A stretch of DNA of 64,000 nucleotides from NCBI GenBank assembly GCA_003280105.1, contig QCFX01000001.1:1-64000 (forward strand), in the 5' to 3' direction. The notes under the pieces are model-generated. The model did no database searches. It was not told the DNA's origin and saw only the letters and a program-made list of their open reading frames with translations. Position 1 is the stretch's first letter; every line of letters begins with the position of its first letter. Of the stretch, positions 1 to 64,000 are shown piece by piece. The translations under genes were made by a program, and so were the position numbers. The DNA is from Prochlorococcus sp. AG-363-N20. Lineage in GTDB: Bacteria; Cyanobacteriota; Cyanobacteriia; PCC-6307; Cyanobiaceae.

Positions 1-292
1 TCTGAGTCCAATCTTCATCAGAAATTTGTTCCCATGAAGGGTTGGGAAGTAAAACGTCAAAGGTTTTCGCCAAAGGATACAGGTACTGGATTAAGCCATC
101 TCGATCATTCTTTGACCATTCAGAAGAATGCAACCAAGCAATCAAAGTCTTTTTTTTATTAGAGTCAGGAGCATGTTGGACTGCAAATGTTCTTATTCCA
201 AGTTCTCCGAGTTGCCATATAAAAGTTTCCTCCAATTCCCAGGGGAAAATTAATTCAAATCGCCACCAAAAGTTTTTCCCAAACTGGCTCAT
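1..292 (-). CDS. prmA: Ribosomal protein L11 methyltransferase, N-terminal part (cut by window edge)
   Basis: Reading from the ATG at 292 gives about 97 residues starting MSQFGKNFWWRFELIFPWEL, with an early pattern of paired Trp and Phe residues and a late SWEQISDEDW segment typical of the start of PrmA. PrmA trimethylates lysines of ribosomal protein L11 using S-adenosylmethionine. The methyltransferase domain lies beyond the left edge. It follows serA on the same strand with about 30 bp between them, so the two may be co-transcribed. The family call rests on recognition of the N-terminal region only. Confidence 0.75.
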   Translation of the reverse strand, partial: MSQFGKNFWWRFELIFPWELEETFIWQLGELGIRTFAVQHAPDSNKKKTLIAWLHSSEWSKNDRDGLIQYLYPLAKTFDVLLPNPSWEQISDEDWTQ

Positions 293-322
293 AGTATGTA
301 TTTCAACAAAAGCTTTTGCTAA

Positions 323-1909
323 TCACAATGTGACCGGATGTGCTTCTTGAATGCCATTTATTGAAAGAATTTCAACCAGCAAATCTTGAGGAATCGGGTC
401 ATCAATACTTAAAACCATCACAGCGTCTCCTCTAACAATTTTTCTACCTACTTGCATAGAGGCAATATTCACATTGTGCTCACCCAGCAGAGAACCCAAT
501 CGGCCAATAATTCCAGGCATATCCCTATGACGAGTAAAAAGCATGTGTTGGCTAGGAGAAGCATTTAAAGGGAATTCATCAATGCTTGTTATCCGCAAGT
601 CTCCATCAGCAAAAACAGAGCCGCTCACACTATGTCCCCCTTTATTCCCCTTAGTAGTCAGTTGAAGTGATCCACTAGCAAAATCTTTACTGGCTTCATC
701 TTTTATCTCAAGCACATGTATACCTCTTCCTTTTGCTTCTAGGGCAGCATTTACGTAATTAATTCTTTCTCCTAGAGAACTAGTGAGAAAGCCTTTAAGA
801 GTCGCAACAACAATTGGTTGAGAAGGATGTTGCGCAAATTCGCCTTGCAAACGAACTTCCAACTCATGAATTTGCCCTCCTGATAATTGACTTGCTAATA
901 AACCAAGTGTTTCTCCTAACTGCAAATGAGGTTTCAATCTTTCCATAACATCTGCATTCAAGCCAGGAATATTTACTGCACTTCGTGCTGGAAGCCCTAA
1001 GAGGACATCACGTATTTGCTCGGCAACATCTATTGCCACATTTTCTTGAGCCTCTTCAGTAGATGCTCCTAAATGAGGGGTCAATATCAAGTGTTCATCT
1101 ATTGAAAGCAAAGGAGAATCATTAGGCAATGGCTCACTCTCATATACATCCAAAGCTGCTCCAGCTATTACTCCGGATTTAACAGCTTGCGCCAGAGCAG
1201 GTTCATCAATAATGCCGCCTCGAGCACAATTAACTAATCTCGCAGTTGGTTTCATTGAAGCCAACATTTTTGAATTAACTAGGTTTTCTGTATCAGGTGT
1301 CCTTGGCAAATGAAGAGTTACATAATCCGATTCTCTAAATAAATCTTCAATTGAAGAAAGTCTTACCTGCATTTGTTGAGCTCTTTCGGCGGAAATAAAA
1401 GGATCAAAAGCAAGTACATCCATTCCCATTGCTATTGCGACCTTTGCGACATGAGAACCAATTTTTCCTAGGCCAACAACACCTAAAACTTTTTTATACA
1501 TCTCATTACCTACATATTTCTTTCGATCCCATCCTCCGCAAATAGTGCTGGCATGAGCCTGAGGTACATGACGGGATAAAGAAAGCAGTAATGCCAACGC
1601 ATGTTCAGCTGCTGCGATCGTATTACCCCCTGGAGAATTCACAACCAACACCCCACGTTGAGTGGCTGCTGGAACGTCTACATTGTCGACTCCTACACCT
1701 GCTCTACCAATAATGCGAAGGTTTTCTCCAGCCTCGATCAATTCAGCGGTAACTTTTGTCCCAGATCGAATCATTAATGCGTCATATTCACCAATAATTT
1801 GCTTTACCTGATCAGGTGAAAGGCCCAAACGGACATCAACTTGAGCTACTTGACTAAGAATGTCGAGACCCGCTTGATCAATCGGATCGGAAACCAAAAC
1901 TTTTGTCAT
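323..1909 (-). CDS. serA: D-3-phosphoglycerate dehydrogenase
   Basis: This cytosolic enzyme oxidises 3-phosphoglycerate to 3-phosphohydroxypyruvate with NAD, the first step of serine synthesis. The 528-residue protein is the long form. It has the split substrate domain at residues 1-98 and about 290-320, an NAD domain with VGLGKIG at 145-151, and the catalytic Arg in NCARGG (230), Glu in YESEP (about 259) and His in TPHLGAS (279). An ASB intervening domain follows, then a C-terminal ACT domain (about 455-525, HRDMPGIIGRLG). A TTG lies one codon upstream, but the ATG at 1909 is the better start. The ACT domain suggests serine feedback, which is a family property not visible here. Confidence 0.97.
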   Translation of the reverse strand: MTKVLVSDPIDQAGLDILSQVAQVDVRLGLSPDQVKQIIGEYDALMIRSGTKVTAELIEAGENLRIIGRAGVGVDNVDVPAATQRGVLVVNSPGGNTIAAAEHALALLLSLSRHVPQAHASTICGGWDRKKYVGNEMYKKVLGVVGLGKIGSHVAKVAIAMGMDVLAFDPFISAERAQQMQVRLSSIEDLFRESDYVTLHLPRTPDTENLVNSKMLASMKPTARLVNCARGGIIDEPALAQAVKSGVIAGAALDVYESEPLPNDSPLLSIDEHLILTPHLGASTEEAQENVAIDVAEQIRDVLLGLPARSAVNIPGLNADVMERLKPHLQLGETLGLLASQLSGGQIHELEVRLQGEFAQHPSQPIVVATLKGFLTSSLGERINYVNAALEAKGRGIHVLEIKDEASKDFASGSLQLTTKGNKGGHSVSGSVFADGDLRITSIDEFPLNASPSQHMLFTRHRDMPGIIGRLGSLLGEHNVNIASMQVGRKIVRGDAVMVLSIDDPIPQDLLVEILSINGIQEAHPVTL

Positions 1910-2011
1910 CAAGCTCTTAACAATTCCTAGGTAAACTTTAGAGAGCTAATCGCTCCTCATCAGTTTTCCTTTAATCAGGATTCAGAATCCAAACAATTGA
2001 GGAAGAAATTT

Positions 2012-2578
2012 GTGCCTATTTGCGTAGTAGTGCTTGGCCAAAGAGCAAAGGCCAATGAACTAATTCAAAAGCTAGAAGAGACCTCGCTCCCTCTTCGTGA
2101 GTGTCAGCTTGTTATACCCAAGCATAAAGAAGCAATCCAGCAAGCCACTAAAGACAATGAAGACAAATTACTTGGGAAAATTAATCCTGTTGAGATTGAC
2201 AAAGTCCGCTTACTAAACCCAAAAATTGCAAAGAAATCTCGTCAAAGAAGCATGGCCTTTTGGCTAATGCCTTTTGGTTTCATTGCTGGTCTTACATTTA
2301 CACAAATGACTGGCTTAAACACTTTCTCTAGCTTAGGTCTAGGTTTTGCTCCTGAAGCACTAATAGGGAGCCTGCTCGGCATGGGGTCAGGGTGGATAGG
2401 TAGCTATGTAGCAGCATCAAGTGTTGGGTCCGAACAAACGGAAGATATAAATAGCTTGAGAAAAAGAAATGAAAATGGCAAATGGCTTCTCATTCTAGAA
2501 ACCCCTCTTGAAATAGAATTACCTTGGCAATTAATACAACAAATTAATCCCATTGAAGTGGTTAGATTGCTTGAGTAA
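2012..2578 (+). CDS. Conserved cyanobacterial membrane protein, unknown function
   Basis: The protein of 188 residues has a soluble N-terminal part with a repeated charged pattern. Two hydrophobic segments follow in the middle (around FWLMPFGFIAGLTF and ALIGSLLGMGSGWIGSY), then a short hydrophilic tail. A GAGGAAG ribosome-binding site sits about 6 nt before the GTG at 2012, which favours that start over the TTG at 1997 inside the same open frame. The stop codon shares one base with the ATG of the next gene (TAATG), so translation of the S4 protein is probably coupled to it. No catalytic motif is seen. Confidence 0.8.
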   Translation: MPICVVVLGQRAKANELIQKLEETSLPLRECQLVIPKHKEAIQQATKDNEDKLLGKINPVEIDKVRLLNPKIAKKSRQRSMAFWLMPFGFIAGLTFTQMTGLNTFSSLGLGFAPEALIGSLLGMGSGWIGSYVAASSVGSEQTEDINSLRKRNENGKWLLILETPLEIELPWQLIQQINPIEVVRLLE

Positions 2579-3366
2579 TGACATTACCCAAAAAAGAACT
2601 TTTAAAAAAAAGCAAAAATCCTGAACAAATTGCACCACTGCTGAATCAAGCCGAATCAGCTCTTAAAACGTGGAGTTATCAGTGGAGTCCTTTTATTTCA
2701 GCTCCTATTTGTGAAGAGGCTCTCAAAATAATGGCTCCATTAAATAATATCCATTGGCATTCCGACGGAGGCTATCCAGGAGCAGAACGTCAAAGGATGC
2801 AATGTATATGCCATTTTGATTCAGCCCCTTTCACACTCGAGTCGGCACCAATAACAGGAATGCGAATAGAAGGGAACTTTCTCTTTGATCGTGCAACTCC
2901 TCAAGATTTTCGACGCGCCCTTGAAATGCTTGATATTTCACCTAATGGTGTCGGAGACATATGGATCACGGGTGACAGGGGTGCACAAGCCCTTTGCACC
3001 CCAGAAGCCGCCAAAGCACTTAATGGTGCCCATGGGCTAGTAAGAGATGTAGAAATCTTTTGCGAAGCCGTTGAGATCAGTCAATTACAACTGCCCTTCA
3101 AGCGCGCCCCTAAGAAATCAACCACAGTAGAAGCATCAACTCGGATAGATGCAATTGCCTCTGCTGGATTTGGCTTATCAAGGGCAAAGATTGTCAGTCA
3201 TATTAAGGATGGTCGATTACGGCTGAATTGGAGGCCTCTCAGGCAGTCAAGCAAGCAAATACAAGTAGGCGATCGAATACAACTTGAGAGCAAAGGGACA
3301 GTAGAAGTCTTAAAGATTAATCTGACAAAACGCAACCGATGGCGGGTTGAATTATTGCGCGAATGA
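2578..3366 (+). CDS. S4-domain RNA-binding protein (YlmH type, photosystem II S4 protein)
   Basis: The 262-residue protein has an N-terminal region with an RNA-binding-like fold. A C-terminal S4 domain follows at about residues 190-255, marked by RIDAIASAGFGLSRAKIVSH and a downstream DGRLRLN strand. Proteins of this architecture in cyanobacteria and plastids are annotated as photosystem II S4 domain proteins; in Firmicutes the relative YlmH is linked to cell division and ribosome rescue. The role here is inferred from the family only. The start overlaps the preceding stop by one base, pointing to a two-gene operon. Confidence 0.88.
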   Translation: MTLPKKELLKKSKNPEQIAPLLNQAESALKTWSYQWSPFISAPICEEALKIMAPLNNIHWHSDGGYPGAERQRMQCICHFDSAPFTLESAPITGMRIEGNFLFDRATPQDFRRALEMLDISPNGVGDIWITGDRGAQALCTPEAAKALNGAHGLVRDVEIFCEAVEISQLQLPFKRAPKKSTTVEASTRIDAIASAGFGLSRAKIVSHIKDGRLRLNWRPLRQSSKQIQVGDRIQLESKGTVEVLKINLTKRNRWRVELLRE

Positions 3367-3440
3367 TGAAGCCTCAGCACAAGCTGCTAGTTTCATTGAT
3401 CGATCAAATCGATTCTTGTCCTTACAAGCGATCGTTTTGC

Positions 3441-3512
<72 letters not shown>

Positions 3513-3537
3513 TCTGAATTCAATTCCACAGAATTTA

Positions 3538-3870
3538 ATGAGGTACTTTGTAGCGGCTTTTCTCCTCCTATTAATAATTACATTCTCCAAATCACCTGTT
3601 TTCGCAATCCCTTTAGACAACTTTGAAATTTCCATGAAAGAGTGGGATGAGAAAAGAGAGTTGGCAAGTAAATACCTTCAAGAGGCAGAAAAATCTCTTA
3701 AAGAAGGCGATGCCCTTGCAGGATGCTCATCTCAAAGAGAAGCAAGTCGATATGGCATAGAAGCAACAGAAGCATTAATAAAGGCGATGGAGGCTAATGG
3801 CTCAAAAAATGAGATTGAGAATTTAAAAGCAGGATTAAACAAATGGAAAGAGTTAGGTGATTTCTGCTAA
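3538..3870 (+). CDS. Small secreted protein, unknown function
   Basis: The 110-residue protein begins with a clear signal peptide (MRYFVAAFLLLLIITFSKSP, cleavage likely after VFA). A charged, mostly helical mature part follows, with one internal Cys in GCSSQ and a C-terminal Cys that could form a disulfide. It lies just after tRNA-Val. I do not recognise a named family; helical secreted proteins of this size are common in Prochlorococcus. Confidence 0.75.
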   Translation: MRYFVAAFLLLLIITFSKSPVFAIPLDNFEISMKEWDEKRELASKYLQEAEKSLKEGDALAGCSSQREASRYGIEATEALIKAMEANGSKNEIENLKAGLNKWKELGDFC

Positions 3871-4202
3871 CCACATAATTTAAATTTATGAGCTTTAATA
3901 ATCAATACACATGTACAAGCTCTTTTAAAGGGTAAGAAAGAATTGGGGAGTAAGTCACTCAAAAAGAATTATTTATCTTTCTAAAAATTCATTATTCAAA
4001 GTCAAACTAATTAATTTTTTTTAAAACAAACTTTAAAAGTTAACTATTGTTAGATTTGAATGTTAAAATACAAAGGCTAACATCCATACAAGGCAAAGTT
4101 GCTCTTAGTTTCAGAAAGTTTTTTACAGTCTCCCTGGAGAGGCCAAGAAACAACAATCTCTAACAAGACCGCCTAACATTACATCTATCTCGCAAAGAAT
4201 CT
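3871..4202. other. Intergenic region before murD, no gene seen
   Basis: This is AT-rich DNA with no convincing short ORF, hairpin terminator or repeat. It presumably holds the murD promoter. Confidence 0.5.
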
Positions 4203-5591
4203 TTGAAGCCTAAAACCATTGTAATTGGCCTAGGTCGCTCCGGAATAGGTGCGGCCAAGTTACTGAATAAAGAAGGTGATGAAGTGATAGTTATAGATAG
4301 CTCCGAAAACGATATCCTTCTGAAATCAAGCCAAGATCTAGAGAAACAAGCTATAAAAGTAGAGACAGCAAAACCTCTAGAACTGTCAACATTCAAACCA
4401 TGGATAGAAGAACTTTCTCTAATAGTAATAAGCCCTTCAATTCCATGGGATCACCCTACCTTAAATGAGCTGAGGAGCCTAGGGGTAATGGTTAAAGGTG
4501 AAATGGATATCGCATGGGAAAGGTTGAATTCAATACCTTGGATTGGAGTTACAGGAACAAATGGAAAGTCAACTGTTACGCATTTGATTAATCACATTTT
4601 AAATACAAATAAACTCCTTGCACCAATGGGAGGAAATGTAGGTAATGCCGCAACCGAAATCGCTCTGGAAATAATAGAAAAAAGGCAAACGCCTGATTGG
4701 TTGGTTATGGAATTAAGCAGCTATCAGTTAGAAGCTGCTCCTCAGATATCACCTCGAATAGGTCTATGGACAAATCTCACTCCAGATCACTTAGAAAGGC
4801 ATGGAAATATGGCTAAATATGGAAGTATTAAACGCAGACTTTTAGAACAGTCTGACATTCCTATATACAACGCAGATGACTCTTACTTGCGTAGTTTGCG
4901 CTCTAATCTCAAGGAAGGTATTTGGGTCAGTACCGAAGGAAATTTTTCATCGAAAAGTCCATCTGATTACTGGATAGATGATGCAGGAATGGTTATAGAA
5001 AGAAAGAAAAGTTTATTTCACATATCCTCACTCAATATGCCTGGCAAACATAATCTTGAAAATCTTTTAATGGCAACAGCTGCTTCTCGAGCCGCTGGCT
5101 TATCGCCTCAATGTATTCAAGAAAGTCTTGTTTCTTTCCCTGGAGTTCCCCATCGACTAGAGAAAATAGGTACTTGGATGGGAATCAATATTTTCAATGA
5201 CAGCAAAGCTACCAATTATGATTCTGCAAGTATGGCTTTAAAAGCTATTGAAGGCCCAATAATCGTTTTAGCTGGAGGGCAAGTCAAGCAAGGTAATGCC
5301 TCTAACTGGTTGCACCAACTTCACAAGAAAGCTTGCGGAGTAATACTTTTTGGATCAGGGGCAAATGATTTAAAAAACATGCTCCAAGCCTCAAATTTTC
5401 AAGGACAAATTTTCTGCGATAAGACACTCAAAGAAGCGGTTGGGCTGGCAATCACAATCTCTAAGTCTAAAAAGCCTAGAAGCATTTTGCTCTCTCCAGC
5501 ATGTGCCAGCTTCGATCAGTTCCAAGACTTTGAAGAGCGTGGTAATTATTTTCGTGATTTAATTACACCACTATTGGACGAAACCAACTAA
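4203..5591 (+). CDS. murD: UDP-N-acetylmuramoylalanine-D-glutamate ligase
   Basis: MurD adds D-glutamate to UDP-MurNAc-L-Ala using ATP in the cytoplasmic stage of peptidoglycan synthesis. The 462-residue length fits the family. The N-terminal nucleotide-binding domain has GLGRSGIGAA (residues 9-18). The Mur central domain has the ATP loop GVTGTNGKST (115-124) and the ELSSYQLE motif, and the C-terminal domain has FNDSKATN. The reading frame starts at a TTG at 4203; no in-frame ATG lies near enough upstream, so TTG is the likely start. It stands alone, with no other mur gene beside it. Confidence 0.97.
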   Translation: MKPKTIVIGLGRSGIGAAKLLNKEGDEVIVIDSSENDILLKSSQDLEKQAIKVETAKPLELSTFKPWIEELSLIVISPSIPWDHPTLNELRSLGVMVKGEMDIAWERLNSIPWIGVTGTNGKSTVTHLINHILNTNKLLAPMGGNVGNAATEIALEIIEKRQTPDWLVMELSSYQLEAAPQISPRIGLWTNLTPDHLERHGNMAKYGSIKRRLLEQSDIPIYNADDSYLRSLRSNLKEGIWVSTEGNFSSKSPSDYWIDDAGMVIERKKSLFHISSLNMPGKHNLENLLMATAASRAAGLSPQCIQESLVSFPGVPHRLEKIGTWMGINIFNDSKATNYDSASMALKAIEGPIIVLAGGQVKQGNASNWLHQLHKKACGVILFGSGANDLKNMLQASNFQGQIFCDKTLKEAVGLAITISKSKKPRSILLSPACASFDQFQDFEERGNYFRDLITPLLDETN

Positions 5592-5698
5592 TAAAACAAT
5601 AAGGCAGCTTAAAAAGCAAAAAGCCTATATTTTTTGGCCGGTCATCCCTCCCTCCCTAAAGACAGTTAAAAAGCTAAAAATAGTGTGTTAAAACTGAT

Positions 5699-6007
5699 TT
5701 GGTGGCTCTTTTGAACGAATTCAGTTTGCCTCCTGAGGCTATAAGCCATAAACAGCTAACTTCCTTGCTGGCAGGTGCTCCCAAAGAAATTGTTATGACG
5801 AATGAGGAAACCTCTTTGTTGTCAAAAGAAGAGGAAATTTTTGAGGAGTTAATAAAAAATTGGTCCTGCCTAAGCAAAGAGTTGCTAGCAACACTAAATA
5901 AAAAACCCAATTGCCTGTTCGCAAATCGAGAAAAGAAATCGATAATGGCTTTAGGGGCGCTAGAAGCACATCTACACTTGGCTTTACAAGCTCAAAAAGA
6001 GAGCTAA
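5699..6007 (+). CDS. Hypothetical protein
   Basis: The open frame of 102 residues starts at TTG (5699). It begins MVALLNEFSLPPEAISHKQL and is mainly helical and acidic, with no transmembrane segment or signal peptide. The codon pattern looks coding, but the start has no strong ribosome-binding site. An overlapping minus-strand frame is judged to be a shadow. Function unknown. Confidence 0.5.
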   Translation: MVALLNEFSLPPEAISHKQLTSLLAGAPKEIVMTNEETSLLSKEEEIFEELIKNWSCLSKELLATLNKKPNCLFANREKKSIMALGALEAHLHLALQAQKES

Positions 6008-6219
6008 AAGTCACCTTGCTGAATTCACTTTTCAACAAATCAACCGAACGATAATCAAGCTTGAAGGTTCTAGTAAGGTTATTTAAGTCATTTGCTGAGT
6101 GATTTTCCCCATAGACATTTAATAGCCATAGCTGTAGAAAAGTAGTAGGGCTCATACAGAGCCTGAATAGCCAAATCAACTGATATATAAGTCCAATCTC
6201 AAATTTCTGGAGGTCTGTA

Positions 6220-6363
6220 ATGACTATTCAAGAATCACTCCTTTATTTCGAATCCCTTTTACCAGCAATAGTTGGAGCTTCTATTGGGGTTTTAGCTTTG
6301 ATTGGAATCAAAGAGCTTTTTAAAGAGACCAAAGTTGCTCTAAATAAACGAATCAGTGCCTAA
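6220..6363 (+). CDS. 47-residue membrane peptide
   Basis: A short frame begins at an ATG preceded by TGGAGGT (ribosome-binding site about 8 nt upstream). It encodes MTIQESLLYFESLLPAIVGA followed by a hydrophobic helix and the basic tail KETKVALNKRISA. One membrane span with a positive cytoplasmic end is the whole protein. The next small gene also has a strong AGGAGGT site, so the two look like a pair. No known photosystem subunit was recognised. Confidence 0.7.
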   Translation: MTIQESLLYFESLLPAIVGASIGVLALIGIKELFKETKVALNKRISA

Positions 6364-6416
6364 AAGTCACTTCTAAATTTTTTAGGCTCATCAATACGAA
6401 GCCAGGAGGTACTGCC

Positions 6417-6572
6417 GTGGCATCAAAACACTCAAAAATTTCATCTCAAAATTCTTGCGATATACCTCGAAGAAAAGAAGCTATAGAAGCTTTATTGGTG
6501 CTGGCTTGGCTTAAGGGCAAAAAAGAGAGCCCAGAATGGGTTTTCAAGGAATTAAACAGCTACTGTCATTAG
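6417..6572 (+). CDS. 51-residue hypothetical protein
   Basis: The GTG start at 6417 follows an AGGAGGT site at the ideal distance. The soluble product (MASKHSKISSQNSCDIPRRK at its start) has the central motif EALLVLAWLKGKKESPEW and ends in NSYCH. The strong ribosome-binding site is the main evidence that it is expressed. Function unknown. Confidence 0.65.
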   Translation: MASKHSKISSQNSCDIPRRKEAIEALLVLAWLKGKKESPEWVFKELNSYCH

Positions 6573-6625
6573 GTTGCAAAAAGCAACCATGCCTTCCTTC
6601 TTTCAATGAATAGCTTTAAAGATTG

Positions 6626-6763
6626 CTATGCCGCCTTAGGAGGCATGACATCTGCCTGATTCTCTTCGAGAGCCACTCGCACTGCTTCAGCGAGAGGAGT
6701 ATTACCTTTTGCCTTTGAAGCTGCGAGCGCTTCTACAAGGCGAACCTTGCGTTCATGATCCAT
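6626..6763 (-). CDS. 45-residue hypothetical protein
   Basis: A short minus-strand frame encodes MDHERKVRLVEALAASKAKG, then NTPLAEAVRVALEENQ and a short C-terminal tail. The composition is helical with an alanine-rich core and clearly coding-like. It converges with the preceding short gene. Function unknown. Confidence 0.65.
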   Translation of the reverse strand: MDHERKVRLVEALAASKAKGNTPLAEAVRVALEENQADVMPPKAA

Positions 6764-7073
6764 AAAAAACTTCAGCAGTCTTATCGCTGGTTTTTGAAGA
6801 TAAACCTATATAACTAGGCAAGAGGCATCAGCGCAAGCCTTTTCTGGAGTTTTGTTAAGCAAATCTTAAGGAGCTCTTTCTTCGCTTCTCTGGTATTGCT
6901 TAAAAGGGATTTAACTTCAATTAAACGTCCCCCTCAAAAGCCAAAGCTTATCTCTGACCAATTACTAAGAACAAAATTGATTTTATAAAAACTAATCCCA
7001 AGTCTTATTGTCTTTAAGGGAAAGGAAATTAACCCAGGGGAAAAACCACTTAAAAGCCAAGGAAATTTCTTTC
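6764..7073. other. Intergenic region, no gene seen
   Basis: AT-rich spacer between divergent short genes; it should carry both promoters. An in-frame TTG at 7008 exists upstream of the DUF1499 gene, but the signal-peptide ATG at 7074 makes a leader extension unlikely. Confidence 0.45.
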
Positions 7074-7478
7074 ATGAAAAATCTCTGTTATATTCTTATC
7101 TTGTTTATTCTTATAGTTCTTAATAGCAAATTCACTATGGCATTATCTGAAGACAGAGAATTATCTAAATGCCTGATTAATACAAATTGTATTTTTGCGG
7201 AATGGGAGTTTAATAATACAAATGAAAAGTATCAAGAAATATTGAAAATAGCATCTAATCTTCCAAGATGTTCAGTACTTGAAGAATCAAAGAATTACTG
7301 GCATGGTCTTATTAGAAGTCGCATTTTTCGATTCCCTGATGACCTTGAGATTCTTAACTTACCAGAAAGAAAACTAATCCAAGTGAAGTCTGCATCCAGA
7401 ATAGGCGTCTCAGATCTTGGCGTGAATAGAAATAGAGTTAATTACATCTACAACCAACTTTTGAAAAGCAATGAATAA
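7074..7478 (+). CDS. DUF1499 family secreted protein
   Basis: Starting at the ATG at 7074 gives 134 residues with a signal peptide (MKNLCYILILFILIVLNSKF, cleavage near MALS). The mature protein carries the DUF1499 hallmark segments: SRIFRFPDDLEI in the middle and SASRIGVSDLGVNRNRV near the C-terminus. Family members are small exported or plastid-targeted proteins of unknown function. The mature part keeps Cys residues at KCLINTNC. The start was chosen because it gives an N-terminal signal sequence directly. Confidence 0.85.
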   Translation: MKNLCYILILFILIVLNSKFTMALSEDRELSKCLINTNCIFAEWEFNNTNEKYQEILKIASNLPRCSVLEESKNYWHGLIRSRIFRFPDDLEILNLPERKLIQVKSASRIGVSDLGVNRNRVNYIYNQLLKSNE

Positions 7479-7530
7479 ATACTAGGCTTATAAAATACAA
7501 GTCCTAGAAAAATAAAAAATATTTCCTCAG

Positions 7531-7656
7531 TTATTTAAAAAATAATTTCTGATTATTTTTTCTTGGATCTAGTCCCCAAAGCTCTCCTTTACTTGCTGCT
7601 TGGATGATCGCCTCATAAGAGATTAGATTTCTAAGTTTTGGCTGTTTATTTTCCAT
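7531..7656 (-). CDS. 41-residue hypothetical protein
   Basis: A short minus-strand frame encodes MENKQPKLRNLISYEAIIQA followed by ASKGELWGLDPRKN and a basic end. The compact, balanced composition with a Trp-containing core suggests a real small protein. No membrane span or metal motif. Function unknown. Confidence 0.55.
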   Translation of the reverse strand: MENKQPKLRNLISYEAIIQAASKGELWGLDPRKNNQKLFFK

Positions 7657-7830
7657 ACAAAAAAGATATCGCCTTACAAGTATTTAATCAATGCTTATAT
7701 GAAACCTTTATTGACTCTATTAGCTAGACTTATCTAACAGTGGCAAGTCTAGACAAGCGTTTTTAAGGAGTCAAAAGCAGCTTAAGGCATGGTGCAAGAC
7801 GTTAAATCAGTATCAAACAAACATATATCC

Positions 7831-8184
7831 CTAGGCTTTGGAGTCATGCTCGACGGAAGAAGGAAGTAACCTCCAAGAGTCACGATCAATCAACTTTTTT
7901 CCAGAAAATTGATTAGAAGAAGATAGAACTTGGTAATCGACTTCTTCTAAGACAACAAATAAGTAAGCGAAAGCAAGGATAAAGGTACAAATAATCTTAT
8001 CGGTATCAATTGCAACTGCTCTTATAAGGTCTTTAATGGGGACCCCAAATAAAGGGAAGTTGATTGTAGAGGTCTTAAAGCTAATTTTATTCTGGTTAAC
8101 AGGCATAGAATTCTGCGACTGCATCTCTACAACTGATGATTCTGCTGATTCCCCTTGACCAAAGGACCTGAAAGCTTTCATCAT
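7831..8184 (-). CDS. Hypothetical protein with one membrane segment
   Basis: The frame of 117 residues has two adjacent Met codons at its start. A polar N-terminal third is followed by a hydrophobic stretch (IICTFILAFAYLFVVL) and a charged C-terminus. It is not assigned to a family. The frame is intact, but coding evidence is moderate. Confidence 0.5.
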   Translation of the reverse strand: MMKAFRSFGQGESAESSVVEMQSQNSMPVNQNKISFKTSTINFPLFGVPIKDLIRAVAIDTDKIICTFILAFAYLFVVLEEVDYQVLSSSNQFSGKKLIDRDSWRLLPSSVEHDSKA

Positions 8185-8303
8185 TTAATGATTTTGAGCC
8201 TATTATCGGCATATAGGATGGACAATTAATAATCAAATCTTTAAATCAGGACAAATAAGATTTTGGACGAAAGTGGTAATGGAAAAATGCAATAGTTAAT
8301 TTA

Positions 8304-8900
8304 CTATTTATCAATTCTCATATAGCCATACCAATCTGGCTGCAATAGCTGTGACCGCTTCCACTTATCAGGAATTAACTCTATAGAGCAACTCTGGATA
8401 TATTCAATTGAATTAATGTTGTCTACTGAATCTAGGCAATGAAGACTATTAATATCATCTTTATGCTGCATTTCACAAGATTTTAGAAGGCGTTGCTTTG
8501 CGATTCTCATTGCTTCTGATGCCGATTTTGCAACTATTAAAGAGAATTCATGCAACTCATATAGTTTTTTTGAACTATATCCACCCATATTGACAAACCA
8601 AAGCTTGTTTTCAGAACCGATAGTATCTGAATTATTAATTTGCATAATCGAATTTTTCTCTTTTGCTCTATCTCTAAGGTTGATCTCATAACCATCAATA
8701 TATTTAATTAGAACATAACTATCTATATGCAGGCCTTTACTTGAACCAAACCATTCTTTTCGAAGCTGAGGGATAGTTTCTTCTATGCTTCTACCAACAA
8801 CCCAACGAACATCATGAAGCTCTATATGACTTGATTTGGCACGTCCACCTAAAACTACAAGAAATAAATCAAGTGAAAAGTTATTCTTTATTTTCTCCAT
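8304..8900 (-). CDS. DUF1543 family protein
   Basis: The 198-residue soluble protein opens with the DUF1543 signature: LFLVVLGGRA, then HIELHDVRWVVG, IEETIPQLRKEWFG and HIDSY. A second, more divergent half begins around residue 98 (LWFVNMGGY) and resembles the repeat of the same fold found in two-domain members. Function of the family is unknown. It lies just downstream of the DUF3303 gene on the same strand, so they may share a transcript. Confidence 0.85.
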   Translation of the reverse strand: MEKIKNNFSLDLFLVVLGGRAKSSHIELHDVRWVVGRSIEETIPQLRKEWFGSSKGLHIDSYVLIKYIDGYEINLRDRAKEKNSIMQINNSDTIGSENKLWFVNMGGYSSKKLYELHEFSLIVAKSASEAMRIAKQRLLKSCEMQHKDDINSLHCLDSVDNINSIEYIQSCSIELIPDKWKRSQLLQPDWYGYMRIDK

Positions 8901-8908
8901 TGAAAAAT

Positions 8909-9229
8909 TTATATACCTTGTTGTTCAAGTGCAGCGTTATGTGCTTTCTGCATTTCTACCATCTCAGAACAAGTCAGGGCGGGTCTGTATTGAAAATCGC
9001 AACCGAAGGCTGATCTCCAAAACATAAAGTGCTTAAACAAAGCTTTAGCGTCTTTAGCTTTGCAAATAATGCATAATTCACCAGATTCAGGCATATGCAA
9101 ACGCGCTATCAATTCAAATCCATCAAACTTATCCATTTGAGCACCATCTTCCATATATTTGATGAAAGCCGTATAACCATCATCTTGTGTTTCAGAAGGA
9201 ACTAAGCAAGTAACTACATAAAACTGCAT
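8909..9229 (-). CDS. DUF3303 family protein
   Basis: From the ATG at 9229 the protein has 106 residues. It begins MQFYVVTCLVPSETQDDGYT and contains GFELIARLHMPESGELCIICK and a FKHFMFWRSAFGCDF segment, matching small DUF3303 proteins with a ferredoxin-like fold. The frame stays open 36 codons further upstream, but that part has a different character and no homology signal. The 8-bp gap to the next gene suggests co-transcription with the DUF1543 gene. Confidence 0.75.
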   Translation of the reverse strand: MQFYVVTCLVPSETQDDGYTAFIKYMEDGAQMDKFDGFELIARLHMPESGELCIICKAKDAKALFKHFMFWRSAFGCDFQYRPALTCSEMVEMQKAHNAALEQQGI

Positions 9230-9401
9230 TGTGAGTAATGGAATGAGTTGATTAATCAAGACGTTATTCAATTTGAAAGATACTTTCCACTCCTTAACAG
9301 GATTTTTAAAAAACAAGTCAAACCCTTGTAGCTGCATTTTTAATCAGGCTGATTTAAAGCCAGGATTCTTTTCGGCTTTAATTCAGCCTCATGCATTAAA
9401 A

Positions 9402-9426
9402 AAGCCTCGCGAAAAACGCGAGGCTT
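9402..9426 (-). terminator. Rho-independent terminator of the first pcb gene
   Basis: Arms AAGCCTCGCG (9402-9411) and CGCGAGGCTT (9417-9426) pair perfectly over a 5-nt loop. On the minus strand the hairpin is followed by a run of T. It lies about 45 bp past the stop codon of the downstream pcb gene. Confidence 0.9.
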
Positions 9427-9471
9427 AGATCAATAAAGAAAAACTCTATTGATTAGTCGAAAGGGTAAAAC

Positions 9472-10557
9472 TCAACCCTGAATAGAAACTGTTGCGTTGT
9501 CCTGGTTTCCAATCGCACTTGTGACTTTTGCAAAGTTGAAGCCCAATGCACGGAGAGCATGCCAGAAATGCCCCTGAAGGAAGAAGAATCCAAGGTAATA
9601 ATGGACATTCGTTAGAGCAGCACGTGTACTGTGTCCCCAGAATGCAGTTGCATCAGAAAGGTCGCCAGTATCAACCCAATAAGGAGAAATAGCAAACTTG
9701 AGCTGCAATGGCTCTCCATACCAAGCCTCTGGATAGACAGTGGTATTAGTTGCGCACCAAAAAGCTGCAACGATAGCCATCCAACCAATCCCTGCCAAAG
9801 ACCAAGAAAGGACTGCTTCAGCAGAAAGCAATTCAGCACCTTTGAATTTGCTGTATTCACCTAGGCGCTTTGATTCCCAAGGTGTTGAGCCAGCAATGAT
9901 GTGGAAAGCACCGCCAGTTATCTCCGCAAAGCCTAAAAAGGCATGCCCACCCATGACATCTTCAAGACTATCAATTCCTAGAAAGTCAAACTGACGCTGC
10001 CAGATCATCGATAGGTCAAGGTTGTAATTAACCTGTCGCACCGTATCCAATGCAGGGTCATAAATGCCATGAATCCTGGCCCATTCAACAAACCAGACAC
10101 ACGCAACACCCATAAAGATCAAATGGTGACCAAGGATGAAAGTCTGATTGTCAGGGTTTTTCCACTCAAGTTTGAATTTTGTGGCTTGTATTACTGAACT
10201 GTTCTCAACTTGCTCTTCAAAAAGAACAGCATGCAAGAGCCCACCTGCTCCATAAACCATGGAGAAAACTAAGTGGACGATCGCGATAGATGCAACACCT
10301 GCCCCTGTCCAGACTCCAGCTTCATCGAAGCCAATGCCAATAGAAGCCAAATGGGCAAGGAATAGAGAGCTCTGGTGCCCCATTGGCAAGGAGGGGTCAA
10401 AACGTGCAAGCTCCCAAAGGGTGCTCCCACCAGCCGCGAAGCAAATCAATCCAGTGTGCCCTACGTGCGAAGCAATGAATCGGCCTGAGCGGTTGGTGAC
10501 CACAGAATTACCAGCCCACCACCCGTAGGTGACCTCTGGATTTCCATAGGTCTGCAT
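9472..10557 (-). CDS. pcb: Prochlorophyte chlorophyll a2/b2-binding antenna protein (Pcb)
   Basis: This 361-residue thylakoid protein binds divinyl chlorophyll a and b and acts as light-harvesting antenna around photosystem I or II. It belongs to the six-helix CP43/IsiA family without the large lumenal loop of CP43. The start MQTYGNPEVTYGWWAGNSVV, the paired His residues in the helices (IASHVGHTG, ILGHHLIF, LGFFFLQGHFWHALRALGF) and the TVYPEAWYGEPL loop are diagnostic. Compared with the neighbouring paralogue it has a 7-residue insertion after GGAFHI (AGSTPWESKR region) and a different C-terminal tail. The ATG at 10557 matches the paralogue's start. Which photosystem it serves cannot be told from sequence alone. 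Confidence 0.97.
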   Translation of the reverse strand: MQTYGNPEVTYGWWAGNSVVTNRSGRFIASHVGHTGLICFAAGGSTLWELARFDPSLPMGHQSSLFLAHLASIGIGFDEAGVWTGAGVASIAIVHLVFSMVYGAGGLLHAVLFEEQVENSSVIQATKFKLEWKNPDNQTFILGHHLIFMGVACVWFVEWARIHGIYDPALDTVRQVNYNLDLSMIWQRQFDFLGIDSLEDVMGGHAFLGFAEITGGAFHIIAGSTPWESKRLGEYSKFKGAELLSAEAVLSWSLAGIGWMAIVAAFWCATNTTVYPEAWYGEPLQLKFAISPYWVDTGDLSDATAFWGHSTRAALTNVHYYLGFFFLQGHFWHALRALGFNFAKVTSAIGNQDNATVSIQG

Positions 10558-10943
10558 GATTTTTAAGTGATAAAGGCAGAAATAACCTTTGAACACTACA
10601 AGCTGCTCAATTCATATGCGCGGAATAGTTAAAGGTCTTTATTTAGCGAGTTGTAAGCCATCCACAAAACAAGGAGGATTTTGGTTTCCAAAGAGGAGGA
10701 ATTTCAGCAAATCCCTCTAAAAACCCTACTTGCTCAAATCTTCAAAATGGTTGATGCATAAGGCTTCTCAGCAAATCTACCTCGAAGACCTTGAATAAGA
10801 ATCTCAATGAAATTTTTTCGCGTCCGCTGTTTTTTTCTATTTCACAAAATTTTCTAAAATTTCTTGACTTTTAAAAAAATGGTTTTTTTATCCGAAAAAT
10901 TTTCTTGCTTTTAGCAATTGAGGCTCTAAATAAGGCAAAAAAA

Positions 10944-10967
10944 AACCCTTGCCAATTGGCAAGGGTT
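10944..10967 (-). terminator. Rho-independent terminator of the second pcb gene
   Basis: Arms AACCCTTGCC (10944-10953) and GGCAAGGGTT (10958-10967) pair perfectly around the loop AATT. A long T-run follows on the minus strand. It lies 25 bp past the stop of the upstream pcb gene, so the two pcb genes are probably separate transcription units. Confidence 0.92.
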
Positions 10968-10991
10968 AAAACTTGGGAAAATATCTCTTGA

Positions 10992-12047
10992 CTAAAGAGT
11001 TCTGGGTATCCCATAAGGGCCTGTTCTATTCCAAAGGCGCTTGAAGTCAAAGCCCATGGCACGAAGTGCATGCCAAAGGTGGCCTTGTATATAGAAGAAG
11101 CCCAAGTAATAGTGAACATTCACCAGAGCAGCACGAGTTGAATGTCCAAAGAATGCTGTTGCATCAGAAAGGTCGCCAGTATCAACCCAATAAGGAGCAA
11201 TTCCAAATTTGAGCTGTAGCGGTTCTCCATACCAAGCTTCTGGATAAACAGTGGTATTAGTTGCACACCAGAAGGCCGCAACAACTGCCATCCAACCAAT
11301 CCCGGCTAAAGACCAAGACAGAATCGCTTCTGCAGAAAGAACATTGGCTCCTTTGAACTCGGTGTATTCCCCTATTTGCTTAGTTGCAATGTGGAAAGCA
11401 CCACCACCAATTTGGAAGAAAGCTAAGAATGCGTGACCACCCATAACATCCTCAAGACTGTCAATAGAAAGGAAGTCAAATTGATGGTTCCAGATCTGAG
11501 TTAGGTCAAGGTTGTAATTAACTTGGCGGACAGCCTCGATTGCTGGGTCATAAATGCCATGAACTCTGGCCCATTCAACGAACCAGATATTGGCAATTCC
11601 AAAAAAGATCAAATGGTGACCAAGGATAAAAGTCTGGTTGTCTGGATTGTCCCATTCCAACTTGAACTTTCTTGCTTGGATGATTTCTGAGTCTTGTATG
11701 TCCTCTTCAAAAAGGACAGCATGAAGTAGTCCACCTGCTCCATAAACCATGGAGAAGATCAAATGGAGAATGCTTATGGTGACAACACCTGCCCCTGTCC
11801 AGACTCCAGCTTCATCGAACCCTATGCCGATAGAAGCCAAATGGGAAATGTATAGCGAGCTTTGATGACCCATTGGTAAAGAAGGGTCAAAGCGAGCAAG
11901 CTCCCAAAGGGTGTTTGCACCAGCCGCGAAGCAAATCAATCCTGTATGCGCTGCATGCGAGGCAATGAATCGGCCTGAGCGGTTAGTCACCATAGAATTA
12001 CCAGCCCACCACCCGTAGGTGACGTCTGGATTTCCATAGGTTTGCAT
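10992..12047 (-). CDS. pcb: Prochlorophyte chlorophyll a2/b2-binding antenna protein (Pcb), paralogue
   Basis: This 351-residue antenna protein is closely related to the Pcb encoded 430 bp downstream, with the same six-helix architecture and chlorophyll-ligating His pattern (IASHAAHTG, GHHLIFFG, GFFYIQGHLWHALRAMGF). It differs by lacking the 7-residue insertion after GGAFHI and by its basic tail FKRLWNRTGPYGIPRTL. The tandem pair probably arose by duplication and then diverged at the loop and tail, the regions most likely to contact a photosystem core. About 400 bp of non-coding DNA upstream presumably contains the promoter. Confidence 0.97.
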   Translation of the reverse strand: MQTYGNPDVTYGWWAGNSMVTNRSGRFIASHAAHTGLICFAAGANTLWELARFDPSLPMGHQSSLYISHLASIGIGFDEAGVWTGAGVVTISILHLIFSMVYGAGGLLHAVLFEEDIQDSEIIQARKFKLEWDNPDNQTFILGHHLIFFGIANIWFVEWARVHGIYDPAIEAVRQVNYNLDLTQIWNHQFDFLSIDSLEDVMGGHAFLAFFQIGGGAFHIATKQIGEYTEFKGANVLSAEAILSWSLAGIGWMAVVAAFWCATNTTVYPEAWYGEPLQLKFGIAPYWVDTGDLSDATAFFGHSTRAALVNVHYYLGFFYIQGHLWHALRAMGFDFKRLWNRTGPYGIPRTL

Positions 12048-12444
12048 AAGTTAAGAGGGCAAGGCGTTAATTCAACTGCAGACTACACCGAATTTGGGCT
12101 CTCAAGTCAACGTGGTTCAGCTTCCGAAATGGTCTGCGCCACAAGGGTTTTACCCGCCGCAACTTATAGATTATTAGCTAGCCTGTCAAAGTAAAAAGTA
12201 AAACAAAGAAATTCTCTGTCTCTGACTAGGTTCTAGTCCAATCGAATTGATAGTGATTCAGCCTGATTAATGTTCAAGAAAGTGGAGAACCATAATTATT
12301 AAGGTTTTTCAATTGCAATTTTTGGATCGCAGCAAAACAATCAACAAAGTTTTTTATTCAATAAAAGGGAGTGCCTGCCTATCACTTTCCAAGCGTTTAA
12401 AGAGCTTATGTAAATAGGCCTAAAGAAGATTAAATACTCAAGCA
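12048..12444. other. Non-coding region upstream of the second pcb gene
   Basis: No supported ORF. The region should contain the pcb promoter and 5' leader. I see no strong palindrome or known regulatory box. Confidence 0.45.
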
Positions 12445-12603
12445 CTATTCAACATCTTGGCTAAATAATAAAGATTCTGGGATTACATGCTCTTGTCCAT
12501 CAGGTGATTTGTAAACTCTCTCTAAACCCCAATCCCTTTGAACAATCTTCATTTGAGAGGTTCCTTTTGGCAGGGAGAGCAAGTACTTCTGAGCGCGATT
12601 CAT
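12445..12603 (-). CDS. 52-residue hypothetical protein
   Basis: A short soluble protein beginning MNRAQKYLLSLPKGTSQMKI with a WGLERVYKSPDGQEHVIPE segment. The composition is coding-like and no membrane span is present. Function unknown. Confidence 0.6.
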   Translation of the reverse strand: MNRAQKYLLSLPKGTSQMKIVQRDWGLERVYKSPDGQEHVIPESLLFSQDVE

Positions 12604-12807
12604 AAAAATTCCCAGATATACTTTTTTAACTGAAAAAATGCTTATGGCAAGAATAAAAGAATATAGTTTTTTTATTTGTGATAATTTTCTAAGAGTAATT
12701 TTAATAGCAACTGCAAAAAAATTTCACGCTAGTTATTTTACAAGTTTTAGGCAGATGTGCGTTACTTTCAACTAGAGATTATAGGGGGAAATTCCACAAC
12801 TAGTATT

Positions 12808-12936
12808 TCAGGAATTAAGTTTATTATGAGCCTTATCAGATTTGCGAATCAACTCTTGAGCCTCTTCTCTGGAAAGGCATTCTTGAGCTTTTGACTGAAG
12901 CTTCAGTAGCTTCGTGTGCTGCTTGGATTCATTCAT
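12808..12936 (-). CDS. 42-residue helical hypothetical protein
   Basis: A short charged helix-rich protein (MNESKQHTKLLKLQSKAQEC at the start, then SREEAQELIRKSDKAHNKL). It looks like a helix-turn-helix-sized hairpin of two helices. A single Cys is present. Function unknown. Confidence 0.6.
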   Translation of the reverse strand: MNESKQHTKLLKLQSKAQECLSREEAQELIRKSDKAHNKLNS

Positions 12937-13094
12937 CTAATAATTATAGCTTAAATTTCGAATTTATGAAGCTGCAAGACATAAAACCCTTCAGTCAAAC
13001 CAGCGTGGGAAAGCCTTTTAGGGTGTCAGATCATCGCCACTAAATAAACGAAGCCTGTTTGATATATTAAATCTGTTCGTTTTAGGAAAAAGTA

Positions 13095-13349
13095 ATGGGA
13101 GAAAAGGCAGGGAAGTCAAGGAAGAAAAAAACTTCCCCAAAATGCCTCCGAAAAAAAAAGATTATGCTTACCTATGGGCTTATTCAACTTGGAGCAAAAT
13201 TGATTGCCACGATCTCCCTGGCTTCTATAGCTATAAATCTTTTACCCAATGCACAAAAAGCAGACGTTTTTAATAGCTGTATAGAAGAGACCCAAAAAGA
13301 AGGCAAGACAAGTGCTCTATCAGTTCACTATTGCAATGGCGGAAGCTAA
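13095..13349 (+). CDS. Small exported protein with two Cys
   Basis: The 84-residue frame has a very basic leader, then MLTYGLIQLGAKLIATISLA, a hydrophobic signal or anchor sequence, and a short mature part with Cys at FNSCIEE and HYCNGG. The ATG at 13164 would give a more standard signal peptide and is a good alternative start. Architecture (signal, KA motif, two Cys) resembles the short protein at 47440-47667. Function unknown; a disulfide-linked periplasmic or lumenal peptide is an inference. Confidence 0.6.
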   Translation: MGEKAGKSRKKKTSPKCLRKKKIMLTYGLIQLGAKLIATISLASIAINLLPNAQKADVFNSCIEETQKEGKTSALSVHYCNGGS

Positions 13350-13437
13350 GCAAAAGCGACTTCTTTGCAAAGGCTTTTAGAAGCAATAAGAGATCTACTA
13401 TAAATCTTCTGAGTCAATCTAAAATTACCAAAAGTAT

Positions 13438-13599
13438 TTATACCGCTATTTGCTCATCATCTTTATTGGAAACAAGTTCTGATATCAATTTTGAACCAAT
13501 TAAATCTAAAGAGTCTGATCTAACCTTATTGCAAATGGGGTCTTCATCAAGAAAGCAATCATCGATAAAGGCATCAAAAGCAGAGCTCTTCTCAGTCAT
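13438..13599 (-). CDS. 53-residue acidic hypothetical protein
   Basis: The minus-strand frame encodes MTEKSSAFDAFIDDCFLDED, then a helical acidic segment ending DDEQIAV. It is preferred over the opposite-strand frame across the same bases because its composition is protein-like. Function unknown. Confidence 0.55.
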   Translation of the reverse strand: MTEKSSAFDAFIDDCFLDEDPICNKVRSDSLDLIGSKLISELVSNKDDEQIAV

Positions 13600-13781
13600 T
13601 TGTAAATACCCATTATCAGCTCATGACACCAGATGTCTTGCCCTTGTCAACTAATTAGCTCTTTAAAAGTTAATATTTCCCAAAATTGAATATATGAAAT
13701 TATATTTTGCAATCTGCTTTATTCTCTAATTGAATTCAAAACTGTTCTAAAACTCTTGATAGAGACTATATTTTTAAGCAC

Positions 13782-13928
13782 TTATTTGGAAGAGTTTTCA
13801 TCTTTGGGTTCTGGGCGAACCCATTTTTTCCCAGTAGGAGCTTTCTTTCCCAATCTTTTAACTCCTAGAGTTATTAATATCCCAAAGACTATTGTCCAAA
13901 AAATAGGGATAAGAATGTCGAGATCCAT
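13782..13928 (-). CDS. 48-residue single-span membrane peptide
   Basis: The protein begins MDLDILIPIFWTIVFGILIT, one membrane helix, followed by a basic stretch KRLGKKAPTGKKW and an acidic end. Its ATG directly abuts the stop codon of the upstream gene (stop at 13929), so the two form a compact operon. The topology (short N-terminus, one helix, basic stroma side) resembles photosynthetic small subunits, but no known one matches. Confidence 0.7.
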   Translation of the reverse strand: MDLDILIPIFWTIVFGILITLGVKRLGKKAPTGKKWVRPEPKDENSSK

Positions 13929-14162
13929 TTATTGGTTCTTCATGGAATTGAGCACAGTCCCTTCAGGTTCTTGCAATTCAATTGGGACTTCCAATCCAAA
14001 CCCTTCTAAAAGCTCCTTAAGAAGCTCTTTGCTCCCTTTATTTTTCTTCTTAGGAGAGCTCATGATTTTCATGCTTAAGAAAGTCGCACTTGTCGCAAAA
14101 ACTATGATCACAACAAGGATCAGCCCAACCAATGGCAACGGATATGACAAGACTTCGGTCAA
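13929..14162 (-). CDS. Small membrane protein
   Basis: The 77-residue protein has one long hydrophobic helix (PLPLVGLILVVIIVFATSAT), then a basic segment KKKNKGSKELLKELLEGFG and a C-terminal tail. It is followed without a gap by the 48-residue membrane peptide gene. Function unknown; the pairing of two one-span peptides suggests they act together. Confidence 0.7.
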   Translation of the reverse strand: MTEVLSYPLPLVGLILVVIIVFATSATFLSMKIMSSPKKKNKGSKELLKELLEGFGLEVPIELQEPEGTVLNSMKNQ

Positions 14163-14406
14163 GAGAACCCTCTACAAGTGCTTTTATCATCCAGGAAATT
14201 CCATTAAATGCTATTAGCTGTTCATAAACGTAAGCTATTTCTCTTTGGAGCCCGCCAAGAGGTCGAAGGGCTCAATGCAGCAAAGGAATGAATCTCTTAA
14301 TGGTTTTGCAAGGTAATGTTGAAACCAGTTCACTTTTAAATGAAAAGCAGTTTAAAAAACGAACAGGCCTCCTAAGAGAGAAAAGGGCTAAAGATTCAAG
14401 TCTTAA

Positions 14407-14526
14407 TCAAAACATCAAGAGCTTAGGATCAATGAAGCCAGCCATAATTCCTATCAAGACAACAAATACAAGCCCAACCACCAAAGCCCCAGGCCAAATA
14501 ACTTTCCATTGGTCCATGAAATTCAT
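14407..14526 (-). CDS. 39-residue single-span membrane peptide
   Basis: The minus-strand frame gives MNFMDQWKVIWPGALVVGLV followed by FVVLIGIMAGFIDPKLLMF, so almost the whole product is one membrane helix with a Trp-rich entry. The ATG at 14517 is an alternative start. Size and hydrophobicity resemble small photosystem or NDH subunits, but I cannot match it to a named one. Confidence 0.55.
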   Translation of the reverse strand: MNFMDQWKVIWPGALVVGLVFVVLIGIMAGFIDPKLLMF

Positions 14527-14774
14527 TCCCACTAATCAAGTCATAGCCGTTAATTAATTGAGTTAATCCTTTATGAATGAGGATGCAATAAAAAAGCCAA
14601 TAAAAACAATCCGATTTCGACGAAAGAGAAGAGTTCCATAGGGCTTAATTAAGCGAGGACACGCTATAAACAGAAAACCCTCTCGAAAAGTTTTCTGAAG
14701 GCGTTAGAAGCAAACCCTTTTTCAAGAGAATAGGATCCTGCTTAAAAAAGGGTTTTCTGTAACTCCTTTCAAGG

Positions 14775-15029
14775 CTATGCGACTTGCTCTTCGTCTAAAA
14801 TCTCAACTACTTTGAGGGGTTCTTCCTTTTCTGAAATTGCTTCAAATTCATTTAAATAAGAAACAATAGTCTCTTTCTCTTCAGAAGAGGCTTCTAGCTT
14901 TTCAAATGAGGCCCCCTCGAAAGACTGAGGGTCGTCATTGATAGACTCAATCAGACTATTACTCTCCTTAGGAGAATTGAATAAGTCTTGAATGTAATCG
15001 GAAACGAATCCTTCCCAGAAAGCAGCCAT
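14775..15029 (-). CDS. Acidic hypothetical protein
   Basis: The 84-residue protein begins MAAFWEGFVSDYIQDLFNSP and is then strongly acidic and Ser/Glu-rich (EASSEEKE, EKEEPLKVVEILDEEQ). It has no membrane span. The amphipathic N-terminal helix and long acidic tail suggest a binding or adaptor role, which is speculation. Confidence 0.65.
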   Translation of the reverse strand: MAAFWEGFVSDYIQDLFNSPKESNSLIESINDDPQSFEGASFEKLEASSEEKETIVSYLNEFEAISEKEEPLKVVEILDEEQVA

Positions 15030-15183
15030 GAATTTTTTAAGTTAGGCATACATGAGAAAGGTTCACAAATAAATAGAAGAAAAGCAATCCTATGGTCAAA
15101 AATCTTCTAAGCAATTTCTAAAGCAACACATAAGAAAAAAACTCGCTCAGGGTTAATCAAAAGCGAAGGGTTGAAGGGCTAAA

Positions 15184-15216
15184 GCCTAAAAAGCTTTCAA
15201 GTAAAGCTTTTTAGGC
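15184..15216 (-). terminator. Perfect 14-bp hairpin, probable terminator
   Basis: Arms 15184-15197 and 15203-15216 pair without mismatch around a 5-nt loop. It lies 79 bp after the stop of the 15295-15630 gene. There is only a short T-rich stretch on the minus strand, so termination efficiency is uncertain. Confidence 0.55.
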
Positions 15217-15294
15217 ACAAAAGAAAAGTTGGGCAGATTAATTCCATCTCTAAAAAAGCCTCTAGCCTAATTACCTTCAATATTGAAGCAAAGG

Positions 15295-15630
15295 TTACTT
15301 GGAACTTTTTCTTCTAGAAGCAGGCAGCAACTTCGCCTTCGTTTTAGAAGGGGATGGCAATTCTTTCGGGAGGTCAGAACGCTTGCCGTCCAAAATATCT
15401 GCAAGAACCCTAAAACTATCTGAATATTGCCAAAAATCTTCTATCCGTTGAAAGCCTGAAAGAAAAGATCTGCTGAAATTATTTTGAAGTCCCCAGCGAT
15501 CCTCATTAAGTCTGTATTGCTCACTCTTTTTCATATCAATTAAAAAGAGGCTAGCTCTCTCATGCCGGAGACATTCTTCTTCATTGTCGAACAACTCTCC
15601 ATCATTAGCTTGCCAAACCTGCTTTCCCAT
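15295..15630 (-). CDS. Hypothetical protein
   Basis: The 111-residue soluble protein begins MGKQVWQANDGELFDNEEEC, continues with a helical segment containing ERASLFLIDMKKSEQY, and ends in a basic Ser/Lys tail. The opening segment (a Trp-x-Ala-x-Asp-Gly-x-x-Phe pattern) resembles short motifs found in bacteriophage-like and cyanobacterial hypothetical proteins. Function unknown. Confidence 0.7.
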   Translation of the reverse strand: MGKQVWQANDGELFDNEEECLRHERASLFLIDMKKSEQYRLNEDRWGLQNNFSRSFLSGFQRIEDFWQYSDSFRVLADILDGKRSDLPKELPSPSKTKAKLLPASRRKSSK

Positions 15631-15754
15631 TGACTTCCCTGATGCATTTACATTTTAATGTTAATCACAATAAGGTTTTAATCGCTCTTTTCTGGCATCC
15701 TCTACGTTTTAACCGATAGACAGTTATAGAAATCAGAAATTTATCGTGAATGAT

Positions 15755-16078
15755 TTAGAGGCTACAACTTAATTCACATTGAATAAGCTCTTGCTTAGAA
15801 AGCCTAGAAAGAACTCTAGTCATATCAAGCTCCGAGAGACTGCCGTCGGGATTCCACTTTAGACTGGTATTACGCTCAGCTGAAGTAGGAGAGGTTTTCG
15901 ACGAAATCAACTTCCCAGTTGACTCGAGCTTATCAAGAAATCCTTTAGCAGCATGCAAATTGCTTGAATAAACGCAATGACTAGCTGAACAAGAAAGGAA
16001 TATCCTCCTCGCAAGACCAGGAAAACAAACTATCGAACCACCTGAAGGACTTATATAAATAGGCTTGTTCCTTGTCAT
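15755..16078 (-). CDS. Hypothetical protein, translationally coupled
   Basis: The 107-residue frame starts at an ATG overlapping the stop of the upstream 51-residue gene (ATGA), which is good evidence that it is translated. It contains Cys residues in a hydrophobic N-terminal part (LSCSASHCVYSS) and a C-terminal KQELIQCELSCSL. Function unknown. Confidence 0.6.
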   Translation of the reverse strand: MTRNKPIYISPSGGSIVCFPGLARRIFLSCSASHCVYSSNLHAAKGFLDKLESTGKLISSKTSPTSAERNTSLKWNPDGSLSELDMTRVLSRLSKQELIQCELSCSL

Positions 16079-16230
16079 GACTCAACCTCCTCTTTTAGAT
16101 GCACCTCAACACATCGAGTTACACACTCAACTCCTTCCTCCCCTAAAGAACAAGCGGTAATGCACTCAAAATAAGAGTCGATAGCATCTCTTTCATCATG
16201 TGAGGAAAATTTTTCGCTAGGGAAAGGCAC
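16075..16230 (-). CDS. 51-residue Cys-patterned protein
   Basis: A GTG start at 16230 with GGAG about 8 nt upstream opens a frame ending at 16075. The product carries the pattern SYFECITACSL then ECVTRCVEVHLKEE, giving two CxxxC pairs in a helical setting. That is a fingerprint of a helical hairpin held by two disulfides or a metal site. The stop overlaps the ATG of the next gene by four bases (ATGA). Confidence 0.7.
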   Translation of the reverse strand: MPFPSEKFSSHDERDAIDSYFECITACSLGEEGVECVTRCVEVHLKEEVES

Positions 16231-16400
16231 AACTCATCTCCAATTAAGACGAAGATTTTTGTAGCAACTGCTACAAAAATCAATCCGCATTAATTCTCAT
16301 TTTCGAAAAGAACCAATTCAATCGAAGGCATCACCTGCAGGAGCAAGCCTCCCAATACCACCACATAGCCTGAATCCCTAAGACAAAAGGCCCATTCCAA

Positions 16401-16730
16401 CTACGGAAATACTGAAAATGCCATTCCCACAGCTCCAACAGTGAATATCCCCATAGGAAGCGAGCCAATTGCAACTAATCCCATTGGGACCAATCCAATT
16501 GCAAAGATTACTCTCGGTGCAAGGCCAACAGCTACAAGCCTTCGCCATTTATATTGCGCTTCAAAAGAATTAGAGATTTCTTGGCCCTTTTCAGATCCCA
16601 AGTTTCTCAAGTATCTGGGGCATTTATTATCAATAGAATAGTTATTTCTGCTTAGGCATAGCATCAAGAAACAACAAAGTCTTAAAAAGGTCATTAAATC
16701 ATAAGTCACAGATCTTAAAAAATTACTCAC
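16401..16730 (-). CDS. Gly-repeat membrane protein
   Basis: The 109-residue protein has a polar N-terminal half with four Cys residues and a C-terminal hydrophobic half built of a repeated unit: AVGLAP, AIGLVPMG, AIGSLPMG, TVGAVGM. The same repeat appears in the 147-residue protein at 34758-35201. Regular Gly and Pro-Met-Gly spacing argues for tight packing of strands or helices in a membrane. I do not recognise a named family. The start of the coding part could be inside this frame. Confidence 0.6.
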   Translation of the reverse strand: MSNFLRSVTYDLMTFLRLCCFLMLCLSRNNYSIDNKCPRYLRNLGSEKGQEISNSFEAQYKWRRLVAVGLAPRVIFAIGLVPMGLVAIGSLPMGIFTVGAVGMAFSVFP

Positions 16731-16798
16731 ATAAATATAAAGAATTTAGTTGGCTAGTTGGAGTTTTTTAACTACATTTCTATGCTTAAATTTAATAT

Positions 16799-17152
16799 TT
16801 AAGCCGTTTCATTGCATTGATAGACTATCTTTTGACCTTTTCTATTAATCACCTTTAAAGCAACTTTACTCAAATTAGATGTTTCACTTTGCTTTTTAAA
16901 CCCCCACCACCATCGGCCATCAGAAAAACTTATTTCATCTGCATTAAATGTCCTAGGTATCATTAAACTTAAGTCTTTCCATTTGATAACAACAAAAGCT
17001 CCTTCATCAATTTCATCTAAGTCTTTTACAATTCTATAGTCTCCATTCAAATTATTATATATAGTGTATTGAAAACTTTCACCGTCACAAACAAGGCCTG
17101 ATGGTGGAGAAAGAGACAAAAAGATAGAGAGGAGGAAGTTAATGATTATCAT
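16799..17152 (-). CDS. Secreted hypothetical protein
   Basis: The 117-residue protein has a signal peptide (MIIINFLLSIFLSLSPPSG) and a beta-rich mature part with CDGESFQYTIY, FVVIKWKDLSLMIPRTF, ISFSDGRWWWGF and a C-terminal YQCNETA. Two Cys probably form a disulfide. This layout is frequent among Prochlorococcus exported proteins. A 17-bp palindrome similar to Fur-family operators overlaps its start codon, described separately. Confidence 0.7.
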   Translation of the reverse strand: MIIINFLLSIFLSLSPPSGLVCDGESFQYTIYNNLNGDYRIVKDLDEIDEGAFVVIKWKDLSLMIPRTFNADEISFSDGRWWWGFKKQSETSNLSKVALKVINRKGQKIVYQCNETA

Positions 17153-17155
17153 TAA
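17139..17155. promoter_or_regulatory. 17-bp palindrome resembling a Fur/Zur operator
   Basis: The sequence TTAATGATTATCATTAA is a perfect palindrome. Its reverse strand shares TGATAATCATTA with the operator between znuC and znuA at 43894-43908. It covers the start codon of the 16799-17152 gene, whose first codons (ATG ATA ATC ATT) generate part of the pattern, so it could be a coding coincidence. Confidence 0.35.
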
Positions 17156-17316
17156 GAGTTAATCAAATCATTTCAAGTCACGTCTATTAGCTTAACTCAA
17201 GTGCGAATTGCTAAAAATCGATTCAAGAGAATCATAAGATGAAATAGAAACCCGTAAAAAGTCCTTATATCACTCTTGGGAATTCACAACCCACTCAAAA
17301 ACTTAGCGGCAAAATT

Positions 17317-17508
17317 ATGACTTTCCCCTTTGCTATAGCTCTAAATATGAGCCCAGCCGGTTGGTTCGCAACATGTATTTCTGCAATTGGCTTTCTCGTA
17401 ATGTTTTCAATTGCTTCAGCCAAAGGGGACTACCCGGGACTAGTAAGAGCAACTTTACAAAATGACTATAACAAAAGAAAGAAGATGAATAAAAAGACAA
17501 AAAACTGA
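17317..17508 (+). CDS. Small membrane protein
   Basis: The 63-residue protein has one hydrophobic segment (AGWFATCISAIGFLVMFSIA) and a polar C-terminus rich in Lys and Asn. Function unknown. Confidence 0.65.
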   Translation: MTFPFAIALNMSPAGWFATCISAIGFLVMFSIASAKGDYPGLVRATLQNDYNKRKKMNKKTKN

Positions 17509-17594
17509 TAAGGAATAAGTTCTATAATAGTTCTATTTATATTGAGTTGAATGGTTAAATCTAATTTTACTAGGTGATAGTCTTCATTTATTCT

Positions 17595-17783
17595 CTAATC
17601 ATTTATAAAACTTTGATCATCTTGAGCAATATAGAACTCAGCCAAATGGCCCAACAAAGAAACAACTACTTCGTTTGAGCATCCCGTTTTCTCTTGAAGC
17701 CTCATGCATGCCTCCTTGAGATTTACAAAAGCGTCTTCACAAATTTCAGTGAGCTCTTCTTCTGTGTATTTTTGGTCGGTCAT
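17595..17783 (-). CDS. 62-residue hypothetical protein
   Basis: A helical acidic protein: MTDQKYTEEELTEICEDAFV then NLKEACMRLQEKTGCSNEVV and a C-terminal QDDQSF tail. It has three Cys. Resembles other short helical Prochlorococcus proteins (for example 46371-46535, which has a similar LQVKGACEKLKEET core). Function unknown. Confidence 0.7.
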   Translation of the reverse strand: MTDQKYTEEELTEICEDAFVNLKEACMRLQEKTGCSNEVVVSLLGHLAEFYIAQDDQSFIND

Positions 17784-17924
17784 TAGATAAGTGGGAATTC
17801 TTCCTATTCAAATTGCTAAAGGCTATTCCAAACAGGCAATCAACGAAAAGTTAAACAAAGAAGTCTCCCAGAAAATACCCCTCCCGCCATTCTCTGCGGA
17901 GGCCTTTCAGTTTAAAAGACCGAC

Positions 17925-18124
17925 TGATCCCCATCACCCGGCCGAGCAAAGGATAGGGGCCGTCAAGTGCAAATAGGGAAGTCGTAACACTATATATGGA
18001 TTTTTTATTGACTTATCTCTAAGTGCATACACCATTAGTAGTAGGGCTTGCTTTTCTCGACAATCCCATCTAAAAAAAAGGACCCCATCACTCGGCCCTG
18101 CGAAGCTTTCGCAGGGTTTTTTTG
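17925..18124 (+). ncRNA. Candidate non-coding RNA locus, copy A
   Basis: Two copies of a CCCCATCAC motif (17929-17943 and 18083-18098) lie 154 bp apart. A conserved TAGGGCTTG block sits between them (18042-18050). A terminator follows, with stem CCCTGCGAA/TTCGCAGGG (18096-18104 / 18108-18116) and seven T. The same blocks in the same order and spacing recur at 46843-47043. A frame on the plus strand crosses the left part but shows no protein character. One RNA of about 200 nt or two short RNAs are both possible. Confidence 0.6.
18096..18123 (+). terminator. Rho-independent terminator of RNA copy A
   Basis: A GC-rich 9-bp stem with a 3-nt loop followed by a T-run. It lies inside the conserved RNA locus, immediately after the second CCCCATCAC motif. 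Confidence 0.88.
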
Positions 18125-18207
18125 TGGGAATTCATCGCCCTAGACATTACCCCTCTCACAAGGCGCCTTTTTTTGTTACATTCCTTTTCGCTAAGTTGCA
18201 TTAGTTC

Positions 18208-19209
18208 ATGATCAAGGGTTCTGAGAGGCCGGTTATTTCTGTGACCATGGCAACTGGACGGCAAGGAAGAGCAGTAATCAGACATCTCATTAGAAAGGGT
18301 GGGTTCCAAATTCGTGCCATCACAAGAAATCCTTCTAGTCCTAATGCAAGAAAATTAGCCGAATATCCAAACGTAGAAATTTTTAAAGGTGACCTGTTGG
18401 ATCAATCGAGTCTTTTAAGGGCATTTTCTGAAAGTGATGGAGTGTTTGGAAATACCACTCCAACAAAAGATTGGAAATTGTTCAAAGGGAGCATGTCCAG
18501 AGAATATGAACTCGAGCAAGGAAGAAACCTAATTGAGGCAGTTAAAACAATTAGAAGCCAAGGAAGGCTGAAGCATTTCATCTTTAGCTCTATTTGCAAG
18601 GCAAAAGAGCCAGGTAAAAACCATAGAGCTCCAGGACATTTCCAAAACAAATGGAATATTGAAGAACTTATTTATGCTGCTGGGCTAATGGAGATTACTA
18701 CGATTCTTCGACCTTCAAGTTATTTCGAGAACTTTGAAAGTGATTTACCTGGAATTAATCTTTCATATAAAACTTTCCCTGGCCTAATTGAGCCAAATAA
18801 ACCATGGCAAACAATTGCTGTAGACGACGTAGGGCTTTGGGCAATGGCTGTATTTAATAATCCCAATAAATTCATCGGGAAAGGAATTAATCTTGCAGGC
18901 GAAGAAATGACAGGTAATCAAATGGCTCATCTCTTAACTAAATTAAAAAGGTTCGAAGATAAGCCAGTGCAATATTTCAAAATCCCCAGATCACTTTTAA
19001 AAGTTCTCGAACATGATCTTGCTACTATGGCTGAGTGGATAGAAAGGGGAGGGTACGGGGCAAATATCGATGAACTAAAAACATTAGGAAATGAATTAGG
19101 GATTCAAATGACTTCTTTAAGCAGTTGGCTTAGCTATAAACTGGCTGTGCAAAAAAGTGATTTTAAATCAAAGAAAATAATTTTTCAAAGTCAAGTTTAT
19201 GGTCAATAA
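18208..19209 (+). CDS. NmrA-like NAD(P)-binding protein
   Basis: The 333-residue protein is an atypical short-chain dehydrogenase of the NmrA/HSCARG type. It has a modified dinucleotide motif ATGRQGRAVIRHL near the N-terminus, RAITRNPSS for NADP phosphate binding, a Rossmann core with GDLLD, then DGVFGNTTP and HFIFSSIC where SDRs keep the active-site Ser region. NmrA proteins often sense redox state of NAD(P) rather than catalyse. The substrate cannot be told. It starts about 85 bp after the RNA copy A terminator and stands alone. Confidence 0.88.
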   Translation: MIKGSERPVISVTMATGRQGRAVIRHLIRKGGFQIRAITRNPSSPNARKLAEYPNVEIFKGDLLDQSSLLRAFSESDGVFGNTTPTKDWKLFKGSMSREYELEQGRNLIEAVKTIRSQGRLKHFIFSSICKAKEPGKNHRAPGHFQNKWNIEELIYAAGLMEITTILRPSSYFENFESDLPGINLSYKTFPGLIEPNKPWQTIAVDDVGLWAMAVFNNPNKFIGKGINLAGEEMTGNQMAHLLTKLKRFEDKPVQYFKIPRSLLKVLEHDLATMAEWIERGGYGANIDELKTLGNELGIQMTSLSSWLSYKLAVQKSDFKSKKIIFQSQVYGQ

Positions 19210-19237
19210 CAATGTTTTCATGAACTAGGATATGTTT

Positions 19238-19486
19238 CTATTGCCTGGACTTGCAATACAGGCTCAATGCAGTAAGCAGCTCTATTTCGTAGCTAGTATC
19301 AAATACTTCTGTTTCTTCCTGCTGAAGTATTTCCTTAATATCACCTTTATATCTTAAATAAAAGTCCCTATTGGAAATGCCAAATATTTCTTCTTCTAAG
19401 TCATCTAGAAACTGCTCAACATCTTCCTGATTAGGAAGCTTAGTGTCAAGAAATTTAGTCATTGAATTAGGAGTGATATTTGTCAT
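19238..19486 (-). CDS. Hypothetical protein
   Basis: The 82-residue acidic protein starts at ATG 19486, four bases after the upstream stop codon. A longer TTG version (19513) would overlap the upstream gene. It contains QEDVEQFLDDLEEEIFGISN and RYKGDIKEILQQEE helices. The tight spacing suggests an operon with the 173-residue gene. Function unknown. Confidence 0.6.
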   Translation of the reverse strand: MTNITPNSMTKFLDTKLPNQEDVEQFLDDLEEEIFGISNRDFYLRYKGDIKEILQQEETEVFDTSYEIELLTALSLYCKSRQ

Positions 19487-19490
19487 ATCC

Positions 19491-20012
19491 TTATTGGTAA
19501 TATGAGATCTCAAAATTTGATTGGCTTTGTTCTTTATTTATCCATGCAACACGATGATCATCATATGAAGCTTCTCTCGCTAGAAGAATAAATGGTATTG
19601 ATAATTTACCAACTTCAAATGAATTTCTATATTTACTCAAAGTATCAATATAGGTTTTATAGGTCCATCCACGATTTCCAAGGTCTTGACAATTCCAGTA
19701 ATTCCTAATTGCTCTATAAAAGTCCTCCATCCCAAATTCATGCCAGCTTTGCTGAAGTGCTAATAAGGGTTCTATGCCAGAAGAAAGTAGTCGGTGGTAG
19801 TGAATCAGCTCAGGAGCTTCTGCAGATTTGTCTGGTGGTAGGTAGGCGTTCAATTCAGAGAGTCTGAGGCGAACGAGCCTTAACCAGCTTCGGTCAAAAA
19901 GAAAGATAGGGCTTTCTAAGCTCCAGGAAATACCCCCTAAATCATTAAATGCGGTATGTATATCAAAAACGTGCTTTTTAGTAAGGGTAAGGCCGCTCAC
20001 CTTTTCTCGCAC
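19491..20012 (-). CDS. Hypothetical protein
   Basis: The 173-residue soluble protein starts at a GTG. Features include SWSLESPIFLFDRSWLRLVR, PELIHYHRLLSSGIEPLLAL and NRGWTYKTYIDTLSKYRN. It is helical and Trp/Tyr-rich. No family recognised. The downstream 82-residue gene overlaps or abuts it. Confidence 0.65.
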   Translation of the reverse strand: MREKVSGLTLTKKHVFDIHTAFNDLGGISWSLESPIFLFDRSWLRLVRLRLSELNAYLPPDKSAEAPELIHYHRLLSSGIEPLLALQQSWHEFGMEDFYRAIRNYWNCQDLGNRGWTYKTYIDTLSKYRNSFEVGKLSIPFILLAREASYDDHRVAWINKEQSQSNFEISYYQ

Positions 20013-20284
20013 GAGTTTGGCTAAATCTTTTTAGAAGTATAAAACCTGAATTGCAAAAAAGCTATTTAATCAAAGTAGTAAAGAAATTGAGAGCACATAT
20101 ATAAAATGAGAAACAGGAATTGATTGTAAGTTGAGATCAAAGTTATAGTAGCAAATAACAAATAAAATTTAGTTTTTTGAATATTGCCTAATTACATATA
20201 TTCAATGAGTCAAGGAAGCTGCTTCGTTGCGCATGTTCCAGATAAGATATATTAGTATAAATGAATCTATTAGGGTATTAGACT

Positions 20285-20686
20285 ATGGAGAGCAATGAGG
20301 TAAAAACATTAAAAGACTTGAATTCTCTGCGCTCTGCTCCCCTATTAACAGGTCTACAATCAATTGAATTACATAAAGAGCTTCGAATATACACTGAGAA
20401 TTCGGATTGGTTTACTATAGGAATAATGGCAAATTCTAGTTCTGAAGCAATTCTAAATTTAAAAGAGATAGAAAAGTATTATCAATTAGATGAGCTTAAA
20501 ATAGTGAGTGATAATGATAAATCTGGGCCTGTATTTCTCAAAGGGAATCAAAACTCAGGAATGGCTTACATCAGACAAGAGTTCGGATTAGGGGAAGGGA
20601 TCCTAATAAGTTGTCATTACAACAATGACCTATCTCTAACAAATACATTTGGCCCATTTCCTTTAAATTTTTTTAGAACTGATTAA
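20285..20686 (+). CDS. DUF1824 family protein
   Basis: The 133-residue protein matches DUF1824 throughout: LRSAPLLTG, SDWFTIGIMANSSSEA, a PVFLKGNQ segment, IRQEFGLGEGILISC and a C-terminal GPFPLNFF. DUF1824 proteins are restricted to cyanobacteria and plastid-bearing organisms and have no assigned activity. It is transcribed alone, convergent with the EamA transporter gene. Confidence 0.9.
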   Translation: MESNEVKTLKDLNSLRSAPLLTGLQSIELHKELRIYTENSDWFTIGIMANSSSEAILNLKEIEKYYQLDELKIVSDNDKSGPVFLKGNQNSGMAYIRQEFGLGEGILISCHYNNDLSLTNTFGPFPLNFFRTD

Positions 20687-20734
20687 AATTGATCATGATT
20701 ATGAAAGCCTTTGCTCAATCTTACATTTAGACTC

Positions 20735-21604
20735 TTATAAGAATGCGACAACTACTCCAGAGAAAGCCATTAGGGTTAACAATATTATGACTGAATTCAC
20801 CCGTTCACCTTCTGCGTGAGTAAAGAAAAGTGCAAATAATGGAGAGGAGCTTAACAAGATCCAACCGAGACCTAATGGCAATACCTTAAAAATATATTGC
20901 TGGGTCAAAATCCCAAGGTTAGTCCCTAAAATTGCTGGAATAACTAATTTAAACCTATGTTTATTAGACAGAGAAAATACTTTCTCAAGAGTATGCTTTT
21001 CTGTGATAAAAAACAGAAAAAAGCAAGCTGATATTAAGCGAACCTCTGTTGTTTGGAAGGGGGTAAGGTCAGAGTTTATTAGTACAATGCGAGATAAAGT
21101 TGCTCCAATAACAGCACATACAATTGACATAAAAGCATAGATGTAGCCTGATAAAGTTGTATCATTTAATATAATTTTTTCAGCCCTTATATCTGGTTTC
21201 AAGTGAGCAATAGAGAACAATGATAAAGCTACTATTGAACCTCCTATCCATAACTTTGCTGGAATAGTTTCGCCGATAAAAATGGATCCAAATATTGTAG
21301 CCAAAACCGGTGAAAAAGCTTCGACACTAAGCGTGTTACGGGTGCCAATCCTTTTTAGTGAGTTCAAATAAAAACAATCTCCAAGAGTTATGCCAATAAG
21401 TCCACTAAGGGTCAATATAAGAATTTGATTTAAATTTTCGGCAAAATTTATCGCGAATAAAAATGGGATAAAAGCGAGTGAAGCGATAAAAGTCTTTATT
21501 AAGTTTATTTGCTTAACCGTAAAATATTTAGCCTGTTTTCTCCATAAAAAGCACGCTATTGTCCAAGAGAAAGCTGCGCTAAGTCCCAAGAATATATTCA
21601 GCAT
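20735..21604 (-). CDS. EamA (DMT) family transporter
   Basis: The 289-residue membrane protein has ten hydrophobic segments in two repeats, the drug/metabolite transporter pattern. Recognisable parts include the LIGITLGDCFYLNSLKRIG loop after helix 3, SVEAFSPVLATIFGSIFIGE between helices 4 and 5, and the matching second-half segment GLGWILLSSSPLFALFF. Family members export amino acids, sugars or other metabolites; the substrate cannot be predicted from the sequence. Confidence 0.92.
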   Translation of the reverse strand: MLNIFLGLSAAFSWTIACFLWRKQAKYFTVKQINLIKTFIASLAFIPFLFAINFAENLNQILILTLSGLIGITLGDCFYLNSLKRIGTRNTLSVEAFSPVLATIFGSIFIGETIPAKLWIGGSIVALSLFSIAHLKPDIRAEKIILNDTTLSGYIYAFMSIVCAVIGATLSRIVLINSDLTPFQTTEVRLISACFFLFFITEKHTLEKVFSLSNKHRFKLVIPAILGTNLGILTQQYIFKVLPLGLGWILLSSSPLFALFFTHAEGERVNSVIILLTLMAFSGVVVAFL

Positions 21605-21742
21605 TCAAAGATCATTCTCAAAACTATAAAATTTGATTGAAGGTAGATTCCAAACAAAAAGATCTGACAAAGGTTAACTATATAGCACATGAGAAAAGAT
21701 TACTGGTTTTATGCAAATAAATTTCTAATTTAGAAGATTAAT

Positions 21743-21844
21743 CTATTTATGATCTTCTTCTGCATAAAAGAGTTCCCAAGCAAGTACAAAGAGAAAGGAA
21801 ACAAGCAATACAGCTAATAGAGCATCACCAAACCAATGAGTCAA
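21743..21844 (-). CDS. 33-residue single-span membrane peptide
   Basis: A TTG-started frame encodes MTHWFGDALLAVLLVSFLFV followed by LAWELFYAEEDHK: one membrane helix with a charged tail. No strong ribosome-binding site is visible, so expression is uncertain. Confidence 0.4.
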   Translation of the reverse strand: MTHWFGDALLAVLLVSFLFVLAWELFYAEEDHK

Positions 21845-21910
21845 AATATTCAGGCAATATACTTGATAATAATGGGTTTTATGTTGTTTGAAAGGTTTTA
21901 TTGAAATCCA

Positions 21911-22126
21911 CTAATCTTTTTGTTGATGCTTTATCAGATAAAGAGTTTCCAAATCTTGTGTTGATTCAGAAATTTTACGCCTCAAAAATGTCAACGACCT
22001 CTCATCCATAGAAGACTCGGAAATAATCTCTTTTGACTGATTTATAGCAAACTCTAAGTTTTGAATTTTTGTATTTAGTATTTTCTTATCTTTCTTACAT
22101 TGCTCTATGGTTAATTTGTCAATCAT
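21911..22126 (-). CDS. Coiled-coil hypothetical protein
   Basis: The 71-residue protein is charged and helical, with a heptad-like pattern (LTIEQCKKDKKILNTKIQNL then RRKISESTQDLETLYLI). It resembles short coiled-coil adaptors. Function unknown. Confidence 0.6.
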   Translation of the reverse strand: MIDKLTIEQCKKDKKILNTKIQNLEFAINQSKEIISESSMDERSLTFLRRKISESTQDLETLYLIKHQQKD

Positions 22127-22179
22127 GCTGAATAGTCTTTTCTAAGGAAAGAATACTTTCTATCATGAAAATTATGTAA

Positions 22180-22380
22180 TCAGTCATTAAATACTGGTGC
22201 TGGTTTTTTCTTTACATTTTTAACTACATCTGATAGAGCATCAACCTGGGCTAAAAGGGCCCTAATCTCTCCTGGTTCTGGCAATATTTTTTCTTCCTTT
22301 AAAAACATACTTATATCCCTTAGCTCTACGCGCAAATGAGTAAGAATAGTGTGCGCCTCTTCCCTTCTTGACTTGCTCAT
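22180..22380 (-). CDS. Hypothetical helical protein
   Basis: The ATG at 22380 shares one base with the stop codon of the upstream gene (TGATG). The 66-residue product contains REEAHTILTHLRVELRDISM and LPEPGEIRALLAQVDALSD, a two-helix layout. Translational coupling with the 147-residue gene supports it being real. Function unknown. Confidence 0.7.
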   Translation of the reverse strand: MSKSRREEAHTILTHLRVELRDISMFLKEEKILPEPGEIRALLAQVDALSDVVKNVKKKPAPVFND

Positions 22381-22823
22381 CAAAGGTTTTCAATAAATTT
22401 CTTACCATCTTGCAGCATATAGACCTTTTGTACAATCCTTCCATCTCTAACTATGATGGTTACAACATAAGAGTCACCATCTAAAGCTTTAGATTTGTCG
22501 GGGATAGGATTTTTCTGAGAGTTTATTGAAGACCTATTGCTACTGCTAGACAGATCTAAGTATTCTGTGTGATCAGAATTCACCTGATTGGGTTGGTCAT
22601 GATTATAAATAGAAGCTTCCTGTTCATCTTCTAAGGTTCGAGAGTGTTCCAGGTCACATTCCTCTAAAGAAACTTCATTGCTATCAATAAAGCAATGTAA
22701 ATCACTTGTATTGGCAAGAGATTGTTGCCTTGTCTTTCTAAAGAAGTTAGTTTTCTGAGTGATTCTTGTGAATAGTCCCAGAAACATTAGTTTGATCTTG
22801 CCTAAAGATGCTCTTACGCTCAC
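22380..22823 (-). CDS. Hypothetical protein with ordered C-terminus
   Basis: The 147-residue protein starts at GTG with a basic, hydrophobic N-terminus (MSVRASLGKIKLMFLGLFTR), followed by a long disordered Ser/Asn/Glu-rich middle. It ends in a compact segment with DSYVVTIIVRDGRIVQKVYM. The tail resembles the C-terminal end of the 27341-27781 protein (VETLIISGGEIIERIF). Its stop overlaps the start of the next gene. Confidence 0.65.
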   Translation of the reverse strand: MSVRASLGKIKLMFLGLFTRITQKTNFFRKTRQQSLANTSDLHCFIDSNEVSLEECDLEHSRTLEDEQEASIYNHDQPNQVNSDHTEYLDLSSSSNRSSINSQKNPIPDKSKALDGDSYVVTIIVRDGRIVQKVYMLQDGKKFIENL

Positions 22824-23059
22824 AAGACAAATTCAGCTGCCTATAATATATATTGAATCCTAGCTTAAGCTATTTATTTTAATAGAAGGAAAGCCTTTAT
22901 TAGACGTATTTTAGAAATGATAGATCTAATGAGATGTATTTACATACAATATTATCTTAAAGGTAGGCAGGTATTGTTTCCCGCTAAAGTTTAATAGGAA
23001 AGTAAATTAATTTTTATACTTTTCAATAATTAAAACTTAGGGATAACTGATAGTTGCTA

Positions 23060-23545
23060 TCAATTTAAAGGACTTACCCCTTGAAGTGGGCTAACAAACA
23101 ACCAATCTATTACTATTCCAGTGATAGCAAAAGGGAGAACCCATATTGACAAGAATCTAGGGCCGAAAAACCTTATCCCACCTCTACCCTCAAACGCTAC
23201 CTTAGTAGAAGTATATATAGTTGAGATCTTTGTTATGGTATAGACTGAACCGTCAAAAGGCTTAACAGGGTTCGATTCTTTAATCAGTATCCGAAGTTTA
23301 TTTATTATAAAAATAGCTATTACCCATAAGGCCATAAACATTGGACCTAGCCAATTCCTAGGATGTGGAAAGGCGTATTGCTCTTCTTTTTGCTTAATAG
23401 TAAAAGCATCTTCAATTATTGAGAAAATATTTTCGAGATCATTTGACTTTGTATCGTGATTAGTATGGACTTTAGGAACAGTTTCTTGGGCTTCGGAATC
23501 TAAAGAGTCGAATAAATCTTTTGTCTCCTGCGTTTGGTCTTCCAT
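23060..23545 (-). CDS. Hypothetical membrane protein
   Basis: The 161-residue protein has an acidic N-terminal domain, then two membrane helices (around GPMFMALWVIAIFIINKL and FLSIWVLPFAITGIVIDWLF) separated by a loop with a GRGGIRFFGPRF motif. Function unknown. Confidence 0.65.
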   Translation of the reverse strand: MEDQTQETKDLFDSLDSEAQETVPKVHTNHDTKSNDLENIFSIIEDAFTIKQKEEQYAFPHPRNWLGPMFMALWVIAIFIINKLRILIKESNPVKPFDGSVYTITKISTIYTSTKVAFEGRGGIRFFGPRFLSIWVLPFAITGIVIDWLFVSPLQGVSPLN

Positions 23546-23749
23546 AGCTCTAATGAGGTATTTTGGTTATCTATAATTATAAAAAAGACTCCCAACTGGA
23601 GAATATATTTATACCCTTTGTAGGTATAAATTATTTCATTCTGATGCCAATACAGGCAGTTCTTCTTTGCTCATCTGCTACAACCACTTATAAGGTTTGG
23701 CATTAGTGTTCTAAAGTGCTAGTCCTACAGGGAAAATGCACACATGGGG

Positions 23750-23787
23750 CAAATGCCCTTCGGGACCGGAAGTCTGGAGGGCATTTG
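23750..23787 (+). ncRNA. Stable hairpin, candidate small RNA or terminator
   Basis: Arms CAAATGCCCT (23750-23759) and AGGGCATTTG (23778-23787) pair perfectly, with an inner CTTC/GAAG helix. It is followed by TATGATTTTT. No neighbouring plus-strand gene ends here, so it is either the 3' hairpin of a small RNA reading rightwards or an isolated structure. Confidence 0.4.
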
Positions 23788-23805
23788 TATGATTTTTAAA
23801 GAAAT

Positions 23806-24036
23806 TTAGAAACATAGTACATAACCTAAGAGAAATCCTTTAGAGAGGCCATTAATAATAAATTTATCTCTTTGATTAAATAGATTAATTTGTTTTGATG
23901 CTGAAGGCTTTGCTGCAGAAGTCATCTCATTCAAGGTCTGCAAGGCAGACCTTGAAGATGCTGAAAGAGTTTCCCGATGTGGTGCTCTTAGCAAAAACCC
24001 TTCAAGCCTTTCAATCAATTTATTCAAAATCCACAA
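23806..24036 (-). CDS. Hypothetical protein
   Basis: The 76-residue minus-strand frame starts at TTG and reads MWILNKLIERLEGFLLRAPH with a helical continuation. A competing plus-strand frame overlaps it; the minus frame has the more protein-like composition. No ribosome-binding site is obvious. Confidence 0.4.
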   Translation of the reverse strand: MWILNKLIERLEGFLLRAPHRETLSASSRSALQTLNEMTSAAKPSASKQINLFNQRDKFIINGLSKGFLLGYVLCF

Positions 24037-24263
24037 AAGATCTACTTAGAGCCTACTTTATATATAATAGGATTTCTATTGGGAGATTATCCCTAGATTA
24101 AATTTCAAAAGATTCTTGATAATTGGGCAGTTGAAGGGTTGCCATCTAAATTACATAGCCTTCTTAAACTTGGATCGATTTGTGTCTTGTTAACTATAAG
24201 ATTACTCTTGACTATGCAGTAAAAACTAGATTTAACTTAAGTGATTAATTTGAGGCAATTCAA

Positions 24264-24437
24264 TCAATTGATTGTCTCAAAAAAGCCATTATTATAAAGT
24301 AAAAATATCACTAAAATAATAGGGCCCAAACCAAAAAGTAACAATGAAAATTTTTGTCCAATAGAATTATCTTCTTGGATTTTCTTGGTAGTTTGTTTTT
24401 TTCTGTACCTTTTAGAGGCTCGTGCCTTTTTCTGCAT
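24264..24437 (-). CDS. 57-residue membrane protein
   Basis: The protein begins with a very basic stretch (MQKKARASKRYRKKQTTKKI) followed by one hydrophobic helix (FSLLLFGLGPIILVIFLLY) and a short tail. The basic N-terminus would stay in the cytoplasm. Function unknown. Confidence 0.65.
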   Translation of the reverse strand: MQKKARASKRYRKKQTTKKIQEDNSIGQKFSLLLFGLGPIILVIFLLYNNGFFETIN

Positions 24438-24537
24438 GTGTAAGTCAATTCTGATTAGAAGGTTAAATGATATGAAAGAGATAGAGTATAATTTGTATTT
24501 TTACGCAGAATTTAAAAGTCGCTCATAATCTTATTAA

Positions 24538-24921
24538 GTGGTGAAAAAACCAGGTGAATCACATCTAAACGTACTAGGTGAAAGCCTTCAAATTTGCAGT
24601 TGCAAGCCTTTGACCGGTTGGTATAGAGATGGTTATTGCAAGACAGATTCGAGTGATATAGGTCAACATACAGTCTGTTGTGTTGTTACTGAATCTTTTC
24701 TTAGGTATAGCAAAGCACAGGGAAACGATCTGATTACGCCAATGAAAGAATTCGGGTTTCCAGGCCTTCAGCCTGGAGATCATTGGTGCTTATGTGCTCT
24801 GAGATGGAAGCAGGCTTATGAAGATGGCATGGCTCCATTGGTAGTGCTAGAAGCAACATCTATTAATGCTTTAGGAATTATTGGGCTTGAGCTTTTAATG
24901 CAAAAGGCATATAAAAATTAG
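24538..24921 (+). CDS. DUF2237 family protein
   Basis: The 127-residue protein matches DUF2237 over its length: NVLGESLQICSC, TGWYRDGYCKTDSSDIGQHT, FLRYSKAQGNDLITPMKEFG, GLQPGDHWCLCALRW and APLVVLEATS. Several Cys are conserved (CSCKP, GYCK, CCVV, WCLC), which suggests metal or disulfide chemistry. The reaction is unknown. A GTG start is used. Confidence 0.92.
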   Translation: MVKKPGESHLNVLGESLQICSCKPLTGWYRDGYCKTDSSDIGQHTVCCVVTESFLRYSKAQGNDLITPMKEFGFPGLQPGDHWCLCALRWKQAYEDGMAPLVVLEATSINALGIIGLELLMQKAYKN

Positions 24922-25102
24922 GCCTTGTCAGTATTTGCAAGATAGTTTGGCTTTATGAAAACAACAATGGGGCCTGAAGATGGTAAGAAAAGTTGGAAGT
25001 TAAGTAGTTGGCAAAGATCAAAAAGAAGCAATTATTTCTGCTATTATGATTTTACAGTTTAATCAACTCTACATTAAACTCTTAATCACTAAGTCTAAAT
25101 AG

Positions 25103-25483
25103 ATGTCGGAAAAACTAATTTTTATTTATGATGGGGATTGTCCATTCTGCAATAAATTCGCTGAACTGCTTGAATTAAAGAGTGGTCTGCCTAATATTGA
25201 ACTAAAAGATGCTCGATCAAACCCCACAGAGCTTCCTTTTAACTATGACATGGATGTAAAAGGCGCAATTTTGATAAAAGGGAATCAAGTCCTTTATGGA
25301 GCGAATGCAATTAATATGATTTGCGCCAAAATTAAAAACCCTTCTGATGCTTTGCTGAGATTACTTTCTATTACCTTTAATTCTAATAAAAGAGCAAATC
25401 TTTTATTTCCTTTTCTTTTAATTGCAAGAAGGATGACACTTTTTCTGAAAGGTGTTCCTAGAAAGATTTCTTTTGAAGGATAG
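25103..25483 (+). CDS. DCC-family thiol-disulfide oxidoreductase (DUF393)
   Basis: The 126-residue protein begins with the diagnostic YDGDCPFCNKF motif (residues 9-19; two Cys in CPFC form the redox centre). A central KGAILIKGNQVLYGANAI segment and a basic C-terminal helix follow, typical of the DCC family. These proteins have a thioredoxin-like fold. The partner is not known. It stands between two unrelated hypothetical genes. Confidence 0.9.
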   Translation: MSEKLIFIYDGDCPFCNKFAELLELKSGLPNIELKDARSNPTELPFNYDMDVKGAILIKGNQVLYGANAINMICAKIKNPSDALLRLLSITFNSNKRANLLFPFLLIARRMTLFLKGVPRKISFEG

Positions 25484-25566
25484 TAAATTAAATCATCAAA
25501 ATAGAATGAGACGTAATATATCTAATTTAGAGCTTATTTAATATTTTTTATCTTACGGGCAATCGA

Positions 25567-26085
25567 TTAAAAGGGGAATTCTTTCTCCACTTTCAATTTA
25601 GGAATCTCTGTATCTAAAATCTTACCATCTTTATGAATCTGATATTCTTCTCCAAGAATTAAGTTATTCTTATTTGTATCTATTCTACAAATTCTTCTAG
25701 AGTAATCAATCCATTTATCTTCTCCAGCAGTTCTAATGACAATTTCTTGATTATTTCGAATTTTCTTTGAATTAGAAGAAAATAAAGGCATGAATACTGT
25801 CAATTCATCTTTATTCTCAGAATTCGTAAGGTCTTCTTTTTTCTGGTTATTATTACCTCTCAGCTTAATCGGAAATTCTTGAGACTCCGACTGATCAGAT
25901 GAGGTAATAGAGAAATCTTTAATGCTCATCTTCCAATTACCTCCCTTCTTTTTCCATGCATCACAAGCCAATTCGGCTTGCTTAAGAGAAGAATAATTTT
26001 TTGGGACTGTATTTGGACTAGAACAACTGCTCAAGAAAGCAATGCTCGATGATACCGCCATCAAAGGGGAAAAAGCTCTCTTCAT
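25567..26085 (-). CDS. Lipoprotein, unknown function
   Basis: The 172-residue protein has a lipoprotein signal (MKRAFSPLMAVSSSIAFLSS, lipid-attached Cys in LSSC). A mature region follows with AELACDAWKKKGGNW, a Ser/Asn-rich linker and a C-terminal YSRRICRIDTNKNNLILGEEY. The AELACDAWKKKG opening resembles small cyanobacterial lipoproteins. Function unknown. Confidence 0.75.
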   Translation of the reverse strand: MKRAFSPLMAVSSSIAFLSSCSSPNTVPKNYSSLKQAELACDAWKKKGGNWKMSIKDFSITSSDQSESQEFPIKLRGNNNQKKEDLTNSENKDELTVFMPLFSSNSKKIRNNQEIVIRTAGEDKWIDYSRRICRIDTNKNNLILGEEYQIHKDGKILDTEIPKLKVEKEFPF

Positions 26086-26312
26086 TTAAAATTTTCAACT
26101 CAATATATTCTGTCACTAAAATGGTGGTCTTACATTTTTTTCTTAATCAAATCAAATTCAAAAACATCTTTAATGAATAATATTATTAGATTTTAAATGA
26201 GTATAGTTAGTATTTTATGAATTTATTCTTGGTAGAGGTTTTGAATAAAATATAGATAAAGAGTTCAAAATATTAATAAGTTCAACATCTAGTTAGGAAA
26301 GAGTCTTTAATC

Positions 26313-26627
26313 CTATTCTGCATTCTCAAATTGCTTAGCTAAGCGGAATGCTTTACGCACAACAAGAACTACGCCATAGATCCCTGCAACAGTAGGAAGT
26401 ATTATCCAGGCATTTGGACTGTAATCAGCATAATTTTTAACCCCATCAATATATTCATAGCCTGAACACTTCAAATAGCCAAAGCTCATAATCACAGCTC
26501 CCCAACCAATTAAAGAAAAAATGCCACCTTTATTGTCCCCTTCATAAAAGCGGTCTAGACCTACACCCCAACCAAGGGTGAGGAAAACAAGTCTGAGGAA
26601 AGCATTCTTCTCGTTTTTACGGAGCAT
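26313..26627 (-). CDS. TM2-domain membrane protein
   Basis: The 104-residue protein has the TM2 pattern: GWGVGLDRFYEGDNKGGIFS between two hydrophobic helices, with a Gly-rich turn and the conserved Asp-Arg-Phe-Tyr. TM2 proteins in bacteria are small membrane proteins of unclear role. A third hydrophobic segment follows (WIILPTVAGIYGVVLVV). Confidence 0.85.
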   Translation of the reverse strand: MLRKNEKNAFLRLVFLTLGWGVGLDRFYEGDNKGGIFSLIGWGAVIMSFGYLKCSGYEYIDGVKNYADYSPNAWIILPTVAGIYGVVLVVRKAFRLAKQFENAE

Positions 26628-26957
26628 TTCTTAGAGTCTGAAAGGTTAGTGAGATTAATCTTAAGAGCCTTTCAGTGATTTTGTGAGGTTAATTCAAGAA
26701 AAATCTTTGAAAGCTTATTTTAAAACCTAATTAGCTTGATCCAATGGCAAGCAGGCTTAAACCTTTCATATGATCTAATTAACACATTAGAAGCTAACTC
26801 TCAAGCCTTGTACAAGATTTTATTAGCTTATTCCTTGAATAAGCACTAAAGTAATAACGTTCAAATGCTTTGCCAGATCTGATATACAGTAAATCTCTCT
26901 ATAGATAATTGATCTTCATCTAATAAAGTGAAAATATATACAAGATTAGGATTCGAA
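26628..26957. other. Intergenic region, no gene seen
   Basis: AT-rich spacer with no supported ORF, terminator or repeat. Confidence 0.4.
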
Positions 26958-27128
26958 CTATTTAGCCCCTTGGTAAGCAGGGATCATCATTCCGCCTCCT
27001 TGGTCGTCGTCGTCGTCAAAGGAACGAGACAAGATTTCTAATACAACCAAAACTGTCATAGGGTAAAAGCACCAAAGAAACGCCTTCCAAACAGGGAAAC
27101 TGGTAGTGATTGATTGGAATTCTCCCAT
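26958..27128 (-). CDS. 56-residue membrane peptide with DDDDD-Gly tail
   Basis: The protein begins MGEFQSITTSFPVWKAFLWC, continues with a membrane helix (FYPMTVLVVLEILS) and then a run of five Asp, QGGG, and MIPAYQGAK. The tail resembles the peptide at 49717-49875 (EDDDDQDGGGG then PVYAPIY). Acidic tail plus Gly spacer suggests a lumenal or cytoplasmic metal- or protein-binding tip on a membrane anchor. No named family. Confidence 0.7.
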   Translation of the reverse strand: MGEFQSITTSFPVWKAFLWCFYPMTVLVVLEILSRSFDDDDDQGGGMMIPAYQGAK

Positions 27129-27340
27129 TTAGACCAAAAATCAATAGCTAGAAAATAATTGATTTTTCCTTTCTTCGTATGGGCGATAACCGGTATCTTT
27201 ACAAATGAAATCCATTGCCCTGAAAACTAGCAAATGATACAAAGAGCGTAAGTAGTTGATTCTGGATAGAAGGCCTTTTCATTTGGGTTTAATTAGTGTT
27301 TAATTGGTTGACTAATATATTTATTAAAAGACCCTAGAAG

Positions 27341-27781
27341 ATGCAAACAAATGCCAATCAAAAGCAACCCCCAATCATCACAAAGATTTCACTGATTGGG
27401 AAGTTATTAGGTTTCTTTAATAAAGATAAGTCCAAATCCAGAGACCCAATTAGTGATTGGGAAAGAAAAGTAGAAGAAAGAAAGCGCAAGACGACTGACG
27501 CAAAGAAAGCCTGGGAAGCGAAGAAGAAAGAAAAAGAAGCCTTAAGTGGATCAAAAGAGAGAGTGCTTGGGCAGACAAATGTGCCAAAAGCTAAGCCAAC
27601 TGAAAATGCTCTTTCTTCTAAACAACCTAAAGAAACTAAAGAGTCTGCCGACGAGGAGAATTCCGAAGACTCAGAGAGAATTGAACCTCTTAAAGTAAAT
27701 TCAGATAACAATTCAACTGTGGAGACTTTGATTATTTCCGGAGGAGAGATCATCGAAAGAATCTTCAATCCTGCAAACTAA
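27341..27781 (+). CDS. Hypothetical charged protein
   Basis: The 146-residue protein has a short hydrophobic N-terminal part (KISLIGKLLGFFNKDK), a long highly charged helical region (DWERKVEERKRKTTDAKKAW), a disordered Ser/Glu section and a C-terminal strand segment VETLIISGGEIIERIF. Possibly membrane-peripheral. Function unknown. Confidence 0.65.
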   Translation: MQTNANQKQPPIITKISLIGKLLGFFNKDKSKSRDPISDWERKVEERKRKTTDAKKAWEAKKKEKEALSGSKERVLGQTNVPKAKPTENALSSKQPKETKESADEENSEDSERIEPLKVNSDNNSTVETLIISGGEIIERIFNPAN

Positions 27782-27865
27782 AGGCACTTAATGAATTCAA
27801 AATTAAAAGAATTTGCAAAAGTTTTCCGCCCCAGAGAAGTAACTTAAAGATAAAGACTGAATCAA

Positions 27866-28216
27866 TTAAAATTTCCCAGGAATTATTTCCTTTACATTGT
27901 CAGCCTTTACTTCAATTAATAATCCTTTAACTACACCCCACATTGGGAAACCGGTTGTAAGAGCTAATAAAATCGAAGCAATTAATGATTTCACTTGAGA
28001 GAATGCAAGTGTCTCTAATATCCCAGTAAACATAATCGTCAAACCAATAAGAGAGCATATATAGCTAGTTATTGACCACAAGCCTTCTAGTGGAAGCGGA
28101 GAAATGCTTTCACGATTCCAACCTTGTATTTTTAACTGAACAACCCTCAAGAAAGAAAATAGAGATATAGCAACAATTGAGCCACCAATCCAAGCAAGGG
28201 TTTTACTGTCAATCAT
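27866..28216 (-). CDS. Hypothetical membrane protein
   Basis: The 116-residue protein has three hydrophobic segments (TLAWIGGSIVAISLFSFLR, SYICSLIGLTIMFTGIL, SLIASILLALTTGFPMW). No signature motif. Function unknown. Confidence 0.6.
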   Translation of the reverse strand: MIDSKTLAWIGGSIVAISLFSFLRVVQLKIQGWNRESISPLPLEGLWSITSYICSLIGLTIMFTGILETLAFSQVKSLIASILLALTTGFPMWGVVKGLLIEVKADNVKEIIPGKF

Positions 28217-28403
28217 TTCATAGAGGGTTGAGATGATAATTAAGAATAGTCTTGCTCATTAGCGATTTCAGGCATAAAAGTGTGTTTGCAAATAAAGAAC
28301 AAGCAGAAAACTGTACTTAATAAGTGTTAAACCAATAAATATCTAACCGGGGAATCAAAAGTGAATCACAATGACTCAATGAAGCAATTGCAACTTGAAG
28401 TTT

Positions 28404-28583
28404 CTAGAACGCCATTAATTGGGCATTATGGAGACGCTTCGCTTTCTGTTTTCTAGAAAAATGATTCGCATTTAAAGCTGTTTGGTCGTCATACTTAGAT
28501 CCATGAGTGGTTGAAATTAACTGCGCCTTATGAAGTCGTTCAGCTTTTTTAATGTGAGTACGAATCAACGAAAGAGAGTTCAT
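28404..28583 (-). CDS. 59-residue protein with repeated helix motif
   Basis: The ATG at 28583 has a GGAGG site 6 nt upstream, so the longer open frame to 28667 is not needed. The product is basic and helical and contains a short internal repeat: KKAERLHKAQLI and, near its end, KQKAKRLHNAQLM. The repeat makes an amphipathic basic helix twice, consistent with nucleic acid or membrane binding. Function unknown. Confidence 0.7.
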   Translation of the reverse strand: MNSLSLIRTHIKKAERLHKAQLISTTHGSKYDDQTALNANHFSRKQKAKRLHNAQLMAF

Positions 28584-28806
28584 GACATCCTCCGTAATGG
28601 CAGCCCCGTTCCCTACTGCCATGACATGCATCCCCCCGAGGGGACGAACGTAGTAAAAGTGTAGCAACCGATACCAAAACCTGCCGTCGGTTGGCTTTGT
28701 TCTTCAAGGAGAAGGTCTGGACTCTTTCATTTGATTCGTATAGGAGGTATTAAAGTCATACAACCTGCCTACTTCTCAATTATTTGCGCTTATTTCTATT
28801 ATTAAG

Positions 28807-29352
28807 TTACCGGCGAAAAATCTCTGTTATTAAAGGCCTTTTTATTGGAAGAGGTGGTTCACCATATCCAACCCAAATAAAACCTATAATTTCCTCTTGT
28901 TCAGGATTGATCCCAATAATCCTGTAAGTACTTTCATGCGTTGTAATTGACCCAGTCGACCATTTACTGCCGACACCATCCGCAACCAATGAAAGGGATA
29001 GATTCTGTATCGCACAAGCACAAGCTGCATAATCTTCCAATTTCCTTTGGGTGTCAGAGCTAATAATCTGACTAGCTGCAAGCAAGTGAGAAGGGCCAAG
29101 AATCTTTTTCAAAATTTTTTCTTTGCCCTCTCTATCTAATGAACGATCCCCAGATTTAAGCTTTAAAGAGAGCTCTGCTATTAATTTTCTTTTCTTCAAG
29201 TTAAGGCTCGTAAAACGCCAAGGGAAAGTATGTCTATGACATGGAGCTTGATTTGCCGCCTTTATTGCCCGTTTAATAATTACCTCTTGGACCTTTTTCG
29301 AATTAAAAGAATGAATGGTTCTTCTAGCGTGTATTGCATCAAGGAGGTCCAT
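28807..29352 (-). CDS. Nitroreductase family flavoprotein
   Basis: The 181-residue protein has the nitroreductase fold pattern: the opening ARRTIHSFNSKKVQ with the FMN-binding Arg pair, a central NQAPCHRHTFPWRF, and SSDTQRKLEDYAACACAIQN in the helix that contacts flavin. The C-terminal IIGFIWVGYGEPPLP is also typical. Such enzymes use FMN and NAD(P)H to reduce various substrates. The exact substrate cannot be predicted. It lies divergent from the ArfB-like gene. Confidence 0.88.
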   Translation of the reverse strand: MDLLDAIHARRTIHSFNSKKVQEVIIKRAIKAANQAPCHRHTFPWRFTSLNLKKRKLIAELSLKLKSGDRSLDREGKEKILKKILGPSHLLAASQIISSDTQRKLEDYAACACAIQNLSLSLVADGVGSKWSTGSITTHESTYRIIGINPEQEEIIGFIWVGYGEPPLPIKRPLITEIFRR

Positions 29353-29420
29353 TGGAATGGCTTGGATTTTCCTCTCTTTGAGGGAAATCTAAACAAGCTT
29401 TTTTGTTATCGGGAAGAATC

Positions 29421-29849
29421 ATGCATTTAATTATCAATTCTGGTCTGGTTATTCCTTCCAAAGAGCTTCAATGGCGATTCTCCCGGTCTTCAGGTCATGG
29501 TGGGCAAGGGGTCAATAAAACTAACAGTCGTGTAGAGCTTGTTTTTGATATAGAAAATTCAGCTGTACTTGGAAGCTTCCGGAAGCAGAGGTTGCTAAGC
29601 CAGCTTGAAAAGGGCTGCACGAATGGCTGTATAACTATTGTTTCTTCAGAAGAACGTTCTCAATATAAAAACCGTCAATTAGCATTGGCTCGCTTAAAGA
29701 ATCTTTTAGTGAGGGCCTTGAAATCTCCCTCAAAACCTCGAAAAGCAACTAAGCCAAATTATTCTTCGCAAAAGCGTCGGATTAATGATAAAAAACACCG
29801 AGGTGAGCTAAAGAAAAGCCGCCAAACCTTAGATTCTGAAAAAGATTAA
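29421..29849 (+). CDS. arfB: Peptidyl-tRNA hydrolase ArfB-type ribosome rescue protein
   Basis: The 142-residue protein has the class-I release factor GGQ catalytic motif in RSSGHGGQGVNKTNSRVEL (GGQ near residue 33-35), followed by a compact domain. Its C-terminal tail is rich in Lys and Arg (SKPRKATKPN, KKHRGELKKSRQ), as in ArfB/YaeJ, which enters the mRNA channel of stalled ribosomes. It lacks a stop-codon recognition domain. The start ATG at 29421 has GGGAAG upstream; a TTG further up is not needed. Confidence 0.93.
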   Translation: MHLIINSGLVIPSKELQWRFSRSSGHGGQGVNKTNSRVELVFDIENSAVLGSFRKQRLLSQLEKGCTNGCITIVSSEERSQYKNRQLALARLKNLLVRALKSPSKPRKATKPNYSSQKRRINDKKHRGELKKSRQTLDSEKD

Positions 29850-29942
29850 CTCTCAAAAATCACCTGTTTCAAACAATTGGCATGGCTATAGCTACATATA
29901 TGACGCGAAGTTCTAGGCTGTTCTTATAAATTCAATTAGAAA

Positions 29943-30113
29943 ATGAAAAAGGAAAATCTCAAAAAGATTATTCATGAGCTTGAGTCATTACTCATTGAAT
30001 TAAAAAGTGAGGTTTATTCTGACCCAGAAGCTTTTGTTCATCCTTGGTATGAAAAAACAGGTAATGGTCCTCAAAGGATTCACTCAGATGATGACGATGG
30101 ATATGCTGACTAA
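29943..30113 (+). CDS. 56-residue hypothetical protein
   Basis: The protein begins MKKENLKKIIHELESLLIEL with a helix, then SEVYSDPEAFVHPWYEKTGNG and an acidic SDDDDGYAD end. Codon use is protein-like. Function unknown. Confidence 0.65.
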   Translation: MKKENLKKIIHELESLLIELKSEVYSDPEAFVHPWYEKTGNGPQRIHSDDDDGYAD

Positions 30114-30141
30114 AAAAATAAAGTTTAATTAAATACCTAAT

Positions 30142-30537
30142 TCATCTTCTCCCTCCCTTTACCAAATCTTTAATATTAGGCCAAGCATCCAAAAGCTCTT
30201 TCAGAGCTTTTCTATTGGGTGTGTACAATATGCAAGAGAATGCACTAATTAGGTATAAAAAGAACCATGAGCGATTTTCATTGTAAATAGACACAAATGT
30301 AAAGAGGAAGCTTCCTATAAAAACAAAAAATAAAGACCGGTTGATCATTTCAATCGGAGATTTTCTTAGTCGCATTAGAGGCTTTTTTGCAGAAATTCTT
30401 CTTTCTTCTTCTTCTTTCTCTTCTTGACTTATTCTCTCTTCTTCCTGATCCCATTCATTAAAAGATTCAACTAGTTCTGAAAGTTGTTCCCCAGATAAGT
30501 TATTTAAGGCTTCCGAGCCATCCTTTTTAGAAGTCAT
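30142..30537 (-). CDS. Hypothetical membrane protein
   Basis: The 131-residue protein has a highly charged N-terminal helix (QEEERISQEEKEEEERRISA), then a two-span membrane part (SLFFVFIGSFLFTFVSIY and WFFLYLISAFSCILY), and a basic C-terminal helix. Function unknown. Confidence 0.65.
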   Translation of the reverse strand: MTSKKDGSEALNNLSGEQLSELVESFNEWDQEEERISQEEKEEEERRISAKKPLMRLRKSPIEMINRSLFFVFIGSFLFTFVSIYNENRSWFFLYLISAFSCILYTPNRKALKELLDAWPNIKDLVKGGRR

Positions 30538-30635
30538 TAAAGTTTAAAAGTTAGAGTCAAAATGGCATAGACCAGACCCCTACGAAAATATTATCGTCTA
30601 CCTACCTACTCCGACAAATAAAAGAACTTATCGTC

Positions 30636-30821
30636 TTAAACAACACCTAACTTCATTGCTCTCTTCACTTTGCCGACCAATATGTCATCTATGTCATTAT
30701 CTGTTTGGGCTGCAAGCCATTCCAGCATTTGAATAAGAAAGGCTTTCATTTGCTTTTTAAAAAGCTTCTTAACCATTAGCAACAGAACAGGTTTGAGTAA
30801 TAAAAATAAGAACCCTGTCAT
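30636..30821 (-). CDS. Small membrane-associated protein
   Basis: The 61-residue protein starts MTGFLFLLLKPVLLLMVKKL, a hydrophobic helix with a basic exit, followed by an amphipathic region with AAQTDNDIDDILVGKVKRAM. Function unknown. Confidence 0.6.
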   Translation of the reverse strand: MTGFLFLLLKPVLLLMVKKLFKKQMKAFLIQMLEWLAAQTDNDIDDILVGKVKRAMKLGVV

Positions 30822-30948
30822 CGATTAAAAGTCTGATATCCCCAGGCTAGAGAGAAATACGAAGGCTTTCTAGAAATTCCTAACAACAGTGGATTGCTCA
30901 TTGGCTAGAAGGCTCTAGGGTGTTTTCAGTGTCCGCTCATTTACCCCA

Positions 30949-31140
30949 ATGGCCGTTGCTACATCAGCCAAACCATCAGTCAAAGCCAACAAGTCAACTG
31001 GGGCCAAAACCCAGTCAAGGTACGCCTCAACTCAATCAAGGTTCGCGAGCAGCAAGCTTATACAGAACTTGGGCTCCTCAAATAATGGGGTGCAGTTTTC
31101 CTTCGAGGGGGAGCTAAGAACAGCTCATGGAAGAGATTAA
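30949..31140 (+). CDS. Hypothetical small protein
   Basis: The 63-residue frame has low-complexity Ser/Lys/Thr content (KANKSTGAKTQSRYASTQSR) and a C-terminal VQFSFEGELR. The opening Ala/Thr-rich part could be disordered. It is open and starts at ATG, but coding evidence is moderate. Confidence 0.45.
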   Translation: MAVATSAKPSVKANKSTGAKTQSRYASTQSRFASSKLIQNLGSSNNGVQFSFEGELRTAHGRD

Positions 31141-31257
31141 AAAGACGAAGCTATGTTATTATTGCCAAAGATATCGAAGCCCAATGATTAGCAAAAATGC
31201 ATTTACAGCAAAATGCACTTATGCACAAATGTTTATGTAATTAATATTCAAGGTTTA

Positions 31258-32742
31258 ATGTTCATGATAAAGCCTTTAAATATAGCCAGGAAAGTATTTA
31301 TTGGCGTATTTTCTATTAGTTTGATCTCCTCAGTATCGCTTTTAACTGAGCATGAACATTGCAAAAACAATTCTGACTCTACAATATATAAAGCATGTGG
31401 CATTGCATCAATATTGAGCTCTCCGGGCAAATCATTACTCGAAGGCTATATTTCAACTTATAGATTAATGAGCAATTATATACGTTTTAGCAGCTTTGGA
31501 ACCCATGGCTTGTACTCTGTAGAGCCAAACATAACCAAGGATCGCTTTAAAGACCTCTCGAAAGAATTTACATTTAATTATAAACCTGAAGAGCGAACAA
31601 AAGCAGGCTATCTAATACTCTCTAGAGCAGACCCAATAAAAGAAGGGAAACCATCTGTCGAGTTATGGGATATGAATATGCAGAGAAGAATTCATACATA
31701 TAGATTTGATTATGGCAGTATAAACAAACTATCAGAAATCAAATCTGATATAAATTCCAGGTATTTACATCCTTTATTACTAGAAGATGGTTCCTTAATA
31801 TTTAATGCTTACCCTTCTAGAACTTTAATTAAAGTTGATAAATGTGGAGATTATATATCACATAATGCCCATCTACTATTCCATCACAGCATTGAAATGG
31901 ATGAGTTATCCAGAATATATGTACCGACCAGGAAAAGGCCTGAAGATATTGATCTAAATCAACATGTTAAGGATTTTTGGGAAGAAGGTTTTGCTGTATT
32001 AGATCAAGATCTTGAGGTATTGAATGAATATTGGTTACTAGATATATATAAAAAAGAAGGGCTACTGGCTGATTTATATGGAAGGAAGCTTACACCAACT
32101 GATCCTTTTCATTTAAATGACGTCGAACCATTCATAAGGCAAGATGGGTCAGTAATCGCATTACTGAGTCTCGCAACTCAATCTAGTCTATTAGCTTATG
32201 ACATAAAAGAAAACTCATTGATTTGGAAAATAGAGAGAGCAACGACTCTTCAACACGATATAGATGTTATAAATCAATCAAATCAACTTATAGAAATAGG
32301 TATTTTTAATAATAATGCTATGAATTATGTGAAGGGTAGAAGCTTAGGAAATGAATTTGTTACCTTTAAAAAGCTACCAACAAAATCAACCGATAAGATG
32401 CTTTTAATAGCTGATAAATCTACTCATGCTGATTATGAGGTAAATCGATTAAATTTTGATAGTTTAGAAGCTAAATATAGACCTAAGACATTTACAGAAG
32501 GAAGATCTGACTACCTTCAAGAGAATAATAGCCTGATGGTCGAAGAGACAAATCACGGGAGATTGATTGAAATTGATATTGATACTAAAAAAATTCTTTG
32601 GCAATATGTAAATCAATTAGACAAGAATAGTTCACCATATACGCTTAACTGGGCCAGAAGGTTGAAGAAACTACCTGGCAGGTTGAATGAGAGCATATTT
32701 ATGGCTTGTGAGTCCAACTCAAAAGAATCTATTAAGTTTTAA
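31258..32742 (+). CDS. Arylsulfotransferase-like (ASST) beta-propeller protein
   Basis: The 494-residue protein has an N-terminal membrane anchor or signal, then a large beta-propeller-like body. Motifs with His resemble the arylsulfotransferase family: LFHHSIEMDEL, TTLQHDIDVI, and EETNHGRLIEIDIDTKKILW near the C-terminus. In well-studied members these His form a PAPS-independent sulfate relay; whether all are intact here cannot be checked without alignment. It heads a four-gene block with two small membrane proteins and a sulfotransferase. The start ATG at 31258 follows AAGG at a 4-nt distance. AT-rich codon use suggests transfer or relaxed selection. Confidence 0.75.
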   Translation: MFMIKPLNIARKVFIGVFSISLISSVSLLTEHEHCKNNSDSTIYKACGIASILSSPGKSLLEGYISTYRLMSNYIRFSSFGTHGLYSVEPNITKDRFKDLSKEFTFNYKPEERTKAGYLILSRADPIKEGKPSVELWDMNMQRRIHTYRFDYGSINKLSEIKSDINSRYLHPLLLEDGSLIFNAYPSRTLIKVDKCGDYISHNAHLLFHHSIEMDELSRIYVPTRKRPEDIDLNQHVKDFWEEGFAVLDQDLEVLNEYWLLDIYKKEGLLADLYGRKLTPTDPFHLNDVEPFIRQDGSVIALLSLATQSSLLAYDIKENSLIWKIERATTLQHDIDVINQSNQLIEIGIFNNNAMNYVKGRSLGNEFVTFKKLPTKSTDKMLLIADKSTHADYEVNRLNFDSLEAKYRPKTFTEGRSDYLQENNSLMVEETNHGRLIEIDIDTKKILWQYVNQLDKNSSPYTLNWARRLKKLPGRLNESIFMACESNSKESIKF

Positions 32743-32743
32743 A

Positions 32744-33016
32744 ATGAACTACAAAAAGATTGCTCTATACTCGTTCTTCCTTTCAGCTCTCTTCACACAA
32801 CCAGCACATGCGTATGCAGGACCAGGAGTTGCCTTAGGTGCAGTCATAGTGTTTCTAACGGTTGTTTTTGCTTTTCTTGCATCTACTTTCTTAAGTCTAA
32901 TCAACTTCATAAAAGGCTTATTTAAACAAAATAATGATAGAGGTGTTGATAGCAAAGAGGTATCTAGTACAGAAAGTAGTGAGGGAACTAATTCAAAAGA
33001 AATTAACAAGTCATGA
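32744..33016 (+). CDS. Small membrane protein with AYAGPG signal
   Basis: The 90-residue protein has a signal peptide (MNYKKIALYSFFLSALFTQP, cleavage near AHA), then YAGPGVALGAVIVFLTVVFA, a Gly-rich start of a membrane helix, and a polar Ser/Lys tail. It starts one base after the stop of the ASST-like gene. The YAGPG signature recurs in small proteins beside surface-polysaccharide genes; that is a family-level impression. It may anchor or couple the two enzymes. Confidence 0.7.
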   Translation: MNYKKIALYSFFLSALFTQPAHAYAGPGVALGAVIVFLTVVFAFLASTFLSLINFIKGLFKQNNDRGVDSKEVSSTESSEGTNSKEINKS

Positions 33017-33327
33017 TTACAATATTGATATTAGTTGCAATCACATCCTTATGTATAAGAAGATACTGTAGGACTATTAACTTCTCTGCTTCATTTGTAA
33101 ACTATAAATCTGCAATTAAAAAACTAAATCAGATCTCAAATAAATCGCAAGATCCAAGACCAATTCTCGATGCGATCTCTATATCGGGTTTAAAACTTTT
33201 AATTAAATTAATTTTAGTTTTCCTGCCATATTTTCTTTGTTTTATACTAATATCAAATACAGGATTACCAATATTTTTAATACTGTTTATTCCTTCAATC
33301 CCATACATATTCTTATTAAAAAAATAA
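33013..33327 (+). CDS. Small membrane protein
   Basis: The 104-residue protein starts at an ATG overlapping the upstream stop (ATGA), which marks translational coupling. It has a hydrophobic N-terminus and a second hydrophobic block (LIKLILVFLPYFLCFILI) near the C-terminus, with a basic middle. Function unknown. Confidence 0.65.
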   Translation: MITILILVAITSLCIRRYCRTINFSASFVNYKSAIKKLNQISNKSQDPRPILDAISISGLKLLIKLILVFLPYFLCFILISNTGLPIFLILFIPSIPYIFLLKK

Positions 33328-34377
33328 ATGTCAGCCTATACTAATCTAGATAAATCTCTCCATCGATTGTTCCTAGGTAATTCGCAATTATCAGAGTTTT
33401 TATATGATAGACTTCTTAAAAAAGGTCAAAGCAAAGAGATAGATTCCTGTAATCACATATTCGTCACTGGTCTTGCACGTTCGGGTACAACAGCAATTTT
33501 AAATAAGTTATATGCATCTCAAAAAATCGGAAGTTTCCTGTATAAGCATATGCCATTTATACTTTCTCCTACCTTGGCCAAAGTCTATTCGAATTTAAAT
33601 TCAAGTCAAAAGGTTAAGGGAGTTGAGAGATTACATAAAGATTCTATTTACATTAATAGTCATTCACCTGAATGCTTAGATGAGGTTTTTTGGATTAAAT
33701 CATTTCCTCACCTAAAGAAGATACATCCAGTTGAATATCAAAACATATCAAATGCAGTTCTTTCCGGCTATAGCTATTTACTTAGCAGTTTTGCGAAAAT
33801 ACAAAATCAAAGCCGTATGCTTATTAAAAATAATAATCATCATATTCGATTAAAGGTTCTCTCAAAATATTTCCCAAACTCTCATTTCCTCTGCCTCATA
33901 AGAGATCCGATAGCTCATTCAAGATCACTCCTGTCTCAACATCTAAACTTTCTCGAGATTCACCAGAAAGATCCTTTCGCACTAGAATATATGAATTTAA
34001 TAGGTCATTATGAATTTGGTCAAAACTGCATTCCATTTTCATACTCTTCAGATAATCAAAAATGGTATTCAGGCTTAAATAAATTAACTCTTGAATATTG
34101 GTTATTGCAATGGATCAATACTTACAAATGGATATTTAATAGCGATATAGCTAATTATAAAAATGTGCACATAATCGTATACGAGAGGATATGCGAAAGC
34201 ACCCATCTTTTTACACAGATATGTGAGTTAACAGGTCTTCCAACTTCCTATTTTGGTTTGCCACTCAAATCATCAAATTCAAATTGGACTTTAGAGGATC
34301 TTAACGTGAAAAGATCTATTTTAGATGAAGCTATGGATACTTATAATTCTCTATTAAAGCAATCATTTAATCCATGA
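33328..34377 (+). CDS. PAPS-dependent sulfotransferase family protein
   Basis: The 349-residue protein begins with a basic stretch, then the sulfotransferase nucleotide motif FVTGLARSGTTAILNKLY (residues about 46-63), which binds the 5' phosphosulfate of PAPS. FLCLIRDPIAHSRSLLSQH provides the Arg and Ser of the 3'-phosphate site. It follows the upstream membrane protein without a gap (TAAATG). Sulfotransferases of this class modify carbohydrates or polysaccharides; the acceptor is not known. Its pairing with an ASST-like protein in one block is unusual. Confidence 0.85.
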   Translation: MSAYTNLDKSLHRLFLGNSQLSEFLYDRLLKKGQSKEIDSCNHIFVTGLARSGTTAILNKLYASQKIGSFLYKHMPFILSPTLAKVYSNLNSSQKVKGVERLHKDSIYINSHSPECLDEVFWIKSFPHLKKIHPVEYQNISNAVLSGYSYLLSSFAKIQNQSRMLIKNNNHHIRLKVLSKYFPNSHFLCLIRDPIAHSRSLLSQHLNFLEIHQKDPFALEYMNLIGHYEFGQNCIPFSYSSDNQKWYSGLNKLTLEYWLLQWINTYKWIFNSDIANYKNVHIIVYERICESTHLFTQICELTGLPTSYFGLPLKSSNSNWTLEDLNVKRSILDEAMDTYNSLLKQSFNP

Positions 34378-34536
34378 GCTAAATTTTACATATAAAGCTG
34401 ATTTGTCAATACGTTAAAGAATACTTGGCTCTATAAAATTTCTAGCAATATATGGTCAATTTATTTATATGTGTAAATAGCTATAAAATCTGCAAAAATC
34501 AATTGACTAGCTAGTCTAAAAAAAAGTTTTAAGCCC

Positions 34537-34755
34537 TTGAGAAAAAGTCTTCTAAACATTTCTTTAATAGGCACCTTTCTTTTAATAGGATGCTCTGAGC
34601 CAATAAATAAAAAGGGTGTTCCTGCACTTTTTAATACCAAAGAGGAAGCAGAGGATGCGGCTAAACACTTCAATTGCACCGGAGCCCACAAAATGGGTGA
34701 GGAATGGATGCCATGTAAACAACATGGGCATCATGAGCATCACCACAATCACTAA
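34537..34755 (+). CDS. DUF3721 lipoprotein with His-rich tail
   Basis: The 72-residue protein starts at TTG with a lipoprotein signal (MRKSLLNISLIGTFLLIGCS; lipid Cys in IGC). It then has the DUF3721 unit ALFNTKEEAEDAAKHFNCTG followed by AHKMGEEWMPCK, and ends HGHHEHHHNH. The Cys, His, Met and Pro-Cys arrangement plus the His tail suggest metal binding. The next gene carries the same unit at its C-terminus, so the two are probably functionally linked. Confidence 0.8.
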   Translation: MRKSLLNISLIGTFLLIGCSEPINKKGVPALFNTKEEAEDAAKHFNCTGAHKMGEEWMPCKQHGHHEHHHNH

Positions 34756-34757
34756 AA

Positions 34758-35201
34758 ATGGCAAGCTTAAACAGCTCAAAGAAACAAACCTCTGAAGGGC
34801 CAGCGCATTGTGGAAGTCAACCTAAAAAAATTGCCATAGGTATAGCTCCCCTTGGATTTATTTCCATTGGAATTGTCCCAATGGGAATTATCAGTATTGG
34901 GGTTGTCCCAATGGGAGTTGTGTCTCTTGGCGTTGTTGCTATGGGAGTCATCAACGCATCAATAGTGGGAATGGGGATTTTTTCAGCCGGAATCACCACT
35001 ATGGGCCTGAAAGTTTGGAGCCCAGAAGGAGCCTCTCTTGAACAAATAATTGAAAGTAATAAACCAATTTCATCGCAAAACATTTATGCATTCCCAAATA
35101 GGACTCAGGCACAGGAAGAGGCAAAAAAGCTTGGGTGCTTAGGTGTTCACAAAATGGGTAACAAATGGATGCCATGTGCGACTCATGGAGTTATTAAATA
35201 A
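34758..35201 (+). CDS. Gly-repeat membrane protein fused to DUF3721
   Basis: The 147-residue protein starts with a polar region, then a hydrophobic repeat with Gly at steady spacing (AIGIAPLG, SIGIVPMG, SIGVVPMG, SLGVVAMG, and on to GMGIFSAGITTMG). After a linker comes the DUF3721 unit AFPNRTQAQEEAKKLGCLGV followed by HKMGNKWMPCATH. The repeat matches the one in the protein at 16401-16730. It follows the His-rich DUF3721 lipoprotein by two bases. A membrane-bound metal-handling pair is the working guess. Confidence 0.75.
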   Translation: MASLNSSKKQTSEGPAHCGSQPKKIAIGIAPLGFISIGIVPMGIISIGVVPMGVVSLGVVAMGVINASIVGMGIFSAGITTMGLKVWSPEGASLEQIIESNKPISSQNIYAFPNRTQAQEEAKKLGCLGVHKMGNKWMPCATHGVIK

Positions 35202-35219
35202 CTAGAGAGTGAAGGGTTA

Positions 35220-35486
35220 ATGCGAAATTTACTTAAATTATTTTTGTGCTTGGTAGTTTTCTTCCAAAGTTTTGCAAGCATAGTTTCAGCAAAAGATGCA
35301 ATTATCGATGATCTATTAAATCCTGAGACTTCTTCGGTTAGTAAGAATCCAGAGTTAAACAAGGAATTAGCTCCCGAGTCTGAAGAAAAAAGCAACATAG
35401 ATGATCTTCTGGGTCCCAAAGATATTTTCCCTTTTCTTCCAGACAATCACCGAGATAGTGGTACAGGCAAATTCAACTCATTTTGA
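35220..35486 (+). CDS. Secreted protein with repeated IDDLL motif
   Basis: The 88-residue protein has a signal peptide (MRNLLKLFLCLVVFFQSFAS, cleavage near SAK). The mature part has IIDDLLNPE and NIDDLLGPK as a short repeat and ends FPFLPDNHRDSGTGKFNSF. It follows the Gly-repeat gene by 18 bp, so it probably shares its transcript. Function unknown. Confidence 0.65.
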   Translation: MRNLLKLFLCLVVFFQSFASIVSAKDAIIDDLLNPETSSVSKNPELNKELAPESEEKSNIDDLLGPKDIFPFLPDNHRDSGTGKFNSF

Positions 35487-35816
35487 TTGATCGATAATCC
35501 TCTTACATCTAGTAATGACTGATACGATTTTTACTTAGGTGAAACTTTTACTTGCAAGCTCCCCGACTCCAAGTCTTTAATTAACTCACAAGCTATTTTG
35601 TCTCTATCTTTCGTTATAGACTCCCTCAAAGAGTTTATACGTGATCTTTTCTGGAAGTAAAGGTTTCAAATTTATTTTCTTAAGAAAAGTACTAATTCAT
35701 TAACTATATTATAATGTGTCCGCAATGTTGCAAATTAAATAAGTGTCAAACTTAAGTCATGAGAATAGAAAAGAATAGGATTATAGTTATTTTCATCTCG
35801 ATCAGAAGTTAAAGCT
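35487..35816. other. Intergenic region, no gene seen
   Basis: AT-rich stretch without a supported ORF or hairpin terminator. Confidence 0.4.
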
Positions 35817-35990
35817 ATGGGCGAAGCAAGACGTCGAAAAGAAGCTGGTTTACCTCCAAAGATTACCAAGCAGAAAGAAAGTTCAAACTCTCTAAACCTC
35901 CTGGCAAAATATCCAAGACTGGGTATATACCTCGGAGCCCTTTTTGTCCTTTATTTAATTTATGATGTAGTGAATTACTATTCCAAATAA
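35817..35990 (+). CDS. DUF2839 membrane protein
   Basis: The 57-residue protein begins MGEARRRKEAGLPPKITKQK, a basic start followed by one hydrophobic helix (LGIYLGALFVLYLIYDVV) and a short tail. The GEARRRKEAGLPP opening is the DUF2839 fingerprint. Function unknown. Confidence 0.8.
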   Translation: MGEARRRKEAGLPPKITKQKESSNSLNLLAKYPRLGIYLGALFVLYLIYDVVNYYSK

Positions 35991-36096
35991 TAAGGTAGAT
36001 ATTCCTCTCAAATTTATATTGCTGAAAACTAAGTCTGATTTATAATTTTCCATGAAATAATGCAGAAGGTATTTTATAGTTAAGATTTCAGTCCTT

Positions 36097-36252
36097 ATGC
36101 ACTACCAATGCTCTGATTGCATCTACGCATACTCTCCAGAGAGAGGAGATCCAAAGAATGATGTCCCCCCTGGCACTCAGTTTGCAAATTTACCTGAAAG
36201 CTGGACTTGTCCAATCTGTGGTGCAAAAAAAGGAAGGTTTAAAAAAATTTAA
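36097..36252 (+). CDS. Rubredoxin
   Basis: The 51-residue protein is a small iron electron carrier. It has two CxxC pairs, YQCSDCIYAYSP near the start and WTCPICGAKKG near the end, binding one Fe with four Cys. The central GTQFANLPESW segment is standard for rubredoxins. It stands alone, with no obvious partner gene beside it. Unlike the cyanobacterial RubA of photosystem I assembly, it has no C-terminal membrane anchor, so it is probably soluble. Confidence 0.93.
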   Translation: MHYQCSDCIYAYSPERGDPKNDVPPGTQFANLPESWTCPICGAKKGRFKKI

Positions 36253-36722
36253 TTTTTTAGTGACTCATCATAGAGATAGAGGCACTAAAAAATAAAGCCC
36301 ATAAAAGCTGTTATCGTAAGCCATTAAAGTTATATAACCCATCTATTATTGCTAATAATTGACCATATTAGAAACTGCCAATTACGATGAATATAAATCC
36401 AGCTAAATGACTCTGGTTTAAGCCATCGCTCTTCAGAAGTTTTCGAGAGCAGTGATTCAGTAACAAGTGAGTCCAAAGAAGGAGCGGAGGTGTTGATGGG
36501 TCCGTCTTTCGTATTACTGCTGTGAATCGTCTCAATACTTCCCTTAGCGAATCTCTAAATCTTCATAGGAGAGCATTTGAGGAATGTTATGCATCCAATA
36601 TTCTGTATACCCTCACAAGGTTCACTTGAATTCAACTTTATTTAGAAGAAAGGCCTAGAGAGAGATGCGAAGGAAATTAAACTGTCTTGGCCAATCATTT
36701 ATGAGTTCCTTTTAGGCATTCA
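36253..36722. other. Intergenic region, no gene seen
   Basis: 470 bp with no supported ORF. A weak hairpin (36253-36262 with 36283-36292) lies just after the rubredoxin gene but lacks a T-run. Confidence 0.4.
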
Positions 36723-36836
36723 GTGAAATTCTCTGGGCAAGAATTGATTGAAAGTGTATTGAAGCCATCATTTTTTCAAAGAATCCCAGCGGGCAAACAA
36801 TATTCATTCCGAGCGAATAAAAAAGGTGGTTTCTAA
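36723..36836 (+). CDS. 37-residue hypothetical protein
   Basis: A GTG start with AGG about 6 nt upstream begins MKFSGQELIESVLKPSFFQR. A basic, Gly-containing end follows (AGKQYSFRANKKGGF). Codon use is protein-like. Function unknown. Confidence 0.5.
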   Translation: MKFSGQELIESVLKPSFFQRIPAGKQYSFRANKKGGF

Positions 36837-36975
36837 TCATGCAAAGGGTTTTCAAGGAATTGAAGACTCCCATTCAAGAGTTCATCAGTTTTCAATTGCG
36901 ATGACACCCAATCAAAAGTGAGCATGGGGCCTAAGAAGGAAATAGATTTAAAGCAACATATATAAATGAATTGCT

Positions 36976-37287
36976 TTGGTTACTGACAAGGAATTGCTCA
37001 AAGAGGTATCGAAAGAGCTTTGGCAATCAGTTAAAAAACTACGTCCTGGGCTCCCTAAGGAGGCACGTATTCAACTGGTACTCAAAGCCCTCATTACTAT
37101 TGGTGACCTCGCAAATCCCATTGAGGCCGCAATGGTTATTGGCAATACCCTAGATTTAGAAATGGAGGCCGAAGGAACATCTGATAAAGACAAGGAAGAA
37201 GCTACCAGCAGTAGCGAAGGCTCTTCAGCCAATGAGATGACTGAAGGGAAAAGAGTTGTGCGCAGAAGATCTTCTACTGCTCAATAA
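36976..37287 (+). CDS. Hypothetical protein, TTG or ATT start
   Basis: The 103-residue protein reads MVTDKELLKEVSKELWQSVK and has a helical N-terminal region, an acidic Ser/Glu-rich middle and a basic end with VVRRRSS. The start is unclear. TTG at 36976 is preferred; an ATT at 36970, directly after an in-frame TGA, would add two residues and would be a rare start codon. Function unknown. Confidence 0.65.
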   Translation: MVTDKELLKEVSKELWQSVKKLRPGLPKEARIQLVLKALITIGDLANPIEAAMVIGNTLDLEMEAEGTSDKDKEEATSSSEGSSANEMTEGKRVVRRRSSTAQ

Positions 37288-37714
37288 AGCATTTTTGAAT
37301 TAAAGGTAGTTATCGAATCTCACCTACTTCGATTCAGATTTTTGTCATAGGCCAAAATCATCCAGAATCGATTGCAAGGAAAGGCCTCTAGTCTCGACAA
37401 TGCATTCCTTAAGCTCATTACAAAGATGGGGTTTTACTTAATCAGATAATTTCATGTGACATCCATGCCCGCTTTGATTTCGTTTTTTCTAGCCTTCTAT
37501 TCATGCTCAAGATTTTGCAGAAGAGAATGACCATTCCAAAACACTCCAAAGCCAATACTGAAGACCCTTCTAAGTGGTCAGGTATTGAAATGCATTGCAT
37601 CTTTTTAAGTTAGAGGCCTTGAATTGCTCAACTTTCTTTTATTATTGTTTTTGATATTGTCTAGATTTCCCTTTTAATGCACAGTCAATTTGTAAATCCC
37701 TACAACTAATTCAA
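37288..37714. other. Intergenic region, no supported gene
   Basis: AT-rich region. Two very short overlapping frames (37465-37530 and 37527-37613) are seen but not trusted. No terminator or repeat. Confidence 0.4.
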
Positions 37715-38449
37715 GTGACTAAGATCGCAGATATTCTCAATCCTTTTTTGCAAAAGAAAGCACAGAAGTTTCAAACCCCATGGGGAGCATTTGAACCTGC
37801 TGTAGATATCTTTCCAATAATTTATTTAATTGCCATTTATGGGTTAATTTATGTACTTCCTTTTGGCAGAAATATTATTGGGACAAGTTGGTTTAATTGG
37901 TTACGGCTTGAAGATGGGCCTCTCGAATGGCTTCAGTGCCTCTTTTTCTTATCAGCTTCGATTTGTGCTTCAATCATTGTTTGGAAAACTAGAGGGCAAA
38001 GATTCAAAAAACAATGGATATGTTGGCTTGTACTAGGATTTGTTTGCTTTTTTATTGCTGGTGAAGAGATCAGCTGGGGGGAACGTATTACAGGGTTTGG
38101 CTTTGACTTCTTAAGGGATATAAATGAACAAGGTGAATCGAATATTCATAATAGTGAGTTCTTCCATCATACATTATTAGATCCTTCAATTATTATCTCT
38201 TGTTTGTTATTTGGTTGGCTAGGTTGGTCCCATTGGCCAGAGATTCATGCTCTCCCAAAACGTTACTATAGTCTTTACTTTCTCCCTGTTTCTTTATTCT
38301 ATTTCTACTATGATATATCATATGCTTCCACTATTAAACAAATCAGATATGATGGAGAAATTTTTGAATTACTATTAGCTTTGGGGTTGCTTTCTCATTG
38401 CTTGAATAGCATTTATCATCGAGAAAATAAACCTATTAAATATAGATAA
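37715..38449 (+). CDS. Conserved integral membrane protein
   Basis: The 244-residue protein has about six membrane segments and a highly conserved central motif EDGPLEWLQ, then FIAGEEISWGERITGFGF and, after a loop, SNIHNSEFFHH. The acidic pairs and His residues around the motif suggest an enzyme or ion-handling site facing the membrane interface. The same motif set is found across many bacteria without an assigned function. GTG start at 37715. Confidence 0.75.
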   Translation: MTKIADILNPFLQKKAQKFQTPWGAFEPAVDIFPIIYLIAIYGLIYVLPFGRNIIGTSWFNWLRLEDGPLEWLQCLFFLSASICASIIVWKTRGQRFKKQWICWLVLGFVCFFIAGEEISWGERITGFGFDFLRDINEQGESNIHNSEFFHHTLLDPSIIISCLLFGWLGWSHWPEIHALPKRYYSLYFLPVSLFYFYYDISYASTIKQIRYDGEIFELLLALGLLSHCLNSIYHRENKPIKYR

Positions 38450-38540
38450 GTTAAAAGTTAAGTTTATTCTTGCCTAAAAACAGGCCCTATTTCTGGGGTA
38501 ACCTAATTAGGCATATATTTTTGAATCTTTACAGCATTAA

Positions 38541-38726
38541 ATGACTAAAGAAAAGCAGAAAGAAAATTTTCTCAAAAAAAGTGGTAAATGGGGTTCCATC
38601 ATTATTACTCTTTGGGTCGGCTTGAATATTCTCTTGCCTCTAGCGCTATTGCGTATTCCAGCAGTTCAAAAATATTTGGTTGCCTTAAAAGACAAACTCC
38701 CTTTTGATATTCCTGGATTTACCTAG
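38541..38726 (+). CDS. Small membrane protein
   Basis: The 61-residue protein has a basic N-terminus and one long hydrophobic segment (SIIITLWVGLNILLPLALLR). Its stop is directly followed by the ATG of the next gene, so the two are co-translated. Function unknown. Confidence 0.65.
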   Translation: MTKEKQKENFLKKSGKWGSIIITLWVGLNILLPLALLRIPAVQKYLVALKDKLPFDIPGFT

Positions 38727-38888
38727 ATGAGAACAGAGCTCATTTGTTTTTTCTTGCTTGGTATCGCAGCATTGCTTCTAAATGCTGGACTCTCTTCTCA
38801 AGCTCTTCCACTCTTTTGGTTAGTTCTTCCATTAGTGATCAAAGTCAATCTCGATAATATGCTCCAAAGAAACAAGGAAAATAGCTAG
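38727..38888 (+). CDS. 53-residue membrane protein
   Basis: The gene starts at the base after the preceding stop codon (38726). The product begins MRTELICFFLLGIAALLLNA and has a second hydrophobic stretch (LPLFWLVLPLVIKV) before a polar end. It forms a compact two-gene unit with the 61-residue gene. Confidence 0.65.
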   Translation: MRTELICFFLLGIAALLLNAGLSSQALPLFWLVLPLVIKVNLDNMLQRNKENS

Positions 38889-38915
38889 AAAAGAGAATGC
38901 GCTTTAGATAATTAG

Positions 38916-39191
38916 TTGACAATCTCAATTACATCTCCTTGCCCTCAAATAACAATCAACGAGCTAGGGATAAGACAATGGCCAATTTGGGCATGTGAGC
39001 CTAGTAACTTTTCTTGGACATACCACGAGAAGGAAACTTGTTTGATACTCGAAGGGGCTGTAACAGTTACACCCTATGGAGGCGACCCTATCAGCATTGA
39101 TGCAGGCGATCTAGTGGTTTTTCCTCAAGGGATGTCTTGCACATGGGAGGTGCATAAGGCAATCAGAAAGCATTATCGTTTTGACAACTAA
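38916..39191 (+). CDS. Cupin-domain protein (DUF861 type)
   Basis: The 91-residue protein has a small cupin barrel: the WACEPSNFSWTYHEKETCLI strand with the Glu-Thr-Cys pattern seen in ethanolamine-type cupins, then EGAVTVTP, DAGDLVVFPQGMSC and WEVHKAIRKHYRF. It lacks some metal His of classical cupins, so activity is uncertain. TTG start. Confidence 0.8.
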   Translation: MTISITSPCPQITINELGIRQWPIWACEPSNFSWTYHEKETCLILEGAVTVTPYGGDPISIDAGDLVVFPQGMSCTWEVHKAIRKHYRFDN

Positions 39192-39253
39192 AGTCAATCA
39201 AGACAGAGAAGTGTTTTGATGCCGTTCTCTAGCTTCATGAATCTTTGATTCCT

Positions 39254-39451
39254 TTATGCCGCTAGATCCCCTCTTAGTCCACGTTCTCTACTTCCTTTGA
39301 ACCATTTACAATGAGGCTCGGTGCTTACTGGATACAAATGACCAGTCTCTGAAAATCCCTTCTTAATTTCTAAATGTTCTTCCAGAACAGCTTGGTATAC
39401 CTCCCTTGAAGAAACACAACTCAACTCTTTACTTGATGATCTAGAGGACAT
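39254..39451 (-). CDS. Hypothetical protein
   Basis: The 65-residue protein begins MSSRSSSKELSCVSSREVYQ, then AVLEEHLEIKKGFSETGHLY and an HCKWFKGSRERGL end. The composition is protein-like. Function unknown. Confidence 0.6.
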   Translation of the reverse strand: MSSRSSSKELSCVSSREVYQAVLEEHLEIKKGFSETGHLYPVSTEPHCKWFKGSRERGLRGDLAA

Positions 39452-39614
39452 GATTCTTATATATCTACAAGAATGATTAGCTAAAATCTAAAATAGGTTG
39501 TTCAGAATGAACCATTGAAGCTAAATGTATGGGAAATTAGATTTTGATATTGCTTCTCATCTGAGCTTTCATTGTTTCTTGAGAGTGAATACAAACAGGA
39601 TCTGCTTACAAAAA

Positions 39615-39643
39615 AAGAGCTAGTTACTCTGTAACTAGCTCTT
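39615..39643 (-). terminator. Rho-independent terminator of a micro-gene
   Basis: Arms 39615-39627 and 39631-39643 form a perfect 13-bp stem with a 3-nt loop. On the minus strand it is followed by about eight T. It lies 25 bp past the stop of the 33-residue gene at 39668-39769. Confidence 0.85.
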
Positions 39644-39667
39644 GATTAATAGGCTTAACGAGACAAC

Positions 39668-39769
39668 CTATATAAACCTATTAATTGTGAAACCTTTCAA
39701 GGCTGGAGGCATTGAGTACTCAAATAATTTAATTACCATTGACTCCTGACCGATCGGTAGATACGACAA
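39668..39769 (-). CDS. 33-residue peptide with canonical ribosome-binding site
   Basis: The minus strand carries GGAGGTGATC, a near-complete match to the 16S rRNA 3' end, about 3 nt before a TTG. The frame encodes MSYLPIGQESMVIKLFEYSM and then PPALKGFTINRFI, ending 25 bp before a strong terminator. Such a tight package (full ribosome-binding site, short ORF, terminator) argues for a real translated peptide. Function unknown. Confidence 0.6.
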   Translation of the reverse strand: MSYLPIGQESMVIKLFEYSMPPALKGFTINRFI

Positions 39770-39903
39770 TGGATCACCTCCGTAATGAAACTGGTTATAA
39801 AGTAGCCAAAAAATCATTTCTTGTCTTACCCAATTTCACAATATTGAAAACGTGAAAAGATGACAGCCTGCTTGCACAAGCATTCAAATAGCTTCTATTG
39901 ATC

Positions 39904-40044
39904 ATGCGTCTTATTTCCCCAATAGCTTCCATTTTGATATGCCCTCTAACGCTGATTGGGCTTCTTCTCTATGTAACGGCTCCAGAAAAAGACAATCAAA
40001 CGGAAATTAACCACAAAAGCAGATACACCGTCACACAGATTTAA
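39904..40044 (+). CDS. 46-residue membrane peptide
   Basis: The ATG-started frame encodes MRLISPIASILICPLTLIGL then LLYVTAPEKDNQ and a polar end. One hydrophobic helix is present. The next gene starts 96 bp further. Function unknown. Confidence 0.55.
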   Translation: MRLISPIASILICPLTLIGLLLYVTAPEKDNQTEINHKSRYTVTQI

Positions 40045-40139
40045 TAAGCCATTATTTTAGAAAGAATATATAAGTAAAACGCTGACTGAACACGGATCAA
40101 ACCTCCTCAAAATACATAAAGGCCTCAATCATTACCACC

Positions 40140-40610
40140 ATGAACTCATCACGGATTCTTAATTTAAAAATGCGCCGCTTTTTAGTATTGGCACTAACAA
40201 CTGGAATTACGTTCCCAATGGTCGCCTGTAGTGCCAAAAAAGAAACATCTACCATGTTAGAGCCAATAGTTGTAGAGACTCTCGCTAATGCCACTGAATC
40301 TTGGAATGGAGATTCATATAGCTATCCAAGAGGGAAAGCACAAATGACACTTCAGCGCATAGTTGCCCAACCAGGATTTAAAACACCTCTTCATTATCAC
40401 TCACAACCTGGAATTGCTTATGTCGTAAAAGGAATGCTTTCCTGTGGGACCATCGATGGTCAAAAGCTAAAAGTAGGTCCTGGCGAAAGCTTTGCCGCAC
40501 CTCAAGAAACTATTCACTACTGCGAAAGTATTGGCAATGAAGCTGCACTAGTTTTTGTTGCTTCTGCTGGCGTTCAAGGACAGGAAATAACCATTCCTTC
40601 AAAGGAATAG
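40140..40610 (+). CDS. Cupin-domain lipoprotein
   Basis: The 156-residue protein has a lipoprotein signal (MRRFLVLALTTGITFPMVAC with a preceding basic start). A cupin-2 domain follows with HYHSQPGIAYVVKGMLSC (metal His pair and conserved Gly), PGESFAAPQETIHYC and a closing VFVASAGV strand. Metal binding by His residues is likely from the family. The ATG at 40170 is an alternative start. Exported cupins may bind or transform small molecules; the substrate is unknown. Confidence 0.85.
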   Translation: MNSSRILNLKMRRFLVLALTTGITFPMVACSAKKETSTMLEPIVVETLANATESWNGDSYSYPRGKAQMTLQRIVAQPGFKTPLHYHSQPGIAYVVKGMLSCGTIDGQKLKVGPGESFAAPQETIHYCESIGNEAALVFVASAGVQGQEITIPSKE

Positions 40611-40748
40611 CAGTGTTTCTTGGTTGTGAAACCCAAAAAGCTTTAAGAAGCCAAGGTTATTCCTTAAAATTAATTGCCATAGAACACATCTCTTATTTGC
40701 TCAAAAAAAAAGGATATTGATTAAATCAATATTTTGAGTAGTTTATGC

Positions 40749-41762
40749 ATGCAGATTTTGCAAGCGCACGTGACCTTTCCTCGGAATGCTGTTTCCATTG
40801 CCGCTATTGCGGCCCTTGCCGCCAGCTTAAGTTCCTGCGGTTCGACTGATTCTCCATCGAACGTCAGACTCAGCGCTGCAGGTGCAACTTTCCCCGCAAA
40901 GATTTACACGCGTTGGTTTTCTGACCTCTCTAAATCTGGCGGACCCAAGGTGAATTATCAAGCAGTGGGTTCAGGCTCTGGTCGCAAAGCATTCATTGAT
41001 CAGACTGTGGATTTTGGCGCCTCGGATGAGCCGATGAAAACAAGCGATATAGCAAAGGTCACACGTGGGGTGGTTCAGATTCCTATGGTTGGAGGCACTA
41101 TCGGCTTTGGCTACAACAATCCAGCCTGTGAGCTCAAGCTCACACAAAAACAAGCTGTTCGTGTAGCAATGGGCAAGATTCAAGATTGGGGTGAGCTTGG
41201 ATGTCCAAGTCAAAAACTTCTGTGGGTTCATCGCTCTGATGGCTCAGGGACAACCAAAGCATTTACTAGTTCAATGGAAGCTTTTTCTTCAGAGTGGAGC
41301 TTAGGTACTGGTAAATCTGTTAAATGGCCAATAGGTGTTGGAGGTAAAGGCAATTCTGGAGTGGCTAATATTATTCGGCAAACCCCTGGAGCAATTGGCT
41401 ATCTTAATCAGTCCTATATCAAAGGAAGCGTTAGATCCGCAGCTCTTCAAAATCTCTCTGGAGAGTTTCTGCAGCCAACGCTGGAGACTGGTGCAACTGC
41501 TCTGAACGGGATAAAATTAGATAGCAACCTAGCTGGAGCCAACCCGAACCCAAGAACTCGAGGCGCTTATCCCATTGCTACTCTTACTTGGATCTTAGCT
41601 TACGAGACTGGTAATGGCCCTAAAAGGGAAGTGATTATAGAAGCACTAAACTACCTTCTTAGCGACAATGCGCAAAAAAAGGCTAGCACCTTAGGGTTCG
41701 TACCTCTTAAAGGGGATATCCTTAACAAAGCCCGTGGAGCTATCCAAAGGATCGGGGATTAA
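40749..41762 (+). CDS. pstS: Phosphate-binding protein of the Pst ABC transporter
   Basis: PstS binds phosphate in the periplasm and delivers it to the PstCAB channel. From the ATG at 40749 the protein has 337 residues. It has a signal region with an SSCGS lipoprotein-type motif, and SAAGATFPAKIYTRWFSDLS with the conserved phosphate-loop Ser and Thr. DFGASDEPM (Asp contacting phosphate), HRSDGSGTTKAF and a closing region with TRGAYPIATLTW follow. An in-frame TTG at 40734 adds five residues. No pstC, pstA or pstB gene is in the window. A PhoB box was looked for and not convincingly found. Confidence 0.95.
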   Translation: MQILQAHVTFPRNAVSIAAIAALAASLSSCGSTDSPSNVRLSAAGATFPAKIYTRWFSDLSKSGGPKVNYQAVGSGSGRKAFIDQTVDFGASDEPMKTSDIAKVTRGVVQIPMVGGTIGFGYNNPACELKLTQKQAVRVAMGKIQDWGELGCPSQKLLWVHRSDGSGTTKAFTSSMEAFSSEWSLGTGKSVKWPIGVGGKGNSGVANIIRQTPGAIGYLNQSYIKGSVRSAALQNLSGEFLQPTLETGATALNGIKLDSNLAGANPNPRTRGAYPIATLTWILAYETGNGPKREVIIEALNYLLSDNAQKKASTLGFVPLKGDILNKARGAIQRIGD

Positions 41763-41891
41763 TTTTAAGGCTCAATATTTCCCTTAAAACAGTACTCTAA
41801 TCTAACTTTTTGGAGAGTAACAGATAAAATTTTATTTACCCCGAAAAGCATATCCGACCTGATTTTACTAAGTCTGGTCGGGCTGAATAGA

Positions 41892-42683
41892 TCAATGATG
41901 TTTTTTTCGAGGCAAGAATCCCAATGAGGCAACACATAAAACCGCTATTAGAGGGCCTGGAGCTAAATTAAATGTAATCGCAGTGAAAAAACCTACAAGA
42001 GAAATTAAGAGTCCAAATAGAGAAGCTCGAAGCATGGCAATTCGGAGACTTGATGCTTGCACTAATCCCAATAAAGTTGGAGAAGAGAGAAGAGCTATAA
42101 CAAGAATCACGCCTACTGCAGACATTGAGCTCACAATTGCAAGAGCCGTTGCAAAGCCTAAAGCTAATCTTAAATAAGAAACTTTTATATCACTGCCTGC
42201 TGCTCCTTCTGGATCTAGGCCAATGTGTACAAGTTGTCGGTAACCAAAAACCATAAGAAATGAAAATACTATAAAAGAAATTAGAGTTCTAACTAGATCA
42301 CTCAAATTTGCTGTCAAAAGGTCTCCAAATAAAACTGCTTCCAAATCTATTCTGATTCCGAATAGTGGAATCATGAGAACGCCAAGACCAAGTGATCCCG
42401 CAAGAACTGTATTCATAACTGCTTCAAAGTCTTCATTACGTTTCATAGAAAGTCTTTCTGCTACCAAAGCGCCAACTAAACCACTTATGACGCCTCCTAT
42501 ACCAGGATCAATCCCAAGAGCTAAAGCCAACGCCAAACCTGGCAAAACTGAATGGGAAATGAGATTAACTTGTAAAAGACGCTTGTGCGCAATCAATACA
42601 GTTCCTATTGCAGGGCAAAGAATGCCTGTAAATACAGTGAGTAGGAAGGGAAAGAGCCACCAATGTTGAATAGAGAAAGACAC
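41892..42683 (-). CDS. znuB: Zinc ABC transporter permease
   Basis: The 263-residue membrane protein has the ABC-3 permease pattern: FTGILCPAIGTVLIAHKRLL near the start, HSVLPGLALALALGIDPGIG (the ATPase-contacting loop region), and further membrane helices with SSMSAVGVILVIALLSSPTLLG. It moves zinc through the inner membrane with ZnuC and ZnuA. It is separated from znuC by the zur gene on the opposite strand, so it is transcribed apart from znuC. Confidence 0.93.
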   Translation of the reverse strand: MSFSIQHWWLFPFLLTVFTGILCPAIGTVLIAHKRLLQVNLISHSVLPGLALALALGIDPGIGGVISGLVGALVAERLSMKRNEDFEAVMNTVLAGSLGLGVLMIPLFGIRIDLEAVLFGDLLTANLSDLVRTLISFIVFSFLMVFGYRQLVHIGLDPEGAAGSDIKVSYLRLALGFATALAIVSSMSAVGVILVIALLSSPTLLGLVQASSLRIAMLRASLFGLLISLVGFFTAITFNLAPGPLIAVLCVASLGFLPRKKHH

Positions 42684-42735
42684 GAGTCAGAAATTAAACT
42701 AAGGTTTGGCCAATAGATCAAATTCCATTTTTAAA

Positions 42736-43137
42736 ATGGTGAAAAGCAATTCAGATGTATCGATTCGTCAGAATCTGATCCTTGCAGAGCTTGGGAATTG
42801 TGATGATGAGTTGAGTGGTCAAGATCTACATAGGAAATTACATGAAAGTAAATCTTCTATGGGTTTGACAACTGTTTATAGGAATCTTCAAGTTCTAATT
42901 AAAAAAGGGTTGGTTCGTTCTCGGAATCTTCCCACTGGGGAAGTTCTCTATGCACCAGTCGAGAGAGATATTCATCATTTGACTTGCGTTGATTGTGGAG
43001 AAACCACCCCATTGAAGGGTTGTCCCGTCAAAAACATCCAGTTGCCTACAACCAAAGACAAAAACTTTGAGCTTTTGTTTCATACACTCGAATTCTTTGG
43101 CCTTTGTCAAAGCTGCCTTAAACAACAAAGGACTTGA
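42736..43137 (+). CDS. zur: Zinc uptake regulator of the Fur family
   Basis: The 133-residue protein has an N-terminal winged-helix region with DLHRKLHESKSSMGLTTVYR, the Fur-family recognition helix (TTVYRNLQVLIKKGLV). A metal domain follows with YAPVERDIHHLTCVDCGETT, another Cys (PLKGC), and a C-terminal GLCQSCLKQ pair that holds structural zinc. Zur represses zinc uptake genes when zinc is bound. It lies between znuB and znuC, divergent from znuB. An in-frame TTG start at 42706 adds ten residues; the ATG is preferred. The cluster context decides Zur over Fur. Confidence 0.9.
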   Translation: MVKSNSDVSIRQNLILAELGNCDDELSGQDLHRKLHESKSSMGLTTVYRNLQVLIKKGLVRSRNLPTGEVLYAPVERDIHHLTCVDCGETTPLKGCPVKNIQLPTTKDKNFELLFHTLEFFGLCQSCLKQQRT

Positions 43138-43153
43138 GAAACTTATTTCCATA

Positions 43154-43852
43154 TCAATCACAACAATGATTCCCCATACAAGTAATGGAATCGAGTTGTT
43201 CTTGCACTTCTTCAGGCGAACCAAATCCTAAAACTCGCTTATCTAATGCAACTACCTTGTCGTAAGTATTTAAGGATTTTCCCCAATCATGACTACTCAC
43301 AAAAACTGTTAGCCCAGAATCAGCCAACTGACGCACAATTCTTAAAAACTGTTCTCTCGTAGGAGGGTCTAACGAAGAACACGGCTCGTCTAGCAAATAG
43401 ATTGATGCTGGTCTCATCAAAGTCTTGGCCAGCAAAGTCCTTTGTTGTTGACCACCTGATAATGAGTCCAGTCTTCTTTCTGCGAGTTCAGATATGCCAA
43501 CTCTTTGTAGACAAGCTGCAATGTCACAGCAAGTAGGTTGAGAGTAATTGACTCGCCCTAATTCAACTAACCCTTCGACAGTAATGGGAAAATTCCAGTT
43601 AATAGAAGTTCTCTGAGGCATCAAAGCAACCTGATCACAATTTCCTGTCAAGGACTTTCCATTGATCGTGACTTTTCCTTTGTGAGGCTGATTTTCCCCT
43701 TTGAGAAGTCTTAATAATGTTGATTTGCCAGCACCATTAGGACCAACGAGAGCCGTCAGAGTACCTGGCAATAAAGCTATTGAAACATCTTCTAAGACTG
43801 ATTGGCTTTCATAAGCAAAAGACAAATTTTCAGCCCTTAAGTCAACCATCAT
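43154..43852 (-). CDS. znuC: Zinc ABC transporter ATP-binding protein
   Basis: The 232-residue ATPase powers zinc import. It has the Walker A loop LVGPNGAGKSTLLRLL near residue 35-50, a Q-loop region with VALMPQRTSINWNFP, the signature LSGGQQQRTLLAKTLMRP and Walker B SIYLLDEPCSSLDPP. A GTG three codons upstream would shift the start; the ATG at 43852 is chosen. It starts 42 bp from the Zur-type operator that it shares with znuA. Confidence 0.95.
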   Translation of the reverse strand: MMVDLRAENLSFAYESQSVLEDVSIALLPGTLTALVGPNGAGKSTLLRLLKGENQPHKGKVTINGKSLTGNCDQVALMPQRTSINWNFPITVEGLVELGRVNYSQPTCCDIAACLQRVGISELAERRLDSLSGGQQQRTLLAKTLMRPASIYLLDEPCSSLDPPTREQFLRIVRQLADSGLTVFVSSHDWGKSLNTYDKVVALDKRVLGFGSPEEVQEQLDSITCMGNHCCD

Positions 43853-43893
43853 TCCAAGCACTCAGAGATAGCCAAAAGCCACAGGAATGGATA

Positions 43894-43908
43894 TGATAAT
43901 CATTATCA
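43894..43908. promoter_or_regulatory. Zur-type operator between znuC and znuA
   Basis: TGATAATCATTATCA is a perfect 7-1-7 palindrome in the divergent gap between znuC (start 43852) and znuA (start 43929 or 43971). Known cyanobacterial Zur boxes have the form TGATAAT-N-ATTATCA. Its place lets one Zur dimer pair control both transcripts. Confidence 0.85.
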
Positions 43909-43970
43909 CTATGTTGATCGTACACCGAATGTCAATTCAAGCTAACCAACCAAATATAAGCAGCCTGTCG

Positions 43971-45020
43971 ATGAGAGCAAATATTCTGAAAGGAGCGCTA
44001 CTGTCAGGCGCATTTTTGTGCTGCGGGCTAAATCAAGAAGTAAAAGCCAGTCCTAAATCAATTGTTGCAGTAGAACCAATTACTTGTGAATTGGTTAACG
44101 CAATTGCTCCGCCATCATTACCGGTTGTTTGCCTAATAAGCAAAGATCAGGATGTCCATAAATTCAAAATTACACCGAAGCAACTCCAAGAGTTGAACAG
44201 TGCTAGTCAAATAATTACTCTTGGGCAAGAAATGACTCCTGCGATAAAAAGTTGGCTCCAGCGGCCTCTAACCGTTGTAGTAGGGGTAAGTGCAATAGGA
44301 GCCGGGAAAGAAGCTCATCGCGAGCACAAAACTCATGAAGTTGAGCATTCAAGCGAGGAAGATAGAAACCATCATGATGAACATTTAGAAAACGAGAATG
44401 AAGATGGTCATCATCATCATTTACATGGAGGATTAGATCCACATATTTGGCATGACCCAAGAAATACAAAGAAAATGGCTGATCTTATATATGCTGAACT
44501 TAAGCAAGACATTCCTGCCGGGGAAAGAAAAAATAGAAAGGTTTTAAGAGAAAGATATAAAAATGTGAAATCAATTTTATCTGATTTAAATCAATGGAAC
44601 AAGAAACAAGTTGCTTCACTCTCTGCGAGTGATCGTTGGATAGTTTCAAAACACAAAGCCATGGAATATTTTGCTGATAGTTATGGGTTTAAAACATTAT
44701 CTTTATTGAACTATCTAGGACACTCTGGAAGTCTTAGGCCCCAAGCAATGAATATTGCGATTAGGGAATTAAAAAAAAGCGATGTTCCTGTATTATTTTC
44801 AGAACAAGAACCTCCTTCGAAAGTAATAAGAAGTCTTAGTCAGAGAAGCAATATCCCAATAGCACCTGAGCCAATTTATGTTGACGGCATTGCTCCAAAA
44901 GAAAATACTATTTCTACAGCTGTTAAGAATACTTGCAACATCGTAAATTCCTTAGGTGGATCATGCGATCAAAGAACCGGTCAATCATTGAAAGCTAGAT
45001 GGGATTCATTAATTCGCTAA
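43971..45020 (+). CDS. znuA: Periplasmic zinc-binding protein of the Znu transporter
   Basis: The 349-residue protein has a signal peptide (MRANILKGALLSGAFLCCGL) and a bilobed zinc-binding body. Features are a first metal His in DVHKFKITPKQL, a His- and Glu-rich loop (HREHKTHEVEHSSEEDRNHH and HHHHLHGGLDPHIWHDP), and LNYLGHSGSL and LFSEQEPPSKV in the C-terminal lobe. The DPHIWHDP motif is diagnostic. Starts at 43929 or upstream are possible. The upstream starts would put the operator inside the coding region, so the downstream ATG is preferred. The COG0523 gene follows by 24 bp. Confidence 0.92.
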   Translation: MRANILKGALLSGAFLCCGLNQEVKASPKSIVAVEPITCELVNAIAPPSLPVVCLISKDQDVHKFKITPKQLQELNSASQIITLGQEMTPAIKSWLQRPLTVVVGVSAIGAGKEAHREHKTHEVEHSSEEDRNHHDEHLENENEDGHHHHLHGGLDPHIWHDPRNTKKMADLIYAELKQDIPAGERKNRKVLRERYKNVKSILSDLNQWNKKQVASLSASDRWIVSKHKAMEYFADSYGFKTLSLLNYLGHSGSLRPQAMNIAIRELKKSDVPVLFSEQEPPSKVIRSLSQRSNIPIAPEPIYVDGIAPKENTISTAVKNTCNIVNSLGGSCDQRTGQSLKARWDSLIR

Positions 45021-45044
45021 GCTTAAAGAGATTAAACCCTTTCA

Positions 45045-46028
45045 ATGTCAGAATTGAATTCTCCCAAAAAGGTTCTAAAAGGAATTCCTGTAAGTATTCT
45101 TACAGGCTTTCTCGGGTCAGGTAAAACAACTTTATTAAACCATATTTTAACTAAACAAGAGAGTCTAAAAACAGCTGTACTAGTAAACGAGTTCGGAGAA
45201 ATAGGCATTGACAATGAATTAATTGTCAAGACGGGTGAAGATATTATTGAGCTAACCAATGGGTGTATATGTTGCACGATTAATGGAGAGTTACTTGATG
45301 CAATAAATAGAGTCCTAGACAATAATCAAGAGATCGAATATTTAGTTGTTGAAACTACTGGCTTAGCTGACCCCCTACCAGTGGCAATGACAATTAATAG
45401 TGCTCGAGATCAATTAAGATTAGACTCTATAATCACTTTAATTGATGCTGAGAATTTCAACAAACAAACACTTGAAAGCCAAATTGCAAGATCCCAAGTA
45501 ATTTATGGTGATATATTATTAATAAACAAATGTGATCTTGTTACTGAAGAAAAGGTCTCATTTGTTGAGTCTCAATTGTCAGAGGTTAAAAATGATCCAA
45601 GAATCTTAAAATGTGTCAAAGGAGATGTGCCCTTGGCACTATTATTAAGTGTTGGGTTATTTCAATCAGATCTAATAGCAAAAAACCATGCTGCCCATGC
45701 CCATGACCATGACCATGACCATGACCTATCTTTAGAAGGCTTTAGTTCATTATCATTTCAGTCTAAGCACCCTTTTTTGTTAAGAAAGTTCCAAAATTTC
45801 TTAGACAATCAACTGCCATCAACGGTATACAGAGCAAAAGGAATTCTTTGGTTTGAAGAAAGTGAAATAACTCATATTTTCCATTTGTCAGGGAAGAGGT
45901 TTACAATGGATGATAGTGATAGGAAACGAAAGAGGGAAAATAAAATTGTTCTTATAGGAAAAAATCTTGACCACAAAATATTAAAAAGGCAACTTGAAGA
46001 ATGTATTTCATATAATAGTAAGAATTGA
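45045..46028 (+). CDS. COG0523 (CobW) GTPase, probable zinc chaperone
   Basis: The 327-residue G3E GTPase has GFLGSGKTTLLNHIL (Walker A, residues 21-35), VNEFGEIGIDNEL, and ELTNGCICCTINGEL with the CxCC metal motif (73-77). The nucleotide motif LLINKCDLV and a His/Asp run (HAAHAHDHDHDHD, about 215-227) follow. Zinc-locus members hand zinc to proteins under limitation. It follows znuA by 24 bp and should be repressed by Zur as well. A cobalt or nickel role is less likely here. Confidence 0.93.
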   Translation: MSELNSPKKVLKGIPVSILTGFLGSGKTTLLNHILTKQESLKTAVLVNEFGEIGIDNELIVKTGEDIIELTNGCICCTINGELLDAINRVLDNNQEIEYLVVETTGLADPLPVAMTINSARDQLRLDSIITLIDAENFNKQTLESQIARSQVIYGDILLINKCDLVTEEKVSFVESQLSEVKNDPRILKCVKGDVPLALLLSVGLFQSDLIAKNHAAHAHDHDHDHDLSLEGFSSLSFQSKHPFLLRKFQNFLDNQLPSTVYRAKGILWFEESEITHIFHLSGKRFTMDDSDRKRKRENKIVLIGKNLDHKILKRQLEECISYNSKN

Positions 46029-46182
46029 AAAAGTTCAATTAAAGCCTGGTCTCCAACTCAGAATCAAAAAGAAGGTGAAATAACACGTTCATATGGATTA
46101 ATACATGAAGAGATAGAGCGATTGCAAAAATAAGGAAGAGCGCACACAAGAATATCTAGGCCATGGCTTGACCAAAGCAACT

Positions 46183-46371
46183 TTAATTGGGATTAGAAAG
46201 AATCTTCTCAAGTCTCTTTTTAATCTCCTCAATTTGAGTCTGAGTATTGTTTAAGAGAACTCTTTCATTTCTAGTATTTCGCATAGTCATACTTATCCAC
46301 CAAACTTGAAGACAAAGAAAGGCCACACCAACACAAGCAAGAGCAACATATCCACCGTTTATATTATCCAT
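46183..46371 (-). CDS. 62-residue membrane protein
   Basis: The ATG at 46371 shares its base with the stop of the upstream gene. The product has one membrane helix (YVALACVGVAFLCLQVWWIS) followed by a charged helix with TQIEEIKKRLEKIL. It is the last gene of a three-gene overlapping unit. Function unknown. Confidence 0.75.
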   Translation of the reverse strand: MDNINGGYVALACVGVAFLCLQVWWISMTMRNTRNERVLLNNTQTQIEEIKKRLEKILSNPN

Positions 46372-46535
46372 CAAGAGAAATAGCGTTCTGCCATCTCAAA
46401 CAGCATCTTTCGGATGTGCTCATCTTCAGCATTGGTTTCTTCTTTTAACTTTTCACAGGCACCTTTAACTTGTAGCCAGACAACTTCCATTACTTCCCTT
46501 TCTTGTTCACTTGGTTGCCATTGAGAAGACTCCAT
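46371..46535 (-). CDS. 54-residue helical protein
   Basis: The product begins MESSQWQPSEQEREVMEVVW and continues LQVKGACEKLKEETNAEDEH before a short end. Both its start and stop share one base with neighbours (TAATG at 46535 and TGATG at 46371). It is soluble and acidic. Function unknown. Confidence 0.75.
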   Translation of the reverse strand: MESSQWQPSEQEREVMEVVWLQVKGACEKLKEETNAEDEHIRKMLFEMAERYFS

Positions 46536-46699
46536 TAGTAATTGCAGGCGTTATATAAGCGCTGGGCTTTCTGTTGATCCTCAAGTTTTTTAAGTTTCCC
46601 TTCCAACTCTTCCATTTCTTTTTGAGCTTTATTGATGAGGTCCAAAGTCCAATCCCAATTCTGATCTTTGCAATGCTTCTTGGCAGAGTCCCAATCCAT
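46535..46699 (-). CDS. 54-residue helical protein
   Basis: The product begins MDWDSAKKHCKDQNWDWTLD and continues with the coiled-coil-like EEMEELEGKLKKLEDQQKAQ type helix. It heads the three-gene overlapping unit. A longer frame in another phase over the same bases is rejected as a shadow. Function unknown. Confidence 0.75.
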   Translation of the reverse strand: MDWDSAKKHCKDQNWDWTLDLINKAQKEMEELEGKLKKLEDQQKAQRLYNACNY

Positions 46700-46795
46700 A
46701 ATTCAGCTTCCCAATTGTTTTTCAATCAATTTAGACAAAAGAAATGTCTTTAGTGCTTGGCATTATTACTTGAATTAGTAAATTCAAGTTAAGAG

Positions 46796-46833
46796 ATTAC
46801 ACAGCCTCTTACTTAAAAAGAGGCTGTGTAATT
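46796..46833. other. 15-bp perfect hairpin before RNA copy B
   Basis: Arms 46796-46810 and 46819-46833 are perfectly complementary around an 8-nt loop. It stands directly upstream of the RNA-like locus at 46843. There is no T-run to mark a terminator on either strand, so it may be part of an RNA structure. Confidence 0.5.
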
Positions 46834-46842
46834 AAGGCCGTT

Positions 46843-47043
46843 TGATCCCCATCACCCGGCCATTGAACTGACACTAGTCAGCGTCAAGCCATTTGTCATC
46901 GGTAGAAACACACTATTTATGGTGTGTGTTATATCTTCGAAAAGAAAAAGCGCTACTGATAGGGCTTGATTTTGAGGTCAATCTCTCTTAGAAAACAAGT
47001 TCCCCATCACCTAGGCCCAACGCGTTACGCAAGGGTCTTTTTT
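46843..47043 (+). ncRNA. Candidate non-coding RNA locus, copy B
   Basis: This has the same block order as copy A at 17925-18124: TGATCCCCATCACCCGGCC (first motif at 46847-46861), then TAGGGCTTG (46960-46968), then a second CCCCATCAC motif (47002-47018), and a terminator-like ending with T-run. The motif spacing is 155 bp against 154 bp in copy A. An extra hairpin with ACACAC/GTGTGT arms lies between. No protein frame explains the conservation. Confidence 0.6.
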
Positions 47044-47160
47044 ATGGCAACGAGGATTTCTTCCAATCCTTCTCCCTCCCATGAAGTCTGTATTGGGTTT
47101 CATTCCTCAAGGAATACTGCCCGAAATGCATTGAATGATTAATTGATTTAGGTTTTACAG

Positions 47161-47322
47161 ATGTCGTTAAATAAACCAATTCCAGATTCTGTTATTCGCC
47201 TTTGGCGCAGAGTTCACAGGCTTGAATTGAGCAGAACACTTCTTGCTACTGAGAAAAGAATGGAGTACGTCATGAAATCATTTGCTTATATAGATCGAGT
47301 CGAAGGAAGGACCCCGAGATAG
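47161..47322 (+). CDS. 53-residue hypothetical protein
   Basis: The protein begins MSLNKPIPDSVIRLWRRVHR and is basic and helical (ELSRTLLATEKRMEYVMKSF). No membrane span. Function unknown. Confidence 0.6.
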   Translation: MSLNKPIPDSVIRLWRRVHRLELSRTLLATEKRMEYVMKSFAYIDRVEGRTPR

Positions 47323-47439
47323 GGGCTGCCAGGAAAAAGCGCAGGCTGGATAATGCAATTGCACAAAAATTGTCTATAGAACATGCCAGAAAAAGATTCA
47401 GACGTTTAACTTTCTTTGAGAGCTATCCACAAATTCCAA

Positions 47440-47667
47440 ATGGAGGTCTCGTTTCAAAAGACACTTTTAACAGTTTCAACTCTTGCGCTATGTGTAATAG
47501 CCGTTCAGTTGATCCCGATTTCACGTAAAGCAAATCACGAACTCATTTGCGCTGAGCTCAATCCCAACTCCACCGAAAATGCAAAACTTGCCCAAAGGGA
47601 GCTTGGCGAGGTGAGGAGAGACGAATGGTATCCCAATGGCTATTGTGATCGCCTGCTAAAGAACTAA
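47440..47667 (+). CDS. Small exported protein with two Cys
   Basis: Starting at the ATG at 47440 gives 75 residues with a signal or anchor (MEVSFQKTLLTVSTLALCVI) and a mature part with KANHELICAELNPNS and YCDRLLKN. The architecture matches the short protein at 13095-13349 (hydrophobic leader, KA motif, two Cys). A longer TTG start at 47416 is possible. Function unknown. Confidence 0.65.
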   Translation: MEVSFQKTLLTVSTLALCVIAVQLIPISRKANHELICAELNPNSTENAKLAQRELGEVRRDEWYPNGYCDRLLKN

Positions 47668-47827
47668 TAATGTGTTCGTCAATATTGATTAAAAGCCATT
47701 CAACAGGCTTGTAAAACAGTATTTCCAATCTATATATAAATAACTCTTCCGAGCTTCAGTTCCTTACTATTAGGTCAGTTAGAGATTGGGTGAAACTGTC
47801 ATTACCTGAGTAATAAGAATTGGATTC

Positions 47828-48682
47828 TCAAGCAAAAATAGCCGTCCTACCTCTATAAACCATAACCTGACGCTGTAAATGCAATCGCACAGCTGTAGAC
47901 AATGCCAACCTCTCTGTATCTCGTCCTTTGCGAATTAAATCTTCGATCTCATCACGATGACTTACATGCACAATAGTCTGCTCAATAATCGGTCCATCAT
48001 CTAACTCCTTTGTTACATAATGGGCCGTAGCACCTATCAACTTCACACCTCTAGTCCAGGCTTGATGGTATGGGTGTGCGCCTTTAAAAGCAGGCAAGAA
48101 TGAATGGTGAATATTAATTATCGATGGGAATCTCTCAATAAAATTACCAGTAAGAATTTGCATATATTTAGCCAAAATAACCAAGTCAATGTGATACAAA
48201 TTAAGCAAATCTAGTATCTTTTCTTCAGCCTCAATCTTAGAGTCTTTTTTAGAAGGAATGAATTGATATTGAACTCCAAATTCCTTACAAATAGATTCTA
48301 AGTTCTTGTGATTTGAAATTACAATTGGAACTTCCATAGGCAATTCTTTACTACGGACTCGCCACAGCAAATCCAGAATGCAGTGACTTTGCTTCCCAAC
48401 AAAAATAGCAACTCTTGGGACCTGATCTGAAAAATGTAAATTAGCCTCTCCTTTTAGCCTTTTTGCCAATTCTTGAACCTTCAAACAAATGGATTGACGG
48501 TTCAAATCAAAGCCATCTAAATCCCACTCTATTCTGCTTAGAAATACACCAGCTTCCGAATCCGTGTGATGATCTGCATGAAGGATATTGCCATGATGCC
48601 TGCTAACCCAGCCAGCCAGCTCGCTCACCAAGCCCGCTCTATCAGGACAAATAAGTTGAAGAATGCAAGAGCTGTTATTCAT
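47828..48682 (-). CDS. purU: Formyltetrahydrofolate deformylase
   Basis: PurU hydrolyses 10-formyltetrahydrofolate to formate and tetrahydrofolate, feeding purine and one-carbon metabolism. The 284-residue length fits. An N-terminal ACT-type region (SCILQLICPDRAGLVSELAG) precedes the formyl-transferase domain with NIHHSFLPAFKGAHPYHQA (catalytic Asn and His) and DDGPIIEQ (catalytic Asp). ATG at 48682 is chosen over a TTG five codons upstream. Confidence 0.95.
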   Translation of the reverse strand: MNNSSCILQLICPDRAGLVSELAGWVSRHHGNILHADHHTDSEAGVFLSRIEWDLDGFDLNRQSICLKVQELAKRLKGEANLHFSDQVPRVAIFVGKQSHCILDLLWRVRSKELPMEVPIVISNHKNLESICKEFGVQYQFIPSKKDSKIEAEEKILDLLNLYHIDLVILAKYMQILTGNFIERFPSIINIHHSFLPAFKGAHPYHQAWTRGVKLIGATAHYVTKELDDGPIIEQTIVHVSHRDEIEDLIRKGRDTERLALSTAVRLHLQRQVMVYRGRTAIFA

Positions 48683-49065
48683 AAGGGTGTTAACCAATTA
48701 ACAAGTGCAAACCCTTAAAGGAATGGTTCCATCCAATGTAGTTCTGGTCACAAAAAAATTCGACAAGAGTAGCTTGGTTTTCCGCAGTTAGTACCCACTT
48801 AGATCTAAGCATTATGACTTTGCGCTGACCCCCTAAAATACCAATAGCAATTCAGCATGGACTTAATCGAGTTCAAGAAGCAAGCATGACATTCAATCAA
48901 GGGTATTTTGCTAGGCAATGCTCAAATGACCTGGATTAACTAAGTAATTGACTAGCAATAGGAGGCATTCGTCTTAATGCTGGCTTGAGCTTTAACCTCT
49001 TATTGAGATGCCAATAATCTAAATTTTTAGCACTTGCCGATAAACCTTTGTTTCTAGCTGTAATG
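48683..49065. other. Intergenic region, no gene seen
   Basis: No supported ORF. The segment likely holds the purU promoter. Confidence 0.4.
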
Positions 49066-49347
49066 CTAAGCAGCTTCTAAAGCGAAGCCCATCTCTTTTC
49101 CTATATCGCTCTGCCATAAAGAACATGTAGATATCAAATGTTCACCTTGAGGAATTAGTCGTTGATGAAGATGGCAAATCAACAGTGTTTCGCAATCTTG
49201 ATCGCAGCAGTAGTTGAACTTATGGCACGTTATGCAAACGCAAGCTGAACAGGTTTTTTTGAGAACTCCTTCGTCGAAATAGCTCCATTCCGCTTCTTCG
49301 TTGAAGCCTTTGGCTGGCACCGCTTTCTTGGCCTGACTCTTACGCAT
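49066..49347 (-). CDS. Cys-rich putative zinc-ribbon protein
   Basis: The 93-residue protein has several CxxC-type clusters: TCSACVCITCHKFNYCC, then QDCETLLICHLHQRLI and STCSLW. The density and spacing of Cys and His resemble a zinc-binding domain. An overlapping frame extending to 49448 in another phase is doubtful. Function unknown; conserved in marine cyanobacteria by recollection, not checked. Confidence 0.7.
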   Translation of the reverse strand: MRKSQAKKAVPAKGFNEEAEWSYFDEGVLKKTCSACVCITCHKFNYCCDQDCETLLICHLHQRLIPQGEHLISTCSLWQSDIGKEMGFALEAA

Positions 49348-49498
49348 TGGCCTAATCCGATAGGGGCTGCTGGGATCATCCAGTCATCAGCCTTAAAAAC
49401 TGCATAAGGAGAAGAAGACGAAACCATTGGCACTTGAGTAGTACACATGTTCTACAAAGAAATCTTCCAGCTGTCAACTCTCTAGAAAACCAATTAGT

Positions 49499-49675
49499 AT
49501 GTCCGAGCATTTTCATACCACAATGAAAGTATTTCTCCAGCTGGTATTAGCCCTGTCAGTGAGTGGAGCGCCAGCACTTGCATGGGGTGGCAAAGATTGC
49601 CCGTTCTCACAGAAAGAAGCAAATCAAGTGACCACCTCCTCGGAACAAGTAGAAAACTCTGAGCCCTCGAACTAA
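49499..49675 (+). CDS. 58-residue secreted peptide
   Basis: The protein begins MSEHFHTTMKVFLQLVLALS and has a signal peptide ending near PALA; an ATG at 49523 would place it at the very start. The mature part opens WGGKDCPFSQKEANQVTTSS with one Cys and a Glu/Ser-rich tail. Function unknown. Confidence 0.65.
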   Translation: MSEHFHTTMKVFLQLVLALSVSGAPALAWGGKDCPFSQKEANQVTTSSEQVENSEPSN

Positions 49676-49716
49676 CAAGAAATCTATTAGTATCTCTAGG
49701 ATTTATTAGCCATCTG

Positions 49717-49875
49717 ATGGAATTCGATCTAGCCGCAATCAGTTTTTCCTCAGTATTGGCATTAGGTGCAATCTGGTTAGTGACTAGCTTCTTTGAAGAT
49801 GACGACGACCAAGATGGTGGTGGTGGATTAGGGACTCCGGTTTATGCACCTATCTATGCTGGGAACCCGGGCTAA
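49717..49875 (+). CDS. 52-residue membrane peptide with DDDD-Gly tail
   Basis: The product is one hydrophobic helix (MEFDLAAISFSSVLALGAIW) and a tail with EDDDDQDGGGG, then PVYAPIYAGNPG. The tail matches that of the 26958-27128 peptide in order: acidic run, Q, Gly run, then an aromatic-Pro-Ala end. Two unlinked copies of the same layout suggest a small family. Function unknown. Confidence 0.7.
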   Translation: MEFDLAAISFSSVLALGAIWLVTSFFEDDDDQDGGGGLGTPVYAPIYAGNPG

Positions 49876-50022
49876 TCCTTGCATGTCGAAGCAGCAGTCC
49901 ACTTATAGATAACCTATCGACCTGTTTCTCCAAATACCTTTGTTTAAGGCGATTCATACAACGCCACGGATGTGATTATCCGTTATTCAAGATTAAAAAC
50001 CCCCGACTATTGAAATGAACGA

Positions 50023-50160
50023 ATGGCAGAGAAACCTCCTTACGGCTGGAAAGACCTTTTAACTGATGCCGCACTTCTTTTAGTTTTTGCAGGAATTTTG
50101 CTTTTAATCGTTGGTTCTTTCCCTAATTTCTTCAATAAATTTCTTCCTTTTCTAAAATAA
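50023..50160 (+). CDS. 45-residue membrane peptide
   Basis: The product begins MAEKPPYGWKDLLTDAALLL and has one membrane helix followed by a Phe/Lys-rich end. Its stop codon is directly followed by the ATG of the next gene. Function unknown. Confidence 0.7.
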   Translation: MAEKPPYGWKDLLTDAALLLVFAGILLLIVGSFPNFFNKFLPFLK

Positions 50161-50442
50161 ATGAAGTGGCCTCCTCATAAAGCTTGGACTTCCAAAAGAA
50201 GGCGGAAAGGCTACCGACACTTTGAAGTAAAGCACTGCGGAGGACAAGGAAAGGAAAGATGGGTCGAGCTTTTCCCACTCTTAGACAAGCAAACAAGACT
50301 AAGAGTTTCTTGGGCTGAGTTGAAAACGGATACCGAATGGGCAAGCGGTTGGTTGCAAATTTCTGAAGGTGAAGATTGCAACGTCGAACAAGAGAGTCTG
50401 GATAAATTTGCCAATCTTGAGTCAAAAATTAAAAATGTTTGA
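50161..50442 (+). CDS. Trp-rich protein (TIGR02450 type)
   Basis: The 93-residue protein begins KWPPHKAWTSKRRRKGYRHF with Trp spacing characteristic of the TIGR02450 (DUF2389) group, then HCGGQGKERWVELFPLLDKQ, WAELKTDTEWASGWLQIS. It starts at the base after the previous stop. The group has no known activity. Confidence 0.8.
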   Translation: MKWPPHKAWTSKRRRKGYRHFEVKHCGGQGKERWVELFPLLDKQTRLRVSWAELKTDTEWASGWLQISEGEDCNVEQESLDKFANLESKIKNV

Positions 50443-50571
50443 TCTAAATAAAGAAGGGTCTCAAAAAATCTATACATACACTTTCAAATAGATCTCAACT
50501 CAAAGCTTTGTTAATAGAAGACCACCTAATCATGTGGTGTCCTTTAGAGCTGAACTTTTTGAATTAAACGA

Positions 50572-51246
50572 TTACCAAGGCAAAATCTCTCCATTGGAAT
50601 GCCAAAAAGTTCCAGAATTATCAAGTGTTAAAGAATCTATTCTCTTAAGAAGACCAGCAACAGATTGCTCAGGGCTAATCCCATTAGAAGTGAATCCGGT
50701 CATTCTTGTGCTGACCAACCCTGGATGCAAAATAGCCACTGCAATTTCATTAGGCTTTAAATCAATAGATAAAGATTTTCCTGCCATACAAAGTGCCACT
50801 TTTGACATCCTATAACCATAAGATCCTCCTGAATTATTATCATCTATAGATCCCATTCGACTAGTCATCAAAACCACCTTAGACCCTTTTCGCATTAGTG
50901 AAAGTAAAGAGTGTGTCACACATAAGGGGCTTAATGCATTCACTTCAAATTGACGAATAATACTTTCCGGGTCAAGATTTGATAACGAGTTAAATTCGGC
51001 TATTCCTGCATTCTGAATCAATACATCTATATAGGTTTCTTGTAATTTTTCCTTAAGTCTTAAAACTGAGCTCCCTGAACAAATATCAACACCAGCCTCA
51101 ACTCTTACGCCAAGATCGTCAAGTTCTGGAGAAGATGATCGACAAGTCGCAATGACCTGATCGCCTCTTTCTTTTAACTGTCGGCAATATTCCAGTCCTA
51201 TTCCACGGTTGGAACCTGTCACTAAAAAAGTGGCCAAAACTACCAT
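50572..51246 (-). CDS. Short-chain dehydrogenase/reductase
   Basis: The 224-residue SDR has the cofactor motif TGSNRGIGLEYCRQLKERGD (Gly-x3-Gly-x-Gly), DVLIQNAGIAEFNSLSN (NAG), a SYGYRMSKVALCMAGKSL segment (active-site Tyr and Lys) and the HPGLVSTRM exit loop. Substrate unknown. The C-terminal region contains a SVAGLLKRIDSL helix typical of the family. Confidence 0.9.
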   Translation of the reverse strand: MVVLATFLVTGSNRGIGLEYCRQLKERGDQVIATCRSSSPELDDLGVRVEAGVDICSGSSVLRLKEKLQETYIDVLIQNAGIAEFNSLSNLDPESIIRQFEVNALSPLCVTHSLLSLMRKGSKVVLMTSRMGSIDDNNSGGSYGYRMSKVALCMAGKSLSIDLKPNEIAVAILHPGLVSTRMTGFTSNGISPEQSVAGLLKRIDSLTLDNSGTFWHSNGEILPW

Positions 51247-51408
51247 GCAACTGCTATGAATTTAGATCAAAAGTGCTTTTGTTTTTGACTTGTGTGATAC
51301 AAGCATATTGTTTCTAAAAGCTAGGCTCTCTTCTCAAGGAATTCTTCTCTTTTATTAGTTATCAATTAGGCTTGCCAAACAATAAAGAAAATAAAGTCAT
51401 AGAAGGTC

Positions 51409-51582
51409 ATGATCTTTCGCATCATCAGACACGATGGAGATACAGATAGCATCACACATCAGGAATTTGAAAACTACAACGATGCCTATGACCTGCTAGA
51501 GCAGGTCTACGGGGATATGTGTTGCTCTGATGCTGACTATGAAGACCGCCCTTACTATGAAATAGTCGAGAGGAAGAGTTGA
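51409..51582 (+). CDS. 57-residue hypothetical protein
   Basis: The protein begins MIFRIIRHDGDTDSITHQEF and continues with a EQVYGDMCCSDADYEDRPYY segment. Its stop overlaps the next ATG (TGATG). The aromatic and acidic repeated pattern resembles small proteins of cyanobacteria of unknown function. Confidence 0.7.
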   Translation: MIFRIIRHDGDTDSITHQEFENYNDAYDLLEQVYGDMCCSDADYEDRPYYEIVERKS

Positions 51583-51719
51583 TGCACTTGCAAGCAAGTT
51601 TCTTCCAATTATTTGCACTTGGCCTTTTAGTAGCATCCACAGTTGCAGTAGCCCAAAAGGTTTTCGAGCTATACCAAGAATCAGAGAAACAAAACTCTGA
51701 ACATAAAGGTGACCAATAA
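51582..51719 (+). CDS. 45-residue small membrane peptide
   Basis: The gene starts within the stop codon of the upstream gene. The product begins MHLQASFFQLFALGLLVAST with one hydrophobic helix and ends in a polar ESEKQNSEHKGDQ tail. Translational coupling supports it as real. Confidence 0.7.
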   Translation: MHLQASFFQLFALGLLVASTVAVAQKVFELYQESEKQNSEHKGDQ

Positions 51720-51969
51720 AACTTTCCCTTCGAGGGATATGAACCAATCTCATAGGATAAAAGATTTTCATTCAAGATTTATCCAAACCACAAATTCCAT
51801 TCATCCCCAAATCCCAGAGCAGTTTTAAGGAGTTTGCAAACTCCGTTCACACTCTTTTCTAACTTTTGATGTATTCAATAATTGTAGATAAGAGCCCAAG
51901 TCTTATGAGATTTTTTAGATAGATTGAATGAATGACGTTCCCCTGAATATTGGATTTGCGAGCTGAATT

Positions 51970-52608
51970 ATGTGTGGAAGATATGAGCTCACAACAGAAT
52001 TTGGGAACCTGCCAGCGGTTTTAAAGAAAAGCCTTCCAATGGGCTTTGAAAAAAACTATGCGCAACAGGAGCTAATCAGACCAAGTGAACCTGTACTGGT
52101 CCTAAAAAGCGAAGGGAAAACATCTACTTCTTTTATGCTTTGGGGATTTGTTGCTGAATGGGCACAAGATCCATTTAATCCTTTAATACCAAAACCCTTC
52201 AATGCAAGAGCTGAAACTGTTGGTGAAAAGAGATTCTTCAGAAATAGTTGGCGACATAAAAGATGTGTATTACCTGCTAGTGGTTTTTTTGAGAAAGGCC
52301 ATCGCATTGCCAGACAAGATTCTAAAACTTTTTGGCTTGCAGGAATTTGGAATAGGTGGATGAGTCCTGAAGGTAGTGAACTTGAAACATGCTGTGTATT
52401 AACAACCGAACCGAACAAATTAATAAAGCCACTTCATAACAGAATGCCAGTGATCATTCCTCATGGGCTGGAAGAAGATTGGATCGCACCAGTAAAAAAT
52501 GGACCTGAGCTAAGAGCACTCGAACCGATGCTTAGTGGGTGGAGTCCCGAGGAATGGGTTGCAAAACCAATTAAAAAGCCATCATCGTCTCAGATGAGTT
52601 TGTTGTAA
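51970..52608 (+). CDS. SRAP (SOS response-associated peptidase, HMCES-like) protein
   Basis: The 212-residue protein starts MCGRYELTTEFG, so the catalytic Cys is residue 2 after removal of Met. FNARAET supplies the conserved Asn and Glu pair, PASGFFE a catalytic Glu, and LHNRMPVIIP a catalytic His. SRAP proteins crosslink to abasic sites in single-stranded DNA and protect it. It stands alone in the window. Confidence 0.95.
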   Translation: MCGRYELTTEFGNLPAVLKKSLPMGFEKNYAQQELIRPSEPVLVLKSEGKTSTSFMLWGFVAEWAQDPFNPLIPKPFNARAETVGEKRFFRNSWRHKRCVLPASGFFEKGHRIARQDSKTFWLAGIWNRWMSPEGSELETCCVLTTEPNKLIKPLHNRMPVIIPHGLEEDWIAPVKNGPELRALEPMLSGWSPEEWVAKPIKKPSSSQMSLL

Positions 52609-52697
52609 AAGCTTTCCCAGAAGCTATCAACTAAGAGAGAATGCAAGCAAGCAAAAAGCGGCTTAAGCATTTTCTCCAAACACTATTGAAACCTTAA

Positions 52698-52835
52698 ATG
52701 ACTGACGAGAATAAACCAGCTCCTATGAAGGAGTTTCTAGACAAGTTCTTTGATTTATGCAAGGAATATCAGCAAAAGATACCTCCAAACAAAATGGCAG
52801 AAGTTTTAAGAGACTATGCAGATAGGTTGGATTAA
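52698..52835 (+). CDS. 45-residue hypothetical protein
   Basis: The protein begins MTDENKPAPMKEFLDKFFDL and continues CKEYQQKIPPNKMAEVLRDY. It is helical and soluble. Function unknown. Confidence 0.65.
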   Translation: MTDENKPAPMKEFLDKFFDLCKEYQQKIPPNKMAEVLRDYADRLD

Positions 52836-53222
52836 TGAATTGTCTTTCACTTAGGTGAAGTAGCAGTGGACAGAACACGACCATTAATGAAGTTCTTCCA
52901 AGTTCTCACCGAATGAGTTGTGGTATAACTTCCTTTCTGCTTTGACTACAACCCGTTTTTTCAAGTTTGTCTATTCTCCAGCCGCGAAATACGACTTTTA
53001 CTACGATTTTTTGTCCTATAGCAGTCTACTGACCACCAAAGTGATCATTGTTTTCAGAGGCAGAAATACTGATTTCAACAGTAAAGATTATAGTTTTGAT
53101 CGCCATTAGGCAAATAAATTGCTACACATTATCGTTCTTAATGTAAATGAACCAAACTCTGCAAACAGAACATACCTTACTGAGCCAAATTAGTTATCTT
53201 TAAGAAAAAGGAGGTTTAAGAA
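52836..53222. other. Intergenic region, no supported gene
   Basis: A frame of 63 codons in the middle (52918-53109) has weak composition and no good start. The end carries the AAGGAGGT site of the following gene. Confidence 0.4.
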
Positions 53223-53378
53223 ATGGCTAAAGAATCACTACTCAGTCGAATCAAGGCTTGGGTGAAGACTGTAATGGGAGGAATGGGCGGTGCTGTTGTT
53301 TCAGAGAAAAGCAAGACAGTGCCTCCTGAGATTGGAGACCAACCATATAAAGACACGCCAAAGAAAGGGGTCTTGTAA
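53223..53378 (+). CDS. 51-residue hypothetical protein
   Basis: A strong AAGGAGGT ribosome-binding site lies about 7 nt upstream of the ATG. The product begins MAKESLLSRIKAWVKTVMGG and ends in KDTPKKGVL. It has a short amphipathic helix and a Gly-rich centre. Function unknown. Confidence 0.7.
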   Translation: MAKESLLSRIKAWVKTVMGGMGGAVVSEKSKTVPPEIGDQPYKDTPKKGVL

Positions 53379-53381
53379 GAT

Positions 53382-53603
53382 CTAGCACCGAGGTATATCA
53401 GACTCTTCTTCATTCCTTTTGACTGATGGGTTCTGATAACAGCATCGGTCGATAATCGGTAGTATTCCGTCTTCTAATTCTTGGAGCAACTCGTCTCGAA
53501 ATCTATCCAGGTTTTCAACTGTGGGGTGTTCATACCCAGCCTCTAACGAATCCAGAAAAAGAGCCTTGATTGTTCTGTGAAATAGAGGATGACGTAATGA
53601 CAT
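53382..53603 (-). CDS. Hypothetical protein
   Basis: The 73-residue protein begins MSLRHPLFHRTIKALFLDSL and contains a helical middle DRFRDELLQELEDGILPI and CCYQNPS. It converges with the preceding plus-strand gene. Function unknown. Confidence 0.65.
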   Translation of the reverse strand: MSLRHPLFHRTIKALFLDSLEAGYEHPTVENLDRFRDELLQELEDGILPIIDRCCYQNPSVKRNEEESDIPRC

Positions 53604-53722
53604 CGATTGGGCACTCCCTAATAGAGAGAATTCATTTGAATTTTATTCAAACTAATTACTGTCTCTTAATAAGAAAGTGGCCAATCAATTCTTGAGAAGG
53701 TTTGCTTCGAAAATGAAAGGCG

Positions 53723-54637
53723 CTATTGCAAAACTAAAAACCAAATTGGGACAGTAAACAGCGAAATCAAAGTGCTCAAGGCCACTAAAGAAGCCGCAAC
53801 TTGTTGTTCTTGACCACTTGCTTCCGCCAACAACAACACCGAAATAGCAGTAGGAGTTGCCGCTTGCAAAACAAGAGCATTAGACATCAAGCTGGATAAG
53901 CCAAAAATTTTAGCGAGGGCCAACATTAAGGCAGGAAGAATAATTAGCTTTATAAACAAGCTGGGCTGAACTAGGAGACGTAAGTTTTTTAACCTTGGAT
54001 TTGGTGCAAAATTAAAAGCCCCCAATCGCATCCCGACAATCATGAGAGCTAACACAATTACAATTCGAGAGGGGATCCAAAGAACTGAAGTCATTTGATC
54101 ACTCCATGGAGTCAACTGAATCAAGACGGCACCAAATAATCCCTTACTCGCAGGACTACTACTAAGAGCAATTAAAAGATTTTTCCAAATAGGTTTTTCT
54201 GTTATTCCGGGTGAAGAATTTGTTAAAAGCATGGGGCCTAAACTCCACACAAGTAGCGTGGCGCCAAGGTCATAACCAATACTGAAATTGAGGGATTGAC
54301 TTGGCAAAAGGGCCAATGAAACCGGTATACCGAAATATCCCGAGTTACCAAAAACACTACCCATCAACAAACTTCGACTACCTATACGCCTTCTAATATT
54401 TGGGAAAATTCTAATTCCTGCTACAAGCAGTCCAATAGCAAGGCAGGCCATCGCTAGAGCCTGAAAAAGAAGCCAATCCAACCCACTTTTTAAGAGAAGC
54501 CCAATCAAGCTCATTGGCACTCCGAAGTTAATAAGTGGTGGAGCTATTTTTGATGAAAGTCCTGGTTGAAAACGCCCAATCAAATATCCGATTGCAAGCA
54601 AGGGCAATAATTCACTCAGGAGTTGCAGAATGGACAT
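53723..54637 (-). CDS. AEC-family (auxin efflux carrier type) transporter
   Basis: The 304-residue membrane protein has about ten hydrophobic segments with the AEC-type pattern: GYLIGRFQPGLSSKIAPPLI early, an FGNSGYFGIPVSLALLPS motif in the middle and QAATPTAISVLLLAEASGQE near the end. Family members carry small carboxylic or auxin-like compounds; the substrate is unknown. Confidence 0.88.
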   Translation of the reverse strand: MSILQLLSELLPLLAIGYLIGRFQPGLSSKIAPPLINFGVPMSLIGLLLKSGLDWLLFQALAMACLAIGLLVAGIRIFPNIRRRIGSRSLLMGSVFGNSGYFGIPVSLALLPSQSLNFSIGYDLGATLLVWSLGPMLLTNSSPGITEKPIWKNLLIALSSSPASKGLFGAVLIQLTPWSDQMTSVLWIPSRIVIVLALMIVGMRLGAFNFAPNPRLKNLRLLVQPSLFIKLIILPALMLALAKIFGLSSLMSNALVLQAATPTAISVLLLAEASGQEQQVAASLVALSTLISLFTVPIWFLVLQ

Positions 54638-54699
54638 TTAATGGATTCAACCTAACGCTTATGGATTTTTATGTGAGGGCTAGCCTGGTACGCAAATTC

Positions 54700-55341
54700 T
54701 CAGGCAGCTGCTAGACGAGAAAGATAAGCCTCTTTAGTACCAGCATTAATCCATCCTGTAGCAATCGTTTTAGTCCCTTTATCATTCACCCGCCCCCGAT
54801 GAATATGAGATAGACCGGCAGGGAAAATCACAAGCTTCCCTCTCTCTGCAGATTCATGATGTTCTTGCCAATAGAACTCAGTACCAGCCGACTCAATGTC
54901 ATTGCAATAAAGGATCCAAGCGAGAACTCTATGAACAGGCTCTGTCAACTCATCGCTAATAGTCCAATCACAATGCCATCGCTTGAATCCTTCCCCAGGG
55001 CCATAACGTTGAATGTTAAAAATCGGAATTACAAAAAGAGACTGCTCTGGAGCACACTCTCTAAATAAAGGTCGATCTTGAAGATATTTATTGAGAGCAG
55101 CAGTAACACCTCGAACAATTACATCAGACAGTGCAAATGCTTCTGGATCTGAACGATCAATTGCCACGAGACTTATATCTGTAGAGACCTTGGCTGGTTC
55201 CCCCTCAGAGGAAGAGGAGTCATTGCCAAATGCGACCCCACTGCGTTGAAGATCATGACGCCGATCGAAGAATGACATGACCCCATCGGCAACTGATTCG
55301 AAACCAGGGTTGCGATACGAAGCAATCAGATCCAAAGACAA
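54700..55341 (-). CDS. Fe(II)/2-oxoglutarate-type oxygenase
   Basis: The 213-residue protein has the oxygenase iron site. RWHCDWTIS supplies His (123) and Asp (125), and SHIHRGRVNDKGTKTIATGW supplies a distal His (181) and the oxoglutarate-contacting basic residue. The barrel segment PIFNIQRYGPGEGFKRW is also typical. Starts at TTG. The acceptor substrate is unknown; protein prolyl or amino-acid hydroxylation is common for close relatives. Confidence 0.8.
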   Translation of the reverse strand: MSLDLIASYRNPGFESVADGVMSFFDRRHDLQRSGVAFGNDSSSSEGEPAKVSTDISLVAIDRSDPEAFALSDVIVRGVTAALNKYLQDRPLFRECAPEQSLFVIPIFNIQRYGPGEGFKRWHCDWTISDELTEPVHRVLAWILYCNDIESAGTEFYWQEHHESAERGKLVIFPAGLSHIHRGRVNDKGTKTIATGWINAGTKEAYLSRLAAA

Positions 55342-55456
55342 GCCTTTTAAGTAATGATTGTGATCAAATTAGATGCCTTTTCGACGGCATGCCTCTAGAG
55401 ATAATTAACTGCATAGGTTATCTATGCAACCCTAGAGAAAAGGATCTATTCAAACT

Positions 55457-55546
55457 CTATGTCAAAAAAAAGCGATGAAGAAACAGAGGGGATAGCAATA
55501 GACCCAAAAGGAAACTTGCTGCAAGCAAATGCTTACCTAAAGCCAT
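55457..55546 (-). CDS. 29-residue membrane peptide
   Basis: GAGG lies five bases before an ATG on the minus strand, and the frame encodes MALGKHLLAASFLLGLLLSP and LFLHRFFLT. This is one membrane helix with a basic start, the size of the smallest photosystem or cytochrome subunits, but no match is recognised. It could be a real tiny subunit. Confidence 0.5.
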   Translation of the reverse strand: MALGKHLLAASFLLGLLLSPLFLHRFFLT

Positions 55547-55904
55547 CGAAACCTCACACTTAATCTTCCTACACAGATTGACGCACTTAGCTAGCAGATC
55601 TAGGTCGGCTAGACAGGTTCTGCCTGACTGTCGCAGCAAGGAGTCTTGACTCCACGCAAGTGAGGCCTGTCACATAGCGCAAATCCAAGTTATGGCAGGA
55701 AAGGTTTCGTCTTCTTTGATTAATGAAATTCTACTTAGAACAGAATCCAACTTCTTTCTTTATAAAGATTTCTCGACCAAATTTGCCCTCAAGAAGATCA
55801 TGCCTTGCTATTCATGCTTCCTCTTGAAGAAAATGCTTAAACTGTGTCCATCTCCTTGGCCAACCTATTAAGATTGGCTATCAAAACAAACTATTGAGAA
55901 GGAA
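55547..55904. other. Intergenic region with a doubtful 59-codon frame
   Basis: A plus-strand ATG frame at 55692-55871 encodes MAGKVSSSLINEILLRTESN and a Cys-containing continuation, but no ribosome-binding site or family match supports it. The rest has no features apart from a short GGAGTC/GACTCC inverted repeat near 55650. Confidence 0.35.
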
Positions 55905-56462
55905 ATGGCAAAAGATCGAACCCAACTTAATATAAATATTGATCCAGAATTACTTTTATTACTTAAATCAGAAGCTATAAAGAATGGAAAGACTCTTACA
56001 ACTTTCATCACAGAAAAACTAAAAGAATCGGCAACAGAGTCTGCAGACCGATTAGATTTACTTGAGAATAGACTGTTAAAAATAGAAAAAATGCTTGAAC
56101 TAGAGAAAACGTATTCTGCAAGAGAAAGTCTTTCCGGCTCTATTTTTACAGATGAGGGAGCAAAGAGATATGGCGAAGTAGCAAAGTCATTGTTTGAATC
56201 TCATTTCAACCGGAAGAAACTAAACACTGGGGCTGCTTTACAAGAGCTATCTGTTTATTTAGACAAGTACGACCATAGCAATCCAGAACTAGTCTTCCAG
56301 ATCCTACTAGGCACTCATGAGTTAACAGGGAAGGAAATGACAAATGCCTATAGAAAGGGTTCTTGTGCTATGAGGACTGCTCTAATGGATTGGAGTCAAG
56401 ACCCTTTAGAAGAATTAAATGAGGCATTTCTGAGTGCAGTGATCACAAAAACACTTGCATAA
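55905..56462 (+). CDS. Hypothetical protein with ribbon-helix-helix-like N-terminus
   Basis: The 185-residue protein starts MAKDRTQLNINIDPELLLLL with KSEAIKNGKTLTTFITEKLK, matching a ribbon-helix-helix DNA-binding pattern. A coiled-coil linker follows (LLENRLLKIEKMLELEKTY), then a helical C-terminal domain with GAALQELSVYLDKYDHSNPE. It may be a small transcription regulator. No target is visible. Confidence 0.75.
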   Translation: MAKDRTQLNINIDPELLLLLKSEAIKNGKTLTTFITEKLKESATESADRLDLLENRLLKIEKMLELEKTYSARESLSGSIFTDEGAKRYGEVAKSLFESHFNRKKLNTGAALQELSVYLDKYDHSNPELVFQILLGTHELTGKEMTNAYRKGSCAMRTALMDWSQDPLEELNEAFLSAVITKTLA

Positions 56463-56531
56463 CTATCTAGGTGGAATAATCTTCTTTATAAAACAATTTC
56501 TACTGACTTAAAGCCAGATTAATCATTGCTC

Positions 56532-56777
56532 CTACGAGTAAAAAAGAATTACCAAGCCTTTTTGTGAATAATGGGATTCTCGTTCCTCTCTTGAGAGGTC
56601 GAGCCCAACTGCCAACCCTTCTTTAATTGCCTCCGCATAGAGGTTTTCGGATAGACAAGGTTCTTTCTCCTTGCACAACGCAGCAATTCCAATTGGAGTT
56701 GCATGCCATTGAAATCTGGATGTATCTCCTATAGCTGGCTCTTGAAGAGAATCCTCTAGGAGTGTCTGAGTAGACAT
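56532..56777 (-). CDS. Hypothetical protein
   Basis: The 81-residue protein starts MSTQTLLEDSLQEPAIGDTS at ATG 56777. It has a central FQWHATPIGIAALCKEKEPC segment and an acidic region EERESHYS near the end. Function unknown. Confidence 0.6.
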   Translation of the reverse strand: MSTQTLLEDSLQEPAIGDTSRFQWHATPIGIAALCKEKEPCLSENLYAEAIKEGLAVGLDLSREERESHYSQKGLVILFYS

Positions 56778-56829
56778 GGGCAAAGGAAAGAGGTATCAAC
56801 AGAATTACAGAATTAAAAAAGAAGCGTGG

Positions 56830-56952
56830 TTAATTCTTTGCTTTGAGAACATGCAAACACAAATTCTTCAGCTCTTTACCCAAGCTGTCTCCCTGAGATT
56901 CAAGAGCGAACCAATCCATCCATTTTCTCCAATCAATTGATATAACTAACAT
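56830..56952 (-). CDS. 40-residue Trp-rich peptide
   Basis: The frame encodes MLVISIDWRKWMDWFALESQ and then GDSLGKELKNLCLHVLKAKN, with Trp at three places in a helical start and one Cys. GGAG directly precedes the ATG. The amphipathic pattern suggests membrane surface binding. Confidence 0.5.
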   Translation of the reverse strand: MLVISIDWRKWMDWFALESQGDSLGKELKNLCLHVLKAKN

Positions 56953-57063
56953 CTCCGGTTCAACAAAGAAGAGAACGTCGCATGTTGCTCACTAAATGCT
57001 TGCCATCCCAAGGAATTAACTTCTTTTCTGATTGATGTCTATATATTTAGGCTTGAATTAAAG

Positions 57064-57948
57064 CTAAGGAATTTTAGTTAAAAGCTTTGAGAGAATTTTT
57101 TTAGGAAAAGAGTAGCCATCACCTGCATATATACATTCTCTAGAAGCAGGTGTAACTGATGCAGGAATTTCAAAGAAAGCCATTCGACCATAATCCCCAT
57201 CACCAATTGGAGCTATTTCATGAGGTTGACTGCCTTCAAAAAAAATAACGTCGGTAGGCCTTACCAAATCTGAAACACATATAAGTCGATTTAATTTGTC
57301 AGTTATATAGAAACCTCCCTCCTTGTAGTCTTGCCCTTTATGTGTAAGCTCAACTTTAAAGTGAATCATCGGTTGAATATTCCATGAACGCTTGAAATCA
57401 ATATGCTTATTTAAAAATCCTCCTTTTAAGGGATAAAGACTTAAAGAAGTGTATGTAAAGAAGTTATTTTCTTCAATAAAGTCTCCATAATCCTCAGAAG
57501 TTCCATAAATCACATTTCTTATCCTGGATAAAGAATGTGATGTCTTGATAATTTTCACAAGGTCTTGATTAGGCCTATTCCATCTAAATCCACAATATCT
57601 ATATATATGCCATGCTTTATTCTTTTCATACCCTAATGAATCAGCCATCCCAGCACATATTGAACCACGCAAAGCTGTAGGTAAATCATTGGTATTAGAA
57701 TTAAGTCCGTCAAAATATTTAATAGATTGCTCCCTGCAAGAATTATACCAATCCTGTGTTATTAATTTTTTTGCGATATAATATCCTTTGCTTTCAATTT
57801 CAATCTTAGCTTCAGCGATAAAAGACTCAAGGTTGATTGATTCATTGATCAATCCTGTTGGCAATCTATTCTTCAATTGACTCACTATTCCTATTTCTGG
57901 TTTTTCATTCATAACACTTGGTTCAAAGTTAAAACCTTCGGTCAACAT
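57064..57948 (-). CDS. Putative iron-dependent oxygenase
   Basis: The 294-residue protein has candidate iron ligands H182xD184 (NKHIDFKR) and H243 (GSQPHEIAP), with R255 in GDYGRMAFFE for oxoglutarate. The preceding LYPLKGGFLNKH segment also fits an oxygenase barrel. The N-terminal half is unlike the small oxygenase at 54700-55341. AT-rich and flanked by short genes. The substrate is unknown, and the family call rests on the motif spacing. Confidence 0.6.
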   Translation of the reverse strand: MLTEGFNFEPSVMNEKPEIGIVSQLKNRLPTGLINESINLESFIAEAKIEIESKGYYIAKKLITQDWYNSCREQSIKYFDGLNSNTNDLPTALRGSICAGMADSLGYEKNKAWHIYRYCGFRWNRPNQDLVKIIKTSHSLSRIRNVIYGTSEDYGDFIEENNFFTYTSLSLYPLKGGFLNKHIDFKRSWNIQPMIHFKVELTHKGQDYKEGGFYITDKLNRLICVSDLVRPTDVIFFEGSQPHEIAPIGDGDYGRMAFFEIPASVTPASRECIYAGDGYSFPKKILSKLLTKIP

Positions 57949-58196
57949 TACACAGGGCAGGGAATCGAATCAAATCATGCGTCTCAAAAGTTTCAAAACA
58001 AGCCTAAGCCGATTAGAAATTTAGATCAAAGGAACATTTCTGAAGAAATTCTGTTCTAAATTTATTTATAGCCTGTGATTACCGGAGATCGCTTGATATC
58101 ACTGAAATTAACTATTGGATAACAAAAGGACTCTTTGAGTGAAAAACGATCACAGCAGGTTCACAATTTCCACAAATAATTATATCGAGGAAGAGA

Positions 58197-58469
58197 TCAA
58201 CCAAAGAAAAAGTCAATCTCCTTAGGCTGTAAACCTTCCCAACCAGCCTCGACAAGTCGCTGATTAAGCGTCTCTTGCTTGAAATGCTTTGCCCCAGAGC
58301 GGACAACTCTATTGCGCATTGATTTCTTAACTCCACTCCTTTTTCTTGCTCCTTCTTTATGCATTACTTCTCGATAAAGGTTGAGCATCTCTAACGGAAT
58401 TGGAGTGCCATCCAGATCTAGGCCTGCATCAATAGCCTTATCAATTGCATCAGGTCCAGAGGAATTCAT
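58197..58469 (-). CDS. Hypothetical protein
   Basis: The 90-residue protein begins MNSSGPDAIDKAIDAGLDLD and has IPLEMLNLYREVMHKEGARK, a basic middle and VEAGWEGLQPKEIDFFFG at the end. It looks like a conserved soluble protein. A shifted minus-strand frame that overlaps it is rejected. Function unknown. Confidence 0.65.
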   Translation of the reverse strand: MNSSGPDAIDKAIDAGLDLDGTPIPLEMLNLYREVMHKEGARKRSGVKKSMRNRVVRSGAKHFKQETLNQRLVEAGWEGLQPKEIDFFFG

Positions 58470-58575
58470 AACTCAAAGAGAATTTGCACGCCATCATAAA
58501 GACCACTTAACTCAGAAATGCTCACATGGCTGCTTATGGCTAAAAAGAGAAAAGGTTGTCTAGTGCATCGAATTA

Positions 58576-58719
58576 ATGGGATTTCCTCACTGCCCTTTAT
58601 GTGTCGCCCTAGCTTTTTTATCCATTCTTCTAGTCATTACCCGAAGCCTATTGCTCTGGCTCGTCATCAATAAGAAAATAAAGCCAGAACTTTTAACTCA
58701 AGCACTTTCATATGAATGA
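58576..58719 (+). CDS. 47-residue membrane peptide
   Basis: The product begins MGFPHCPLCVALAFLSILLV with a CPLC motif near the start, one membrane helix and a polar tail. The CxxC next to a membrane helix suggests a redox or metal role. Function unknown. Confidence 0.6.
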   Translation: MGFPHCPLCVALAFLSILLVITRSLLLWLVINKKIKPELLTQALSYE

Positions 58720-59112
58720 AACTAAACAAAGGGCAATGGCCTAGCAACCAAACATAAATGGAGCCAGAAACATCTTTTCATGCCAATACTTTGATTCCTT
58801 TTTAGACAACCTTCACAAGCCAGAGGAGACATAAGAAATATTTTAGGTTGTAAAATTAAGAGGTCCAACTATACATATTGATCAAATCTATACATTTGAT
58901 CAATACTTAGAGAAAGAAATATGGATAATTTAACACTTTCGAGAAAGGCATAAAGCCTTTTCTTTAAAGGGATAGAGAAGGGCTTTAAAAATAGGAGCCT
59001 ACTTTTCGGCTAACCGTACAGTCACACTCCGTAATATATTTGTTATAGTTCTTCACAAGTCGGGATTCGCCGGCAATCGCTGTTCTCCTAAGCCTAAGCA
59101 AGGCCAAATCAA
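58720..59112. other. Intergenic region upstream of the HLIP genes
   Basis: Nearly 400 bp with no supported gene. A small AAAGGC/GCCTTT hairpin near 58944-58960 followed by TCTTT may terminate upstream transcription. The remainder probably holds the hli promoter and leader. Confidence 0.45.
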
Positions 59113-59256
59113 ATGAACCAAAAGACTAAAACCAACAAGGTTGAAGCAGAAAAAATCATTGCTGAGCGCATCAATGGATGGGCAGCAATGATGGGCTTCT
59201 GGGCCGCTGTAGGTGCATACCTAACAACAGGCCAATTAATTCCTGGAATTGTTTAA
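59113..59256 (+). CDS. hli: High-light-inducible protein (HLIP)
   Basis: The 47-residue thylakoid protein binds chlorophyll and carotenoid in pairs and protects photosystem II assembly and damaged complexes. The helix AERINGWAAMMGFWAAVGAY has the Glu and Asn of the chlorophyll-binding motif, followed by the exit segment GQLIPGIV. Trp replaces the usual Arg after NG (NGW). The next hli gene starts 28 bp downstream. Confidence 0.93.
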   Translation: MNQKTKTNKVEAEKIIAERINGWAAMMGFWAAVGAYLTTGQLIPGIV

Positions 59257-59283
59257 CTCATTCACTAAATTATCAACAAAACA

Positions 59284-59391
59284 ATGAACGAGAACGCTGA
59301 ACTCCAAAACGGAAGATGGGCAATGATCGGCATCTTCGTGGCCCTTGGAACCTATGCTTTCACTGGGCAAATAATTCCAGGTATTTTTTAA
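59284..59391 (+). CDS. hli: High-light-inducible protein (HLIP), short form
   Basis: The 35-residue protein is close to the minimal HLIP: ELQNGRWAMIGIFVALGTYA with Glu, Asn and Arg of the binding motif, then GQIIPGIF. It follows the 47-residue HLIP by 28 bp, so the two are likely co-transcribed. The short N-terminus is typical of LL Prochlorococcus hli genes. Confidence 0.93.
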   Translation: MNENAELQNGRWAMIGIFVALGTYAFTGQIIPGIF

Positions 59392-59484
59392 AACTATGGA
59401 ATTAAATCCTTTCAAGCCTTTAAAGCAATTTTTTCAACGGATCTCTATTCGATCCAGCTTATCTTCTACTTAAAGAGTCCTATC

Positions 59485-59658
59485 ATGGAAATTGGCAAGT
59501 TATTTTTAACATCTATTTCTACTGGAATTATTACCCAGGATGAATTGGGATGGATAACTAGAAATCAATTAAATTTTTCTAGGTGTGAGCTTGCAACAGC
59601 TTTAAAACTTGGTCAATTAATAGATGCAGGGCAGCTCCAACTTGGATGCAGAGTTTGA
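59485..59658 (+). CDS. 57-residue hypothetical protein
   Basis: The protein begins MEIGKLFLTSISTGIITQDE and continues ELGWITRNQLNFSRCELATA. It is helical and soluble, with two Cys near the end. It follows the hli pair by 93 bp. Function unknown. Confidence 0.6.
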   Translation: MEIGKLFLTSISTGIITQDELGWITRNQLNFSRCELATALKLGQLIDAGQLQLGCRV

Positions 59659-59776
59659 GCTTTATTAATGGATAGATCAATCTAGGAATAAGAAACCCTA
59701 TTTGCATATTCATTAAACCAGGATTTTCATTCATTTTTTTAGTCAAGTCTTATCAACCGTATCGCTCTAATGAATC

Positions 59777-59959
59777 ATGACTACATCAAATCTCACCTCT
59801 AAGCACTATGGTTTTTTTAACCGTAGATTCTATTTGGCGGGAATTTTATTGAGCAGTTCATTTCTATTAACTATGTTGGGGATGGACTTTCATTATCAAT
59901 ACCTTCATAATCCAGCGGTGCATATATTCTTTCAAGAAAAAGGTATTTTTCTTTTCTAG
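59777..59959 (+). CDS. Small membrane protein
   Basis: The 60-residue protein has one hydrophobic segment (YLAGILLSSSFLLTMLG), a His/Tyr-rich stretch and a short C-terminus ending FLF. Function unknown. Confidence 0.55.
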   Translation: MTTSNLTSKHYGFFNRRFYLAGILLSSSFLLTMLGMDFHYQYLHNPAVHIFFQEKGIFLF

Positions 59960-59992
59960 ATTTTATATTAAATCTCTATATAAAGATTCAAC

Positions 59993-60100
59993 ATGGATCA
60001 ACAAATCTCTGTTTCTCTAGATTCACTATTTCGAAAGTTAGGTGAACTATCATTCTACGATTTCATCTGTTTAGCTAGTGGGCTAACTAGGGTATTGTGA
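59993..60100 (+). CDS. 35-residue peptide
   Basis: The ATG frame encodes MDQQISVSLDSLFRKLGELS and then FYDFICLASGLTRVL, ending in TGA that overlaps the GTG of the next frame. Stop/start coupling (GTGA) and small size make it a plausible gene, though no family is known. Confidence 0.5.
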   Translation: MDQQISVSLDSLFRKLGELSFYDFICLASGLTRVL

Positions 60101-60198
60101 ATTTCTGCTCAATAATTTTTTTCACTTCTTGTGCTGCTTTGTTGTACATCGGAGCTTTTCTTTGGAGAGGTCTTTCAAGAACCAGATCCACTACCTAA
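60097..60198 (+). CDS. 33-residue membrane peptide
   Basis: A GTG start four bases into the previous stop region opens a frame encoding MNFCSIIFFTSCAALLYIGA and FLWRGLSRTRSTT. It has one membrane helix and a basic C-terminus. AGGG lies about 4 nt upstream. Confidence 0.5.
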   Translation: MNFCSIIFFTSCAALLYIGAFLWRGLSRTRSTT

Positions 60199-60231
60199 TT
60201 TATATTGCTTGGCCTACCTCCAGCAAATTTG

Positions 60232-60333
60232 ATGGTATTTGAAAACTCAAAGACTTGGGCCCAATGCCTCGATCTAGCTTACAACTCCTATTGGCTATTG
60301 AACATTTTCATTGAATTACTTCCAATAGATTAG
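60232..60333 (+). CDS. 33-residue hypothetical peptide
   Basis: The ATG frame encodes MVFENSKTWAQCLDLAYNSY and WLLNIFIELLPID. It follows the coupled pair in the same orientation. The open frame is clear, but there is no ribosome-binding site, so it is doubtful. Confidence 0.3.
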   Translation: MVFENSKTWAQCLDLAYNSYWLLNIFIELLPID

Positions 60334-60380
60334 GCGGTGTTCCTAAACCCCCTTAGAAACTTGTTCGAACTTCTAAGCCA

Positions 60381-60476
60381 TTAATTCGTTAGATAGAGGG
60401 CCAAGCCAAGAGCTATGCAAAGTCCAACCCCTATATTCCAAATCAAAGCTTGATATCTTAGAAGCCACCGAATCAT
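60381..60476 (-). CDS. 31-residue single-span peptide
   Basis: The minus-strand frame encodes MIRWLLRYQALIWNIGVGLC and IALGLALYLTN. It starts four bases after the stop of the upstream 44-residue gene, so the two are paired. One membrane helix with a basic, Trp-rich start. Confidence 0.6.
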   Translation of the reverse strand: MIRWLLRYQALIWNIGVGLCIALGLALYLTN

Positions 60477-60480
60477 GGGT

Positions 60481-60615
60481 TTACCATTTAGAAGGAGCGT
60501 CATGGGTGAAATACCAACCAACCCATGCAACTAAATTCAAGCCAATAACAAAAGCCCAGACTTTCCAAGGTTGTTTTTTATCTGGTTTAGTAGGTGTAAG
60601 GTTATGGAGGGGCAT
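60481..60615 (-). CDS. 44-residue membrane peptide
   Basis: The product begins MPLHNLTPTKPDKKQPWKVW and has one hydrophobic segment (AFVIGLNLVAWVGWYF) and a His-Asp end. It forms a pair with the 31-residue peptide. Function unknown. Confidence 0.65.
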   Translation of the reverse strand: MPLHNLTPTKPDKKQPWKVWAFVIGLNLVAWVGWYFTHDAPSKW

Positions 60616-60794
60616 GAATAGAGTCGTAATAAGTTAGTTAAGCAAAACCATAACTAATAAACTTATAGCGATACAACTAACAACTGGAAAGTAAACAGTA
60701 TGGTTGCAGTTGTAAATCAAAAAATTTAGTGCCTTTTTAAAAGAACTAACTATAGCTACTATTTTACCTTTAAAAATAAAAAATTCTTGGCAAG

Positions 60795-61922
60795 CTAAAC
60801 AGATACGCCTTCCAACTTCTTAGCTGCCTTAATCGTAGTTAGCTCTTGCAATCTTTCATCCCACAGAATATAAGAAAAGCATTTAGGAATATCTTTAAGC
60901 TTCAAAAATGTCACATTCTTTAGAAGAGCTTCATTGTACACGTGGCAATCTCGCAAGTTATAGTTAGGGATCCGGTCACACAAGTGATGCATGCTGTGAA
61001 AAGAGATATCAGCAAAGAACCAATTCAACCAATTAGGTAGATCAAGGTTACTACTGCCTTCAAGAGCTCCCAGAAAAGGACTCCAATTTTCAGTGCTATT
61101 AGCATATGAGCCTTTGAAATTATGCTGAACAAAAAAGATACATATAAAAATTGCGGCTGAGGCTGTCATAATTAGCGAATAACAGGTGAAAAAGAGTCCT
61201 GCACCTAGCCATCTTGACATAAGGATCCAGCTTGTTATGACAAGCAAGTTATTAAAAATAACGTCAGTAACTTCCCAAAAAGAATTGCCATACCCTGAAT
61301 TATTTAATCTAAACCTAGTCGAGAAAACAAAGAGTTGGGAGAAGTTTTTGTTCGATAAATGATCTAACAATTCAAGACTGATTGACCAAGAAAAGTTAAT
61401 TACAGCCTGAATTAATGCCAATCGAGGTTTAATAATAAGATAGTAAAATCCACCTGGGAACAACATCAGCCAGTGGCGACTGATCGCATAAAGCAATTTA
61501 CTTCCTTCAGATAGCTCTTGATAAGAATCAAGCTTCAATACATCAATTGGACCTCGATATATCTCCCAGTCTCCATTGTGGCGGTGATGAAACGCATGAT
61601 CCCGCGACCAAGGATATTGTGGAATTGCGTTGAGTACTCCCAGAAAAAAACCCATTGCACGGTTCAACCAACGCCAGCGGAACAGTGAGTCGTGCCCACA
61701 GTCATGCATCAATGAAAAGGCGCGAGATGATAACAAAGCCAAAAGCACAAGAGCAGGCAGAAATGCACAGATCTTTGAAACGAACGGTAAAGACGCTTGA
61801 TCAATTCTTGAAATTAGGCACCAAAGCCCTCCGATTGGCAAAAAAGTCGTTAGCACCTGCCAAGTTGCTCGTGTATTACTTCGCTTGAGAAAAGAAGCAA
61901 TGATGAAGTCAGAACGTCTCAT
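60795..61922 (-). CDS. Fatty acid desaturase family protein
   Basis: The 375-residue membrane enzyme has three His boxes that bind the di-iron centre: HDCGHDS (73-79), HAFHHRH (109-115) and HSMHH (309-313). Four or more hydrophobic segments lie between. The box spacing and length fit acyl-lipid desaturases acting on membrane lipids, probably at delta-12 or a nearby position. A variant acting on carotenoids or fatty alcohols cannot be excluded without alignment. Codon use is normal. Confidence 0.88.
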   Translation of the reverse strand: MRRSDFIIASFLKRSNTRATWQVLTTFLPIGGLWCLISRIDQASLPFVSKICAFLPALVLLALLSSRAFSLMHDCGHDSLFRWRWLNRAMGFFLGVLNAIPQYPWSRDHAFHHRHNGDWEIYRGPIDVLKLDSYQELSEGSKLLYAISRHWLMLFPGGFYYLIIKPRLALIQAVINFSWSISLELLDHLSNKNFSQLFVFSTRFRLNNSGYGNSFWEVTDVIFNNLLVITSWILMSRWLGAGLFFTCYSLIMTASAAIFICIFFVQHNFKGSYANSTENWSPFLGALEGSSNLDLPNWLNWFFADISFHSMHHLCDRIPNYNLRDCHVYNEALLKNVTFLKLKDIPKCFSYILWDERLQELTTIKAAKKLEGVSV

Positions 61923-62164
61923 TGGAACAACATCATTAACTCAATTATGAAGCTCGAATGTAATCGAGCAGGCCCTTATGGGCTACTCGAACTTTATTCA
62001 AAACCTAAAATACCAGGAGATCCCTTGACATGACAAAAGCATCTCCTTACTAAGGCAAGCTTCCCTTTGAGTTATGTCAACCAACCTCAGCAAATCAGGA
62101 ATTTCCATCCAAACTCTATCCAACCTTGAGAAACGATCAAATCAGTTAAAAGACAACCATAGAG

Positions 62165-62536
62165 ATGACAAGCAAAGAAACCCGTGAAGAAAGAAGAGAG
62201 CGATTCAAGACAATGTCTAGTGACGAAAGACAAGCTTTGATCAGAGAAAAAATGAAGGCTGAAGGTTTAGAAGAAGGGAGCGGAGTCCCAGGGACAGAAT
62301 TGTCTTCATATGACCGAGATGAGATCTGGGACCTCATCCAAATAACTAGCTGTTTCCTTGAGATGCAAACCAAGTCACGGAGAATGGAACCAAAGTCTCC
62401 AGATACAAGGAAATCTTTAATTGCTTGGATAGTAATTGCAATAGCCCTTAGCGGTGGGGTGGTCTTCTATTGCCACCAATATCCATCCCCAGAAACAAGA
62501 CGAGAGCTATCAGTAGATGGAATGTTCGCTGATTGA
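62165..62536 (+). CDS. Hypothetical protein with one membrane segment
   Basis: The 123-residue protein has a charged helical N-terminal half (TREERRERFKTMSSDERQAL), an LEEGSGVPGTELSSYDRDEI middle and one hydrophobic helix (SLIAWIVIAIALSGGVVFY) near the C-terminus. The first half could be coiled-coil. Function unknown. Confidence 0.65.
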   Translation: MTSKETREERRERFKTMSSDERQALIREKMKAEGLEEGSGVPGTELSSYDRDEIWDLIQITSCFLEMQTKSRRMEPKSPDTRKSLIAWIVIAIALSGGVVFYCHQYPSPETRRELSVDGMFAD

Positions 62537-62644
62537 ATCAGAAAGCCTCGTGGTCTATAAGAATTTACTGATATCTACAACCACCCAATATCTATGGTTA
62601 CTAATGATCTCCTCAAATCATCTTTAACTAAAGGCTAGAGATCA

Positions 62645-63592
62645 TCATTTATTTTTGCTCAGAATTTCCTTGCTTCGCTTGATCTTAACCAGGTCTGCAA
62701 TGAGGTTTTCACTTACTTCCCATAATCGTTTCCTTCCCTGGTTATCCAAGGCGGATGAGGCAACTTTGCAAAGCTTGGGGTAACCTCTCAAATTAAAACG
62801 AGGTCCATATTGTTCACCACTTTTTGCATTTGGATCAGTTGCTGCAAGTAGTTGGGAAAGGGCTCCCATACGAGAACTTTGAAAAATTGGATTCATTAAT
62901 TTATAAGCAATAGAGGCTTGCCAAGATCCGTTTGCGGCAAGAGTTGTGGGCTGCAAGTTGGTTCTGGCTAAACCTGGGTGAGCAGAAAGAGAGGCAACAT
63001 CTATCTCTGCCTCCTTTAATCTTTGATCTAGCTCTAAAGCGAACATTACATTCGCCAGTTTGCTTTGAGAGTATGAAGCCCAAGAATCATAAGCACCCTC
63101 TCCCTGCAGATCACTCCAATTGATTTTGCCCATGTATTGAGCCCCAGAGGTAACAGTCACAACTCTTGAGCCAGACTGATTAGCCATTAATGGCAACAAT
63201 TTAAGAGTCAATGCCATATGGCTTAAATGATTCACTGCGAATTGAAGCTCAAAACCTTGCTTGCTAGTTGTGCGAGGAGGAGCCATTACACCAGCATTGT
63301 TAATTAATAGGTCTAACTTCTGAAATTTGCGTCCCACTTGATCTGCAGCTTTATTTACTTGAACTAAATCCGCCAAATCTATTGCCAATAATTCAATCGT
63401 TCCATAACTAGTATTAGAAAGTAGCCTTTCGCTAGCTTCTTTCGCTTTTTCAAGAGAACGGCAGCCGAGAATTACTGTTGCATTCCTTTCAAGCAAGGCT
63501 TGTGCGGTTTCAAAACCCAGACCACTATTTGCACCAGTAATCAGAGCTATCCGCCCCTTTTGTTCAGGGATTGACTCAATTGACCAAACCAT
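62645..63592 (-). CDS. Short-chain dehydrogenase, protochlorophyllide-reductase-like
   Basis: The 315-residue SDR has the cofactor loop ITGANSGLGFETAQALLERN, LLINNAGVMAPPRTTSKQGF (NNAG), NHLSHMALTLKLLPLM, a VTVTSGAQYMGKIN catalytic Ser region and YSQSKLANVMFALELDQRL (Tyr and Lys). The HPGLARTNLQ segment and length fit the group that includes light-dependent protochlorophyllide reductase. The diagnostic Cys set of that enzyme is not evident, so the precise substrate is open. Confidence 0.88.
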   Translation of the reverse strand: MVWSIESIPEQKGRIALITGANSGLGFETAQALLERNATVILGCRSLEKAKEASERLLSNTSYGTIELLAIDLADLVQVNKAADQVGRKFQKLDLLINNAGVMAPPRTTSKQGFELQFAVNHLSHMALTLKLLPLMANQSGSRVVTVTSGAQYMGKINWSDLQGEGAYDSWASYSQSKLANVMFALELDQRLKEAEIDVASLSAHPGLARTNLQPTTLAANGSWQASIAYKLMNPIFQSSRMGALSQLLAATDPNAKSGEQYGPRFNLRGYPKLCKVASSALDNQGRKRLWEVSENLIADLVKIKRSKEILSKNK

Positions 63593-63741
63593 TTTGGTCC
63601 AACTCTTAAATCAGCACATGATGCGAAGTCTAGACAAATAACAAATCAGAAGGGTGATTCTGTACTCAAAGAGTCTTTATATGAATTGCTTAGAAATTTT
63701 GCATTGAAGTCTCCGATTCCATTCCGGTGAACCAACCACTC

Positions 63742-64000
63742 TCAATCCATGCCGGCATAACCGTTTTTAACTAGTTCATTGAAAACTATTGTCCCTCTTG
63801 CTTTTGTTCCCATGGGCACTGGATTTACCTGATCAAGAACAGCCGCAAAGCAAGTAATCCAAAAGCTACCTTTGCAAACAAGTGCAGACTTACAGATGTG
63901 GTCTGGAGCAATTTCAACGCAACTCTGAGTTCTCGAAACCTTGATGCTCGCGATTTGAGAGTCTAGTTCTAGGTCCAAAAGGTCAGCTTCTTTCCTGGTA
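63742..64000 (-). CDS. Hypothetical protein, C-terminal part (runs past window edge)
   Basis: The minus-strand frame is open from 63742 to the end of the window. The visible part reads LDLELDSQIASIKVSRTQSC, then KSALVCKGSFWITCFAAVLD, GTKARGTIVFNELVKNGYAG and stops. The true start lies to the right of the window. Several Cys are present. No family recognised. Confidence 0.6.
   Translation of the reverse strand, partial: TRKEADLLDLELDSQIASIKVSRTQSCVEIAPDHICKSALVCKGSFWITCFAAVLDQVNPVPMGTKARGTIVFNELVKNGYAGMD

Follow-up and report, generated by a model that had tools for sequence, protein, structure and literature searches.

Why should genes for an ASST-like protein and a PAPS-type sulfotransferase (ST) stand together in one compact block, and does sulfate pass from one enzyme to the other? 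PAPS, which donates sulfate in the cytoplasm, should not be available beyond the inner membrane. For most bacterial ASSTs, neither the natural donor nor the role is known (PMC13426309). A widely conserved block in which an exported ASST accompanies an enzyme that loads sulfate from PAPS points to the likely donor-maker and opens the donor question to direct testing. Here, we analyzed such a block in a 64,000-nucleotide stretch of DNA from Prochlorococcus sp. AG-363-N20 (hereafter, the window), whose source assembly measures 1.46 Mb, is 79% complete, and finds its closest matches in Prochlorococcus. A preliminary description of this DNA had proposed a joint cassette for sulfation or sulfate relay.

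Gene organization of the cassette

ORF reading gave four frames on the + strand within 31258-34377, all of them open:

31258..32742, + strand, ASST-like protein (PF14269), 494 aa, stop codon TAA at 32740-32742
32744..33016, + strand, sm1, small single-pass membrane protein, 90 aa
33013..33327, + strand, sm2, three-TM membrane protein, 104 aa
33328..34377, + strand, ST, PAPS-type sulfotransferase (PF13469), 349 aa

The ASST-like frame has a further in-frame ATG at 31213. One base separates ASST from sm1, sm1 and sm2 share an ATGA overlap, and ST begins directly after the sm2 stop; the motifs FVTGLARSGTTA and AYAGPG are both present in the translations. The frames, spacings, and motifs of the preliminary description were thus confirmed to the base. 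Its suggestion that local AT-richness hints at transfer did not survive comparison with neighboring genes. GC3 is 0.21-0.28 in the cassette versus 0.25-0.31 in serA, cobW, and murD of the window, and is lower only in sm2, a short membrane protein. Because these values are near those of other window genes, base composition shows no sign of transfer, and we rejected transfer as read from AT-richness.

In the related genome G026, the genes that flank the cassette on either side have counterparts approximately 2.2 kb apart, which share a strand and keep their order but enclose no cassette. This empty slot and the patchy distribution of the cassette point to gain or loss at the slot. A 63-aa protein (QSRYASTQSRF...NGVQFSF...RTAHGRD) encoded at 30949-31140 of the window, just upstream of the cassette, is kept in relatives and lies at the edge of the variable slot. 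The protein just downstream of the cassette (34758-35201) is widespread in relatives; it and the protein at 16401-16730 carry GIVPMGIISIG-type repeat units and are possibly related to each other.

Recurrence in other genomes

The cassette is a real, conserved system. The evidence comes from an ST-alignment scan of 84,980 species, in which the best 80 of 183 relatives were kept, and from profile searches of their ORFs, which gave a set of 83 distinct ST loci. In that set, sm1 is present in 77 of the 83 loci, and the HMM detected a nearby ASST in 63 of the 69 loci with at least 2.2 kb of upstream sequence; L055 is a 64th, its ASST genes having been missed by the HMM and found by Pfam. Of the remaining loci without a nearby ASST, four (L030, L045, L052, and L073) come from genomes with 3-5 ASST matches elsewhere. 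The commonest order is ASST-sm1-sm2-ST (34 loci), and nine more loci have ASST-sm1 followed by a long ST frame. Where the HMM missed sm2, an sm2-type ORF ahead of ST was found by eye in 10 of 11 loci.

The ST loci are distributed among Cyanobacteria, several classes of Proteobacteria, Bacteroidota, Desulfobacterota, Nitrospinota (Nitrospina), and Verrucomicrobiota, and their record titles also include Cerasicoccus and Chitinispirillaceae. The exact phylum count is uncertain since some MAG titles look mislabelled. Chance alone could not plausibly bring the same gene set together in dozens of unrelated genomes. The preliminary description had held that an order unique to this genome would weaken the system idea; the gene-neighborhood search shows that the order recurs across many phyla. 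No ST relatives were found in viral contigs at the sensitivity used, which gives no indication of a phage link.

Among 300 Cyanobiaceae genomes drawn, a search with the window ASST found relatives in 10, and the co-occurrence count below gave ASST in 11. Of the Cyanobiaceae neighborhoods, five (L013 and L016-L019) keep all four genes in the order of the window and two (L015 and L020) have a rearranged block. In L020 (9205-12572, genome G016), a C-terminal ASST remnant stands ahead of sm1 and, past ST, the other strand encodes a complete ASST; this locus is a rearranged cassette.

Co-occurrence of ST and ASST

In the Cyanobiaceae set, ASST occurs in 8 of the 8 genomes with a full-length ST versus 3 of the 292 others. 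These three are G026, whose copy has lost the catalytic His, G121, where the gene runs off the end of its contig, and G242, which seems to belong to a different lineage. Many other Cyanobiaceae genomes gave weak ST matches (E about 1e-4 to 1e-8); these correspond to short stretches of other sulfotransferases and were left uncounted. The alphaproteobacterial family of G302 (62 genomes) behaves in the same manner, with PF14269 in 8/8 strong-ST genomes versus 1/54 others, the single exception being a weak match. The hypergeometric p values are about 1e-13 for Cyanobiaceae and 3e-9 for the G302 family; they take genomes as independent, without correction for phylogeny, and hence overstate significance. 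ASST and ST distances are also correlated (Mantel r=0.77, 0 of 5000 permutations), partly through shared species history.

The ASST of G026 (L014:9030-10508, - strand) is a lone relative in a glycan-gene neighborhood, with QND in place of QHD, and a full-length ST of the cassette type was not found in that genome. One ST may also be accompanied by 2-4 ASSTs per genome or locus, which fits a single donor-maker serving several transferases. The four genes are almost certainly one functional unit. Co-occurrence and synteny show functional linkage, not the order of reactions.

Known ASSTs use aryl sulfate donors, and their natural roles are mostly unknown (PMC13426309), so that the ASST might simply scavenge sulfate from environmental aryl sulfates, while ST, despite its position, works on some other substrate and is no true partner. 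We regard this as scarcely credible; it leaves unexplained the near-obligate co-occurrence with a PAPS-ST, the APS kinase neighbors described below, and the presence of several ASSTs with one ST.

Structure and active site of the ASST-like protein

The window ASST matches Pfam PF14269 (E=2.4e-17; 63.7 bits against a cut-off of 27) and has an N-terminal membrane helix (hydropathy TM 13-31) followed by a beta-propeller. Its ASST-like character, inferred at first from motifs, was borne out by structure prediction. The AlphaFold model (pLDDT 87) is a propeller whose best PDB fold match is Cpz4 (9kf6; E 1.6e-11), with the next match more than 1000-fold weaker (4e-8). Since the TM-score of the Cpz4 match is only moderate (0.50), the likeness is a fold-level similarity. 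A 46-row ASST profile searched against the PDB matched 9kf4/9kf6 (E about 2e-9), with H-x-N, S-x-R, and QHD aligned, and weakly matched E. coli ASST 3elq (E=0.04) over residues 432-482, which include His436. The single window ASST gave no match in a phmmer search of the PDB or in a single-sequence search of genome contigs; the genome-collection search did find relatives. Sequence and model place the protein in the PF14269/ASST beta-propeller type, and aryl-sulfate transferase activity itself is inferred.

The AssT of E. coli CFT073 (3ELQ) follows a ping-pong mechanism with the catalytic His436 assisted by His252, His356, and Asn358, and the EcAST active site comprises His252, His356, Asn358, Arg374, Thr501, and His436 (PMC13426309). 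Alignment located the following equivalents in the window ASST:

31882-31884, + strand, codon of His209
from 32110, + strand, codons of His285 and Asn287
32254-32256, + strand, codon of His333

His333, within QHD, is the equivalent of EcAST His436, and the equivalence of His209 to EcAST His252 is inferred. His209, His285, and Asn287 are conserved in 46/46 aligned ASSTs and His333 in 45/46, the only copy without it being the orphan L014; Ser304 and Asp334 are also invariant across the 46. The catalytic His residues, the loss of which had been named as a weakness for the system idea, are therefore intact. The position of the assisting Arg374, assigned through the S-x-R of the Cpz4 alignment, is occupied by Ala306 in the window ASST and by Ala in L025; Arg is found in 40 of the 46 aligned ASSTs. 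As it varies in 6/46, this Arg is not family-defining.

Ala306 and the existence of the His-less orphan copy L014 in another genome would be expected if, in the window genome only, the ASST were no longer catalytic and the cassette decaying, an account that would leave the system idea good for relatives. We consider it improbable, because all four frames are open, neither the PAPS motifs nor His209, His285, Asn287, and His333 have been lost, and the Arg is replaced in other cassette copies as well (Asn in L019, Ser in L057, and Lys in L080).

Sulfotransferase and its membrane anchor

The window ST matches Pfam PF13469 (E=6.8e-12; 46.5 bits against a cut-off of 27) and contains the 5'-phosphosulfate loop GLARSGTT and the 3'-phosphate motif RDPxxxxxS (Arg192 and Ser200). 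G48, R51, G53, T55, R192, and S200 are invariant in the ST alignment. The sm2 protein is predicted to span the membrane three times, ends in a basic C-terminus, and is homologous to the N-terminal part of fused sm2-ST proteins. An ST frame of at least 440 aa, long enough for sm2 and ST in one protein, occurs in 15 loci, although 14 is the safer count because the extra length in L041 overlaps the ASST and sm1 frames. In the alignment of fused frames, sm2-like sequence is joined to the ST domain, and many of these proteins carry the motif SDHWKE. The AlphaFold model of one fused relative (pLDDT 90) finds its best PDB matches in mycobacterial STF1 and STF9; tyrosylprotein sulfotransferases (TPST) are also matched, as is Cpz8 (9kf2), further down the list.

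These fusions identify sm2 as the membrane anchor of ST. According to the positive-inside rule, a basic flank lies on the cytoplasmic side, and the basic C-terminus of sm2 would thus place the ST domain that follows it in the cytoplasm, where PAPS is. The location of ST at the cytoplasmic side of the membrane is inferred from this predicted topology.

The sm1 protein has a signal-like N-terminus ending in AHA; its mature part starts with YAGPG (Tyr codon 32813-32815), crosses the membrane once, and carries charged residues at its C-terminus. Y-x-G-P-G is present in every sm1 recognized across the ST loci, usually right after a site resembling an A-x-A signal-cleavage site and approximately 10 residues ahead of the single TM. 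No Pfam family was above cut-off for sm1 or sm2, and weak matches to unrelated families, including a Dot/Icm model, were disregarded as below cut-off.

The constancy of this Tyr raises the possibility that ST is a tyrosylprotein-type enzyme whose target is sm1, sulfotyrosine then serving as the aryl-sulfate donor or as a regulator of ASST. Protein-tyrosine sulfotransferases 1 and 2 are among the closest solved-structure sequence relatives of ST, and tyrosine sulfate is an aryl sulfate. However, the Tyr is predicted at the periplasmic mature N-terminus and PAPS is cytoplasmic, so that no sm1 could be charged a second time. TPSTs favor acidic surroundings, which are absent around the sm1 Tyr, and the invariant residue may be structural together with GPG. 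We therefore give sulfation of sm1 little chance of being the function of ST.

Neighboring genes

APS kinase makes PAPS, and 12 loci have an APS kinase gene at the cassette or close by, with several different arrangements represented. Some cyanobacterial loci are situated amid genes for GDP-mannose dehydratase, epimerase, UDP-glucose dehydrogenase, sugar transferase, and export. Such a setting would suit one envelope-sulfation pathway without any handover of sulfate, in which ST sulfates a lipid-linked glycan precursor from PAPS and ASST moves or removes sulfate later in the periplasm, and in Synechocystis the Wzx/Wzy glycan cluster for synechan includes two sulfotransferase genes (PMC8205485). 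Nevertheless, we think this pathway rather unlikely, as polysaccharide genes are absent near most non-cyanobacterial loci and several Prochlorococcus loci, and the near-absence of ASST without ST in the two families tested would remain unexplained, since ASST needs an aryl-type donor.

No carrier-making gene, such as a type III PKS, was found among the 25 commonest neighbor families listed, and the genes adjoining solo ASSTs indicate no consistent acceptor pathway. An aromatic amino acid lyase (PF00221 or MIO motif) near the cassette in the Bacteroidota MAGs L034, L035, L040, and L048 was considered as a phenol source and set aside, because these MAGs seem to be closely related and the enzyme could equally well be a histidine lyase; it is probably a shared neighbor of related genomes.

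Proposed sulfate relay

As the probable function of the cassette we favor a relay that moves sulfate across the inner membrane in two steps, although its chemistry, carrier, acceptor, and flipping step are unshown. Such a relay agrees with the strict association of ASST with ST, with the occurrence of several ASSTs alongside a single ST, with the neighboring APS kinase genes, and with the membrane-linked design. In the inferred first step, ST held by sm2 at the cytoplasmic face would use PAPS to sulfate a small carrier, aromatic or lipid in nature and possibly a phenol or quinol. The sulfated carrier would then reach the outer face of the inner membrane, perhaps with the help of sm1 or sm2. 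Finally, as the fold and conserved residues suggest, the exported, membrane-anchored ASST would take the sulfate onto His333 and then sulfate an acceptor in the envelope, probably a glycan. The joint cassette proposed in the preliminary description is supported by co-occurrence, APS kinase neighbors, sm2-ST fusions, and the Cpz4 fold match; the reaction is unshown. The absence of a carrier gene among the commonest neighbors, the lack of a consistent acceptor pathway beside solo ASSTs, Ala306 in the window ASST, and the unexplained role of sm1 weaken the relay.

Stf3 adds sulfate to menaquinone, a membrane lipid, and acts with CYP128 (PMC7404182), which makes a quinol or membrane phenol attractive as the carrier, although the carrier has not been identified. 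A more specific version remains tentative and may well be wrong: a membrane lipid, perhaps a quinol sulfate, would shuttle activated sulfate out, with sm2-anchored ST loading it, sm1 helping outside, and one or more ASSTs spending it on envelope glycans. If true, such a lipid shuttle in many bacteria would be the sulfate counterpart of lipid-linked sugar donors. The relay, if correct, would provide a general route for sulfating bacterial envelopes, those of abundant ocean cyanobacteria included, and would answer where sulfotransfer enzymes acting outside obtain their sulfate. Two unnamed families of small membrane proteins, sm1 and sm2, also gain a context.

Comparison with known systems

We did not find the block described in open-access papers; subscription papers and preprints were outside the search. 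In caprazamycin biosynthesis in Streptomyces, the PAPS-dependent Cpz8 sulfates a triketide pyrone, and the PAPS-independent ASST Cpz4 moves the sulfate to a sugar (PMC6731281). The cassette is most likely a membrane version of this known two-step sulfation principle. As with Cpz8/Cpz4, a PAPS-ST and an ASST are encoded as one functional unit, judged here from synteny and co-occurrence, and Cpz4 and Cpz8 are recovered among the structural matches of the ASST and ST models, Cpz4 as the best match of the former. In contrast to Cpz8/Cpz4, the block is compact and membrane-linked, with two extra membrane proteins and a membrane-anchored ST, is spread over many phyla outside antibiotic clusters, and has no type III PKS recognized among the 25 commonest neighbor families listed.

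The QHD stretch of the window family aligns with the His436 region of E. coli AssT, and its H-x-N spacing equals that of His356/Asn358. The sequences are nevertheless very distant (3elq, E=0.04), and the window ASST is without an equivalent of Arg374. The AssT gene of E. coli CFT073 adjoins dsbL/dsbI (PMC13426309) and has no ST beside it, whereas the window ASST sits with an ST. Stf3 and the mycobacterial STF family share the PAPS-type ST with the cassette, STF1 and STF9 being the best PDB matches of the ST model; unlike the cassette, Stf3 works with CYP128, and the available part of the source describes no ASST partner and, as far as it goes, presents the product as an end metabolite (PMC7404182). 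The Xss/synechan system of Synechocystis is likewise cyanobacterial and uses sulfotransferase genes to make a sulfated product outside the cell, but these belong to a Wzx/Wzy cluster of many glycosyltransferases, with no ASST mentioned in the portion of the source at hand (PMC8205485).

Other features of the window

Positions 28400-28680 have multiple matches within several related genomes and possibly represent a repeated element or a small gene family. Two adjoining pcb-type antenna genes, consistent with and supporting a Prochlorococcus origin, lie at 9472-10596 and 10992-12047.
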